Part shown: in pieces, positions 1 to 38,279 of the stretch | How the letters are laid out: every line of letters begins with the position of its first letter | Position numbering within the stretch: position 1 is the stretch's first letter | Virus record (IMG/VR): IMGVR_UViG_3300032240_001164 | Coordinates: 1-38,279 of that record | Strand: one strand, 5' to 3' | DNA length: 38,279 nt | DNA from: a virus | Program-made: the position numbers and the translations under genes | Notes under the pieces: generated by a model | What the model was told of the DNA's origin: nothing | What the model saw: only the letters and a program-made list of their open reading frames with translations | Databases searched by the model: none

Positions 1-1
1 A

Positions 2-289
2 AGAGCTTCTGCAGTCAAGGCGGTAGGAACTCCAATGTTAAATCAAATTAATAAAATGGCCACAGGCGGATTAGCAGTTAGATATGACATTCCAACAAAG
101 TCTGTAATGGGCTATAGCGGTGGTGGTAATGTAAATGGTACAATTGGATCACACCTTTCAGTTGGTGAAATTAATATGCATTTTGCAGAAACACCATCAG
201 ATGGACGCAAATTGTTTGCAGAATTTAAAGAAGCTCTTAGAGTTGAAAATATTAAAGTTGGAAATTCTAAAACAATAGGGGGAAGATAA
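2..289 (+). CDS. Tail tape measure protein, C-terminal end (partial)
   Basis: The frame is open from the first bases of the window, so this is the last 95 residues of a longer protein whose start lies outside. The tail is rich in Gly, Ser and Asn and ends in a basic segment (KVGNSKTIGGR). There is no recognisable enzyme motif. Its position directly before a distal-tail-like protein and two large minor tail proteins is the usual place of the tape measure gene in siphoviruses. The call therefore rests on gene order more than on sequence. An ATG at 35 is internal and probably not a start. The stop overlaps the next ATG (TAATG), which suggests translational coupling. Confidence 0.55.
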   Translation, partial: RASAVKAVGTPMLNQINKMATGGLAVRYDIPTKSVMGYSGGGNVNGTIGSHLSVGEINMHFAETPSDGRKLFAEFKEALRVENIKVGNSKTIGGR

Positions 290-747
290 TGTCAACAGTA
301 TATTTACCACAAGGATCCCTCGTATATTTAAATGGAACAATTAAATTATCTGAGCATAATCGTGCTCCCATGACTCTTTCTACTAATAGAATTGAACAGG
401 TAAAAAGAATGGCTAATGGCTTTGCTAGAAAATATTTTGTAGCAGATAAAAAACAAATTAGTCTTTCATGGAATATGTTACCATCTTTTTCTACATATAC
501 TATTGATGGCGGATATGGAGCATTAGACCTTAAAGCATTTTATGAAGGTTCTGCAGCTCAGGCAACTGGAGCTTTATCTGGACACGCCACATTTGATGTT
601 TCAGTAAAGTACGGAGGCGTTACAGAAGTATTTACAATGTATTTTACACAGTGTTCTTTTGATTTAGTAAAAAGAAATGTTAAACAAAAAAGTGGCGATA
701 CTGCACAAGAATACTGGGATGTTTCAATAACAATGGATGAGGTGTAA
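289..747 (+). CDS. Distal tail-like minor tail protein
   Basis: This 152-residue protein is predicted to be mostly beta-strand, with no signal peptide or membrane segment. A basic patch (VKRMANGFARKYF) is followed by a strand-rich core containing SLSWNMLPSF and FDVSVKYGGV, and the protein ends WDVSITMDEV. Size, fold type and position right after the tape measure fit the distal tail (Dit-like) or minor tail proteins that cap the tail tube. I do not recognise a specific family. It starts on the stop of the tape measure gene, and the next gene begins two bases after its own stop, so it is part of the tail operon. Confidence 0.55.
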   Translation: MSTVYLPQGSLVYLNGTIKLSEHNRAPMTLSTNRIEQVKRMANGFARKYFVADKKQISLSWNMLPSFSTYTIDGGYGALDLKAFYEGSAAQATGALSGHATFDVSVKYGGVTEVFTMYFTQCSFDLVKRNVKQKSGDTAQEYWDVSITMDEV

Positions 748-749
748 TT

Positions 750-2795
750 TTGCCTTCATCCACAGACACATATACAAAGCCTTTAGCTTTTACTCCAAGC
801 CAACAATTAAAAGATGTATTTAATAAACAAATATCTATTCAAAGTTTAGTTGGATGCGAAATAGAATATAATATGAATTCATTAATTGATGGAATTACTA
901 TTACATCTGCAACGCCAGATACCGCATACACTGGCGCATCTTCTACAAATGGAAATCCTTTTAAAAAATTATTTCCAGTAGATTCTATAATTAAACCATT
1001 TAGGCCGTTGGATCCAGGAATTAAATATTTTATTTTAGGCGGCACTGGAATTACAGATACAACAAGTCAAAGTTTTTCAAATTATAGAACATTATTGTAC
1101 CCAGGAGAAGCTCCTGGGGATACCCCCCAGCCAAGAATATACTACCCTGGAGTAACTACATCATATAAATATTGGCTTTCTGCATTAAATTCAAATGCTG
1201 ATATTACATTGATATATAAGCCAGACGGTTCCACCGTTGCAGGAAATAAATATGCGATTTCAAATAAAATTATTGTAAGATTTGAAAAGTTTCATTCTAT
1301 TCCAACGGCATGTACTTTTACAGTAACAAAATCTGATAACACAACAGTATCCGTTTCTCCTACAATTTCTACTGACGGATTCGCAGTAATTTATTATGAT
1401 GGTTCAACATGGACAAAAACTGTACCTACAGAACCGATTTCGTATTCAACACCAGTAGCAATTAAATCAGTTAGGCTTCAAGCAACAAATCCAGGTGGCG
1501 GTAAATACATTGGAATTATTGAATTATCTGCCAGATGGGTAAAAGATTTAACTGCTGATATAGAATCTATATCTATAACTAAAGATTCTTCAGCATCAAA
1601 TACAGACCTGCTTCCAGTTGGAAATGTTACTGCTAATAATATGAGTTTGTCGCTTACCAAATATGATCCCGCAAATGTTAAAATGTTAGCTTATAATAGA
1701 CTTTCTTCCAGTTTTGATACTGGTCTTACATATTTGGCAAAAAATGCAGAACTTAGACCATATTTTAAAATATACCATTCAAATGGTATCATAGGAACAT
1801 CTCCAAATAAATATGATAAGGTTCCACAGGGATCTTTTTATATTAATGATTGGTCAACTACCGAATATGGAGATGCATCAATTACAGCATTAGATAATGC
1901 AAAATATTTAATGGAAACTATGTGTCCAGATATTTTATGTGAATCCTATCCAGTTACTGCAATTTTTAGAAGACTCCTAGATTCCATTGGGTTTACAAAT
2001 TATCAATTTAATCTTTTAGATGATGACAAGTCTGTTCCTCAAATAAATTACTGGTGGACAGACGATACAAAAACTGTTTGGGAATCAATTCAAGAACTAT
2101 GTAGAGATATTCAAATGAATGCCCTATTTGACGAAAATAATGTTTTACAATTTTATAGTAGAGATTATCTTTATGGGCAAACTGGATTGCAATGGAGTTT
2201 TTATCAAAATAAAGAAGGAGACATACTTCCAAATATAATTGATATTACACAGCAAGAAGTTGTAGCAGCAAATTATGTTACCGTGATTTGGCAAACACCA
2301 ACCTTGTCTACATACACAGGAAGCTCTGGTCCAGTGTGGACATCTCCAACTACATTTCTTAGTTCTGGCGGGTTATTAAAAACAATTAACGCTACCGACA
2401 TGGAATTTATTATTGACACACAAACTATTGATCCAAACGGTCAGCAACAAGCTTTTTATAACTATTCAGGATTTGTATTAATTGATTCAGAAATTATTGA
2501 GTACGAAGCCATTGGTTACGACTGTGTATTTTTAGATGGAACCAGTGGACATAAATGGATTTATTCTAGTTCAGATGTTAATAAATATTTAACTTTATGT
2601 AAATCTGGATATGCTGATCCAAATAATCCAGCTGGAACAGCTTATTTTAAACCAAGTGGAAGATACAAAGTTGTGCCCACATCTACAGATAGACCAACTG
2701 GAGGCAGAGGTTCTTTGGGGACAGTACCAGCATCACATATTGAAGCTGCACAAAAATCTATAGGCTGGACTGGCAGAGAGGTGACTTGGGCATAA
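750..2795 (+). CDS. Minor tail protein, hub-like
   Basis: This large tail protein of 681 residues starts at TTG, two bases after the previous stop. The middle (about residues 270-500) has the order usual in siphovirus hub proteins: a basal beta domain, then DWSTTEYGDASITALDNAKY, then TVWESIQELCRDIQMNALFD followed by QFYSRDYLY. Segments of this kind (activation of a small domain, then a value for the field) recur in actinophage minor tail proteins with a gp27-like fold. The N-terminal 250 residues are Ser/Thr/Pro-rich with a discoidin-like or jelly-roll look (IIELSARWVKDL). No catalytic motif was seen. The C-terminus ends abruptly, and the next protein carries what looks like the last hub domain, so the pair may form one hub. 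Confidence 0.6.
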   Translation: MPSSTDTYTKPLAFTPSQQLKDVFNKQISIQSLVGCEIEYNMNSLIDGITITSATPDTAYTGASSTNGNPFKKLFPVDSIIKPFRPLDPGIKYFILGGTGITDTTSQSFSNYRTLLYPGEAPGDTPQPRIYYPGVTTSYKYWLSALNSNADITLIYKPDGSTVAGNKYAISNKIIVRFEKFHSIPTACTFTVTKSDNTTVSVSPTISTDGFAVIYYDGSTWTKTVPTEPISYSTPVAIKSVRLQATNPGGGKYIGIIELSARWVKDLTADIESISITKDSSASNTDLLPVGNVTANNMSLSLTKYDPANVKMLAYNRLSSSFDTGLTYLAKNAELRPYFKIYHSNGIIGTSPNKYDKVPQGSFYINDWSTTEYGDASITALDNAKYLMETMCPDILCESYPVTAIFRRLLDSIGFTNYQFNLLDDDKSVPQINYWWTDDTKTVWESIQELCRDIQMNALFDENNVLQFYSRDYLYGQTGLQWSFYQNKEGDILPNIIDITQQEVVAANYVTVIWQTPTLSTYTGSSGPVWTSPTTFLSSGGLLKTINATDMEFIIDTQTIDPNGQQQAFYNYSGFVLIDSEIIEYEAIGYDCVFLDGTSGHKWIYSSSDVNKYLTLCKSGYADPNNPAGTAYFKPSGRYKVVPTSTDRPTGGRGSLGTVPASHIEAAQKSIGWTGREVTWA

Positions 2796-4498
2796 TGTAC
2801 GATCCGTATTATATAAGTCCTACTGGTAGCTCTAATGCAGTAGATTTTACCGTGTATCCAAAAATTTTACAGCAAACAGAAACCGCAGTACAGTTAGATG
2901 TTGGCGTAACTTCGCCAGCTGCTACTGCATTTAAAATTATTGCACAAAAAATTAATCCAACTACTTATGCAAATATAGGTTTACCAATAACTACTAATTT
3001 TACAAATACTCCTCCATTATCTGTACAGGGTTTAACGGCAGGCGCTACATATTCGTTTACAATTACACCAATTTCAAATGGGACTGAAGGTAAAGGTTAC
3101 ACAATTTCTCCATACACAATGGCAACTACAGTATTTAATGGGGCAGCAGCTAGAAACTCTATAAACCCTATTGATTTAGTAGCTGGACAATCATATTTAA
3201 CAATATCTAATGCAAAAAATTCAGCTAAAACTCTTTCAATGTCATACAAAGATTTTTCTTCAATTACATTACCAAGTTTTACATATGCTTCTGGTACCAC
3301 ATATTTAACAGCTGGAGCTCCTAAAAAATATAGCGAAACATACTATGCGTTTGGAACTAGTGTATTTTTAAAATCAGCATCACAAGGATATAATCCTTCT
3401 GCGGGTATTGGGTTTTTTGTTAATAATTTGGGCAAAACTGGATACTATATTTTGGTAGAAACAACAAAAGGATCTACGGCACAAGATAGAAAATCTATAA
3501 GAATTTGTAAGGCCGATGGCACAACTTTAACAACTTTAGCAGATACTCAGAGAAATGCAAAAACTACGTTTGAAGGAGTTTACGGCGGACAACAATATAA
3601 TCTGGATGTTAGAGTAAAGATTTCAAATCAAACTGTTAACATCGATGCTTTTGTAAATGGATATAAAATTAGTGCCGTTGATACAACTGGAGTAGATCCA
3701 GCAAATAGTAAAAATATACTTACAATTTTAGATCCAACCCAAACCGTGGCCCTCGTATGTGGATCAGGAGATGTAGCGTTTGACTATGCATATGCAACAA
3801 ATCTTGATATGCAAAAATATAATCAATCATTATTAGATCCAAATCTATACATTGGAAAATTTTCCAATGACCTATTAAATATGTCTTTTGGTAATATAAT
3901 GTACGATTCTTCAAATGCTCAAGATGTTTTAAAATCTGCAGCAATTGAAGATTTTGGAACCGTTGTTAGAGAAATTGCTCATGTTAAAACAAAATTAGAT
4001 GCAAGACCTGCGTTCCCAGTAAACTGGAGCACTGGTGGGAATAAAGCAATTAATATTATTGGACAAAAAATATCTAATTTTACAGCAGAGGCTTACGTAT
4101 TAAATAATTCATCGACTACAGTTCCATTAAGCGATGGTTCCCAGGCGGTATTTTATTTATATGGAAATACTGTCGGTAATTCTGGAGACATACAATATTC
4201 TACAGATGATACAGCTGATTATATTAATAAGGAACCAGCACAGTTTGCATCAAAATGGTTACAAAATCTATCTGATGTTAAAGCATTAGCAGAGTGGATT
4301 AAATCTAAGGTAATTAATAAAGGTAAAATTGTTGTAATGAATGTATTTGGAAATCCATTAATTTCCGTCGGAGATATAATTTCAGTAAAGTATACCTATC
4401 TTGGCTTACAAGGAACTGAAAAAATGATTGTGACATCTGCAACAATAGATTATCAACAAGGAGGAATAGGTACCTCAATTACTGCTAGAACTCTTTAG
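2795..4498 (+). CDS. Minor tail protein with FnIII-like and lectin-like domains
   Basis: I choose ATG 2795, which overlaps the previous stop as TAATG and has GAGAGGTGA about ten bases upstream. An in-frame TTG at 2786 lies too close to that site. The product has 567 residues. Residues about 25-115 look like a fibronectin III fold (LTAGATYSFTITPISNG). Residues about 180-310 resemble a LamG/concanavalin-type beta sandwich (GIGFFVNNLGKTGYYILVET, then YNLDVRVKISNQTVNIDAFV). The last 80 residues (NPLISVGDIISVKYTY, then GGIGTSITARTL) match the usual C-terminal hub domain of actinophage minor tail proteins. It probably helps form the tail tip and may bind surface sugars. Confidence 0.6.
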   Translation: MYDPYYISPTGSSNAVDFTVYPKILQQTETAVQLDVGVTSPAATAFKIIAQKINPTTYANIGLPITTNFTNTPPLSVQGLTAGATYSFTITPISNGTEGKGYTISPYTMATTVFNGAAARNSINPIDLVAGQSYLTISNAKNSAKTLSMSYKDFSSITLPSFTYASGTTYLTAGAPKKYSETYYAFGTSVFLKSASQGYNPSAGIGFFVNNLGKTGYYILVETTKGSTAQDRKSIRICKADGTTLTTLADTQRNAKTTFEGVYGGQQYNLDVRVKISNQTVNIDAFVNGYKISAVDTTGVDPANSKNILTILDPTQTVALVCGSGDVAFDYAYATNLDMQKYNQSLLDPNLYIGKFSNDLLNMSFGNIMYDSSNAQDVLKSAAIEDFGTVVREIAHVKTKLDARPAFPVNWSTGGNKAINIIGQKISNFTAEAYVLNNSSTTVPLSDGSQAVFYLYGNTVGNSGDIQYSTDDTADYINKEPAQFASKWLQNLSDVKALAEWIKSKVINKGKIVVMNVFGNPLISVGDIISVKYTYLGLQGTEKMIVTSATIDYQQGGIGTSITARTL

Positions 4499-4505
4499 CG
4501 AAGAA

Positions 4506-4514
4506 TGGTATAAT
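4506..4514 (+). promoter_or_regulatory. Extended -10 promoter (TGGTATAAT), leaderless placement
   Basis: TGGTATAAT lies in the 22-base gap between two tail genes. The hexamer (4509-4514) ends six bases before the ATG at 4521, so transcription would start at or next to the start codon. I see no good -35 box at the expected distance. The gene has no Shine-Dalgarno site, which fits a leaderless mRNA. The same spacing recurs upstream of the Dps gene at 34101. Confidence 0.6.
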
Positions 4515-4520
4515 GATTAG

Positions 4521-4919
4521 ATGATGACAAGAGTATCCAAAACCGACATAGCCGATGGCTACTCTATTGTTTTACCAGCAGACAGTAAAGACTTATTATT
4601 TTTAGATGCTAATAAAGTAATTATTAGAGACGCTGCTGCCTCTTCTTATGCCCACCTATTTGCTTCTTTTCCAGGTGCTGATATAGTAGATTCAGAAGCC
4701 GTAGACGCTCCTCCAGATCAAAGAGCAACAGATACAACAACAGCGGTTGCTCAAGATATTGTAGATTTAACAGCAATTGATACGATAACTTTTACAAAAT
4801 ATTTTGATCCAGTTACAAAAGAAGAATTAGTTAAAGCTACATTAAGAATTAAAAATACCAGCAAATTTGCAGCAAATGTTCAGGGGGTGGATGCTAGGAT
4901 TTATAACCCTAGTGCATAA
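4521..4919 (+). CDS. Small tail-region structural protein (unknown)
   Basis: This 132-residue acidic protein is rich in Ala, Asp and Thr. I do not recognise a family. The sequence alternates strand-like segments (YSIVLPADSKDLLFLD, TITFTKYFDPVT, LVKATLRIKNTS) and has no membrane segment or cysteine. It sits between hub-like and fibre-like genes and is therefore probably a tail component or fibre accessory protein. It has its own extended -10 promoter ending six bases upstream and no ribosome binding site, so it is probably translated from a leaderless transcript. It opens ATG-ATG, so either codon could be used. Confidence 0.6.
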   Translation: MMTRVSKTDIADGYSIVLPADSKDLLFLDANKVIIRDAAASSYAHLFASFPGADIVDSEAVDAPPDQRATDTTTAVAQDIVDLTAIDTITFTKYFDPVTKEELVKATLRIKNTSKFAANVQGVDARIYNPSA

Positions 4920-4920
4920 T

Positions 4921-5838
4921 ATGATTAAAGGAACTTATATATTTTATGAAGATGGTAAGGAAATTTTTAGACAATCTAATATTATTACCAAATTTGGAAA
5001 ACGATTTTTTACAAATGTAATCGCTGGAAATGTACCTGCTGATACAAAAGATATTGCGGTTGGAATTACCTCTACGTCTGCAACAATAAATGATACAAGA
5101 CTAGGGTTTGAATTTTATAGAATTCCAGTTTCCCTTTCGAGTATCGATATTCAAACTAGTAATGGAACTAGTACATATTCTGTTGTATATAAAGCAACGC
5201 TTCCTCAGACTGCAGCTGGCATTGTTTCAGAAGTTGGACTATATCCATCTCAAAGAATTTCTGCAAATAATTATGATAGCAAATTTATTACAGATTTTGA
5301 AAAACAATTAGATTGGTCACCTTTACCAAATTCTATTTCTGGAAATCAAAAAATTGGAAATGTATTACTATCAATGTCTTCAGGAAGCGGGACAGCTCAA
5401 GAATATATTTCATATATGGGATTAGATATTTCAGGGTATAGCATTAATGATACTTTAAAGTTGGCTTATTATAAAAATGATACAAATCTTTCATCTATTA
5501 CCTTAAAGTTTTATAATGGAGATAGCAATTATTATTCATTACCTATAACACCAGATTCTGGAACTGGATATAAAATAACAACAGATATCCCACTGAATTC
5601 ATTGTTTGGTTCTTCAACTGGATCTCCAGATAAATCTCAAATTAACAAAATTGGAATTGTCGTTACACCAACATCTGGTAATACAACAGTGGTAGGATTT
5701 GACGGATTAAGAATTAATGACGAGGACACCTTTGACCCAGCATTTGGATTAATTAGTAGATCTGTATTATCTACACCACTTACAAAGTTGGCTGGAAGAC
5801 AAGTAGACATAGAATATCGTTTAGATTTAGGATTCTAA
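4921..5838 (+). CDS. Tail protein, possible receptor-binding or baseplate component
   Basis: I place the start at ATG 4921, one base after the preceding stop. The frame could begin at TTG 4867, but that would overlap the upstream gene by 53 bases with no reason to. The product has 305 residues and is strand-rich. An N-terminal GTYIFYEDGKEIFRQSN is followed by KFGKRFFTNVIAG and a motif-poor beta domain. The second half (about residues 140-265) resembles a carbohydrate-binding jelly roll (YISYMGLDISGYSINDTLKL). I do not recognise a named family. The position between hub and fibre genes suggests a tail-tip or baseplate protein. Confidence 0.55.
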   Translation: MIKGTYIFYEDGKEIFRQSNIITKFGKRFFTNVIAGNVPADTKDIAVGITSTSATINDTRLGFEFYRIPVSLSSIDIQTSNGTSTYSVVYKATLPQTAAGIVSEVGLYPSQRISANNYDSKFITDFEKQLDWSPLPNSISGNQKIGNVLLSMSSGSGTAQEYISYMGLDISGYSINDTLKLAYYKNDTNLSSITLKFYNGDSNYYSLPITPDSGTGYKITTDIPLNSLFGSSTGSPDKSQINKIGIVVTPTSGNTTVVGFDGLRINDEDTFDPAFGLISRSVLSTPLTKLAGRQVDIEYRLDLGF

Positions 5839-5839
5839 A

Positions 5840-7945
5840 ATGGTATATCAGGATTTATTAAAAGATACATCTCAGGTAGACACAACTGATAAAAACTACT
5901 TTGATTTAATAATTACTGATTTAAAGCTTTCTACTACCTATCCACTTCAATTTAGATGGAAATATAATGACGGTACTTTTAGCCTTTGGTCTCCATCAAG
6001 AAACATTACTACTCCTGGACCAACAGTTCCAGGGGATCCTCAATTAAATGATGGTGCAGTTGTAGGCGGTGCAGGTTTTATTTCCGTAACTTGGACTGGT
6101 AAAGATGCATCTGGAAATACTCCGTATGGCTTAGATAGAGTAGATGTATATATCGCTGGTACCACATTTGGCGATGGAACAAAAGTTGCTGGTTCATTTA
6201 AACAAGCAGGAACCCAGACATTTGCAGCAGAACCTGGAATATATATAGTTCAACTTAAAGCAGTCACTGTAAATGGTGCTACATCTTTTTTCAGTAGTGC
6301 AAAAACAGTTACTGTTACTCCAACTGCTGGAGAAGCTATTGAATCCCCAATTGCACCTAGTTCTACTGGATTTACTTCTGCAAGAATATTAGGTGGAATT
6401 GAAGTTACATGGAATGGAACTTATCCTACAGCCTGGGGAGGATTTTCTGCAATTAACATTTATGCTGGAACATCATCGACTTTAACTTCTGGAACTTATA
6501 TTAAAGTCGGAACGATGACAGCAAATAAAATTTCAAATACTATTGTTATTCCACAAGATGGTACTTATGTTAAATATGACACTCCAGTATATATACATGC
6601 TAGTTCTGTAAATAAAAATAATGTTGAATCTTCAATAGTTGCAAATGTAACAAGCCAATCTTTAGGTGCAAGATCAGCTATTGCTAGCGACCTTGCAGAT
6701 CAAATTATTACTAGCGGGAAACTTGTAGATAGTGCAATAACAGAAGCTAAAATTGCAACTGGTGCAATTACTACTACTAAAATATCAGATGGTTCTATTT
6801 CAACTGCAAAAATTATTTCTGGTGCTATTACTTCTGATTTAATTATTGCATCTGCAATTACAGCAGATAAAATTGCAGCAAATGCGATTACTGCTACTAA
6901 AATTTCTGCGGGTTCAATTGATGTAACTAAATTAGCAGCTGGAACAATATCCGTTAACAATTTAGAAGCTGGACTTATAACAAGTAGCACATACGTTCGT
7001 GCGGGTACTGCAGGATCAGCAAGAGTTGAAATTGCAAGTACTACTCAAGGATCTATTTTGGCTGGTCTTTATGTTTATAATTCTGATAGTGTTGCAGTTT
7101 TATCTGCACCTTTATCTGGTGGATTATCTATTACTGGAGCGTTAACAGCAACTAGTATTTCAACATCTAGCAATAATTTTTCTGTAGATACATCTGGAAT
7201 TTTAAAAGCAGTCAGTGCAGATATATCTGGAGTGGTTAAAGCAAATGGCGGTAACATAGGTGGAATTGTAATTGCATCAGATGCAATTCAAAATGGATCA
7301 ACAAGCGGCAATTCAACATTTAGATTAGATAGTTCTGGCAAGGCTAGATTTGGATCAGCCAGTGGAAATGGAATTATTATTAATCCATCTCCAGCATCTG
7401 GAGGATATTATTTATATCACACTTCAGATGGAAGTTCATATGATTCCAAGTTTGGAGTAAGGGATGATGGTACCTTATTTGCGTATGGTGCAACTGTTAC
7501 AGGAACAATTGAAGGTTCAAGTCTGTATCTAAATAGCAGTAACTATTGGAGAGGTAATTCTGGATTTCAAGTTAGTGCTACAACTCAATCATCTACAGAT
7601 ATCGTTGAGACAGGTTCAACATATTCATCAACATCTTCCGCTTATGCATATTCAACAATTACGGTATCTGCATCAGAAGTTGCAATTTATCACCTGCCAG
7701 CATTGCAAAATAATGTTACTGTGACTAATTATATTTCTGGTTCTGGAGACCCTAGTGTTACTCAATATGCTAACTATACTTCCTCCGCTTCATTTGGACC
7801 ATATGCAAGACAAAGAACTATTGTCGCAGACCCTTATGACAATAATAAATTGAAAAAGGGTATGGCTGTTTATTATGGTCAAAGATCTTTGGTGCCTTCG
7901 ACTTCTACAGGATATGTCGGTGATCTTTGGGTAAGTTGGGCTTAA
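5840..7945 (+). CDS. Tail fibre with FnIII-like domains and repeat stalk
   Basis: This 701-residue protein has three parts. Residues about 1-280 hold two or three fibronectin III-like domains (FISVTWTGKD; GIEVTWNGTYPT). Residues about 285-380 are a run of about ten-residue repeats of the form AIT-x-x-KI-x-x-G, for example AITADKIAANAITATKIS, a pattern known from phage J-like and central fibre proteins where it builds a trimeric beta helix. The rest (390-701) is Gly/Ser-rich beta structure with a segment like a fibre head (RFGSASGNGIIINPS) and ends GYVGDLWVSWA. No signal peptide is present. It lies between the tail-tip gene and the giant adhesin, and starts two bases after the previous stop. 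It probably contacts the host. Confidence 0.75.
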   Translation: MVYQDLLKDTSQVDTTDKNYFDLIITDLKLSTTYPLQFRWKYNDGTFSLWSPSRNITTPGPTVPGDPQLNDGAVVGGAGFISVTWTGKDASGNTPYGLDRVDVYIAGTTFGDGTKVAGSFKQAGTQTFAAEPGIYIVQLKAVTVNGATSFFSSAKTVTVTPTAGEAIESPIAPSSTGFTSARILGGIEVTWNGTYPTAWGGFSAINIYAGTSSTLTSGTYIKVGTMTANKISNTIVIPQDGTYVKYDTPVYIHASSVNKNNVESSIVANVTSQSLGARSAIASDLADQIITSGKLVDSAITEAKIATGAITTTKISDGSISTAKIISGAITSDLIIASAITADKIAANAITATKISAGSIDVTKLAAGTISVNNLEAGLITSSTYVRAGTAGSARVEIASTTQGSILAGLYVYNSDSVAVLSAPLSGGLSITGALTATSISTSSNNFSVDTSGILKAVSADISGVVKANGGNIGGIVIASDAIQNGSTSGNSTFRLDSSGKARFGSASGNGIIINPSPASGGYYLYHTSDGSSYDSKFGVRDDGTLFAYGATVTGTIEGSSLYLNSSNYWRGNSGFQVSATTQSSTDIVETGSTYSSTSSAYAYSTITVSASEVAIYHLPALQNNVTVTNYISGSGDPSVTQYANYTSSASFGPYARQRTIVADPYDNNKLKKGMAVYYGQRSLVPSTSTGYVGDLWVSWA
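6700..6980 (+). repeat. In-gene tandem repeat coding for the fibre stalk
   Basis: Roughly nine imperfect coding repeats of 27-33 bases encode the AIT-x-x-KI-x-x-G pattern. They are conserved at protein level and vary in codons, so this is an old protein repeat and not a recent DNA expansion. A long open frame on the opposite strand here is a by-product of the repeat. Confidence 0.7.
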
Positions 7946-10900
7946 ATGGCACAAAAACTTTTTGTTAAAACTAATGGATTATCTTGGAACCAAGTTACTG
8001 ATTTTTTTGTTAAAACAGAAGCTGGAAAATGGTCTAAAGTAACTAGAGCATTTGTAAAAGTTGCTTCAAATGCTTGGTATCAATTTTTTCTTAATGCAGA
8101 TCTTCCAATGCCATCAAATACAGATAATATTTCTATTAGAACAGGCGGATATAATGGAGCAGTAGATTATACATACGAATTTATAGATACGCCATTATAC
8201 GGACACGATGGAGCATATACAAATTATACTTCAATATCTGGAAGAAAATTTGTTTATGCCACTACTTCGGGCGGCAATAAAAATAATTTAGAGCTAGATG
8301 ATATTTTAAATACTCAATCAAAACAAATTTTAGCAGATGGAACATATGTTCAGTATACAGTGCATGTTGCAAATGGATCGGACTCAGGAAACTCCATTGA
8401 TCCAATTTCAGATCCAATATTTATGATTAAACGTATGCCATCAATTAAATCAAAATCTTTGTCTGGAACTTTAACTGCAGGATCAACATTAACATTCAAT
8501 TTTAATTTTGCTAATAACTGGTATGAAAGCGTTGACCAAGTGGCCTCTAAAATTCAATGGTACAGATCATCAAATGGAACTAGTTTCGATACATTATTAC
8601 AAGAAACTCCTGTTTATTTATTAGTTAGCAGTGATACTTCCTCGGGACTTGTCGGAAAAGATACTTATAAAACCGTAGATCCAGATGACACTGGAAGTTA
8701 TATTGTTGTAAATGTAGTTTTATCAAATTCATATACAAACTATCCCAGTCCAGGAACGATAACAGATTCTGCAACCAAAACTTCAACAACTATATCTGGT
8801 AATATAAATATTACTACAAATGATTTTACTGATTCTGTTTTAAATGAAAGAGCATATGATAATAGCTACGGTCTAGGAGCAGGAGGCGGGTGGTATTTAA
8901 ATGCTACCGCCACTGGTGTAGATTCATCTACAACATATAGAACTAGATATAGAATATTTAACTGGCAAACTGCAGTATATTATAATATGAATGGAACTTC
9001 GTATTCAAACCCTGAATCAGCTTGGACTTCTTATACTGCAAATTCTTCTGGAACTGGTACCATTAGTAATGTTTCAATATCAAATGGAACTGCAACAATT
9101 AAAGATTATTTTTATATTGATGAAACATATTTTAATGGTTCTACATATGTTGTTAGCGGAAGTGCTCTTCCTAGATGGGCAATTGAAGTAGAAGTAGCAG
9201 CAATTAGAGCAGGAGCAACAACAACTGCATCTTATGGACTTATTTATATTCATGCTGGGATTTATCCATCTATATCAGTAAATAAAACAAGCACGTCGCC
9301 AAATACAAGTTTAACATTTTCTGGAACACTTTCTGGATATCCATCTAGCTATGTCGGATATCCGACAAAATATAAAATAGATTATGGAGATGGATCAGAT
9401 AGTGGATGGCAAACATTTTCTTATGGTACAACAACACCACAAAACTATAGCCTAAACCATTCCTATGATAATTCTGGAACTTACACTGCAACTATTTTTG
9501 CGGCTCCAATAAAAACAACAAAAACTACGACTATTACAGTTTCACCAGCATTAACAGCTCCAACGATAACAAATGTAACTCAAGTAGCAGCATATGCTCC
9601 AATTACTGCTACCGTAACTGGAGGAGGGCCATACTATCAAATGTATTGGACATACGGTGCAGCTCCAACTGGATCATTTACACCAGATGCTACATCTTCT
9701 ACAACAACGTTAACAGATTCAACTGGACCAACTTCAGTAGGTAGCGTAAATGTTTATGTTAGATCTACATCAAGTTTAAATGAAACTAGTATAGGTCCTT
9801 CAGGACTTGCCAGTGATTGGGCAAATTATCCATTTACAGTTTTAACAGATACCCCGAATCAAACGATTGCCCCAAGTGTTTCTCCGTATTATCCTACAGA
9901 CGTATATTATCCAAATTCTATTTCTTGGTCTGGTGGCACATATCCAAATGCTAAATCTGTAACTTCAGTTTTAATATATGGTATTTACCCTACAGATTTT
10001 AAATCACCCACATTTGATACTTCTGCATCTTATAGAACTGCAAACCCATATTATTTGGCATCTAATGATGGTACAGGCACACCATATTATTTTGCAGTTA
10101 GAGATACAGTAATTGGATATGATAATTTGTCATATTACTATTATTCTTATCCTAATAGATATGTTAGGTCTCAACCTGGAACACTCTCTGCTCCAACATA
10201 TGATTCGTATGTTTCATCAGTTGGTGGATTTACTACAAAAATTAATAATTATGATTCAAATAATACATATTCTGTTTCATTAGGTTCTTATAACAGTTCA
10301 ACAGTGCCTTCTGTATCTGTTAGTGCAGGTACTGTAACAATGACTGGAATGTCAGATAGTTCTTATGCATATTTTACCGTTACAGTTTCTAAGGGCGGAT
10401 ATTCAAATAATTCCTCACAAACGTATGGATATTCTGCCGCATTTTCTTCTCCAACCCCAAGTAGCGTTTCTTATAGCAGTAATACATTTACAATTAATTT
10501 TTCTGGTGGTTCTGGACCATATTACCAAGTCTGGTATCAAGCCACACAAGCTACAAGTGCACCAACATTAAGTGGAACAGTTAGTTCAACACCAGACGCC
10601 ACAGGATCTTCTTCTCCAATTACAAAAACACTTACAGGTTCGCCTGGATATACATATCACTGGTGGGTAAGATCAGCAAAAACATTAAATGCTACTGGAT
10701 CTGGAAACGTAACAGACTGGAGCGGTCCAGTATCTGTAACAATACCAAATGTTAATATGACTACAGCTCCTACATATTCGGTAACCAATACAACTACTGG
10801 TTTTACAGCATCTGTTAATAATACTCCAAATCCTTCTGGCGGAACATATGGTTTATTTTCAAACTCAAATGGAAATGCTAGTACAACAGTTAATTACAGT

Positions 10901-11542
10901 ACTGGAGCCGTAACGGTTACTGGTTTATCTGCTGGAGCTTCAAATACAGTAACAGTAAGCTATTCATCTTTTGGATATAATACTACATATCCAACAGCAG
11001 CTGGAACTGCATTATCTACATATACCATTTCATATAATGCTAATGGTGGAACTGGAGCTCCATCATCTCAAACTAAAACTTCTGGAAATACATTAACCCT
11101 TACATCAACAAAGCCAACTAGATCTGGATATACTTTTCAAAATTGGAATACAAATTCTTCGGGAACTGGAACAAGTTACTCTTCTGGAGGAAGTTTTACA
11201 ACAGATGCAGATACTACATTATATGCAATATGGTTGATTAATGCACCAGCAAATCCAACTAATTTTACAATTAATTCTGCTGGTACTGCATCATGGACAG
11301 CATCTTCAACAGCAACAAGTTATAATATAGTGCTTTGGCTTGCAAGTAGTAGTGCTGGTAAAAATGCTTATTATTATGGAACAATAACTGGTATTACTGG
11401 AACTAGTTATGTTCTGCCGTCTGGAACAAATCCCACCACGGGTGTTTTTTGTAATTATAGAGAAGGATATATAATTGCGGTAAATGCTGGTGGAGCTTCT
11501 GGGGGAACTGCCTGGTATCCATCATCAACTACATATGTATAA
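7946..11542 (+). CDS. Giant tail adhesin with PKD-like and InlB-type repeats
   Basis: This 1198-residue protein is extremely rich in Ser, Thr, Tyr, Gly and Asn and contains no catalytic motif. Residues 1-48 hold three copies of a short W/FVK unit (WNQVTDFFVKTEAGKWSKV) common at the start of actinophage tail proteins. Residues about 440-530 are PKD-like (KIDYGDGSDSGWQTF, then HSYDNSGTYTATI). Two domains occur twice: A at about 558-632 and 853-930 (GPYYQ, TPDAT, VRS, DW), and B at about 759-832 and 950-1024 (VTVTGLS-like). Residues about 1025-1097 match the Listeria-Bacteroides/InlB B-repeat (YNANGGTG, TRSGYTFQNWNT, YAIW), followed by a final FnIII-like domain. It is probably the main host-surface binding fibre. 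There is no signal peptide, as expected for a virion protein. Confidence 0.75.
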   Translation: MAQKLFVKTNGLSWNQVTDFFVKTEAGKWSKVTRAFVKVASNAWYQFFLNADLPMPSNTDNISIRTGGYNGAVDYTYEFIDTPLYGHDGAYTNYTSISGRKFVYATTSGGNKNNLELDDILNTQSKQILADGTYVQYTVHVANGSDSGNSIDPISDPIFMIKRMPSIKSKSLSGTLTAGSTLTFNFNFANNWYESVDQVASKIQWYRSSNGTSFDTLLQETPVYLLVSSDTSSGLVGKDTYKTVDPDDTGSYIVVNVVLSNSYTNYPSPGTITDSATKTSTTISGNINITTNDFTDSVLNERAYDNSYGLGAGGGWYLNATATGVDSSTTYRTRYRIFNWQTAVYYNMNGTSYSNPESAWTSYTANSSGTGTISNVSISNGTATIKDYFYIDETYFNGSTYVVSGSALPRWAIEVEVAAIRAGATTTASYGLIYIHAGIYPSISVNKTSTSPNTSLTFSGTLSGYPSSYVGYPTKYKIDYGDGSDSGWQTFSYGTTTPQNYSLNHSYDNSGTYTATIFAAPIKTTKTTTITVSPALTAPTITNVTQVAAYAPITATVTGGGPYYQMYWTYGAAPTGSFTPDATSSTTTLTDSTGPTSVGSVNVYVRSTSSLNETSIGPSGLASDWANYPFTVLTDTPNQTIAPSVSPYYPTDVYYPNSISWSGGTYPNAKSVTSVLIYGIYPTDFKSPTFDTSASYRTANPYYLASNDGTGTPYYFAVRDTVIGYDNLSYYYYSYPNRYVRSQPGTLSAPTYDSYVSSVGGFTTKINNYDSNNTYSVSLGSYNSSTVPSVSVSAGTVTMTGMSDSSYAYFTVTVSKGGYSNNSSQTYGYSAAFSSPTPSSVSYSSNTFTINFSGGSGPYYQVWYQATQATSAPTLSGTVSSTPDATGSSSPITKTLTGSPGYTYHWWVRSAKTLNATGSGNVTDWSGPVSVTIPNVNMTTAPTYSVTNTTTGFTASVNNTPNPSGGTYGLFSNSNGNASTTVNYSTGAVTVTGLSAGASNTVTVSYSSFGYNTTYPTAAGTALSTYTISYNANGGTGAPSSQTKTSGNTLTLTSTKPTRSGYTFQNWNTNSSGTGTSYSSGGSFTTDADTTLYAIWLINAPANPTNFTINSAGTASWTASSTATSYNIVLWLASSSAGKNAYYYGTITGITGTSYVLPSGTNPTTGVFCNYREGYIIAVNAGGASGGTAWYPSSTTYV

Positions 11543-11566
11543 TTATTAAAATGGAGAAACATAAAT

Positions 11567-11770
11567 ATGTTAAATAATGAAGAAAAAATACAATTTATTA
11601 TTAACGAATTAAATAATTTAAAAGTTATTAGAGAAGGATTTATCAAAAACGAACCAGAGCATTTAGGGAAATACATTTTAGAAGACGAATTGGCAATTTG
11701 TGACTCTAGAAAAGCTTTTCTTTTAAGCACGTTAGAAGGTTTAGGTGGTCAATATGTTACTATTGACTAA
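11567..11770 (+). CDS. Small acidic helical protein (unknown)
   Basis: This 67-residue protein is predicted to be helical, with an N-terminal NNEEKIQFIINELNNLKVI and a C-terminal DSRKAFLLSTLEGLG. I recognise no family. A weak GGAGAAA lies about ten bases upstream of the ATG. It is the first of three short helical proteins after the adhesin. Their similar openings (NNEEKIQ here, TNEEKLQ in the next gene) suggest a local duplication. They might be fibre chaperones or small virion proteins. Confidence 0.6.
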   Translation: MLNNEEKIQFIINELNNLKVIREGFIKNEPEHLGKYILEDELAICDSRKAFLLSTLEGLGGQYVTID

Positions 11771-11790
11771 TTTTTAATTAATGATATAAT
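11763..11790 (+). promoter_or_regulatory. Promoter TTGACT-16-TATAAT
   Basis: A TTGACT -35 box (11763-11768) and a TATAAT -10 box (11785-11790) are 16 bases apart, with the TG of an extended -10 (TGATATAAT). The expected start is near 11797, just inside or before AAGGAGG (11795-11801), giving a very short leader to ATG 11807. It would serve the small genes and the rest of the tail operon up to the terminator at 13023. Confidence 0.65.
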
Positions 11791-11806
11791 ATGAAAGGAG
11801 GCAAAA

Positions 11807-12022
11807 ATGACATATGAATTAACAAACGAAGAAAAGCTTCAGATTGTAGATCAACACCTTAAATCTTTAGAATTTTCTCTTTATGGATTAGAACTAGATC
11901 TAATCCAAGCCCAAGCTGCTACTCCAGTAGATTCAGCTCAAGTTACATCAGTTAATGATTCAATTTCAAAAATTGAAGCTAAAAAAGATGCAGTATTAGT
12001 AGAACGTACTAAATTAGTATAA
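11807..12022 (+). CDS. Small coiled-coil protein
   Basis: This 71-residue, almost fully helical protein has heptad-like spacing (LQIVDQHLKSLEFSLYGLEL, then ISKIEAKKDAVLVERTKLV). It carries the best ribosome binding site in the tail region (AAGGAGG, five bases before ATG) and its own promoter, so it is probably made in quantity. The opening TNEEKLQ resembles NNEEKIQ of the gene before. The family is not recognised. A role as a fibre-assembly chaperone or trimerisation partner is only a guess from position and shape. Confidence 0.65.
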   Translation: MTYELTNEEKLQIVDQHLKSLEFSLYGLELDLIQAQAATPVDSAQVTSVNDSISKIEAKKDAVLVERTKLV

Positions 12023-12036
12023 TAGAATAGGTAAAC

Positions 12037-12219
12037 ATGGCAAGTAGAGAAGAATTAGTAATAACTGCATTACAGCAGCGCATTGGAGAATTGGTATCAA
12101 ATTATGAAACTCAAATGGCAATTTTACGTGCAGAAATTACAGACTTGGTTACTGGAAGGAATGCAAAGAGTGAAGCGGTTCAAGAATTCTCCGAGCATAT
12201 TAGTAACCTCTCCGACTAA
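12037..12219 (+). CDS. Small coiled-coil protein
   Basis: This 60-residue protein is helical throughout (LQQRIGELVSNYETQMAIL, then EITDLVTGRN), consistent with a single coiled coil. It follows the previous coiled-coil gene by 14 bases. Its 3' half is overlapped in another frame by the next gene, which is unusual for such a small gene and means one of the two starts could be wrong. The family is not recognised. Confidence 0.5.
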   Translation: MASREELVITALQQRIGELVSNYETQMAILRAEITDLVTGRNAKSEAVQEFSEHISNLSD

Positions 12220-12565
12220 TTTTCCATCTGGCATAGCTGTTAAAACAGATAAGGCCACATATTGGATTAAAGACGGAAAAAGATTTAAGTTGATTTCAGA
12301 TAGGGCTGAAAGATCTTGGTTATTTACAACAGTAAATGCAACCGAAGAAGCCCTGTCTGGGATTAGATTGGCTGGAAAACTTGGTTTTAGAGACGGTGCT
12401 TTGATAAAAAACATAGCAGATGGTAAAATATACTTAGTATCTCAGAATAAACTAAGACACATTGTTGATCCAGATTCTTTTACAAGATATGGGTTAAATA
12501 GATCTTTAACTATCGAAGTCTCAGAGTCTGAAATAAAAGCACATGAATTTGGGGAGGACTTATAA
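12161..12565 (+). CDS. Two-repeat surface-type protein (YWIKDGKRF / YLVSQNKLRHI)
   Basis: The start is uncertain. The frame could open at TTG 12083, ATG 12161 or GTG 12170, and the GGAAGGA at 12154-12160 is best spaced for GTG 12170. The conserved part runs from about 12215. It holds two copies of a beta repeat: GIAVKTDKATYWIKDGKRF and, about 45 residues on, GALIKNIADGKIYLVSQNKL followed by RHIVDPDSFTRYGL. The second matches a motif I know from bacterial cell-surface proteins (YLVS-x-x-K-x-RHI-x-x-P-x-x-F-x-x-Y/L-G). In a phage tail region it could be a virion decoration or host-surface binding protein. Confidence 0.65.
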   Translation: MQRVKRFKNSPSILVTSPTNFPSGIAVKTDKATYWIKDGKRFKLISDRAERSWLFTTVNATEEALSGIRLAGKLGFRDGALIKNIADGKIYLVSQNKLRHIVDPDSFTRYGLNRSLTIEVSESEIKAHEFGEDL

Positions 12566-12978
12566 TGGCAGATTTAATTTCTGTTGTATTTAATGAAGGT
12601 GAGCCATTAGACCCTAAAAAACTTAATGATTTAAGATTAAATATTACAAATACTTATGCTACTGCGTCAAGTCTTCAAAACTCTACATCCTCTGGAACAC
12701 AAACAATTCTTATGGATACTGGACAAACTCCTTCAGTAACAGTAACTGTTGGAAAAATTGGAACCGTAGCATTGCCAATCAATGCTAAATTTGGTTCTAC
12801 CATTCCTACATTTGTGGTCTCATTAGGCTCTACATTAGCCGCAGGAGACTCAGTGAGTGTCGGTGTTACAAATACTTCAACCCAAACTCCAAAAGCCGTC
12901 ATATCTTATTCTGCGGCTCCTAAAGGAACCACATCCAAATCTTTTGTAATTAATTATATTGCATTTGCATTGGCTTAA
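12565..12978 (+). CDS. Small beta-rich tail protein (unknown)
   Basis: This 137-residue protein opens with VVFNEGEPLDPKKLNDLRLN, a start seen in phage baseplate or fibre proteins that begin with a short helix. It continues as Thr/Ser/Val-rich beta strands (SVTVTVGKIGTVALPINAKF; DSVSVGVTNTSTQTP) and ends INYIAFALA. Its ATG overlaps the previous stop (TAATG). It is the last gene of the tail operon; a promoter begins four bases after its stop and a terminator follows. It is probably a virion structural protein. Confidence 0.6.
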   Translation: MADLISVVFNEGEPLDPKKLNDLRLNITNTYATASSLQNSTSSGTQTILMDTGQTPSVTVTVGKIGTVALPINAKFGSTIPTFVVSLGSTLAAGDSVSVGVTNTSTQTPKAVISYSAAPKGTTSKSFVINYIAFALA

Positions 12979-12982
12979 CCCC

Positions 12983-13010
12983 TTGACACCCTGAGTGTTT
13001 ATGTTATAAT
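12983..13010 (+). promoter_or_regulatory. Consensus promoter TTGACA-16-TATAAT
   Basis: TTGACA (12983-12988) and TATAAT (13005-13010) are separated by 16 bases, with the TG of an extended -10. This is one of the best promoters in the window. Transcription would start near 13017. Oddly, a perfect hairpin with a T run begins only about six bases after that start, so most transcripts should end at about 30 nucleotides unless read-through is controlled. It precedes the replication half of the map. Confidence 0.8.
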
Positions 13011-13022
13011 TTAGTTGTATCT

Positions 13023-13048
13023 AAGTCACGAAATGCGTGACTTTTTTT
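13023..13048 (+). terminator. Intrinsic terminator
   Basis: AAGTCACG (13023-13030) pairs perfectly with CGTGACTT (13036-13043) around the loop AAATG, and a run of seven T ends at 13048. This is a textbook rho-independent terminator for the tail operon. It lies downstream of the promoter at 12983-13010, so it can also attenuate that promoter. Confidence 0.85.
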
Positions 13049-13064
13049 GTATTAAGGTTTTTAA

Positions 13065-13868
13065 ATGGCGAATGATTTAAAGTGGATGCTATCATCTGAT
13101 CAGCAATTTCCATATCAAGATGACAAAGCAATTGCTTTATGGTTTAAGGTTATGAAATGGTTTAAGCCAGATGTAGTAGATTATTTGGGCGATACAGATG
13201 ATCAGGCATGCTACAGCAAGTATACCGAAGGTCGTTCAGCGGAATTTTTAAACCTTCATAAAACTGATAGCAAAGATCTTATTGTGCCAATGATGCGTCA
13301 TGAGGCAAAAGGAGCAAGAGATTTTTATGCTAAAACTCGTGAAATGCTTCCAGATGCACAACTGTTTTCCGCTTTAGGAAATCACGATATTAGAATTTTT
13401 AATTATGTGGACGCAAAGCTTCCAGATTATATTAATGAAGTAACCCCAGAATCCCTATGGTCTTTGGATTCTTTGGGTTACGAATACATTTATTATAACG
13501 AACTGCCTAAACGGAGATTTGGAGATATCCACGTTCACCATGGACTTTCAATTGCCGATACTGGAGCTGTTAGAAAAGATATGAATGATCTTCAAATTTC
13601 ATTAATTCGTGGACATTCACATAGAATTGCATCTCATTTTCAAACATACGAGCTTAGAAATAATGGCGAAGGTGAAACAATTCGTGGTTATGAAATTGGA
13701 CATATGTGTGATGAAAAAAGTTCTGGAATGAAATACATGCAACACCATGATTGGCAAAAAGGTTTTGCAATTGCTCACATTGAAAATGGAGAATATCCAC
13801 ATATTCAAATGGTACATATTTCTCCAAACTATACTTGTGTAGTAGATGGAAAGTTATTTAGCTTATAA
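13065..13868 (+). CDS. Calcineurin-like metallophosphoesterase
   Basis: The 267-residue protein carries the metal-binding set of the calcineurin-like superfamily: SSDQQ (D12), GDTDD (D43), GNHD (residues 105-108), HHG in the middle of the second half, and GHSH (183-186). The first motif has Gln where most members have His (D-x-H), a variation seen in some phage members. Such enzymes hydrolyse phosphomonoesters or phosphodiesters with two metal ions. In actinophages they often sit at the head of the replication genes, and the substrate is usually unknown. AAGG lies about seven bases before the ATG. No membrane segment or signal peptide is present, so it acts in the cytoplasm. Confidence 0.85.
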   Translation: MANDLKWMLSSDQQFPYQDDKAIALWFKVMKWFKPDVVDYLGDTDDQACYSKYTEGRSAEFLNLHKTDSKDLIVPMMRHEAKGARDFYAKTREMLPDAQLFSALGNHDIRIFNYVDAKLPDYINEVTPESLWSLDSLGYEYIYYNELPKRRFGDIHVHHGLSIADTGAVRKDMNDLQISLIRGHSHRIASHFQTYELRNNGEGETIRGYEIGHMCDEKSSGMKYMQHHDWQKGFAIAHIENGEYPHIQMVHISPNYTCVVDGKLFSL

Positions 13869-14053
13869 TGTGGTGCAAAAAATGTGGTGGCAGGGTTTTT
13901 ATAGATAGAGTATTTTCTCAAAAAATGCATATTGAGCTGTACTGCTTAATGTGTGGTAAAAGATGGATGATCAATAAAGAAACGAGTGCATTCGGAAGAT
14001 GGTTGTACAAAAAAGAAACCGAACACAAAAAAAGTTTCGGTATTTTTTCTTAA
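13868..14053 (+). CDS. Small zinc-ribbon protein
   Basis: This 61-residue protein has two CxxC pairs (C3/C6 and C26/C29) in a zinc-ribbon arrangement: WCKKCGG and YCLMCGKRW. A basic C-terminal tail (LYKKETEHKK) could touch nucleic acid. The ATG overlaps the stop of the phosphoesterase gene (TAATG), so the two are co-translated. Function is unknown. Many phage proteins of this type bind DNA, or bind RNA polymerase or host proteins. Confidence 0.7.
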   Translation: MWCKKCGGRVFIDRVFSQKMHIELYCLMCGKRWMINKETSAFGRWLYKKETEHKKSFGIFS

Positions 14054-14079
14054 ACAATAAATTACATAAAGTAATAAGA

Positions 14080-14481
14080 ATGTCCAGGTCTAAAGATCAG
14101 GTCGTTGCTTGGTGCTATGATGATAAGAAAAGATTATTATATTCTTATATTGATGTTCAAAAAAATATGCAAAATGCATATACAGTTAAACAAGTAGGTC
14201 AACTATTAAATAGACATAAGATTACTCTCGAAGAATATATTTTGCAGGGCAAAATTAGCGAACCTAAAAGAATATATCCAATAGGCAATCCTGATAGCAA
14301 ATGGTCTCAATTTATGTTTAGTGAATCTGATATACTTAAAATTCATGAATATATATTAGAAGCTGGAAATACTAAAAATATTCCTTCAAGATCTGAATTG
14401 ATAGCCCTTCTCAAAAACAATATGATATTGTATACTAAGACAGAAGACGGAAAGTTTGTACCTGTATGGAAGGCGGAATAG
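14080..14481 (+). CDS. MerR/excisionase-like DNA-binding protein (putative)
   Basis: I place the start at ATG 14080; an in-frame upstream start at 13999 would overlap the zinc-ribbon gene. The product has 133 residues. Residues about 33-90 look like a winged helix-turn-helix of the MerR/excisionase type: YTVKQVGQLLNRHKITLEEY, then GKISEPKRIYPI and FMFSESDILKIHEYI. This matches the pattern in which a recognition helix is followed by a wing and a specificity helix. It probably binds DNA, perhaps as a regulator or replication factor. With no integrase in view, a role in excision is unlikely. Confidence 0.6.
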   Translation: MSRSKDQVVAWCYDDKKRLLYSYIDVQKNMQNAYTVKQVGQLLNRHKITLEEYILQGKISEPKRIYPIGNPDSKWSQFMFSESDILKIHEYILEAGNTKNIPSRSELIALLKNNMILYTKTEDGKFVPVWKAE

Positions 14482-14588
14482 TGAGCAGAGTTGTTATTTG
14501 TCCAGACTGTAAAAAAGAATGGGAACTTCGTTGGGGTATTTTTGGGCACGATAGTTTATCTAGACATATGAAGGCGGAACACAAATGA
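14481..14588 (+). CDS. Tiny C2H2-type zinc-finger protein
   Basis: This 35-residue frame starts with GTG, sharing its G with the TAG stop of the gene before. It reads ICPDC, then about 18 residues, then LSRHMKAEH: C7-x2-C10 and H29-x4-H34, the spacing of a classical C2H2 finger with a somewhat long middle. A GGAAGGCGGA sequence lies just upstream. It ends by overlapping the next start (ATGA). It is a plausible DNA- or RNA-binding micro-protein. The stop-start overlaps on both sides support it as a real gene. Confidence 0.65.
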   Translation: MSRVVICPDCKKEWELRWGIFGHDSLSRHMKAEHK

Positions 14589-14662
14589 AAGAAATCTTAG
14601 GGTATGGCTTAGTTATATTTGGCACCATCATTGCTTTAAATATTGGAGGTTTTAGAAAATGA
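14585..14662 (+). CDS. Tiny membrane protein
   Basis: This 25-residue frame is overlapped at both ends (ATGA with the previous gene, ATGA with the next). It contains one hydrophobic helix (YGLVIFGTIIALNIGG) flanked by Lys at the start and Arg-Lys at the end, consistent with a single-pass inner-membrane peptide. The overlaps and an internal GGAGG just before the next start support it. Function is unknown. Confidence 0.5.
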   Translation: MKEILGYGLVIFGTIIALNIGGFRK

Positions 14663-14862
14663 CAACTAAAGTAAAGGTCGACTTATCGTTTACTAGAAAT
14701 CTAGGAAATTATGAAAGCATTAAAATTGGGATTGGCGTTGAAGATGATATTAGGCAGGGCGAGAATGTAGATTCTGCTACAGAAAGAGTTTATAAGTTTG
14801 TAGAAGATAAACTTATTGAGAAAACTCGTGAAGTTGAAGAAGAGTTAAAGCGTGGCAAATAG
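14659..14862 (+). CDS. Conserved-type phage protein of unknown function
   Basis: This 67-residue protein has two halves: strands (KVDLSFTRNLGNYESIKIGI) and a long charged helix at the end (KFVEDKLIEKTREVEEELKR). It has a strong GGAGG eight to ten bases before ATG. I recall similar short proteins next to replication genes in other phages but cannot name the family. It overlaps the next gene by 11 bases. Confidence 0.65.
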   Translation: MTTKVKVDLSFTRNLGNYESIKIGIGVEDDIRQGENVDSATERVYKFVEDKLIEKTREVEEELKRGK

Positions 14863-15172
14863 TAAAGAACCTTATATTTTGTTGACCACATATCAAAATT
14901 TATATAAAGAAAAGTATAATAAAGTGCCAACTTTAAATAAATATAGGGATAAATGGGGAATGCAAGATGTGATAGATAGCGTCGGATATTCTCGTGCAGA
15001 TGAATTATTAAAATATTATTTTAGAGTTGGAAAGCAGGGACATTCTCTGCAATTTTTCTTTTACAATTTTGATAAATTAGATATAATGGAAAAAGAAATT
15101 GTAAGGGATAAGCAAAATAGACAAGTTTTGCAGGCGGCTACCAAGAAGTTAGTTGAGGAGGAGACAGAGTGA
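14852..15172 (+). CDS. Hypothetical protein upstream of the helicase
   Basis: A GTG start at 14852 overlaps the preceding gene. The 106-residue protein is helical, rich in Lys, Tyr and Phe, with a recognisable core VGYSRADELLKYYFRVGKQG followed by SLQFFFYNFDKL. The next gene, a DnaB-like helicase, starts four bases inside its end. By position it could be a helicase loader or replication accessory, but the sequence does not prove this. No metal or nucleotide-binding motif was seen. Confidence 0.6.
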   Translation: MANSKEPYILLTTYQNLYKEKYNKVPTLNKYRDKWGMQDVIDSVGYSRADELLKYYFRVGKQGHSLQFFFYNFDKLDIMEKEIVRDKQNRQVLQAATKKLVEEETE

Positions 15173-16407
15173 ATACAGAAGCAACATTAATATCTTCAGT
15201 TTGTAAGAATAAAGATATCAGCACCCTGCTTGCGGATAACGTGGATGATCTATTTACATCCCACAAAGATATCTGGGAAGGTTTAAAGTCATATTATTAT
15301 AAATTTAAATCTGTTCCAGAGGTCGGAGTTCTTCAAGAAAAGTTTAAGGATTTTGAGCCAGACACCAATATTAAAGCAGAAACTGGATACTATTTAGATA
15401 TTCTAAAAAATGAATATCTTTCTGCAAAACTTAAGAGTATTATTTTGCAAAGCGGTTCCGCATTAAAAGAAGATGCTGCCGCTAGAGTGCTTGCCGATAT
15501 GCAAAGCAAGCTTGCTAATCTTTCTAGGTTTACAAATAATGTAAGAGATTTAGATGTTACAGATTTAGAATCAGCAGAAAGACATTTTCTTTCAGTCAAA
15601 GATAGATCTGCAGCGATGGGCGGTTCACCAGGAATTAAAACTGGATTTCAAGCAATCGATGCTGCATACCCTACAGGAATGGCTCCAGGACACCTTATCG
15701 TGGCTATTGGATGGCCAGGTAAGGGTAAAACGTGGTTTACATCTTACCTAGCTTGTAAAGCTTGGGAACAAGGCTTTAAACCCATGATTGTTTCTCTTGA
15801 AATGTCTCCAGAAAATATGCGAGATCGTATTTATACAATGCTAGGATCTGGTCTATTTAAAGCATCTGATTTTTCAAAAGGTGATATCAATATAGATGAT
15901 TTCAGAACTTGGGGAAAGAAAAAATTTGAAGGCAAGAATAGTTTTGTTCTTATTTCAAACGAAGGAACGGCAGAAGTTACCCCTGCTACAATTCAGGGTA
16001 AAATAGATCAACACAAACCAGATCTTGTAATTCTAGATTATCATCAATTGTTTAATGATAACAAGCGTTCTAATTCAGAAGTTGAAAGAAATAGAAATAT
16101 TTCTCGTGAATTTAAATTACTCGCAGTATCTAATGGTATTCCAATTATCGATATTACTGCTGCAACTGCAGATGATATATCGGACCAAGATCATCCACCG
16201 ATGATGAGTCAAGTTGCATGGTCAAAAGCTATTGAATATGATGCTGACATGGCTATGGCAATTCATAGATATCCTCAAACAAATATTATTGAGGTTGTTT
16301 CTAGAAAAAATCGTCACGGCCAAGATTTTGATTTCCATTTAGATTGGGATATCAATCGAGGAATTATTAAAGAGCTTTATGACTACGTACAGCCATCGTC
16401 CAATTAA
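15169..16407 (+). CDS. dnaB: DnaB-like replicative DNA helicase
   Basis: This 412-residue RecA-fold helicase starts with GTG at 15169 after GGAGGAGACAGA. The N-terminal helical domain (about 1-130) resembles the DnaB N-domain. Walker A is at GWPGKGKTW, preceded by PTGMAPGHLIVAI, and Walker B is PDLVILDYHQLF. The sensor/finger region is VVSRKNRHGQDFDFHLDW near the end. It would unwind DNA at the phage fork as a hexamer. It is shorter than cellular DnaB (about 450-470), mainly in the N-terminal half. It is followed by primase, SSB and polymerase genes, so the phage appears to encode most of its own replisome. Confidence 0.9.
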   Translation: MNTEATLISSVCKNKDISTLLADNVDDLFTSHKDIWEGLKSYYYKFKSVPEVGVLQEKFKDFEPDTNIKAETGYYLDILKNEYLSAKLKSIILQSGSALKEDAAARVLADMQSKLANLSRFTNNVRDLDVTDLESAERHFLSVKDRSAAMGGSPGIKTGFQAIDAAYPTGMAPGHLIVAIGWPGKGKTWFTSYLACKAWEQGFKPMIVSLEMSPENMRDRIYTMLGSGLFKASDFSKGDINIDDFRTWGKKKFEGKNSFVLISNEGTAEVTPATIQGKIDQHKPDLVILDYHQLFNDNKRSNSEVERNRNISREFKLLAVSNGIPIIDITAATADDISDQDHPPMMSQVAWSKAIEYDADMAMAIHRYPQTNIIEVVSRKNRHGQDFDFHLDWDINRGIIKELYDYVQPSSN

Positions 16408-16687
16408 ACGATTTCAAATTAATGTAGAATTTAGAGATGATTCTGACATGATTAAATTAAAATATCAATATGAATCCATGTTGACGCATAAAATGAAATC
16501 AGAAGGTTATGCCAGAGTGCTTGACATAGACCCTGGGTTTTCAGTAGAATTTACTGGAGAGACATGGAAGTTTTTAATGACTTTGCACGGAGTATATGTA
16601 GGAAGGAAAAAAGCATGGCAATCAGAAGGCTTAACGCAAGGCAAGTTGATTCTACAAAATACGCCCCAAGCCATATCAAGTCTATAA
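16379..16687 (+). CDS. Conserved-type phage replication-region protein
   Basis: This 102-residue protein overlaps the helicase end by 29 bases and the primase start by about 73 bases in a different frame. The core FRDDSDMIKLKYQYESML, then FSVEFTGETWKFLMTLHGVY, then GRKKAWQSEG, resembles short proteins I remember beside primase genes in other actinophages. That supports the whole frame even though its 3' end is double-coding with the primase. Function is unknown. No nucleotide-binding motif was seen. Confidence 0.65.
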   Translation: MTTYSHRPIKRFQINVEFRDDSDMIKLKYQYESMLTHKMKSEGYARVLDIDPGFSVEFTGETWKFLMTLHGVYVGRKKAWQSEGLTQGKLILQNTPQAISSL

Positions 16688-17610
16688 TCAAAGGGCTGGG
16701 TATTGAACTTACTGGCGAAACTGGAAATGATTTCTTATGCTATTGTCCATTTCATTCCAATAGACATACCTCTAGTTTTAGCGTAAGTAGAGAAATTGGT
16801 GCTTTTATTTGTTTTAATCCAGCATGCGGTGAAGCTGGAACATTAATTGAATTAATTAAAAAAGTTTTAAATAAAAATGACTATGAGGCTATTAGATACA
16901 TTGCTAATAAGGAAACAGAGTCGTTGAATAACTTTGATGAAATTATGTCCGAAATGTTTGAAGAAAAACCGATGTTCGAAGAATTTTCTCAGGAAACATT
17001 AGATAGACTGCATAACGATTTAGCTGGTAGCAAACAGGGTCGAGATTACCTAGAGTCCAGAGGTATTAATATTCAATCAATGAAAGATTTTTTATTGGGA
17101 TATTCTCCATCCATGAATATGGTTGTTACTCCAGTTCATAGTCCAGACGGCCTTCCGATAGGTATTGTTGGTAGATCAATAGAAGGAAAATCTTTTAAGA
17201 ATAGCACGAATTTGCCTAAGAGCAAAACTTTATTTAACATTCACCGTGCTAAAAAAATTGGAGATAATGTTATTGTTGTAGAATCAAATTTCGATGCTAT
17301 TAGAATTCATCAAGCAGGATTTCCAAATGTAGTTGCAACATTAGGTGGATTTTTGTCTACAGAGCAACAACATATTTTAAATAGATACTTTAACAAAATT
17401 ACAATTATGACTGATGCAGATTCTGCTGGAAGAGAATTAGGCAAAAGTATATCTAATAAATTAAAAAATAAAGACATCTTGTGGGCTTCTTATAGTTATG
17501 GTAAGATATACCCACATGAAGCTAAAGATGCAGGAGATATGACCGAAGAGGAAATAAAAACTTGTATAAAAAATGCTGTTTCAGATATTGAATATCGTTC
17601 ATGGATATGA
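16615..17610 (+). CDS. dnaG: DnaG-like primase (CHC2 zinc finger and Toprim)
   Basis: I choose ATG 16615, which has AGGAAGG eight bases upstream; the frame could open at 16564 but without a site. The product has 331 residues. The zinc domain is CYCPFHSNRHTSSFSVS, then GAFICFNPACGEAG (CHC2 type). The Toprim domain has VVESNFDAIRIHQAGFPNVV, then TLGG, and DADSAGRELG, which are the metal-binding acidic residues of primases. The C-terminal helicase-binding domain is much reduced compared with bacterial DnaG (about 600 residues). It would make RNA primers with the helicase encoded just upstream. Confidence 0.9.
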   Translation: MAIRRLNARQVDSTKYAPSHIKSIIKGLGIELTGETGNDFLCYCPFHSNRHTSSFSVSREIGAFICFNPACGEAGTLIELIKKVLNKNDYEAIRYIANKETESLNNFDEIMSEMFEEKPMFEEFSQETLDRLHNDLAGSKQGRDYLESRGINIQSMKDFLLGYSPSMNMVVTPVHSPDGLPIGIVGRSIEGKSFKNSTNLPKSKTLFNIHRAKKIGDNVIVVESNFDAIRIHQAGFPNVVATLGGFLSTEQQHILNRYFNKITIMTDADSAGRELGKSISNKLKNKDILWASYSYGKIYPHEAKDAGDMTEEEIKTCIKNAVSDIEYRSWI

Positions 17611-17616
17611 TACAAT
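17588..17616 (+). promoter_or_regulatory. Promoter TTGAAT-17-TACAAT
   Basis: TTGAAT (17588-17593) and TACAAT (17611-17616) are 17 bases apart, with TGA before the -10 box (extended -10). It lies at the end of the primase gene and would drive the SSB and polymerase genes. A perfect inverted repeat (17626-17642) lies where transcription should begin. Confidence 0.65.
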
Positions 17617-17625
17617 AGTAATACA

Positions 17626-17642
17626 GATGGATTTATACCATC
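17626..17642 (+). promoter_or_regulatory. 5' leader hairpin or operator dyad before SSB gene
   Basis: GATGG and CCATC form a 5-base-pair stem around ATTTATA, nine bases after the -10 box. It may be a 5' mRNA hairpin or a repressor site. The ribosome binding site (GAGGT) lies about 15 bases further on and is not covered by the stem. Confidence 0.5.
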
Positions 17643-17666
17643 AACTATACGAAACGAGGTAATAAA

Positions 17667-18338
17667 ATGGGTCTAGTAAAAGGACTAAAAGATTTAAATA
17701 AAGTTATGGAGCGACCACAGTCTACAGGTGGAGAAGGCTCAAAGGCTCGTTGGGTTAAGCTCGACGATGCGGAAAGTATCAAGATTCGATTTCTTCAAGA
17801 ACTTGATCCTGATTCCCCAAATTATAATGAAAAAAATGGTCTAGGATTTATTGCTGTTGAGCATACGAATCCAGCTGATTATCGTCGCAAGGCTTTGTGT
17901 ACAATTGATGACCAGGGAAAGTGTTGGGGTTGCGAACAACACCGCAAGGATTATAAAAAGGGCTGGAAGGGACGTTCTAGACTTTACATTAACGTATTGA
18001 TTGATGATGGCAAGGAAGACCCTTATGTAGCAATTCTTTCACAAGGTTCAAGCGGTAAAACAATTACTCCAACCCTTATTGAGTATGCTGGAGAAATGGG
18101 TAGCATTAGCAATTTAATGTGGCGTGTAAAGCGTTCTGGTACAAAGACAGATACAAGTTATACAGCCATCCCACTTGCTAAGGACGAAACACCATTTGAT
18201 TCTTCTGAATTAGAATTGTATGAACTTGAAAAGGTTGCTGTTCGTGACCTACCTTATACAGACCAAGAAGCCTTCTTTAATGGAGAAGGTTCACACGAGG
18301 AAGATCCATCGGCTACAAGCGGTAGCGTCGAGTGGTAA
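17667..18338 (+). CDS. Single-stranded DNA-binding protein
   Basis: This 223-residue protein has the features of phage gp32-like SSB proteins: an N-terminal basic segment, a zinc-site region (CTIDDQGKCWGCEQH) in the OB-fold core, a basic/aromatic stretch (DYKKGWKGRSRLYINVL), and an acidic C-terminal tail (GEGSHEEDPSATSGSVEW) that in this class contacts replication partners. It has its own promoter and GAGGT ribosome site. It sits between primase and polymerase, and the gene ends in front of a perfect hairpin. Coating of ssDNA during replication and recombination is the likely role. Confidence 0.8.
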   Translation: MGLVKGLKDLNKVMERPQSTGGEGSKARWVKLDDAESIKIRFLQELDPDSPNYNEKNGLGFIAVEHTNPADYRRKALCTIDDQGKCWGCEQHRKDYKKGWKGRSRLYINVLIDDGKEDPYVAILSQGSSGKTITPTLIEYAGEMGSISNLMWRVKRSGTKTDTSYTAIPLAKDETPFDSSELELYELEKVAVRDLPYTDQEAFFNGEGSHEEDPSATSGSVEW

Positions 18339-18345
18339 TTTAGTG

Positions 18346-18369
18346 ACAAGGGGGCGAAAGCCCCCTTGT
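18346..18369 (+). terminator. Perfect GNRA-loop hairpin between SSB and polymerase genes
   Basis: ACAAGGGGGC and GCCCCCTTGT pair fully (10 bp) around GAAA. No T run follows, so it is not a classical terminator. It could be an mRNA-stability or 3'-end processing element that sets SSB above polymerase expression, or a non-canonical terminator. Confidence 0.6.
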
Positions 18370-18383
18370 ACATTAGGGCGGAT

Positions 18384-21300
18384 ATGAATTTTACACACCT
18401 TCACGTACATAGTTATTATTCTTTAATGGACGGGCTTAATTCTCCAATGGAATTAGCTCAAGCTGCAAAAGATGCTGGTCAAAATGCTATTGCAATCACA
18501 GACCACGGCACACTTGCATCACATAGAGAAATGCAATTGGCATGCAAAGAAATTGGGATCAAGCCTATTCTAGGAGTTGAAGCTTATATTTCTCCAACCG
18601 ATAGGTTTGATAGATCTTCAAAAACAGATAAAAGTATTCAAGCCTACAACCACATTATTCTTTTAGCTAAAAATAAAAAGGGTTTAGAGAATATCAATAT
18701 CCTACAGGAACTTGCATGGAATGAAGGATTTTATCACAAGCCTAGAATTGATAGGGAGATATTAAAAGAATATGCTGAAGGTATTATTGTCCTTTCTGGA
18801 TGTCTTAATGGACTTATTAGCAAGGCTATTGATAAAGGAGATTTGTCTGAAGCACGACTTATGCTCAAAGATTTTAAGAAAATTTTTCAAGACGACTTTT
18901 ATATTGAGGTACAATCTCACAATCCGAAAGAGATTAACGATACCCTTTTAGCATTAGCAGATGAACTAAAAATAAAAGCGGTGGCAACAGGAGATGCCCA
19001 CTTTGCCAAGGGGGAAGATAAAGTTCTCGAAGAAGCAATGTTAATTTTATCAACATCCCCAAAGGCTGACAAAGATACAGATTTTGAGATGTCTAGAAAT
19101 ATGAATGATATGCTAGATAGGTTTAATTATTTGTATCCAGATCGTAGAATATCATTTCAAGATTATAATTTATTTATTCAGTCTCGTGAGGAAATTGAAT
19201 CTGATTTTAATAAATCAGGAATTAATCGAACAGACATTTATGAAAACACAGTTGAAATTTCTAATAAAATTGGTGAGTATGAATTTAATAGTGGTCTAGA
19301 CCTTCTTCCAGTCCCCAAAACGGATGCTGATGAAAAGCTAAGGGAGTTAGCTGAAAAGGGCTTACAGAGGCTTGGAAAGGCTTCTGATGATGTCTATAGA
19401 GTTCGTGTAGAAGAAGAATTATCAGTTATTGCTGCAAAGAATTTTGCATCTTACTTTTTAGTTATTGCTGATATGATTAATTGGGCTAAAGATAATAACA
19501 TTATGGTTGGACCTGGTCGTGGTTCAGCTGCAGGATCTTTAGTTTGTTATGCATTGGGAATTACAGATGTAGATCCAATTAAATATGATTTATTGTTTTT
19601 TAGATTTATTAATCCAGAACGAAATGACTTTCCAGATATCGACACAGACTTTGAAGATCGTCGTCGCAAAGAGGTTAAGGATTATCTAAAAAAGAAATTT
19701 AAACACGTAGCTTCTATTTCTACATACACTTATTTTAAAGATAAGGGTGTTATTCGTGATGCTGCAAGAGTATTTATGGTTCCGCTTCAAGATGTAAATC
19801 GTGCTTTGAAATCAGTAGATACTTTTGAAGATTATATGGATTCTCCAAACACTAAGGAGTTTAGACTTAAATACCCAGAGGTAACTTGGCTAGCAGAAAA
19901 ATTACGTGGCAAAATTAGAAGCGTAGGTGTACATGCAGCTGGTGTTGTTGTTGCTAAAGATGATATTAGAAAGTTTGCACCAATTGAATCTAGAGAGGAT
20001 GCACAGGATAAGGTTTCTGGAAGAATACCAGTAGTTGCATATGATATGGATACTGTAGCAGATATTGGTTTGATTAAACTCGATGCTTTAGGATTAAAAA
20101 CACTATCTGTTATTTCTGATACTATTTCTTCCATTAAAGAAAGAACTGGTAAAAGCATTATTCTATCTGATCTTCCATTAGATGATTCAAAAGTATATTC
20201 AATGCTTAGCGAAGGTTATACCAAAGGCGTATTCCAGGCGGAAGCAACGCCGTATACAAATTTGCTGATGAAAATGGGCGTAGATAAATTTGAAGATTTA
20301 GCCGCATCAAATGCTTTGGTTAGACCAGGAGCTATGAATACTGTGGGAGCTGCATATATTAACAGAAAACATGGTAGAGAGGCAGTAGAATACACTCATA
20401 CCATCATGAAGCCTTTTACAGAAAATACTTATGGTGTTATCATATATCAGGAGCAGGTTATGCAAGCATGCGTATATTTGGGAGGGATGTCTTGGTCAGA
20501 AGCTGATAAGGTTCGCAAGATTATTGGTAAAAAGAAAGATGCAAAAGAATTCGACCAGTTCAAGGATCAATTTATTACTGGGGCTTCAAAACACATTTCT
20601 CAGAAAAAAGCGAAAGCCCTATGGCATGATTTTGAAGCTCATGCTGGTTATTCTTTTAATCGTTCCCATGCTGTTGCTTATTCCATGCTTTCTTATTATA
20701 CAGCTTGGCTTAAAACTTATTACCCTCTTGAATTCATGTTTTCAATTCTTAAAAATGAAAACGATAAAGATGCTAGAACGGAATATTTAATTGAGGCTAA
20801 ACGTTTAGGCCTTAAGGTATTATTACCACATGTTAATGAATCTGATTTATATTTTTCATTAAAGAATAATGCAATTCAGTTCGGCTTGGCTGAAATAAAA
20901 TTTATTTCAGATAGTATCGCAAATAAAATCATAGAAAGAAGACCATATGAAAATTACGCAGACTTTGTCCAAAAAGCGTCTGCTAAAGGCAGTGGTATCA
21001 ATAGTAGGGCTGTTACTGCTCTTAATAGCATTGGTGGGGCTGCCTTCGAAGATAATGTTAGGACTGGTAAGGAAAAGGAAAATTACTACGAATATCTAGG
21101 TATTCCAACATTTAATTTGGAATCAATTCCTCCAAGAATTAAAGCACAAGCACGTCCTATTAATGAGTTTGATGATTTAGGATCATTTGTTATGTTTGGA
21201 ATGGTTAAAAGCATTAAGCGTGGAACTGGCTGGGCAAGAGTAGAACTCGTGGATGAGACTGGTTCGGTTGGTCTATTTCATAATGAGCAGACTCAAATAG

Positions 21301-21653
21301 AAACAAATCAAATGTACTTTATTTTGGTCGGAGATAATCGTATTGCTAGGTATATTAAGGTTAGTGACATTAATCCAAATGGCTCTGATTTATTTGTAGA
21401 TTATTTATATAGAAAAGAATACGATATGGATGAAGATGAATATGTGGTATTAAATTTTACTCCATATAAAACTAAAGCTGGCAAAACAATGGCACACATT
21501 GTTATGACAAATAAAGATAAAGAGTTGACTCGTGTGATTGTTTTTTCAAGCCTTTATGCACAAGCATTAGGAAAAATGCGTGAAGGAATGAAGTGTAAAG
21601 TAGTATTGTCTACTCTGGAAGACGGTACCCTAATGGTAAAGGAAGTAAAATAA
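18384..21653 (+). CDS. dnaE: DNA polymerase III alpha-type replicative polymerase (C family)
   Basis: The start is ATG 18384; an in-frame TTG at 18366 would lie in the hairpin. The 1089-residue protein has the full order of DnaE. It begins with a PHP domain (FTHLHVHSYYSLMDG, ITDHGT). The palm follows with GPGRGSAAGSLVCYALG and PDIDTDF, where D420 and D422 are the metal-binding pair and D567 in KLDALGL is the third. Then come GVHAAGVV, YQEQVMQ, a fingers region ending SFNRSHAVAYSMLSYYTAWL, and a C-terminal OB-fold (WARVELVDETGSVGLFHN). It is close to cellular DnaE in length. Phages using a C-family polymerase are fewer than those using A or B families and are common among actinophages. Confidence 0.95.
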   Translation: MNFTHLHVHSYYSLMDGLNSPMELAQAAKDAGQNAIAITDHGTLASHREMQLACKEIGIKPILGVEAYISPTDRFDRSSKTDKSIQAYNHIILLAKNKKGLENINILQELAWNEGFYHKPRIDREILKEYAEGIIVLSGCLNGLISKAIDKGDLSEARLMLKDFKKIFQDDFYIEVQSHNPKEINDTLLALADELKIKAVATGDAHFAKGEDKVLEEAMLILSTSPKADKDTDFEMSRNMNDMLDRFNYLYPDRRISFQDYNLFIQSREEIESDFNKSGINRTDIYENTVEISNKIGEYEFNSGLDLLPVPKTDADEKLRELAEKGLQRLGKASDDVYRVRVEEELSVIAAKNFASYFLVIADMINWAKDNNIMVGPGRGSAAGSLVCYALGITDVDPIKYDLLFFRFINPERNDFPDIDTDFEDRRRKEVKDYLKKKFKHVASISTYTYFKDKGVIRDAARVFMVPLQDVNRALKSVDTFEDYMDSPNTKEFRLKYPEVTWLAEKLRGKIRSVGVHAAGVVVAKDDIRKFAPIESREDAQDKVSGRIPVVAYDMDTVADIGLIKLDALGLKTLSVISDTISSIKERTGKSIILSDLPLDDSKVYSMLSEGYTKGVFQAEATPYTNLLMKMGVDKFEDLAASNALVRPGAMNTVGAAYINRKHGREAVEYTHTIMKPFTENTYGVIIYQEQVMQACVYLGGMSWSEADKVRKIIGKKKDAKEFDQFKDQFITGASKHISQKKAKALWHDFEAHAGYSFNRSHAVAYSMLSYYTAWLKTYYPLEFMFSILKNENDKDARTEYLIEAKRLGLKVLLPHVNESDLYFSLKNNAIQFGLAEIKFISDSIANKIIERRPYENYADFVQKASAKGSGINSRAVTALNSIGGAAFEDNVRTGKEKENYYEYLGIPTFNLESIPPRIKAQARPINEFDDLGSFVMFGMVKSIKRGTGWARVELVDETGSVGLFHNEQTQIETNQMYFILVGDNRIARYIKVSDINPNGSDLFVDYLYRKEYDMDEDEYVVLNFTPYKTKAGKTMAHIVMTNKDKELTRVIVFSSLYAQALGKMREGMKCKVVLSTLEDGTLMVKEVK

Positions 21654-21874
21654 TGGACGCACCACAAGATCTTTTGGCATCATTGAATGCCACAAAAATA
21701 TTAGTAGCCGCATTAGAAACTTTAGGCTCAATTGAAATTCCTGCTCTTACATTTTTAGATGCAGGTGTAGAGGACAGACAGTTGTCTGTAACATATGACG
21801 ATAAATCATCTTCATTTATATTTAAATTAGGGAGCAAAAATGAATCAAATGAACTCATTAATGACTTCGAGTAA
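21653..21874 (+). CDS. Small acidic protein after polymerase (unknown)
   Basis: This 73-residue protein overlaps the polymerase stop (TAATG) and extends 35 bases into the next gene. The first half is helical and the second strand-like (RQLSVTYDDKSSSFIFKLGS). The family is not recognised. Stop-start coupling suggests it is made with the polymerase and may be an accessory factor. Confidence 0.55.
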   Translation: MDAPQDLLASLNATKILVAALETLGSIEIPALTFLDAGVEDRQLSVTYDDKSSSFIFKLGSKNESNELINDFE

Positions 21875-22220
21875 AAATGATATTGTGTTGGTGACCGATA
21901 ATGGACTGGATGCGTTGGCAGCTATTCTTCATGAAACTGCAATTGAAAAAAGATTTTGGGAAGGTGAAATTAATTACGATAAGATTGGTAATAAACTTGC
22001 CCTCGTACATTCTGAAGTTACTGAAGTTTTGGAAGCTATCCGTAAAAATAAAGGGTCTCAAGAAATTGTAGAAGAAATTGCAGATATTTTAATTAGAACG
22101 TTAGATGTCTATGCGGCTATGAGAAATACTGAAGATGTAACACATAGCTTAGATGAAGTGCTATTTGCTAAAATGGAAAAAAATAAATTAAGGCCAGCAC
22201 TTCACGGACATTTGTTTTAA
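21840..22220 (+). CDS. mazG: MazG-like nucleoside triphosphate pyrophosphohydrolase
   Basis: This 126-residue protein carries the MazG helical signature: KLALVHSEVTEVLEAIRK, with E-x-x-E on one helix, and VEEIADILIRTLDVYAAM, with E-x-x-D on the next. A C-terminal KMEKNKLRPALHGH follows, as in many single-domain MazG proteins. These enzymes hydrolyse NTPs or dNTPs to monophosphates and pyrophosphate, cleaning the nucleotide pool or, in phages, possibly altering (p)ppGpp signalling. AGGGAG lies six bases before ATG. It sits between the polymerase and recA genes, with the peroxiredoxin in between. Confidence 0.85.
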   Translation: MNQMNSLMTSSKNDIVLVTDNGLDALAAILHETAIEKRFWEGEINYDKIGNKLALVHSEVTEVLEAIRKNKGSQEIVEEIADILIRTLDVYAAMRNTEDVTHSLDEVLFAKMEKNKLRPALHGHLF

Positions 22221-22229
22221 TGCTATACT
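22201..22229 (+). promoter_or_regulatory. Putative promoter before peroxiredoxin gene
   Basis: TGCTATACT (22221-22229) is an extended -10 box. A weak -35 (TTCACG, 22201-22206) lies 17 bases before the hexamer. It is in the short gap before the peroxiredoxin gene, whose ribosome site (ATAAGGA) follows. It would give that gene and recA a separate start. Confidence 0.5.
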
Positions 22230-22251
22230 ATAAGAAAGATAAGGAATAATA

Positions 22252-22785
22252 ATGAAAACGGTAGGAGATAAATTAGGTCAATTTGTTGTTATTGGCGTCA
22301 AGCCAGGCAAATTGGATGTAGAAGATGCGTTTGTGCCACTAAGCAATGAATCGTTTCCAGGACAATGGAAGGTAATTGTTTTTTATCCAAAAGACTTTAC
22401 TTTCGTATGCCCTACAGAAATTGTAGGATACGATGCATTAGTTAATGAATTTTCTGCAAGAAATGCAGTTCTTATGACTGGTTCCGTGGATAACGAATTT
22501 TGTAAAATTGCATGGAGAAATGCTGATCCTCAATTAGCTAAAACAAATTCGTGGTCATTTGCAGATACAGCACACACATTAGCAAATGATTTGGGAATTC
22601 ATGCTCCGATGGGAGTAACATATCGTGCAACATTTATTGTTGATCCAGAAAATGTAATTCAGCATGTTACAGTTAATGGTTTAGATACTGGCAGAAATCC
22701 AGAAGAAACTCTAAGAATTTTAGATGCTATCCAAACTGGAGAAAAAACTGCATGCAGTAGACAAATCGGAGGAGCAACACTTTAA
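22252..22785 (+). CDS. ahpC: AhpC-type 2-Cys peroxiredoxin
   Basis: This 177-residue peroxiredoxin reduces hydrogen and alkyl peroxides. The peroxidatic motif is FYPKDFTFVCPTEI with Cys53. The Arg motif is in GVTYRATFIVDPENVIQHV, and the resolving region near the end has Cys168 (EKTACSRQIGG). It is close to actinobacterial AhpC, including FTFVCPTEI and the phrase GRNPEETLRILDA. M. tuberculosis AhpC has a C-terminal Cys-x-Cys pair, whereas here only one Cys remains. Another Cys (84) lies after the active site. There is no reductase partner in the window, so it would need host AhpD, thioredoxin or mycoredoxin. It is an unusual passenger between MazG and RecA and probably came from the host lineage. 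Confidence 0.92.
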   Translation: MKTVGDKLGQFVVIGVKPGKLDVEDAFVPLSNESFPGQWKVIVFYPKDFTFVCPTEIVGYDALVNEFSARNAVLMTGSVDNEFCKIAWRNADPQLAKTNSWSFADTAHTLANDLGIHAPMGVTYRATFIVDPENVIQHVTVNGLDTGRNPEETLRILDAIQTGEKTACSRQIGGATL

Positions 22786-23789
22786 TGTCAATTAACATAA
22801 ATGATGTACTTTCCAAGTTGGACCCTAAAACAAGGGCTAGAGTTCAATCTGCACAAGATATTGTGGTAGAAAAACAATTAACTCCAAGTATTGGTTTAAA
22901 TATGTCGCTGAAGGGTGGCCTAGGATACGGAAGACAAGTACTTGTATGGGGAAATAAATCTGCTGGAAAGTCATCATTTTGCCTACAAATGATTGCTATG
23001 GCACAAAAAGAAGGAAAAACTTGTGCGTGGATTGATGCAGAAGCATCTTATGATCAATCGTGGGCAGAGTCTTTGGGAGTAGATTCTTCTTCTCTTATTT
23101 ATTCCCCAGCTAAAACAGTTAATGACATGGTAGATGTAGCTACAAAGCTAATGGAAGCAGAGGTTGATCTAATCGTAGTAGATTCAATTTCTGCTCTCCT
23201 TCCAGCTATCTATTTTGAAAAAGATGGAAATGAATTAAAAGATTTACAAGATACAAAACAAATTGGAGCAGAAGCAAAGGATATGACCCATGCGGTCAAA
23301 ATGTTAAATTATGCAAACAAAAACACATTACTTGTTCTCATCTCACAACAACGAAATCAGTTTGGATCTATGCATGCTTCACACATTCCCACAGGTGGAA
23401 TGGCGGTCAAGTTCTTCTCGTCAACCGTTATTAAACTCTGGTCGTCTGAAGCTGAAGCTAATGCTATTAAGGCTGGCGTTAAAGTTGGCGACAAAATTAT
23501 CGAACAAAGAGTCGGAAGACCAGTTAACTGGATTATTGATTACAACAAACTCGGCCCCCCTAATTTATCAGGACAATATGACTTTTACTACCAAGGGGAA
23601 GTTCTTGGTGTAGATAGAGTTGGAGAAACCCTAGATGTTGCAGAAATGTGCGGCATCATTGAAAAGGGCGGAGCCTGGTATACAATTGAAGAAGAAAGAT
23701 TCCAAGGTAGAGCTAAAGCAGTGCAATATCTTAGAGACAACCCAGATGTTGTAAATAAATTAGAAGAGGAAATAAATGCCAAATCTTGA
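22785..23789 (+). CDS. recA: RecA-like recombinase
   Basis: This 334-residue protein starts on the stop of the peroxiredoxin gene (TAATG). The Walker A site is GNKSAGKSSF and Walker B is VDLIVVDSISALLP. The region KNTLLVLISQQRNQFG holds the Gln-containing L2/sensor motif that couples ATP state to DNA binding, followed by GGMAVKFFSSTVIKL. Its C-terminal part is shorter than bacterial RecA, as in phage RecA/UvsX-like proteins. It catalyses strand exchange and would act with the SSB, the Cas4-like and the resolvase-like nucleases encoded nearby. Confidence 0.9.
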   Translation: MSININDVLSKLDPKTRARVQSAQDIVVEKQLTPSIGLNMSLKGGLGYGRQVLVWGNKSAGKSSFCLQMIAMAQKEGKTCAWIDAEASYDQSWAESLGVDSSSLIYSPAKTVNDMVDVATKLMEAEVDLIVVDSISALLPAIYFEKDGNELKDLQDTKQIGAEAKDMTHAVKMLNYANKNTLLVLISQQRNQFGSMHASHIPTGGMAVKFFSSTVIKLWSSEAEANAIKAGVKVGDKIIEQRVGRPVNWIIDYNKLGPPNLSGQYDFYYQGEVLGVDRVGETLDVAEMCGIIEKGGAWYTIEEERFQGRAKAVQYLRDNPDVVNKLEEEINAKS

Positions 23790-23979
23790 TGAATTTTTAA
23801 ACAAACCTGAAGCACAAACTGAATCTATAGAAAATAATTCTCGTTTAGAAAAACATTATTCTATTAAGCCATGCAATCAATGTGATTCTGACTCAGATTA
23901 TTTTTATTTTAATAATCAAACAATGGAAATGTCTTGGACATGTGCCAATAATCATCACAATAAGTATCAGGTAGGATAA
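23776..23979 (+). CDS. Small zinc-ribbon-like protein
   Basis: This 67-residue protein overlaps the end of recA by 14 bases. Cysteines at 33, 36 and 56 and His 60/61 (PCNQCDSD and WTCANNHH) could form one zinc site. The N-terminal 25 residues are acidic and helical. No family is recognised. It overlaps the next start by one base (TAATG), so it is in the recombination operon. Confidence 0.6.
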   Translation: MPNLDEFLNKPEAQTESIENNSRLEKHYSIKPCNQCDSDSDYFYFNNQTMEMSWTCANNHHNKYQVG

Positions 23980-24287
23980 TGTCCGAACGTGCTGAAATCA
24001 AAAGAGATGGAGCCAAAGGACAAAAAAATTCTGGTCGTGGCGATTACCAAAAGGGCGATGCTACCTGGCATAATTTTGTGGTGGATTATAAAGAGTATGC
24101 TAAATCAATCTCGATTTCAACAGATATATGGGCGAAAATCTGTACAGATACTTTTAAAGTTAGTCGGGATAAAAGCCCAGTACTCAAACTCGTCCTTGGT
24201 GGAGAAGGTGCTAAAACAAGACTTGCAGTAATTGAATGGGCTATGCTGGAACAATTAATAGAATGTTGGGAAAAACATAATGAATAA
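23979..24287 (+). CDS. Putative Hjc-like Holliday junction/PD-(D/E)xK nuclease
   Basis: This 102-residue protein has a basic, Gly-rich start (KRDGAKGQKNSGRGDYQKGD) followed by a strand with FVVDYKEYAKS. The spacing of GD and D-x-K is that of the PD-(D/E)xK fold used by archaeal Hjc and phage resolvases, in which the SGRG-type loop contacts DNA. The second half is helical (KTRLAVIEWAMLEQLIECW). The function is inferred from this motif and from its place between recA and other recombination genes. A different nucleic-acid role is possible. Confidence 0.5.
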   Translation: MSERAEIKRDGAKGQKNSGRGDYQKGDATWHNFVVDYKEYAKSISISTDIWAKICTDTFKVSRDKSPVLKLVLGGEGAKTRLAVIEWAMLEQLIECWEKHNE

Positions 24288-25086
24288 AGAAATTTATCCT
24301 AAAATTATGGTTTATTCAGATTTATTAAAAGATCCTGACAGATTATATAAAATAATGAAAAAATCTGAACAGGATTCAGATGGAAAATTTTATTTAAGAA
24401 AATGGACAGACTGGTCTATTTTCGGTACATATACTCAACAAAAACATGATCCTAAAGAAGAATTCCAAAGCGGAGATCGATATGATGAAGAAAAATATTT
24501 ATCAGATTCTGTTTATGAGGCATATCAAAAAGCAATTGATCATTACATAGATTATTATGATATTAAACTCCCAGAAACTGCCGAACTTGCCAGTTCTTCT
24601 TTTTCAAAATATGATTATCAATCCGTAGTAGAAGATAATGATATGGCAATGCAATATCACACAGATTTTGTTATTTCAGAAAAAGATATGCCTGGCCAAA
24701 AATTTTTATTAACATGTACTACATATATAAACGATGATTATGAAGGGGGAGCAGTTGAGTTTTATATTAATGGTGAAATTGTAACCTTCAAGCCAAAGGC
24801 TGGGGATATTTTGGTATTCCCATCTGGGGATCCTTATTACCACGGGGTTACTGCAATTTCAAAAGCTCCAAAATTTTTTATTAGAAATTTTATGATGTAT
24901 GAATTTGACGGTACAAAAGAATGGTTAGATAATCAAAAAAGATACGGTGCAATGCGTTGGTTTGAAATGGAAAAAGATAGGTTATTTTTAGAAAATAAAG
25001 GAAACCAAAAATATAGATTTAATGGTAAAGTAGTTTCAGCAGAAGAGTTTGAAACTTTATATGGAGGTAATGATGGGGTCAAATAA
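24280..25086 (+). CDS. 2-oxoglutarate/Fe(II)-dependent oxygenase (prolyl-4-hydroxylase-like)
   Basis: This 268-residue protein has the double-stranded beta-helix signature: QYHTD (H127, D129), LLTCTTYINDDYEGGAVEFY, KPKAGDILVFPS, YYHGV (H188) and a downstream Arg in FFIRNF that would hold 2-oxoglutarate. The N-terminal 120 residues are helical. Such enzymes hydroxylate proteins, nucleic acids or small molecules; the sequence does not tell which. Related oxygenases occur widely in aquatic phages. It overlaps the nuclease gene before it by eight bases, placing it in the recombination operon. A second, shorter member is at 32791. Confidence 0.88.
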   Translation: MNKEIYPKIMVYSDLLKDPDRLYKIMKKSEQDSDGKFYLRKWTDWSIFGTYTQQKHDPKEEFQSGDRYDEEKYLSDSVYEAYQKAIDHYIDYYDIKLPETAELASSSFSKYDYQSVVEDNDMAMQYHTDFVISEKDMPGQKFLLTCTTYINDDYEGGAVEFYINGEIVTFKPKAGDILVFPSGDPYYHGVTAISKAPKFFIRNFMMYEFDGTKEWLDNQKRYGAMRWFEMEKDRLFLENKGNQKYRFNGKVVSAEEFETLYGGNDGVK

Positions 25087-25210
25087 TAAAATACCGTTTA
25101 ATAAAACAATTATTAAAAATGGTAGAATTGTTCGTATAAGAAAAGATGGCACAGTCAAAGCAGACTTGGGCCCATATGAACCTAATGTAAAGAAAGAGAA
25201 AAATGTTTAA
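25073..25210 (+). CDS. Tiny basic protein (unknown)
   Basis: This 45-residue frame starts at ATG 25073 (or the in-frame ATG 25070) inside the end of the oxygenase gene, after GGAGGT. It is basic, with a beta-hairpin-like core IKNGRIVRIRKDGTVKADLG that looks like a small RNA- or DNA-binding element. Its end overlaps the next start, a spacing typical of the real genes here. Function is unknown. Confidence 0.55.
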   Translation: MGSNNKIPFNKTIIKNGRIVRIRKDGTVKADLGPYEPNVKKEKNV

Positions 25211-25361
25211 AGAAATATTTATGACAACTATTACTGGTATGGGCGTAGGTGCCGTATTTGCCCTGTTTAAACTTCCTGTCCCAGCACCCCCAGTTTTTGC
25301 GGGTTTGATGGGAATTTTTGGCCTTTGGCTAGGTTATGGTTTAATTGGTAGGTTTATTTAA
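25203..25361 (+). CDS. XapX domain small membrane protein
   Basis: This 52-residue frame matches the XapX (DUF1427) family: an N-terminal hydrophobic helix GMGVGAVFALFKLPVPAPPV, the Pro-rich turn LPVPAPP, and a second helix GIFGLWLGYGL. This is a two-helix membrane protein found in many bacteria, function unknown. Finding the turn exactly between two helices makes the call strong despite its size. It overlaps the gene before by eight bases and the next ATG by one (TAATG). A phage copy is unusual and suggests a role in altering the host inner membrane. Confidence 0.8.
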   Translation: MFKEIFMTTITGMGVGAVFALFKLPVPAPPVFAGLMGIFGLWLGYGLIGRFI

Positions 25362-25465
25362 TGATAGCTTTTGCTTGGGGTCTTTTAATTGGGTACCTTA
25401 TCGGAACAGTGGTTGGATTTTATGTTAGTGAATATGATAGAAAGCTGAAAAATGACAACAGATAA
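25361..25465 (+). CDS. Tiny single-pass membrane protein
   Basis: This 34-residue frame overlaps the XapX stop (TAATG). One hydrophobic helix (FAWGLLIGYLIGTVVGFYV) is followed by a charged tail (SEYDRKLKNDNR). It overlaps the next gene start by 14 bases. With the XapX protein it forms a pair of membrane micro-proteins, perhaps acting together. No family is recognised. Confidence 0.6.
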   Translation: MIAFAWGLLIGYLIGTVVGFYVSEYDRKLKNDNR

Positions 25466-25790
25466 AAATACTTTAGAGTTAATTAGTGATATTACTGAAT
25501 TTAATGATTTGCATGATTTTATGCAAGATGAGCATTTAGATAAAACTCTAGCAATTGTGGTAAAATTGTTAATGAATCCAGATGTACCTTCTGCAAAAGC
25601 CCCACATTTAATTATGGAGCTTCAAGCAATGTCGACAAAATTCTCAGTGCTTGCATCAGTTTATTCGACTATTGCAAAAGATAAAGCGGGAACAGAAAAT
25701 AATAATAAAAAGAATATTTATTATTCAGTAAAGGAGTCCATAGACAAACTTGTAGATGCACTAAAGTATGTCGTTAGGTACAATTCATAA
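25452..25790 (+). CDS. Helical protein of unknown function
   Basis: This 112-residue helical protein is acidic in the first third, with a core KTLAIVVKLLMNPDVPSAKA then LIMELQAMSTKFSVLASVYS. It overlaps both neighbours and is directly upstream of the Cas4-like nuclease, whose start overlaps its stop (TAATG). The conserved small-gene-then-nuclease order may mean it is a partner, but no family is recognised. Confidence 0.6.
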   Translation: MTTDKNTLELISDITEFNDLHDFMQDEHLDKTLAIVVKLLMNPDVPSAKAPHLIMELQAMSTKFSVLASVYSTIAKDKAGTENNNKKNIYYSVKESIDKLVDALKYVVRYNS

Positions 25791-26566
25791 TGGGTAGAGA
25801 TATAGTTAGCAATTTAAAATTTAAAAAAAATACTGGTGTTTTTCAACCAGAAGAATTTGCAAGAATGCTCGATGACGCATACTTAAACACAAAAAGAGGC
25901 GATCAATCTTTAACTAAAACATCTTTTAGTCCAAGTAGTATTGGGTACGGACATGGTAATTGCCCTAGATATTGGTATATGGCTTTTAGTGGTGCAATGT
26001 TTATTGACGATAATGATTCTATCGCAGTAGCCAATATGGCACAGGGTACGCAGGCACACGAAAGACTTCAGGGTCTTATTAAAACTATGCCAAACTTCGT
26101 AGCAGAAGAACAAGAAATTACAAATGAATATCCTCCTATTCGTGGTTTTATAGATCTAATACTGGATTGGAATGGCGAAAAGGTTATCGGAGAAATCAAA
26201 ACTGCAAAGCAGGAAGTTTGGGATACACGTCAAGCAGAAATGAAATCTTCTGCTAATCATATGCTACAACTTCTTACTTATATGAAACTTACTGATGCTA
26301 AAGAAGGATTCTTTTTGTATGAAAATAAAAATACACAAGAGGTTCTTATTATTCCAGTTCAAATGAATGAGCGAAATAAAAAGATCATTGAAGATACATT
26401 TATTTGGCTCAGAGAAGTTTGGGATAATTTTAAAGATGGCGACCTGCCATTAAGAGCTTTTACTAAATCTACTTCGTCATGCAAGTATTGTCCTTTAAAA
26501 AAAGAATGTTGGGCTGGATCAACTGGTACTGTACAAATTGATGCTTTCGAGGTGCCAAAGATATGA
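25790..26566 (+). CDS. Cas4/RecB-like PD-(D/E)xK exonuclease with Fe-S cluster
   Basis: This 258-residue protein holds Cys58 (GNCPRYW), His90 (QAHE), Asp122 (GFIDLIL), Glu135 and Lys137 (GEIKTAK), then Cys231-x2-Cys234-x5-Cys240 (SCKYCPLKKECW). One Cys far upstream plus three at the C-terminus is the 4Fe-4S pattern of the Cas4/AddB/RecB-type nucleases. These are 5'-3' or ssDNA exonucleases involved in end processing. No CRISPR array or other cas gene is nearby, so a replication or recombination role beside RecA and RuvC is more likely than CRISPR adaptation. Phage Cas4-like proteins are well known. Confidence 0.85.
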   Translation: MGRDIVSNLKFKKNTGVFQPEEFARMLDDAYLNTKRGDQSLTKTSFSPSSIGYGHGNCPRYWYMAFSGAMFIDDNDSIAVANMAQGTQAHERLQGLIKTMPNFVAEEQEITNEYPPIRGFIDLILDWNGEKVIGEIKTAKQEVWDTRQAEMKSSANHMLQLLTYMKLTDAKEGFFLYENKNTQEVLIIPVQMNERNKKIIEDTFIWLREVWDNFKDGDLPLRAFTKSTSSCKYCPLKKECWAGSTGTVQIDAFEVPKI

Positions 26567-26841
26567 TTTGCTTCAATAAGGAATGTGCTAAGGATTTTAC
26601 TCCTAAAACACATAACCAAAAATATTGTTGCGATGAATGTTGCAGGTTGGCAACAAACAGAAGAATCATGGAAAAATATTATGAAAAAAAAGCAATAAAA
26701 AATGGTGCCTTAAGAAAATGCAAAAAGTGTACATCAGAATTAAGTAGATACAATAACACTGAAGTTTGTTCAACATGTGAAAAAAATTTTTATATTGAGA
26801 GCAGAAAATTGATTTGGGGTATTATCAATGACATTGGCTAA
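26563..26841 (+). CDS. Double zinc-finger protein
   Basis: This 92-residue protein has two sites. The first is C3-x4-C8-x13-C22-x3-C26 (with NQKYCCDECCRLATNRR), a pattern I know from actinophage and plasmid zinc proteins. The second is C53-x2-C56-x12-C69-x2-C72 (KCKKC, CSTC). The linker is a basic helix (RRIMEKYYEKKAIKNGALRK). It overlaps both the Cas4-like and RuvC-like genes and probably binds nucleic acid. Function is otherwise unknown. Confidence 0.75.
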   Translation: MICFNKECAKDFTPKTHNQKYCCDECCRLATNRRIMEKYYEKKAIKNGALRKCKKCTSELSRYNNTEVCSTCEKNFYIESRKLIWGIINDIG

Positions 26842-27394
26842 TCTAGTAAAAACAAAAGCCAACCGTGTATTAGGCATAGATGCTTCAACAAATTCAATTG
26901 CTTTTTGTTTAATGGAAAATGACATGCCATTAAAATGGGGTAAAATTGATTTAGTCGGAAGAGATATATATGAAAAGATTTATGACGCTAAAGTAAAGAC
27001 TCATTTGATGCTAGATCAATTAAAAGCAGATTATATTGCCATAGAGGGTGCGGTGTTTGTAAAATCGGCGGATGCTGTTATAAAATTATCCTACGTATAC
27101 GGTGTAGTTATTGCCGAGCTTATGGCTACTGGTGCTAAAGTTATAACTATTTCCCCTTCTTCTTGGCAAGCATACATAGGCAATAAGAATCCTACAAAAG
27201 ATGAGAAAGCGGCGATAAGATTAAAAAATCCAGGCTATGCAGATTCATGGTATCAGAATCAACTTAGAAATATGAGAAAGCAAAGAACAGCAGATTATTT
27301 TAATAAAAAATTTAATTTAAGCGTAAACGATTTTGATGTTGCAGATGCATTCGGTATCGCACATTTTACCAATACAACATTAACGGAGAGATGA
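26828..27394 (+). CDS. ruvC: RuvC-like Holliday junction resolvase
   Basis: This 188-residue RNase H-fold protein has the catalytic set of RuvC: D18 in VLGIDAST, E73 in IAIEGAVF, and D170/D173 in NDFDVADAFGIA. The spacing (E about 55 after the first Asp, the D-x-x-D about 97 later) is that of RuvC. The middle is longer than in E. coli RuvC, with a basic stretch (RNMRKQRTADYFNKKF) likely to contact DNA. It would cut branched DNA before packaging. It is the last clear recombination gene and sits next to the Cas4-like and zinc-finger genes, all overlapping. Confidence 0.85.
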   Translation: MTLANLVKTKANRVLGIDASTNSIAFCLMENDMPLKWGKIDLVGRDIYEKIYDAKVKTHLMLDQLKADYIAIEGAVFVKSADAVIKLSYVYGVVIAELMATGAKVITISPSSWQAYIGNKNPTKDEKAAIRLKNPGYADSWYQNQLRNMRKQRTADYFNKKFNLSVNDFDVADAFGIAHFTNTTLTER

Positions 27395-27975
27395 TGCAAG
27401 CCAATACTCGTGAAGAAGAGTTTGTAATTAATATGTTAAATGGTAAGAGAGACGGGTATTACGTTGAGCTCGGGGCTTTTCATTCAAAAAATGGAAACAA
27501 TACATATACATTAGAAAAAGAATATGGTTGGAAAGGAGTGGCATTTGATATTGTAGATCATTCAGTAAAAGAATATAATGAAAATAGATCTAACCCATGC
27601 TTACTAGAGGACGCCACCACTTTTGATTATAGAAAATATTTTGAAGAAAATAATTTTCCAAAACAAATAGATTTTTTACAAGTTGATGTCGATAGTGGCT
27701 ATGATAGAGAAGGTAATTCTGTTGTTAGTCCCTATCAAAGTCTTTGGGCGTTATTAAATGTGCCATTAACTACATATAGATTTTCAGTCATTACATTTGA
27801 ACACGATGCTATTATTGAATATAAAAATATTCCAATGAGAGATGCACAAAGAGAAATTCTTCATTCTTTGGGGTACAAAATGGTTGGAAGAAGTACTCAT
27901 GAAGATTGGTGGGTAGATCCAAAAGTTATACCATACAATCATTTTAAAAATTATTGGCATGTAAGCGTTCTATGA
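27391..27975 (+). CDS. FkbM-like methyltransferase
   Basis: This 194-residue protein has an SAM-binding start (GYYVELGAFHSKNGNNTYTL, then GWKGVAFDI) and the FkbM-type D-x-D segment (FLQVDVDSGYD) followed by VITFEHDAI. FkbM-like methyltransferases act on sugar or other hydroxyls of small molecules and glycans. It is the first of a run of modification enzymes (two methyltransferases and a GT25-like transferase) after the resolvase. Its start overlaps the resolvase end. Confidence 0.75.
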   Translation: MMQANTREEEFVINMLNGKRDGYYVELGAFHSKNGNNTYTLEKEYGWKGVAFDIVDHSVKEYNENRSNPCLLEDATTFDYRKYFEENNFPKQIDFLQVDVDSGYDREGNSVVSPYQSLWALLNVPLTTYRFSVITFEHDAIIEYKNIPMRDAQREILHSLGYKMVGRSTHEDWWVDPKVIPYNHFKNYWHVSVL

Positions 27976-28118
27976 AACTTTATCAAAGTAAAGACTGGCT
28001 ATATAGACGCTATGTAGTTCAAAAGAAAAATGTAACTGAAATTGCAAAAGAGTGCGAAGTTTCAGCTATGACTATACAAAGATACCTAGATCAGTTTGGA
28101 TTAATTAAAAAAAGATGA
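27972..28118 (+). CDS. Tiny helix-turn-helix protein
   Basis: This 48-residue frame has stop-start overlaps at both ends (ATGA with the gene before; ATGA with the next). Its second half is a clean helix-turn-helix: VTEIAKECEVSAMTIQRYL, ending FGLIKKR. This resembles the resolvase/transposase-type recognition fold. It has no catalytic part, so it is more likely a DNA-binding regulator than a recombinase remnant. Confidence 0.7.
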   Translation: MKLYQSKDWLYRRYVVQKKNVTEIAKECEVSAMTIQRYLDQFGLIKKR

Positions 28119-28861
28119 ATTTTGACATAACAAAAATGTGCTATAGAATATTCCATATCCCAGGATATGGGGACTACGGTAATGTAAGATCTAAATTGTA
28201 CAATGATTTAGATTCATATTTAGAACATAAGATATCTAAATTAAATACCGAAACTATTTTAATTAGCAGTAGAGAGCAATATGACGAGTTTAATAATAAA
28301 TATAATTTATTAAACCCTAAAATTGATTTTAAATGGGGAGAACTTGGCATTTGGGCAAGCAATCTCTTAGCTATCCAAAACTTTTTAAAATCTGATTATG
28401 AATATGTTATGCTTATGGAAGATGATATTTATGTTGAAGATAAAGATAAATTCATTAAGTTGTTATCTGAATACATGAATCAATTACCAGAAGATTGGCA
28501 AGCATTTAGTTATTTTGTAGACCCTAATCAGTTTGATAGATTTGGGACTATTACAACAGTAGGTGAAATGACTGGATTTTCCTATACCAGAAAGTTACCA
28601 GATGTTGAAAAGGGCCCAGTTGTAAAAGCATACCAGGATTGGTCGATGCTCTGTTATATATTAAATAGAAATTCTGCTCAAAGTATTTTAGACGATGTTA
28701 AAAAATTAGGACTTATATTCCCTATAGATTGGCATTTGTTTAGGCAGCCAGAAAAATTTACAACATATACTTTAAGTCCATATGCAGAAAAAGGATGTGA
28801 CAGATATGACGTTATATCCACTTTTCAATTAAGAGAGGAACCAATTAAAATAAATGACTAA
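28115..28861 (+). CDS. GT25-like glycosyltransferase
   Basis: This 248-residue protein has the pattern of glycosyltransferase family 25 (LOS/LPS-type galactosyl or glucosyl transferases): KWGELGIWASNLLAI, then YEYVMLMEDDIYVE (the D-x-D-like metal and donor site), then DWSMLCYILNRNSAQSIL and PIDWHLF. In a phage it may modify virion proteins, host surface glycans or DNA. It lies between an FkbM-like and a class I methyltransferase, with overlaps on both sides. I cannot say what is the acceptor. Confidence 0.75.
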   Translation: MNFDITKMCYRIFHIPGYGDYGNVRSKLYNDLDSYLEHKISKLNTETILISSREQYDEFNNKYNLLNPKIDFKWGELGIWASNLLAIQNFLKSDYEYVMLMEDDIYVEDKDKFIKLLSEYMNQLPEDWQAFSYFVDPNQFDRFGTITTVGEMTGFSYTRKLPDVEKGPVVKAYQDWSMLCYILNRNSAQSILDDVKKLGLIFPIDWHLFRQPEKFTTYTLSPYAEKGCDRYDVISTFQLREEPIKIND

Positions 28862-29453
28862 TAGCTATAGTCGATCAACAAGTATTCCAAATTGGTTTGC
28901 TGGAACAGAATCTGAAAGAAATTTTGAAAGATATACGGAACAGTTTATTGGTAAAGAAAATTTAAACTTTTTAGAAATAGGATCTTTCTGTGGAGATAGT
29001 TCTGTATGGATGTTAAAAAATGTTTTAACTGGGTATAATTCAAAACTTACTTGTGTAGACCCTTGGCTAGTAGATGTAGAGAATTTGTCATTTGATTGGA
29101 AAGAAATTGAAAATGAATTTGATAAACAAACTGTCATTTATTCAGATAAAGTTTTAAAATATCAAAATTTTAGTAAAGACTGGTTAATGAATAATAGATC
29201 TATTTTATATGATTTTATTTATATAGATGGAGATCATACTGGGAAAGCCGTCATAGAGGATTGCGTATTATCTTGGGATTTGCTAAAATTAAATGGAGTC
29301 ATGGCTTTTGATGATTACGAATGGAATCATCCAGAGCCAAATGAAACAAGTCCTAAAATAGCTGTAGATTTATTTTTACAGACACATAAAAATGAAATTG
29401 AATTGATCCACAAAGGGTGGCAAGTCTGGGTAAGGAAAATAAAGGCGGCTTAA
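28854..29453 (+). CDS. Class I SAM-dependent methyltransferase
   Basis: This 199-residue protein has a SAM-binding motif I (NFLEIGSFCGDSSVWML), motif II (LTCVDPWLVD) and the acidic post-motif (YDFIYIDGDHTGKAVIEDCV), then NGVMAFDDYEW. This is the pattern of the small-molecule/sugar O-methyltransferase group (Methyltransf_24-like). It is the third enzyme of the modification cluster and overlaps the glycosyltransferase gene. The acceptor is not deducible. Confidence 0.8.
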   Translation: MTNSYSRSTSIPNWFAGTESERNFERYTEQFIGKENLNFLEIGSFCGDSSVWMLKNVLTGYNSKLTCVDPWLVDVENLSFDWKEIENEFDKQTVIYSDKVLKYQNFSKDWLMNNRSILYDFIYIDGDHTGKAVIEDCVLSWDLLKLNGVMAFDDYEWNHPEPNETSPKIAVDLFLQTHKNEIELIHKGWQVWVRKIKAA

Positions 29454-29455
29454 TA

Positions 29456-29782
29456 ATGAGACCAGTTTTTGAAGATACAGAAACATTTCGTTGTGATGAT
29501 TTATATTTACATGCAGTATCAGCTCCGTCTGGTACTAAAATATTTAACGTATGTCATGAAATTGCACATTTGCTAATTGATAAAAATATTTCTTATGGGG
29601 ATTCAGCTTTAAATCCTGCTAGAATATTTTCTCAAGCGGGCCCAACGGAACAACTTAAAGTAAGAATTGATGATAAATTAAATAGAGTTATGAATAACCA
29701 AGGATACGCTGGAGATAACGATATTGATGATTTAATTGGATATTTAATTCTTTATAAAATTGCCAATGCTCAATCGGATTGA
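29456..29782 (+). CDS. DUF1599/Nmad1-like nucleotide-modification-associated protein
   Basis: I place the start at ATG 29456, two bases after the previous stop; an upstream in-frame start at 29417 would overlap the methyltransferase gene. The 108-residue product has KNISYGDSALNPARIF, then KVRIDDKLNRV and DIDDLIGYLILYKIANA. The K-x-x-x-YG, dimeric D-K-x-x-R and D-x-x-x-D-L-x-x-Y pattern matches DUF1599 (phage nucleotide modification-associated domain 1). Some members sit beside thymidylate synthase or base-hypermodification genes. Here it follows methyl- and glycosyltransferase genes. Confidence 0.65.
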   Translation: MRPVFEDTETFRCDDLYLHAVSAPSGTKIFNVCHEIAHLLIDKNISYGDSALNPARIFSQAGPTEQLKVRIDDKLNRVMNNQGYAGDNDIDDLIGYLILYKIANAQSD

Positions 29783-29807
29783 CATTTTGGTCGACTAAAA
29801 GTATAAT
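29779..29807 (+). promoter_or_regulatory. Consensus promoter TTGACA-17-TATAAT, near-leaderless
   Basis: Both boxes match the consensus (TTGACA 29779-29784; TATAAT 29802-29807) at the ideal 17-base spacing. The -10 ends eight bases before the ATG at 29816, so the mRNA would start one or two bases from the start codon. This is the strongest promoter in the window and drives the terminase genes. Confidence 0.9.
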
Positions 29808-29815
29808 ATTACTAT

Positions 29816-30352
29816 ATGGAAATTGAATTAGCAGAGCATTTTGACCGCATGAATACGGTAGTTGCTGAATTATTAAAAGGGAATAACCCTACTCAAATCG
29901 CCTCTGTAACGGGTTTTAAACGGGCTGAAGTTGTAGATCTTATAGATGAGTGGAAGGCTGTTGTTTATAATGACAGCGGGGCACGGGACAGGGCTAAAGA
30001 GGCAATCAATGGTGCGGATAAGCATTACTCTATGTTAATTAAAGAAGCCTGGAAAACCGTTGAAGATGCAGATCAATCTGGTCAGTTAAATGTAAAATCT
30101 GGTGCATTAAAATTAATTGCAGATATTGAAGGTAAAAGAATTGAAATGCTGCAAAAAGTGGGGCTATTGGATAACGCAGAATTAGCATCACATATTGCAG
30201 AGACAGAACATAAACAAGAAATCTTGGTTAAAATATTAAAAGAAGTAACAGCACAATGTTCTCATTGTAAGATGGAAGTTGCAAAAAGACTTTCTCAAAT
30301 TACTGGAATTGTTGAGCCTATAGTAATTCAAGAGGGAACTAGTGGCAATTAA
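29816..30352 (+). CDS. Terminase small subunit (putative)
   Basis: This 178-residue helical protein lies immediately before the large terminase. An N-terminal helix-turn-helix (AELLKGNNPTQIASVTGF, then KRAEVVDLIDEW) would recognise packaging DNA. The middle is helical (HYSMLIKEAWKTVEDADQSG) and residues about 150-156 hold C-x2-C (QCSHCKMEV). This size and architecture match small terminase subunits in actinophages. It overlaps the large subunit by 11 bases and has a consensus promoter with no ribosome site. Confidence 0.7.
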   Translation: MEIELAEHFDRMNTVVAELLKGNNPTQIASVTGFKRAEVVDLIDEWKAVVYNDSGARDRAKEAINGADKHYSMLIKEAWKTVEDADQSGQLNVKSGALKLIADIEGKRIEMLQKVGLLDNAELASHIAETEHKQEILVKILKEVTAQCSHCKMEVAKRLSQITGIVEPIVIQEGTSGN

Positions 30353-32144
30353 TTTTGACGACCTTATTGATATTCTGGATGGCGAAGAGTTTGAAGAAAG
30401 ACCAATTGATCTAAGAACTTTTGTTACTAGTCCAGATTATTTAGGACTTCCTCCTTTATCAGATTATCAATATACTTTAATCGAAAAAAGTTCTCAAATT
30501 TATAAAAAGTCTACTCTAAGCAAGTTATTTGGAGAAGACGAAGGAACCAGAATATTTAAGCAAACTGCCAATGAGGTAGTAGCTCAACTGGGAAAAGGTT
30601 CTGGAAAAGATTATTGCTCTACAATTGCTGTAGCGTATATCGTATATTTATTGCTATGCCTTAAAGATCCTGCAGCATATTATGGAAAACCTCCAGGAGA
30701 TTCAATAGATATTATTAACATTGCTATTAACGCACAGCAAGCAAGCAATGTATTCTTTAAAGGATTTAAAACAAGAATTGATAGGTCGCCTTGGTTTATC
30801 GGGAAATATAGCGATAAAGCCTCTGAAGTTAAATTTAATAAGAATATTACCGTGCATTCTGGACACTCAGAAAGAGAGGCATGGGAAGGATACAACGTTA
30901 TTGTCGTAATTCTAGATGAAATTTCTGGGTTTTCAATTGAAAATACAACGGGACACGAACAAGCAAAAACTGGTGTTGCTATTTATGATATGTACAGAGC
31001 ATCAGTAGATTCACGTTTTCCAGATTTTGGTAAAGTTATTTTGCTTTCATTCCCAAGATATAAAAATGACTATATTCAACAAAGATACGATGCCGTCATT
31101 GCAGAAAAAGAAACCGTTGTTCGAAATTATAAATTTAAAATGGATGAAGATCTTCCAGACAACACGGACGGGAACGAGTTTGATATTGAATGGGAAGAAG
31201 ATCATATTATTTCCTATAAGATTCCTAAAGTTTATGCTCTTAAAAGACCTACTTGGGAAATCAATCCTACAAGAAGCATTAATGATTTTAAGGTAGCTTT
31301 TTATACAAACCCATTAGATGCATTAGCAAGATTTGCCTGTATGCCACCCGAGGCCGTAGATGCATTTTTTAAATCAAGAGAAAAAATTGAATTAGCATTT
31401 AATAATACAGCTTTAGCGGTAGATGATTTTGGAAGATTTCAAACATGGTTTGCCTCAGATCCAGATAAAGAATACTTTATTCACGTAGACTTGGCTCAAA
31501 AACATGACCATTGTGCAGTAGCTTTAGCACACGTACAAAAATGGGTAAATGTTAAAGTAACTAATGATTATTCACAACCAGCTCCAATAGTCGAGGTAGA
31601 CGCTGTAAGGTTTTGGACACCAACTGCAGATAAGTCTGTTGATTTTACCGAAGTAAAAGATTATATTTTATCTTTAAGAACATTAGGGTTTAAAATAAGG
31701 GTCTGCACCTTTGACCGATGGAACTCTCACGATATGATGCAACAACTAAAACAATACGGAATTAACACAGAAATTCTATCGGTTGCTAAAAAACATTATG
31801 ATGACATGGCAATGGTTGTATTAGAAGAAAGATTGCGTGGGCCACATATTAAGTTGTTAATTGATGAACTTCTTCAATTAAGAATTATGCGTGATAAAGT
31901 AGACCACCCAAGAAAAGGTTCTAAAGACTTAGCAGATGCTGTTTGCGGTTCTATATATAATGCAATATCTAGAACAAGATTCGACAATAACCCAGAGGTA
32001 GACATACATACTTTTGAATCAATGAGTTACGATCAAGATTTTGGGACTCCTGCAGATGGAGAAACTTATAACTATAATATGATTAGGGCACCTAAAATGC
32101 CTCAGCATCTTGCAGATGCATTAGACGGAATGGAAATACTGTGA
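30342..32144 (+). CDS. terL: Terminase large subunit
   Basis: This 600-residue packaging motor starts with GTG at 30342. The ATPase has Walker A as QLGKGSGKD and Walker B as NVIVVILDEIS, followed by a coupling segment. The nuclease half has the metal-binding HVDLAQKHDHCAVALAHV, a central Asp (VCTFDRWNSHD) and a third acidic site in KDLADAVCGSIYNA, as in the RNase H-like nuclease of TerL. It cuts and pumps DNA into the prohead. Next to it is the small subunit; portal and capsid genes, expected downstream, are not in the window. Confidence 0.92.
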   Translation: MAINFDDLIDILDGEEFEERPIDLRTFVTSPDYLGLPPLSDYQYTLIEKSSQIYKKSTLSKLFGEDEGTRIFKQTANEVVAQLGKGSGKDYCSTIAVAYIVYLLLCLKDPAAYYGKPPGDSIDIINIAINAQQASNVFFKGFKTRIDRSPWFIGKYSDKASEVKFNKNITVHSGHSEREAWEGYNVIVVILDEISGFSIENTTGHEQAKTGVAIYDMYRASVDSRFPDFGKVILLSFPRYKNDYIQQRYDAVIAEKETVVRNYKFKMDEDLPDNTDGNEFDIEWEEDHIISYKIPKVYALKRPTWEINPTRSINDFKVAFYTNPLDALARFACMPPEAVDAFFKSREKIELAFNNTALAVDDFGRFQTWFASDPDKEYFIHVDLAQKHDHCAVALAHVQKWVNVKVTNDYSQPAPIVEVDAVRFWTPTADKSVDFTEVKDYILSLRTLGFKIRVCTFDRWNSHDMMQQLKQYGINTEILSVAKKHYDDMAMVVLEERLRGPHIKLLIDELLQLRIMRDKVDHPRKGSKDLADAVCGSIYNAISRTRFDNNPEVDIHTFESMSYDQDFGTPADGETYNYNMIRAPKMPQHLADALDGMEIL

Positions 32145-32392
32145 GTATATATCAAGAAAAAGCAAAAGAATGTAAATGTTGTGGAAAACATGTCCCAATG
32201 CCAATAGTTTTAAAAGAATATAATGGAGTAACCCTGTGTCCGACAACGTTTGCTAATGTTATAGAGTATAAGAGAATTTGGAAAGCTTTTGGTTCTAGAC
32301 CTATGGGAAACATAAGAAAACATTTTTCTGAATATGTTCAACAAATAGTTGAAGAAACTATTGACAAAAATGAAGACGGAACAATACAATAA
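32141..32392 (+). CDS. Small Cys-rich protein after terminase
   Basis: This 83-residue protein starts with GTG overlapping the TerL stop. An N-terminal C11-x-C13-C14 with C33 (KECKCCGKHV, VTLCPTT) could bind zinc. A helical C-terminal half follows (SEYVQQIVEETIDKNED). It has no recognised family. The tRNA promoter is embedded in its last codons, so its end is under double constraint. Confidence 0.6.
   Translation: MSIYQEKAKECKCCGKHVPMPIVLKEYNGVTLCPTTFANVIEYKRIWKAFGSRPMGNIRKHFSEYVQQIVEETIDKNEDGTIQ
32361..32390 (+). promoter_or_regulatory. tRNA promoter TTGACA-18-TACAAT
   Basis: TTGACA (32361-32366) and TACAAT (32385-32390) are 18 bases apart inside the preceding gene. The tRNA begins 10 bases after the -10 box, so the primary transcript would need at most a few bases of 5' trimming. 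Confidence 0.75.
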
Positions 32393-32399
32393 CAACTAG

Positions 32400-32473
32400 G
32401 CAACAGTAGCTTAGTTGGTTAAAGCCCCGAACTCATAATTCGGTAATCGTAGGTTCAAGTCCTACCTGTTGCA
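32400..32473 (+). tRNA. tRNA with CAT anticodon (Met elongator or Ile2)
   Basis: A full cloverleaf of 74 bases: acceptor GCAACAG/CTGTTGC, D arm GCTT/AAGC, anticodon stem CCGAA/TTCGG with loop CTCATAA (anticodon CAT), T arm GTAGG/CCTAC, discriminator A. CCA is not encoded. The G1-C72 pair rules out an initiator. The other phage tRNAs here read AGA, TTA and AAA, all A/T-type codons, so an Ile2 tRNA for ATA (after lysidine modification) is plausible. The sequence alone cannot decide. Confidence 0.93.
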
Positions 32474-32485
32474 CAAGGAGATCGT

Positions 32486-32794
32486 ATGGAAGAGGATTTT
32501 AAATCAGAAATGCTAGAATATTATATGTCTATAGGTGCAATAAGTATTGAGGCTATAGATGAAAATGGAGAAATTTTGTATGAAATTACTGAGCATGCAA
32601 AAGATGTTGCCCCAGAATTATGGGCAGCCCATACAGAATATGTGGATGAAACATTATTAGATCTATATAGCAAAGAACTTATTGAAATTGAATATAATGA
32701 AAATCTAGAAGCAATAATTCATTTATCTGAAGAGGGTTATAAAATTGCTTTGGAAAAAGGAGTAATCCCACCAGAAGGATATCAGGGGATATGA
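32486..32794 (+). CDS. Acidic protein of unknown function
   Basis: This 102-residue strongly acidic protein (EEDFKSEMLEYYMSIGAISI, then EAIIHLSEEGYKIAL) has AGGAGAT upstream of ATG, right after the tRNA. The C-terminal LSEEGYKIALEKG resembles a winged-helix wing or small helical domain, but no family is recognised. It overlaps the oxygenase gene that follows. Confidence 0.6.
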   Translation: MEEDFKSEMLEYYMSIGAISIEAIDENGEILYEITEHAKDVAPELWAAHTEYVDETLLDLYSKELIEIEYNENLEAIIHLSEEGYKIALEKGVIPPEGYQGI

Positions 32795-33354
32795 AAGAAT
32801 TATATTCAGGAATTTTTATTATTGAAAATTTTCTTACAGAAGAAGAACAAAAATATCATTTAGATTTAATAAACTCCTGTTCTGCAGAAGATTGGACAGG
32901 ACTTGCGATTAAAGAAATTGAGGATTCATATCAGGGTGATTCAGAAAAAATCAAATACGAAGTAGACAACAGGAACACATATTGGGACGATAAAGTAATT
33001 ATTGTGCCAAATGAACAACTAAATAATATTATAGAAAATCGTATTTCAAAAATTTTTAATGATGAATTTAAGATAACTAATGTAGGAAGAATCCAAAGGC
33101 AATATCCTGGATCTGAATTGCAAGTTCATTATGACCAAGGCAGTAACCCAACTTTACAAAAAGCTGTGTTAATATACTTAAATGATGATTATAATGGAGG
33201 AGAATTATTTTTCCCAGATCACAATTTTTCAATTAAGCCACCTGCAAGGAGTTTAATTACTTTCCCTGGCACAAAAGATTATTTGCATGGAGTTAAAATT
33301 TTATTAGATGGTCCAGACCGATTTGTTTTGCCATATTTTGGATTTACAAAATGA
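32791..33354 (+). CDS. Second 2-oxoglutarate/Fe(II)-dependent oxygenase
   Basis: This 187-residue protein has HxD at H113/D115 (VHYDQG), the strand AVLIYLNDDYNGGELFF, the segment PPARSLITFPG, the distal His166 (LHGV) and Arg177 for 2-oxoglutarate. It is shorter than the 24280 member and lacks its long N-terminal helices, so they are paralogues of different subtype. The substrate is unknown. It is coupled by overlap to the acidic protein before it and to the homoserine-dehydrogenase-like gene after it, which may mark a shared small-molecule or amino-acid pathway. Confidence 0.88.
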   Translation: MKELYSGIFIIENFLTEEEQKYHLDLINSCSAEDWTGLAIKEIEDSYQGDSEKIKYEVDNRNTYWDDKVIIVPNEQLNNIIENRISKIFNDEFKITNVGRIQRQYPGSELQVHYDQGSNPTLQKAVLIYLNDDYNGGELFFPDHNFSIKPPARSLITFPGTKDYLHGVKILLDGPDRFVLPYFGFTK

Positions 33355-33833
33355 CTTTAAATGTTTCTATATTTGGAGTTGGTCAAGTTGGTGGGCCGCT
33401 TGTAGATTTAATTAACCAAGACAATCGTCTTAAATTAGTAGGAGTTTCACGAAGCGACAATCAAACGGTTTTAAGTAATGAAAAACCAGATATTGTTATA
33501 GAAGCAATAGGCCCCGCAGATTATGCTAAACTGCTGTTGCTTCAAGCAATGAGAAACGGTCATGATGTTATTAGTTGTAATAAAGAAGCAATTAGACTTT
33601 ATAGCGATGAATTGTTTAAATGTGCAGAAGAAAATAATGTAACTATTTATCTTACTTCAATAGTTGCTGGATTCAAAAACAATGAGTTTCCTACACCATT
33701 AACACATAAAAACTTTAATGAATATTTAAATTTAAATCCATTTGGATTTCGTGGTGCAGGCGGAAAAGAAACAGCACAGGAAATGTACAACGACATATTA
33801 AGATCTATTGACAATCCTGTCGATAATATATAA
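33351..33833 (+). CDS. Homoserine-dehydrogenase-like protein lacking the catalytic domain
   Basis: This 160-residue protein has the Rossmann start (IFGVGQVGGPLVDLI, residues 7-21), then DIVIEAIG, NGHDVISCNKEAI (70-81), and YLTSIVAG (100-107) like the NAD-domain end of homoserine dehydrogenase. It then jumps to GFRGAGGKETAQEMYNDIL (132-150), which matches the extreme C-terminus of the enzyme (GxGAGGxPTAxxxxxDI). About 170-200 residues of catalytic and dimer domain are missing. As I recall, that last helix folds back onto the NAD domain, so the protein could be a neat stand-alone NAD(P)-binding module. No frameshift is evident. It might be a regulator or decoy, or an enzyme with another partner. 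Confidence 0.75.
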   Translation: MTLNVSIFGVGQVGGPLVDLINQDNRLKLVGVSRSDNQTVLSNEKPDIVIEAIGPADYAKLLLLQAMRNGHDVISCNKEAIRLYSDELFKCAEENNVTIYLTSIVAGFKNNEFPTPLTHKNFNEYLNLNPFGFRGAGGKETAQEMYNDILRSIDNPVDNI

Positions 33834-33836
33834 AAT
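33808..33836 (+). promoter_or_regulatory. tRNA-cluster promoter TTGACA-17-TAAAAT
   Basis: TTGACA (33808-33813) and TAAAAT (33831-33836) are 17 bases apart. The first tRNA of the cluster begins nine bases after the -10 box, giving almost no leader. The -35 box lies in the last codons of the gene before. Confidence 0.75.
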
Positions 33837-33844
33837 AGAATTAT

Positions 33845-33917
33845 GCCTTCGTAGCTCAGGGGATAGAGCGAGACTCTTCTAAGGTCTGCGTCGCAGGTTC
33901 GATTCCTGCCGAGGGCA
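33845..33917 (+). tRNA. tRNA-Arg (TCT)
   Basis: A 73-base cloverleaf: acceptor GCCTTCG/CGAGGGC, anticodon loop CTTCTAA with anticodon TCT reading AGA, T arm GCAGG/CCTGC, discriminator A, no encoded CCA. AGA is a frequent Arg codon in the phage genes here. It is the first of three tRNAs separated by four bases each. Confidence 0.95.
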
Positions 33918-33921
33918 CGAT

Positions 33922-33994
33922 GCCCCTCTAGCCCAGCGGTAGAGGCAGTGGACTTAAAATCCATCCAGCATTGGTTCGAATCCAGTGAGGGGCA
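33922..33994 (+). tRNA. tRNA with TAA anticodon (Leu) in a class I body
   Basis: A 73-base cloverleaf: acceptor GCCCCTC/GAGGGGC, three-base-pair D stem GCC/GGC, anticodon stem GTGGA/TCCAT with loop CTTAAAA (anticodon TAA reading TTA), T arm ATTGG/CCAGT, discriminator A. The variable region is five bases (CCAGC), whereas bacterial tRNA-Leu normally has a long class II variable arm. The Leu identity therefore rests on the anticodon and A73. TTA is abundant in the phage genes. Confidence 0.9.
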
Positions 33995-33998
33995 CAAG

Positions 33999-34071
33999 GC
34001 TTCTATAGCTCAGTTGGTAGAGCAGCAGACTTTTAATCTGCGGGTCGTTGGTTCGAATCCAACTGGAGGCA
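33999..34071 (+). tRNA. tRNA-Lys (TTT)
   Basis: A 73-base cloverleaf: acceptor GCTTCTA/TGGAGGC (with wobble pairs), D arm GCTC/GAGC, anticodon stem GCAGA/TCTGC with loop CTTTTAA (anticodon TTT, reads AAA/AAG), T arm TTGG/CCAA within a standard T loop, discriminator A, no CCA. It is the last of the tandem tRNAs. Confidence 0.95.
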
Positions 34072-34085
34072 CTTTAATTTAACAA

Positions 34086-34094
34086 TGGTATAAT
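34086..34094 (+). promoter_or_regulatory. Extended -10 promoter (TGGTATAAT), leaderless placement
   Basis: TGGTATAAT ends six bases before the ATG at 34101, the same distance as at 4506-4514. No -35 match is seen, and the gene has no ribosome binding site. Together these suggest a leaderless Dps mRNA. Confidence 0.65.
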
Positions 34095-34100
34095 TGTATT

Positions 34101-34550
34101 ATGGACGAATTAATTTCAAAATTACAGCAATGGCAAGCTAATTCAGTTGTATTATATAGTACTGCTCATGGATTTCATTGGAATGTAGAAGGTGCTTTAT
34201 TTACTCAGTACCACGCATTCTTTGAACAAATTTATACAGATGTGTATGAAACAATTGATACGATTGCAGAATGGCAAAGAAAATTTAATGCCCCAGCACC
34301 GTTTACTCTCGGAGATTTTACAAGATTAAATACTTATGGAGATATAACTTCCCCATCTACTTCACCATTATTGATGTCACAAATTCTTTTAACAATGACT
34401 GAAAAAATGATTGAAGATGTTAAAGATTTGTTTGACATAGCAACACAGAATAGAGAGCAAGGCCTTGCTAATTTTTGTGCAGATAGACAAGACAAATTAC
34501 AATTCTGGGCTTGGTGGTTACGTTCAAGTCTTAAATCAACAATTAATTAG
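34101..34550 (+). CDS. dps: Dps/ferritin-like DNA-protection protein
   Basis: This 149-residue helical protein has the ferroxidase residues of Dps at exact spacing: H26 and H38 (HGFHWNVEG, QYHAFFEQ) then D53 and E57 (TIDTIAEWQ), the same 12-15-4 gaps as H31, H43, D58 and E62 of Listeria Dps. It would form 12-subunit shells that oxidise iron with peroxide and shield DNA. It has no long basic tail, so DNA binding is not assured. The promoter suggests a leaderless mRNA. Phage copies are uncommon; together with the peroxiredoxin it points to protection against oxidative damage during infection. Confidence 0.92.
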   Translation: MDELISKLQQWQANSVVLYSTAHGFHWNVEGALFTQYHAFFEQIYTDVYETIDTIAEWQRKFNAPAPFTLGDFTRLNTYGDITSPSTSPLLMSQILLTMTEKMIEDVKDLFDIATQNREQGLANFCADRQDKLQFWAWWLRSSLKSTIN

Positions 34551-34558
34551 GAGATAAA

Positions 34559-35305
34559 ATGGCAGCGGCAAAAGGAACAGCAGCAAGATTAGTAGAAGTA
34601 GCTTTGGCGGAAGAAGGTTATGTAGAAGGTCCAAAAGATAACGAAACTAAATATGGTGCATTTACAAAAGCAAACTTTTTACCATGGTGTGGAAGTTTTG
34701 TTATGTGGTGTGCAAACGAATCTAGTGTAACAGTACCAAATACAGTGTCAACTATGGCTGGTGCAGCATCATTTAAAAAAATGGGCACATGGACAGATGC
34801 ACTAGGTGCTACTCCAGAACCAGGAGATATTGTTTACTTTGACTTTGCAGCAGGCGGAGCACCTATTGAACACGTAGGAATTGTTATTAAAAACAATGGT
34901 GATGGAACAGTAACGACCATCGAAGGAAATACTAGCGGAGACAAAAAGAAATCAGGATCTCAAGCAAATGGCGGGGAAGCCGTAGTTAAAGTACGTGCCT
35001 ACAAGAAAAATTCTAAGGGTATTCCATCATTTATCGTAGGATTTGGTCGTCCAAATTATAAAGGTAATGAAGTAACTGCTAAAGTAGTTCCATCTACGCC
35101 ACCAGCATTTCCAGGACAAATAAAGCCTGGCGATAAAGGTGATAGTGTAAAGGTAATTCAACATGCACTTACTTTGGTAGAAGATGGGGATTATGGTCCA
35201 GCAACTAAAGCTAAAGTAATTGCTTTTCAGGATAACCATCCAGGATTAGATTCTAACGGAATTGTAGGCCCTAAAACTTGGGCAGAATTGGTAAAACTTC
35301 TTTAA
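34559..35305 (+). CDS. Endolysin: CHAP-type amidase/peptidase with peptidoglycan-binding domain
   Basis: This 248-residue protein has a catalytic CHAP-like domain (C44 in PWCGSFVMWC, H105 in PIEHVGIV, and E122/N124 in TIEGNTSG). A linker follows, then a C-terminal PG_binding_1 domain (about 188-248: PGDKGDSVKVIQHALTLVED, DYGPATKAKVIAFQ, IVGPKTWAELVKLL). It would cut cell-wall peptides or amides at lysis. It has no signal peptide, so a holin or other route is needed; no holin was recognised in the window. AGGAGATA lies just before the ATG. The next, secreted nuclease gene starts on its stop. Confidence 0.88.
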   Translation: MAAAKGTAARLVEVALAEEGYVEGPKDNETKYGAFTKANFLPWCGSFVMWCANESSVTVPNTVSTMAGAASFKKMGTWTDALGATPEPGDIVYFDFAAGGAPIEHVGIVIKNNGDGTVTTIEGNTSGDKKKSGSQANGGEAVVKVRAYKKNSKGIPSFIVGFGRPNYKGNEVTAKVVPSTPPAFPGQIKPGDKGDSVKVIQHALTLVEDGDYGPATKAKVIAFQDNHPGLDSNGIVGPKTWAELVKLL

Positions 35306-35853
35306 TGAAAAATAAATTACATATTGGCATTACACTAGCATTTTTTGTTGCCATTACTTCGGCTGGTGCGTCTGCATCAACTACAAAAACTAAAGATTCT
35401 TTAGATTGGGTTGTTCAAAATAAAACAGTAACTCCTGGAGTTTTAAACAACTCAGTAAATCAATCTAATATTGCTACAACTGTATGCAAGTCTGGTTGGA
35501 CTGCAACTATTCGTCCTACAGTTACATATACAAATAAATTAAAAGACACACAACTTAAAACTACATATGCATCGTATACTAAATTATGGGGACCATCAGC
35601 TTCAGGGTATGAAGAAGATCACCTAATTTCTTTACAGCTAGGTGGTAACCCATCAGATCCAAAAAATTTATGGCCAGAGCCATATGCTGGAAATGGTGCA
35701 CGTAAAAAAGATGTTGTAGAAACAGCTTTAAAACGCTTAGTTTGTGCTGGAACAATTAAATTAGTTGATGCTCAAAAAGCTATTTTGGACTGGCCATCAG
35801 CATATAAAAAATATGTAACATCTGCCGATGCTCCAGATACTTCCGACAACTAA
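35305..35853 (+). CDS. Secreted HNH-type nuclease (putative)
   Basis: I use ATG 35305, overlapping the lysin stop; an in-frame upstream start at 35278 is inside the lysin and would disrupt the signal peptide. The 182-residue product begins with a signal peptide (KLHIGITLAFFVAITSAGAS) with likely cleavage after ASA. The mature part has YEEDHLISLQLGGNPSDPKN with NLWPEPY: D105-H106 and N121 form a beta-beta-alpha-metal (HNH-like) site as in secreted bacterial nucleases. Two Cys (VCKSG, LVCAG) could make a disulphide outside the cell. It may degrade host or competitor DNA released during lysis. Confidence 0.72.
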   Translation: MKNKLHIGITLAFFVAITSAGASASTTKTKDSLDWVVQNKTVTPGVLNNSVNQSNIATTVCKSGWTATIRPTVTYTNKLKDTQLKTTYASYTKLWGPSASGYEEDHLISLQLGGNPSDPKNLWPEPYAGNGARKKDVVETALKRLVCAGTIKLVDAQKAILDWPSAYKKYVTSADAPDTSDN

Positions 35854-35860
35854 TAATTAA

Positions 35861-35869
35861 TGCTATAAT
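35861..35869 (+). promoter_or_regulatory. Extended -10 promoter (TGCTATAAT) before Hsp20
   Basis: TGCTATAAT lies in the 72-base gap before hsp20, with no clear -35 box. A perfect eight-base-pair inverted repeat begins three bases after the hexamer. Confidence 0.6.
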
Positions 35870-35871
35870 AT

Positions 35872-35900
35872 ATTAGTGCTTGCCAAATGGGGGCACTAAT
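35872..35900 (+). promoter_or_regulatory. 5' hairpin of hsp20 leader
   Basis: ATTAGTGC and GCACTAAT pair fully over eight bases, with a C/G-rich inner loop. It overlaps the likely transcription start and may be an mRNA hairpin or an operator. It precedes the SD-masking hairpin. Confidence 0.65.
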
Positions 35901-35904
35901 TTAA

Positions 35905-35919
35905 CTCGCTTAAAAGGAG
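35905..35919 (+). promoter_or_regulatory. ROSE-like SD-masking hairpin (possible RNA thermometer)
   Basis: CTCGCT (35905-35910) can pair with the Shine-Dalgarno AGGAG (35915-35919) around TAAA, leaving G35908 bulged. The masking strand contains TCGCT, the U(U/C)GCU signature of ROSE heat-shock thermometers, and the gene controlled is an Hsp20, the classic target. The stem is short (5 bp), so this is a hypothesis. Confidence 0.45.
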
Positions 35920-35925
35920 CAAAAA

Positions 35926-36342
35926 ATGGTAACACAATTCGCCATGGATCTTTTCAAGGATCCATTTTTTATTGGTTGGAATCGAGAAGTAGAAAGATTT
36001 AACAACCTAAGTCAAGTAAATCGTGGAGCATTTCCACCTTATGATTTACTCAAATTGGATGAGGATACATATAAATTATCCCTTGCAGTTGCAGGTTTTA
36101 CAAGAGATGACCTAACAGTTTCTATAGAGGACGGAAGTCTTTGGATTACTGGAGAAATTACAGAGGCAGAAAATGTCGAGGTAGTTCATAAGGGAATTGC
36201 TGCTCGTAAATTTACACGAATTTTTGAATTAAGTGAATATATGGAAGTAGATAATGTAGAGCTTAAAGATGGCATGTTAAATATTGAAATTATTAGAAAT
36301 GTGCCAAAAGAAAAGCAACCTAAAGTACTAAAAATTAAATAA
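35926..36342 (+). CDS. hsp20: Hsp20/alpha-crystallin small heat-shock protein
   Basis: This 138-residue protein has the alpha-crystallin domain from about residue 38: PYDLLKLDEDTYKLSLAVAG, then LTVSIEDGSLWITGE, and the strand pair KDGMLNIEIIRNVP before the C-terminal IxI-type tail (KVLKIK). The N-terminal region (DPFFIGWNREVERF) resembles IbpA-like members. It would hold unfolded proteins as oligomers. Hsp20 genes occur in some cyanophages and other aquatic phages. It has an own extended -10 promoter, two leader hairpins and an AAAGGAG site. Confidence 0.9.
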   Translation: MVTQFAMDLFKDPFFIGWNREVERFNNLSQVNRGAFPPYDLLKLDEDTYKLSLAVAGFTRDDLTVSIEDGSLWITGEITEAENVEVVHKGIAARKFTRIFELSEYMEVDNVELKDGMLNIEIIRNVPKEKQPKVLKIK

Positions 36343-36475
36343 TATAGTATAATAATAATCTGCACCCTTTCATCGGGGAGTCGCAGATTGTGTCGGGGGA
36401 GACAGCGACAATAAATATCTGGTATAGTCCTGAGCATGACTGTAAAAAACTGCTCCTTTAATAGAAAGATATTTT
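36343..36475 (+). promoter_or_regulatory. Structured 5' leader before the kinase-nucleotidyltransferase gene
   Basis: The 133-base gap has a -10 box (AGTATAAT, 36346-36353) followed by two hairpins. The first is AATCTGC (36357-36363)/GCAGATT (36383-36389), with CCC/GGG inside. The second is TGTCG (36391-36395)/CGACA (36406-36410). A second possible -10 (TGGTATAGT, 36420-36428) follows. I do not recognise it as a known riboswitch. The next gene has only a weak ribosome site (GAAAG). Confidence 0.5.
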
Positions 36476-37231
36476 ATGATTATACAGGTTATCGGATTAC
36501 CAGGATCTGGAAAGACCACGTTTGCTAAAAATTTAGCAGATAGAATTAATGGCATACATTTAAATGCCGATGAGGTTCGTGCTGAGCTTAATAAAGATTT
36601 AGGATTTAGCCCTGAAGATAGAATTGAACAATCTAGGCGAATGGGTGCACTATCTAGACTTCTTTCTAAACAGGGATACCATGTTGTTGTAGATTTTATT
36701 AATCCAACACAAAAAACTAGAGAAGCATTCGGAAAGCCAGATAAAGTTGTTTGGATGAATAGAAAACCAGTTAGAGATTTTCCAGATACGACAGCTATGT
36801 GGGAAACGCCATCAAATGTTAATTTAGTATTTGATGATTTAATGGAAACTGAAACAGCAACTAGAGTAACATGCATCGATTTCAATTTACCAGATTGGCG
36901 TAAACCAACTACTTTAATGTTAGGTAGATACCAGCCATGGCATGAAGGACACCATGCTTTATATGAAGAGGCTAAAAAAAGAACAGATCAAGTTATGTTG
37001 GGAGTAAGAAACACTTATTTAACTAGCGAAAAGGATCCCCTAACATTTGAACAGGTGCAGGGATATATTGATCAGGATGATTACATGAAAGATGCAATGA
37101 TTGTTAAAATGCCAAATATTACTAATATAGTTTATGGCAGAGATGTTGGTTATAAAATTGAGCAGGTATCGTTAGGAACAGACATTGAGGCTATTAGTGC
37201 TACTCAAAAACGTAAAGAAATGGGTATCTAA
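36476..37231 (+). CDS. APS-kinase-like and HxGH nucleotidyltransferase fusion
   Basis: This 251-residue protein has two parts. Residues 1-140 resemble adenylylsulfate kinase (CysC): Walker A GLPGSGKTTFA, ADEVRAELNKDLGFSPEDRI (compare CysC DNVRHGLNKDLGFSEEDR) and RRMGALSRLL. Residues about 146-251 are a cytidylyl/NMN-adenylyltransferase-type fold: LGRYQPWHEGHHALYEEA (HxGH) and ISATQKRKEM near the end (the ISxTxxR motif). The order kinase then transferase is the reverse of NadR. The function might be PAPS formation plus nucleotide transfer, or nucleoside salvage to a dinucleotide such as NAD. It follows Hsp20 after a structured leader and precedes a DUF2061 gene. Confidence 0.75.
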   Translation: MIIQVIGLPGSGKTTFAKNLADRINGIHLNADEVRAELNKDLGFSPEDRIEQSRRMGALSRLLSKQGYHVVVDFINPTQKTREAFGKPDKVVWMNRKPVRDFPDTTAMWETPSNVNLVFDDLMETETATRVTCIDFNLPDWRKPTTLMLGRYQPWHEGHHALYEEAKKRTDQVMLGVRNTYLTSEKDPLTFEQVQGYIDQDDYMKDAMIVKMPNITNIVYGRDVGYKIEQVSLGTDIEAISATQKRKEMGI

Positions 37232-37264
37232 ATTGATCGATTTAATGTTTTTGGGGGCAGGCCA

Positions 37265-37468
37265 ATGAACGTAACACATTCACGTTCTTTTATTAAAGCT
37301 GTTACTTGGAGATTTACAGGAACTGTAGATACATTTATATTATCTTATATTATTACTGGAAAAGCTAAGCTTGCCTTAGCAATCTCTGGTATGGAAATAT
37401 TTACCAAAATATTTCTTTACTACGTACACGAACGTGTTTGGAATAAAATTCAATGGGGTAGAGAATAA
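37265..37468 (+). CDS. DUF2061 membrane protein
   Basis: This 67-residue protein matches DUF2061: SFIKAVTWRFTGTVDTFILS, then ITGKAKLALAISGMEIFTKI and LYYVHERVWNKIQWGRE. Its two hydrophobic helices suggest an inner-membrane protein. As I recall, DUF2061 genes are often found near sulfate-assimilation genes such as cysC, which fits the CysC-like domain just upstream; this is a recollection and not derived here. Its stop overlaps the next start (TAATG). Confidence 0.85.
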   Translation: MNVTHSRSFIKAVTWRFTGTVDTFILSYIITGKAKLALAISGMEIFTKIFLYYVHERVWNKIQWGRE

Positions 37469-37656
37469 TGCCAGTTTATGAATACAAATGCAAGCTAGAT
37501 GATTCTCATGCAAGGCTTTCTGTTACACGATCTATCGGCGAAGAAGACCCTGGCTATAGATGCGAAGAATGCGAATCTGAAATGACAAGATATTTTAGCC
37601 CATTTGGTATACAATTTAAAGGTTCTGGCTTTTACAAAACAGATAATCCTAAGTAG
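37468..37656 (+). CDS. FmdB-like zinc-ribbon protein
   Basis: This 62-residue protein opens MPVYEYKCK as FmdB-type regulators do and ends KGSGFYKTDNPK, like the family's GSGWY-T-D tail. In the usual family the zinc site is two CxxC pairs. Here the first pair has only C8 with H14 nearby (KCKLDDSH), and the second is intact (C32/C35, RCEEC), so a CHCC site is possible. It overlaps the DUF2061 stop (TAATG). Function is unknown; the family may be linked to regulation. Confidence 0.85.
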   Translation: MPVYEYKCKLDDSHARLSVTRSIGEEDPGYRCEECESEMTRYFSPFGIQFKGSGFYKTDNPK

Positions 37657-37671
37657 TTTAAACTAACATTC

Positions 37672-37680
37672 TGCTATAAT
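37672..37680 (+). promoter_or_regulatory. Extended -10 promoter (TGCTATAAT) before last gene
   Basis: TGCTATAAT lies 15 bases after the FmdB-like stop with no clear -35. The first inverted repeat begins three bases after the hexamer, so it overlaps the probable transcription start. Confidence 0.6.
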
Positions 37681-37682
37681 TA

Positions 37683-37778
37683 CTAAGTAAGCAAAAATAT
37701 TGCATTACTTAGGAGGGTCATTAGTTGACCAGAATAAAGCTACTTATTTCCAGCCTATTTGTTGTGGGCTGGTTTTTT
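37683..37778 (+). promoter_or_regulatory. Three-hairpin leader masking SD and start; last hairpin is terminator-like
   Basis: Hairpin 1 (37683-37712) pairs CTAAGTAAGC with GCATTACTTAG (one bulge). Hairpin 2 (37716-37730) pairs GGTCA with TGACC. Hairpin 3 (37750-37772) pairs CCAGCC with GGCTGG and is followed by six T (37773-37778), a terminator shape, inside the signal-peptide codons. The Shine-Dalgarno AGGAGGG (37711-37717) and TTG start (37725) lie in hairpins 1 and 2. Confidence 0.5.
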
Positions 37779-38279
37779 ATTGCTCAGCCATATGCCCATG
37801 CAGACGAAATTACAGTTCAAGTAATACCTGCCGATCCCTCAGTAATAGACACTTCAACAGTCACATCTCAAATAACAATTCAAGCAGTACAAAATAAAAT
37901 ATCTGATGCTCAATCCACACTAAATGCACTATCAAAAACTCAATCTTCTGCAATAATTCAAACTATTCAAACAAATGTTGCCAATACTGATACTGCTACG
38001 GCTATATCTATTGCCACTACGCAAGAGCCTATTTCTACAGCGGTACTTGCAGTCACTCCTAAAATTGAGTCAGCAACAGCTACTATAAATGCAGCACAAA
38101 ATGCAGTTCAAGTAGCAATATCTGCTCAAACAAATGTGGATACTCAGACAGCAACTGTTGCAATATCTCAAACTACTTTAACATCTGAAGTTGCAAAATT
38201 ACCAGATCTTAAAAATACTCAAAAAACAACCGAAACTGGTTTTTATACAGAAAATGGAAACCTTGGTACAGCAACAAGC
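37725..38279 (+). CDS. Secreted Ala/Thr/Gln-rich protein (partial, runs off the end)
   Basis: The frame begins right after a TAG at 37722, and the first codon TTG has AGGAGGG seven bases before it. It is open to the window edge (185 codons). The start encodes a signal peptide: basic TRIK, then LLISSLFVVGWFFIAQPYAH, with a cleavage site after AHA. The mature part is rich in Ala, Thr, Gln and Ile with many TAT/TQT-like patterns (for example TQTATVAISQTT), likely a long helical or solenoid region. No family is recognised. Secretion from the host during infection suggests a role outside the cell. Confidence 0.75.
   Translation, partial: MTRIKLLISSLFVVGWFFIAQPYAHADEITVQVIPADPSVIDTSTVTSQITIQAVQNKISDAQSTLNALSKTQSSAIIQTIQTNVANTDTATAISIATTQEPISTAVLAVTPKIESATATINAAQNAVQVAISAQTNVDTQTATVAISQTTLTSEVAKLPDLKNTQKTTETGFYTENGNLGTATS

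Follow-up and report, generated by a model that had tools for sequence, protein, structure and literature searches.

How can a reading frame that resembles homoserine dehydrogenase (HDH) at both of its ends encode only 160 residues, and what might such a protein do directly behind a 2OG-Fe(II) oxygenase? We addressed this question in the window, the whole 38,279-base stretch of DNA of an IMG/VR virus record. The terminase encoded in the window is 60-65% identical to those of Streptomyces phages and 82-85% identical to those of a large group of metagenomic contigs, which points to an uncultured relative of the actinobacteriophages, presumably with an actinobacterial host. The ORF at 33351-33833 starts with ATG, ends with TAA and has no internal stop in its 160 codons, in agreement with the initial annotation, which had described an unbroken reading frame. 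We refer to its product as mini-HDH, and the features of the locus are as follows.

32791..33354, + strand: 2OG-Fe(II) oxygenase, prolyl-4-hydroxylase (P4H)-like, with HxD...H...R intact (PF13640, E 1.8e-7; weak P4H-like PDB matches)
33351..33833, + strand: mini-HDH, stand-alone HDH-type nucleotide-binding protein of 160 aa (Pfam NAD_binding_3, NCBIfam HDH models, AlphaFold2, Foldseek)
33375..33392, + strand: GVGQVG dinucleotide-binding loop (GxGxVG), residues 9-14 (alignment of seven members)
33576..33584, + strand: CNK, residues 76-78, the xNK motif (alignment to P. horikoshii HDH)
33672..33740, + strand: linker, residues 108-130, with a conserved NF (N121, F122) (PF00742 absence; alignment)
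33741..33812, + strand: retained HDH C-terminal strand-loop-helix FGFRGAGGKETAQEMYNDILRSID, residues 131-154 (shuffle test, alignment, AlphaFold2 model)
33845..34072, + strand: three tRNA genes (Arg, Leu, Lys), the 3' boundary of the oxygenase/mini-HDH accessory pair (ARAGORN)

Ancestry and architecture of mini-HDH

Residues 1-107 had been assigned to the Rossmann domain of HDH, and the Pfam, PDB and family-profile matches agree on this point. PF03447 (NAD_binding_3) was the sole Pfam domain above cutoff in the window protein (E 6.1e-12) and matched all seven members of our conservation alignment at E<=0.1. The NCBIfam HDH models also matched 7/7 aligned members, and their best E, 1e-16, compares with 2.7e-4 for aspartate dehydrogenase, the next dehydrogenase family; no other family with a native short form came closer than HDH. 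In a PDB sequence search with the single protein, the HDHs 6dzs, 4xb2 and 3mtj gave the best matches (E 5e-8 to 1.4e-7); the family profile matched 3mtj at E 1e-15, and a profile-profile comparison with five full-length HDHs reached E 6e-21 across the first 121 profile columns. Sequence identity to HDH is low, about 25-30%. AlphaFold2, run with a seven-row alignment, returned a confident model of the window protein (pLDDT 91.7, pTM 0.87), and HDHs occupied the first 30 ranks of a Foldseek search with this model, with TM-scores of about 0.5-0.6 by query length. By descent, mini-HDH is the nucleotide-binding domain of HDH; as an enzyme it fails HDH membership because the catalytic domain is absent.

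The C-terminal end had been likened to the GxGAG helix of HDH. Residues 129-154 match the C-terminal GxGAGxxxTA strand-loop-helix of HDH, and the tail NPFGFRGAGGKETAQEMYNDIL (129-150) scored 26.6 against a C-terminal profile of five HDHs, a score that was equalled by 1 of 20,000 tail shuffles; for the tails of other members the figure was 1-82 of 20,000. The shuffle test bears out the likeness, although the profile-profile E value is weak: in unsupervised comparisons of the tails alone with whole HDHs, the best placement was the C-terminal segment, at E 0.06-0.09. A helix at 138-154 is modelled in the tail, with pLDDT >90 up to residue 150. The glycine-rich loop of the tail has drifted in two lineages (FRNGGPKETS in L095/L097 and FRGADGEKTA in L096), and nicotinamide contacts may differ in these lineages.

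The two HDH-like parts are joined by a linker of about 23 residues (108-130) without a counterpart in HDH, which replaces the dimerization/substrate domain and in which N121 and F122 are invariant across the aligned members. PF00742, the catalytic/dimerization domain, was not detected at E<=10 in the window or in seven related contigs, and controls were positive in 14/14 genomes. A split gene, with the catalytic domain elsewhere in the contig, was ruled out by the lack of PF00742 in these eight contigs. The loss of the catalytic part, as initially annotated, holds; the size given for it, 170-200 residues, has to be reduced, the gap being about 150-160 residues on the aligned HDHs, beyond which the C-terminal ACT-bearing extension of ACT-type HDHs is also missing. 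The nucleotide-binding domain of P. horikoshii HDH is discontinuous, with residues 1-139 and 297-315 (PMC4495429), and that of S. tokodaii HDH comprises residues 1-130 and 285-304 (PMC5893615), so that both structures accord with the earlier statement that the two ends fold together in the full enzyme. Since the published HDH domain consists of exactly those two pieces, mini-HDH keeps both parts of the split nucleotide-binding domain and nothing else of the enzyme.

We mapped individual residues to P. horikoshii HDH by sequence alignments (chain number minus 16). The loop at residues 9-14 aligns with Gly9-Gly14, the stretch of P. horikoshii HDH in which backbone N atoms bind the NADP phosphates, and G9, G11, V13 and G14 are invariant in 7/7 aligned members. 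N77 and K78, both likewise invariant (7/7), occupy the positions of Asn115 and Lys116. These two residues hold the nicotinamide ribose in the P. horikoshii structure, Lys116 by its N and through water, and Lys116 also contacts, together with Lys215, the C4 hydroxyl of homoserine. The nicotinamide amide is held there by Gly296 N and Thr300, which correspond in the alignment to G137 (invariant in 6/7) and T141 (7/7). The NADP-specific Arg40 and Lys57 of HDH are without a clear counterpart in mini-HDH; Lys215, the second catalytic lysine, and the carboxylate-binding Asp206 lie within the lost domain. With the GxGxVG loop invariant and a model pLDDT of 92, the Rossmann core is undamaged. The surface that is retained comprises the whole cofactor site and the lysine in contact with the reacting hydroxyl, and what was lost is substrate binding and dimerization.

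Distribution and conservation of the short form

A search for the same deletion in other phages recovered seven records in addition to the window, and all of them carry the short form (159-176 aa), with no full-length copy among the eight records. The L052 and L084 genes are identical, leaving seven distinct sequences in five lineages (the window; L096; L095/L097; L053; L050/L084/L052) with 32-46% identity between lineages. The homologues of L050, L052 and L053 (166-176 aa) were found among 80 terminase-bearing contigs, L084 was found by profile searches, and L095, L096 and L097 were reached via the oxygenase; the member count is a lower bound and the family is probably under-counted. A single-protein search of IMG/VR returned no relatives. 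Neither did family-pattern scans covering 84,980 genomes of bacteria and archaea, in which the patterns were exact short peptides that divergent cellular members could escape. Cultured phages and plasmids yielded only full-length bacterial HDHs or weak noise and no convincing short-form relative, no family in PHROGs and no entry in PADLOC matched mini-HDH, and our literature search found no description of a phage HDH or a truncated HDH.

L050 and L084, the one informative pair, gave a dN of 0.059 and a dS of 0.607 (dN/dS about 0.10), and mini-HDH is therefore under purifying selection in this pair. Selection for the short form, which the initial annotation had suggested, is thus supported by the ratio from this one pair and by the retention of the short form across lineages of 32-46% identity. 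All known members already have the short form as a fixed state, and the deletion event as such is not seen.

The oxygenase partner and its surroundings

All eight mini-HDH genes lie directly 3' of a 2OG-Fe(II) oxygenase gene, with an overlap of 1-23 bp. The overlap of the mini-HDH start with the oxygenase stop is 4 bp in the window (ATGA, 33351-33354) and in L053, L095 and L097, 1 bp in L050/L052/L084, and, provided that the ATG at 5563 is the true start, 23 bp in L096. The iron triad of the oxygenase (H113, D115, H166) and its 2OG-binding R177 are invariant in eight homologues. Mini-HDH without the oxygenase was not found among the eight records, three of which (L095, L096 and L097) were ascertained via the oxygenase and five independently. 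Oxygenase homologues do occur without mini-HDH, as a second copy in L084 and in L101, L044, L057, L071 and L080. The two proteins diverge in a correlated manner (r=0.84 over five lineages, with only the identity, 1 of 120 permutations, as good), which could be explained by shared phage descent alone.

The genes around the pair differ among the records. In L095 a HAD-nucleotidyltransferase and a NodU-type carbamoyltransferase are followed by the oxygenase/mini-HDH pair; in L050/L084 the pair is followed by a carbamoyltransferase, a GT61 protein and a nucleotidyltransferase; in L053 a GT61 protein precedes the pair. The window, L096 and L097 have no glycan genes directly beside it. Adjoining the carbamoyltransferase and mini-HDH genes of L095 and L084 are pairs of related proteins of 280-343 aa (L095:1871-3578 and L084:2474-4493) with a GCSxTxG motif, SGNH-hydrolase-like by eye; three of these proteins were tested and gave no Pfam match.

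Several other genes of the window were noted. A second 2OG-Fe(II) oxygenase (24280-25086; PF13640, E 6e-9) has no mini-HDH behind it, and a GT25-type glycosyltransferase is followed by a Methyltransf_24 methyltransferase at 28115-29453; these two genes and the 2OG oxygenases could form a hydroxylation-plus-glycosylation set. An APS-kinase-like P-loop domain at 36476-37231 is fused to a C-terminal nucleotidyltransferase domain (GRYQPWHEGH) that resembles nicotinamide-nucleotide adenylyltransferase (NCBIfam, 1e-6), and the fusion is possibly a phage gene of NAD-related or nucleotide metabolism. An AhpC/TSA-type peroxiredoxin (22252-22785) and a Dps/ferritin-like protein (34101-34550) both have oxidative-stress functions. 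The replication/recombination region contains a Cas4-like PD-(D/E)XK nuclease (25790-26566; PADLOC Cas4, E 1e-16), near which lies a RuvC-like gene at 26828.

Proposed role and relation to known systems

We propose, with a probability of about 50%, that mini-HDH is a stand-alone, HDH-derived, NAD(P)-binding mini-dehydrogenase that works with the 2OG oxygenase, probably oxidising a hydroxylated product in a tailoring reaction. It derives from an HDH that lost its internal dimerization/substrate domain, together with any C-terminal ACT region, and kept both nucleotide-binding segments. Mini-HDH would be translated in tandem with the upstream oxygenase and the two proteins would work together, the oxygenase hydroxylating a substrate and mini-HDH oxidising that hydroxyl (or reducing a carbonyl) with NAD(P), a step for which HDH chemistry on homoserine/aspartate semialdehyde is the model. 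The missing substrate pocket would be supplied by the oxygenase partner or by a substrate carrier. The setting is likely to be one in which a surface glycan or a small molecule is tailored, because in relatives the pair has genes for glycosyltransferases, nucleotidyltransferases and carbamoyltransferases around it. Oxidation of homoserine itself would not be expected, because the equivalents of Lys215 and Asp206 lie in the lost domain. The parts of this proposal differ in strength. The descent from HDH, the keeping of both segments without the catalytic domain, the conservation of mini-HDH and its regular association with the oxygenase gene are shown. Binding of NAD(P) is very probable, and the odds of catalysis are about even; a lone Rossmann domain leaves an open active site, which counts against the catalytic reading. 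The two proteins may also be physical partners, which co-translation by itself does not prove. That a domain-excised, minimal catalytic NAD(P) module borrows its pocket from the co-translated oxygenase, the pair acting during infection as a two-protein hydroxylase-dehydrogenase in the tailoring of a glycan or small molecule, is a tentative and somewhat doubtful picture.

In the main rival, which we regard as possible without favoring it, mini-HDH would be a sensor of NAD(P)(H) or a regulatory subunit without catalysis; it would bind the cofactor and switch or stabilise the 2OG oxygenase, or a host enzyme, with no redox chemistry of its own. The absence of the substrate domain in all members, the sufficiency of a bare Rossmann domain for binding, the constant oxygenase pairing and the divergence of the two proteins in step are all in keeping with such a subunit. 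The invariance of the hydroxyl-contacting lysine is less so, as this side chain is not clearly needed for binding, yet its backbone contacts the ribose through water. Descent from HDH and carriage by phages as an accessory gene would also suit a decoy, a fragment resembling the nucleotide-binding domain of the host's own HDH that would interfere with the synthesis of threonine and methionine. We consider such host takeover unlikely: mini-HDH has lost the very region through which HDH dimerizes, it shares no more than about 25-30% identity with HDH, and the constant 2OG partner is left unexplained.

The remaining alternatives deny that mini-HDH is a functional derivative of HDH. An unrelated short Rossmann family (aspartate dehydrogenase, TrkA-N or Gfo/Idh/MocA) with a convergent resemblance to HDH could account for the weak scores of aspartate dehydrogenase (2.7e-4), TrkA (4e-5) and others; with the E values of the HDH models lower by many powers of ten (1e-16, 7/7 members), HDH folds ranking first and the tail matching the HDH C-terminus in the right order, we find this quite improbable. 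The large internal deletion relative to HDH might be read as the mark of a pseudogene, left over from a host HDH gene that was captured and is decaying, or of an assembly artefact. The recurrence of one and the same short form across five lineages and eight independent records, the dN/dS of about 0.10, the intact motifs and the confident fold make this reading extremely improbable.

Among known proteins, the best sequence and fold match to mini-HDH is monofunctional bacterial HDH (EC 1.1.1.3; PRK06349; PF03447 + PF00742 + ACT). Both have the N-terminal Rossmann half with GxGxVG and xNK and the C-terminal GxGAGxxxTA strand-loop-helix, whereas mini-HDH is without PF00742 and ACT, has a new 23-residue linker and measures 160 aa compared to about 300-440. 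The archaeal-type HDHs without ACT (P. horikoshii 4xb1/4xb2, S. tokodaii 4ydr) have the C-terminal helix as their last element, and their nucleotide-binding domain corresponds to the whole of mini-HDH; unlike mini-HDH, they still have the two segments of this domain separated by dimerization and catalytic regions. Mini-HDH offers a clean case in which a substrate domain evolved away and two sequence-distant pieces of the cofactor domain were kept, as a domain-swapping engineer would have done, and this confidently modelled protein of 160 residues would allow one to ask whether the nucleotide-binding domain of HDH, taken out of the enzyme, can fold, bind NAD(P) and still carry out chemistry. 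The upstream partner belongs to the phage 2OG-Fe(II) oxygenases (PHROG 61, PF13640), which as a rule are described singly; the type seen here is paired with a dinucleotide-binding protein, and the constant pairing provides a handle on the role of this common, unexplained class. The constant oxygenase pairing and the shrunken HDH suggest a two-protein oxidation module made by excising the substrate half of a housekeeping enzyme.
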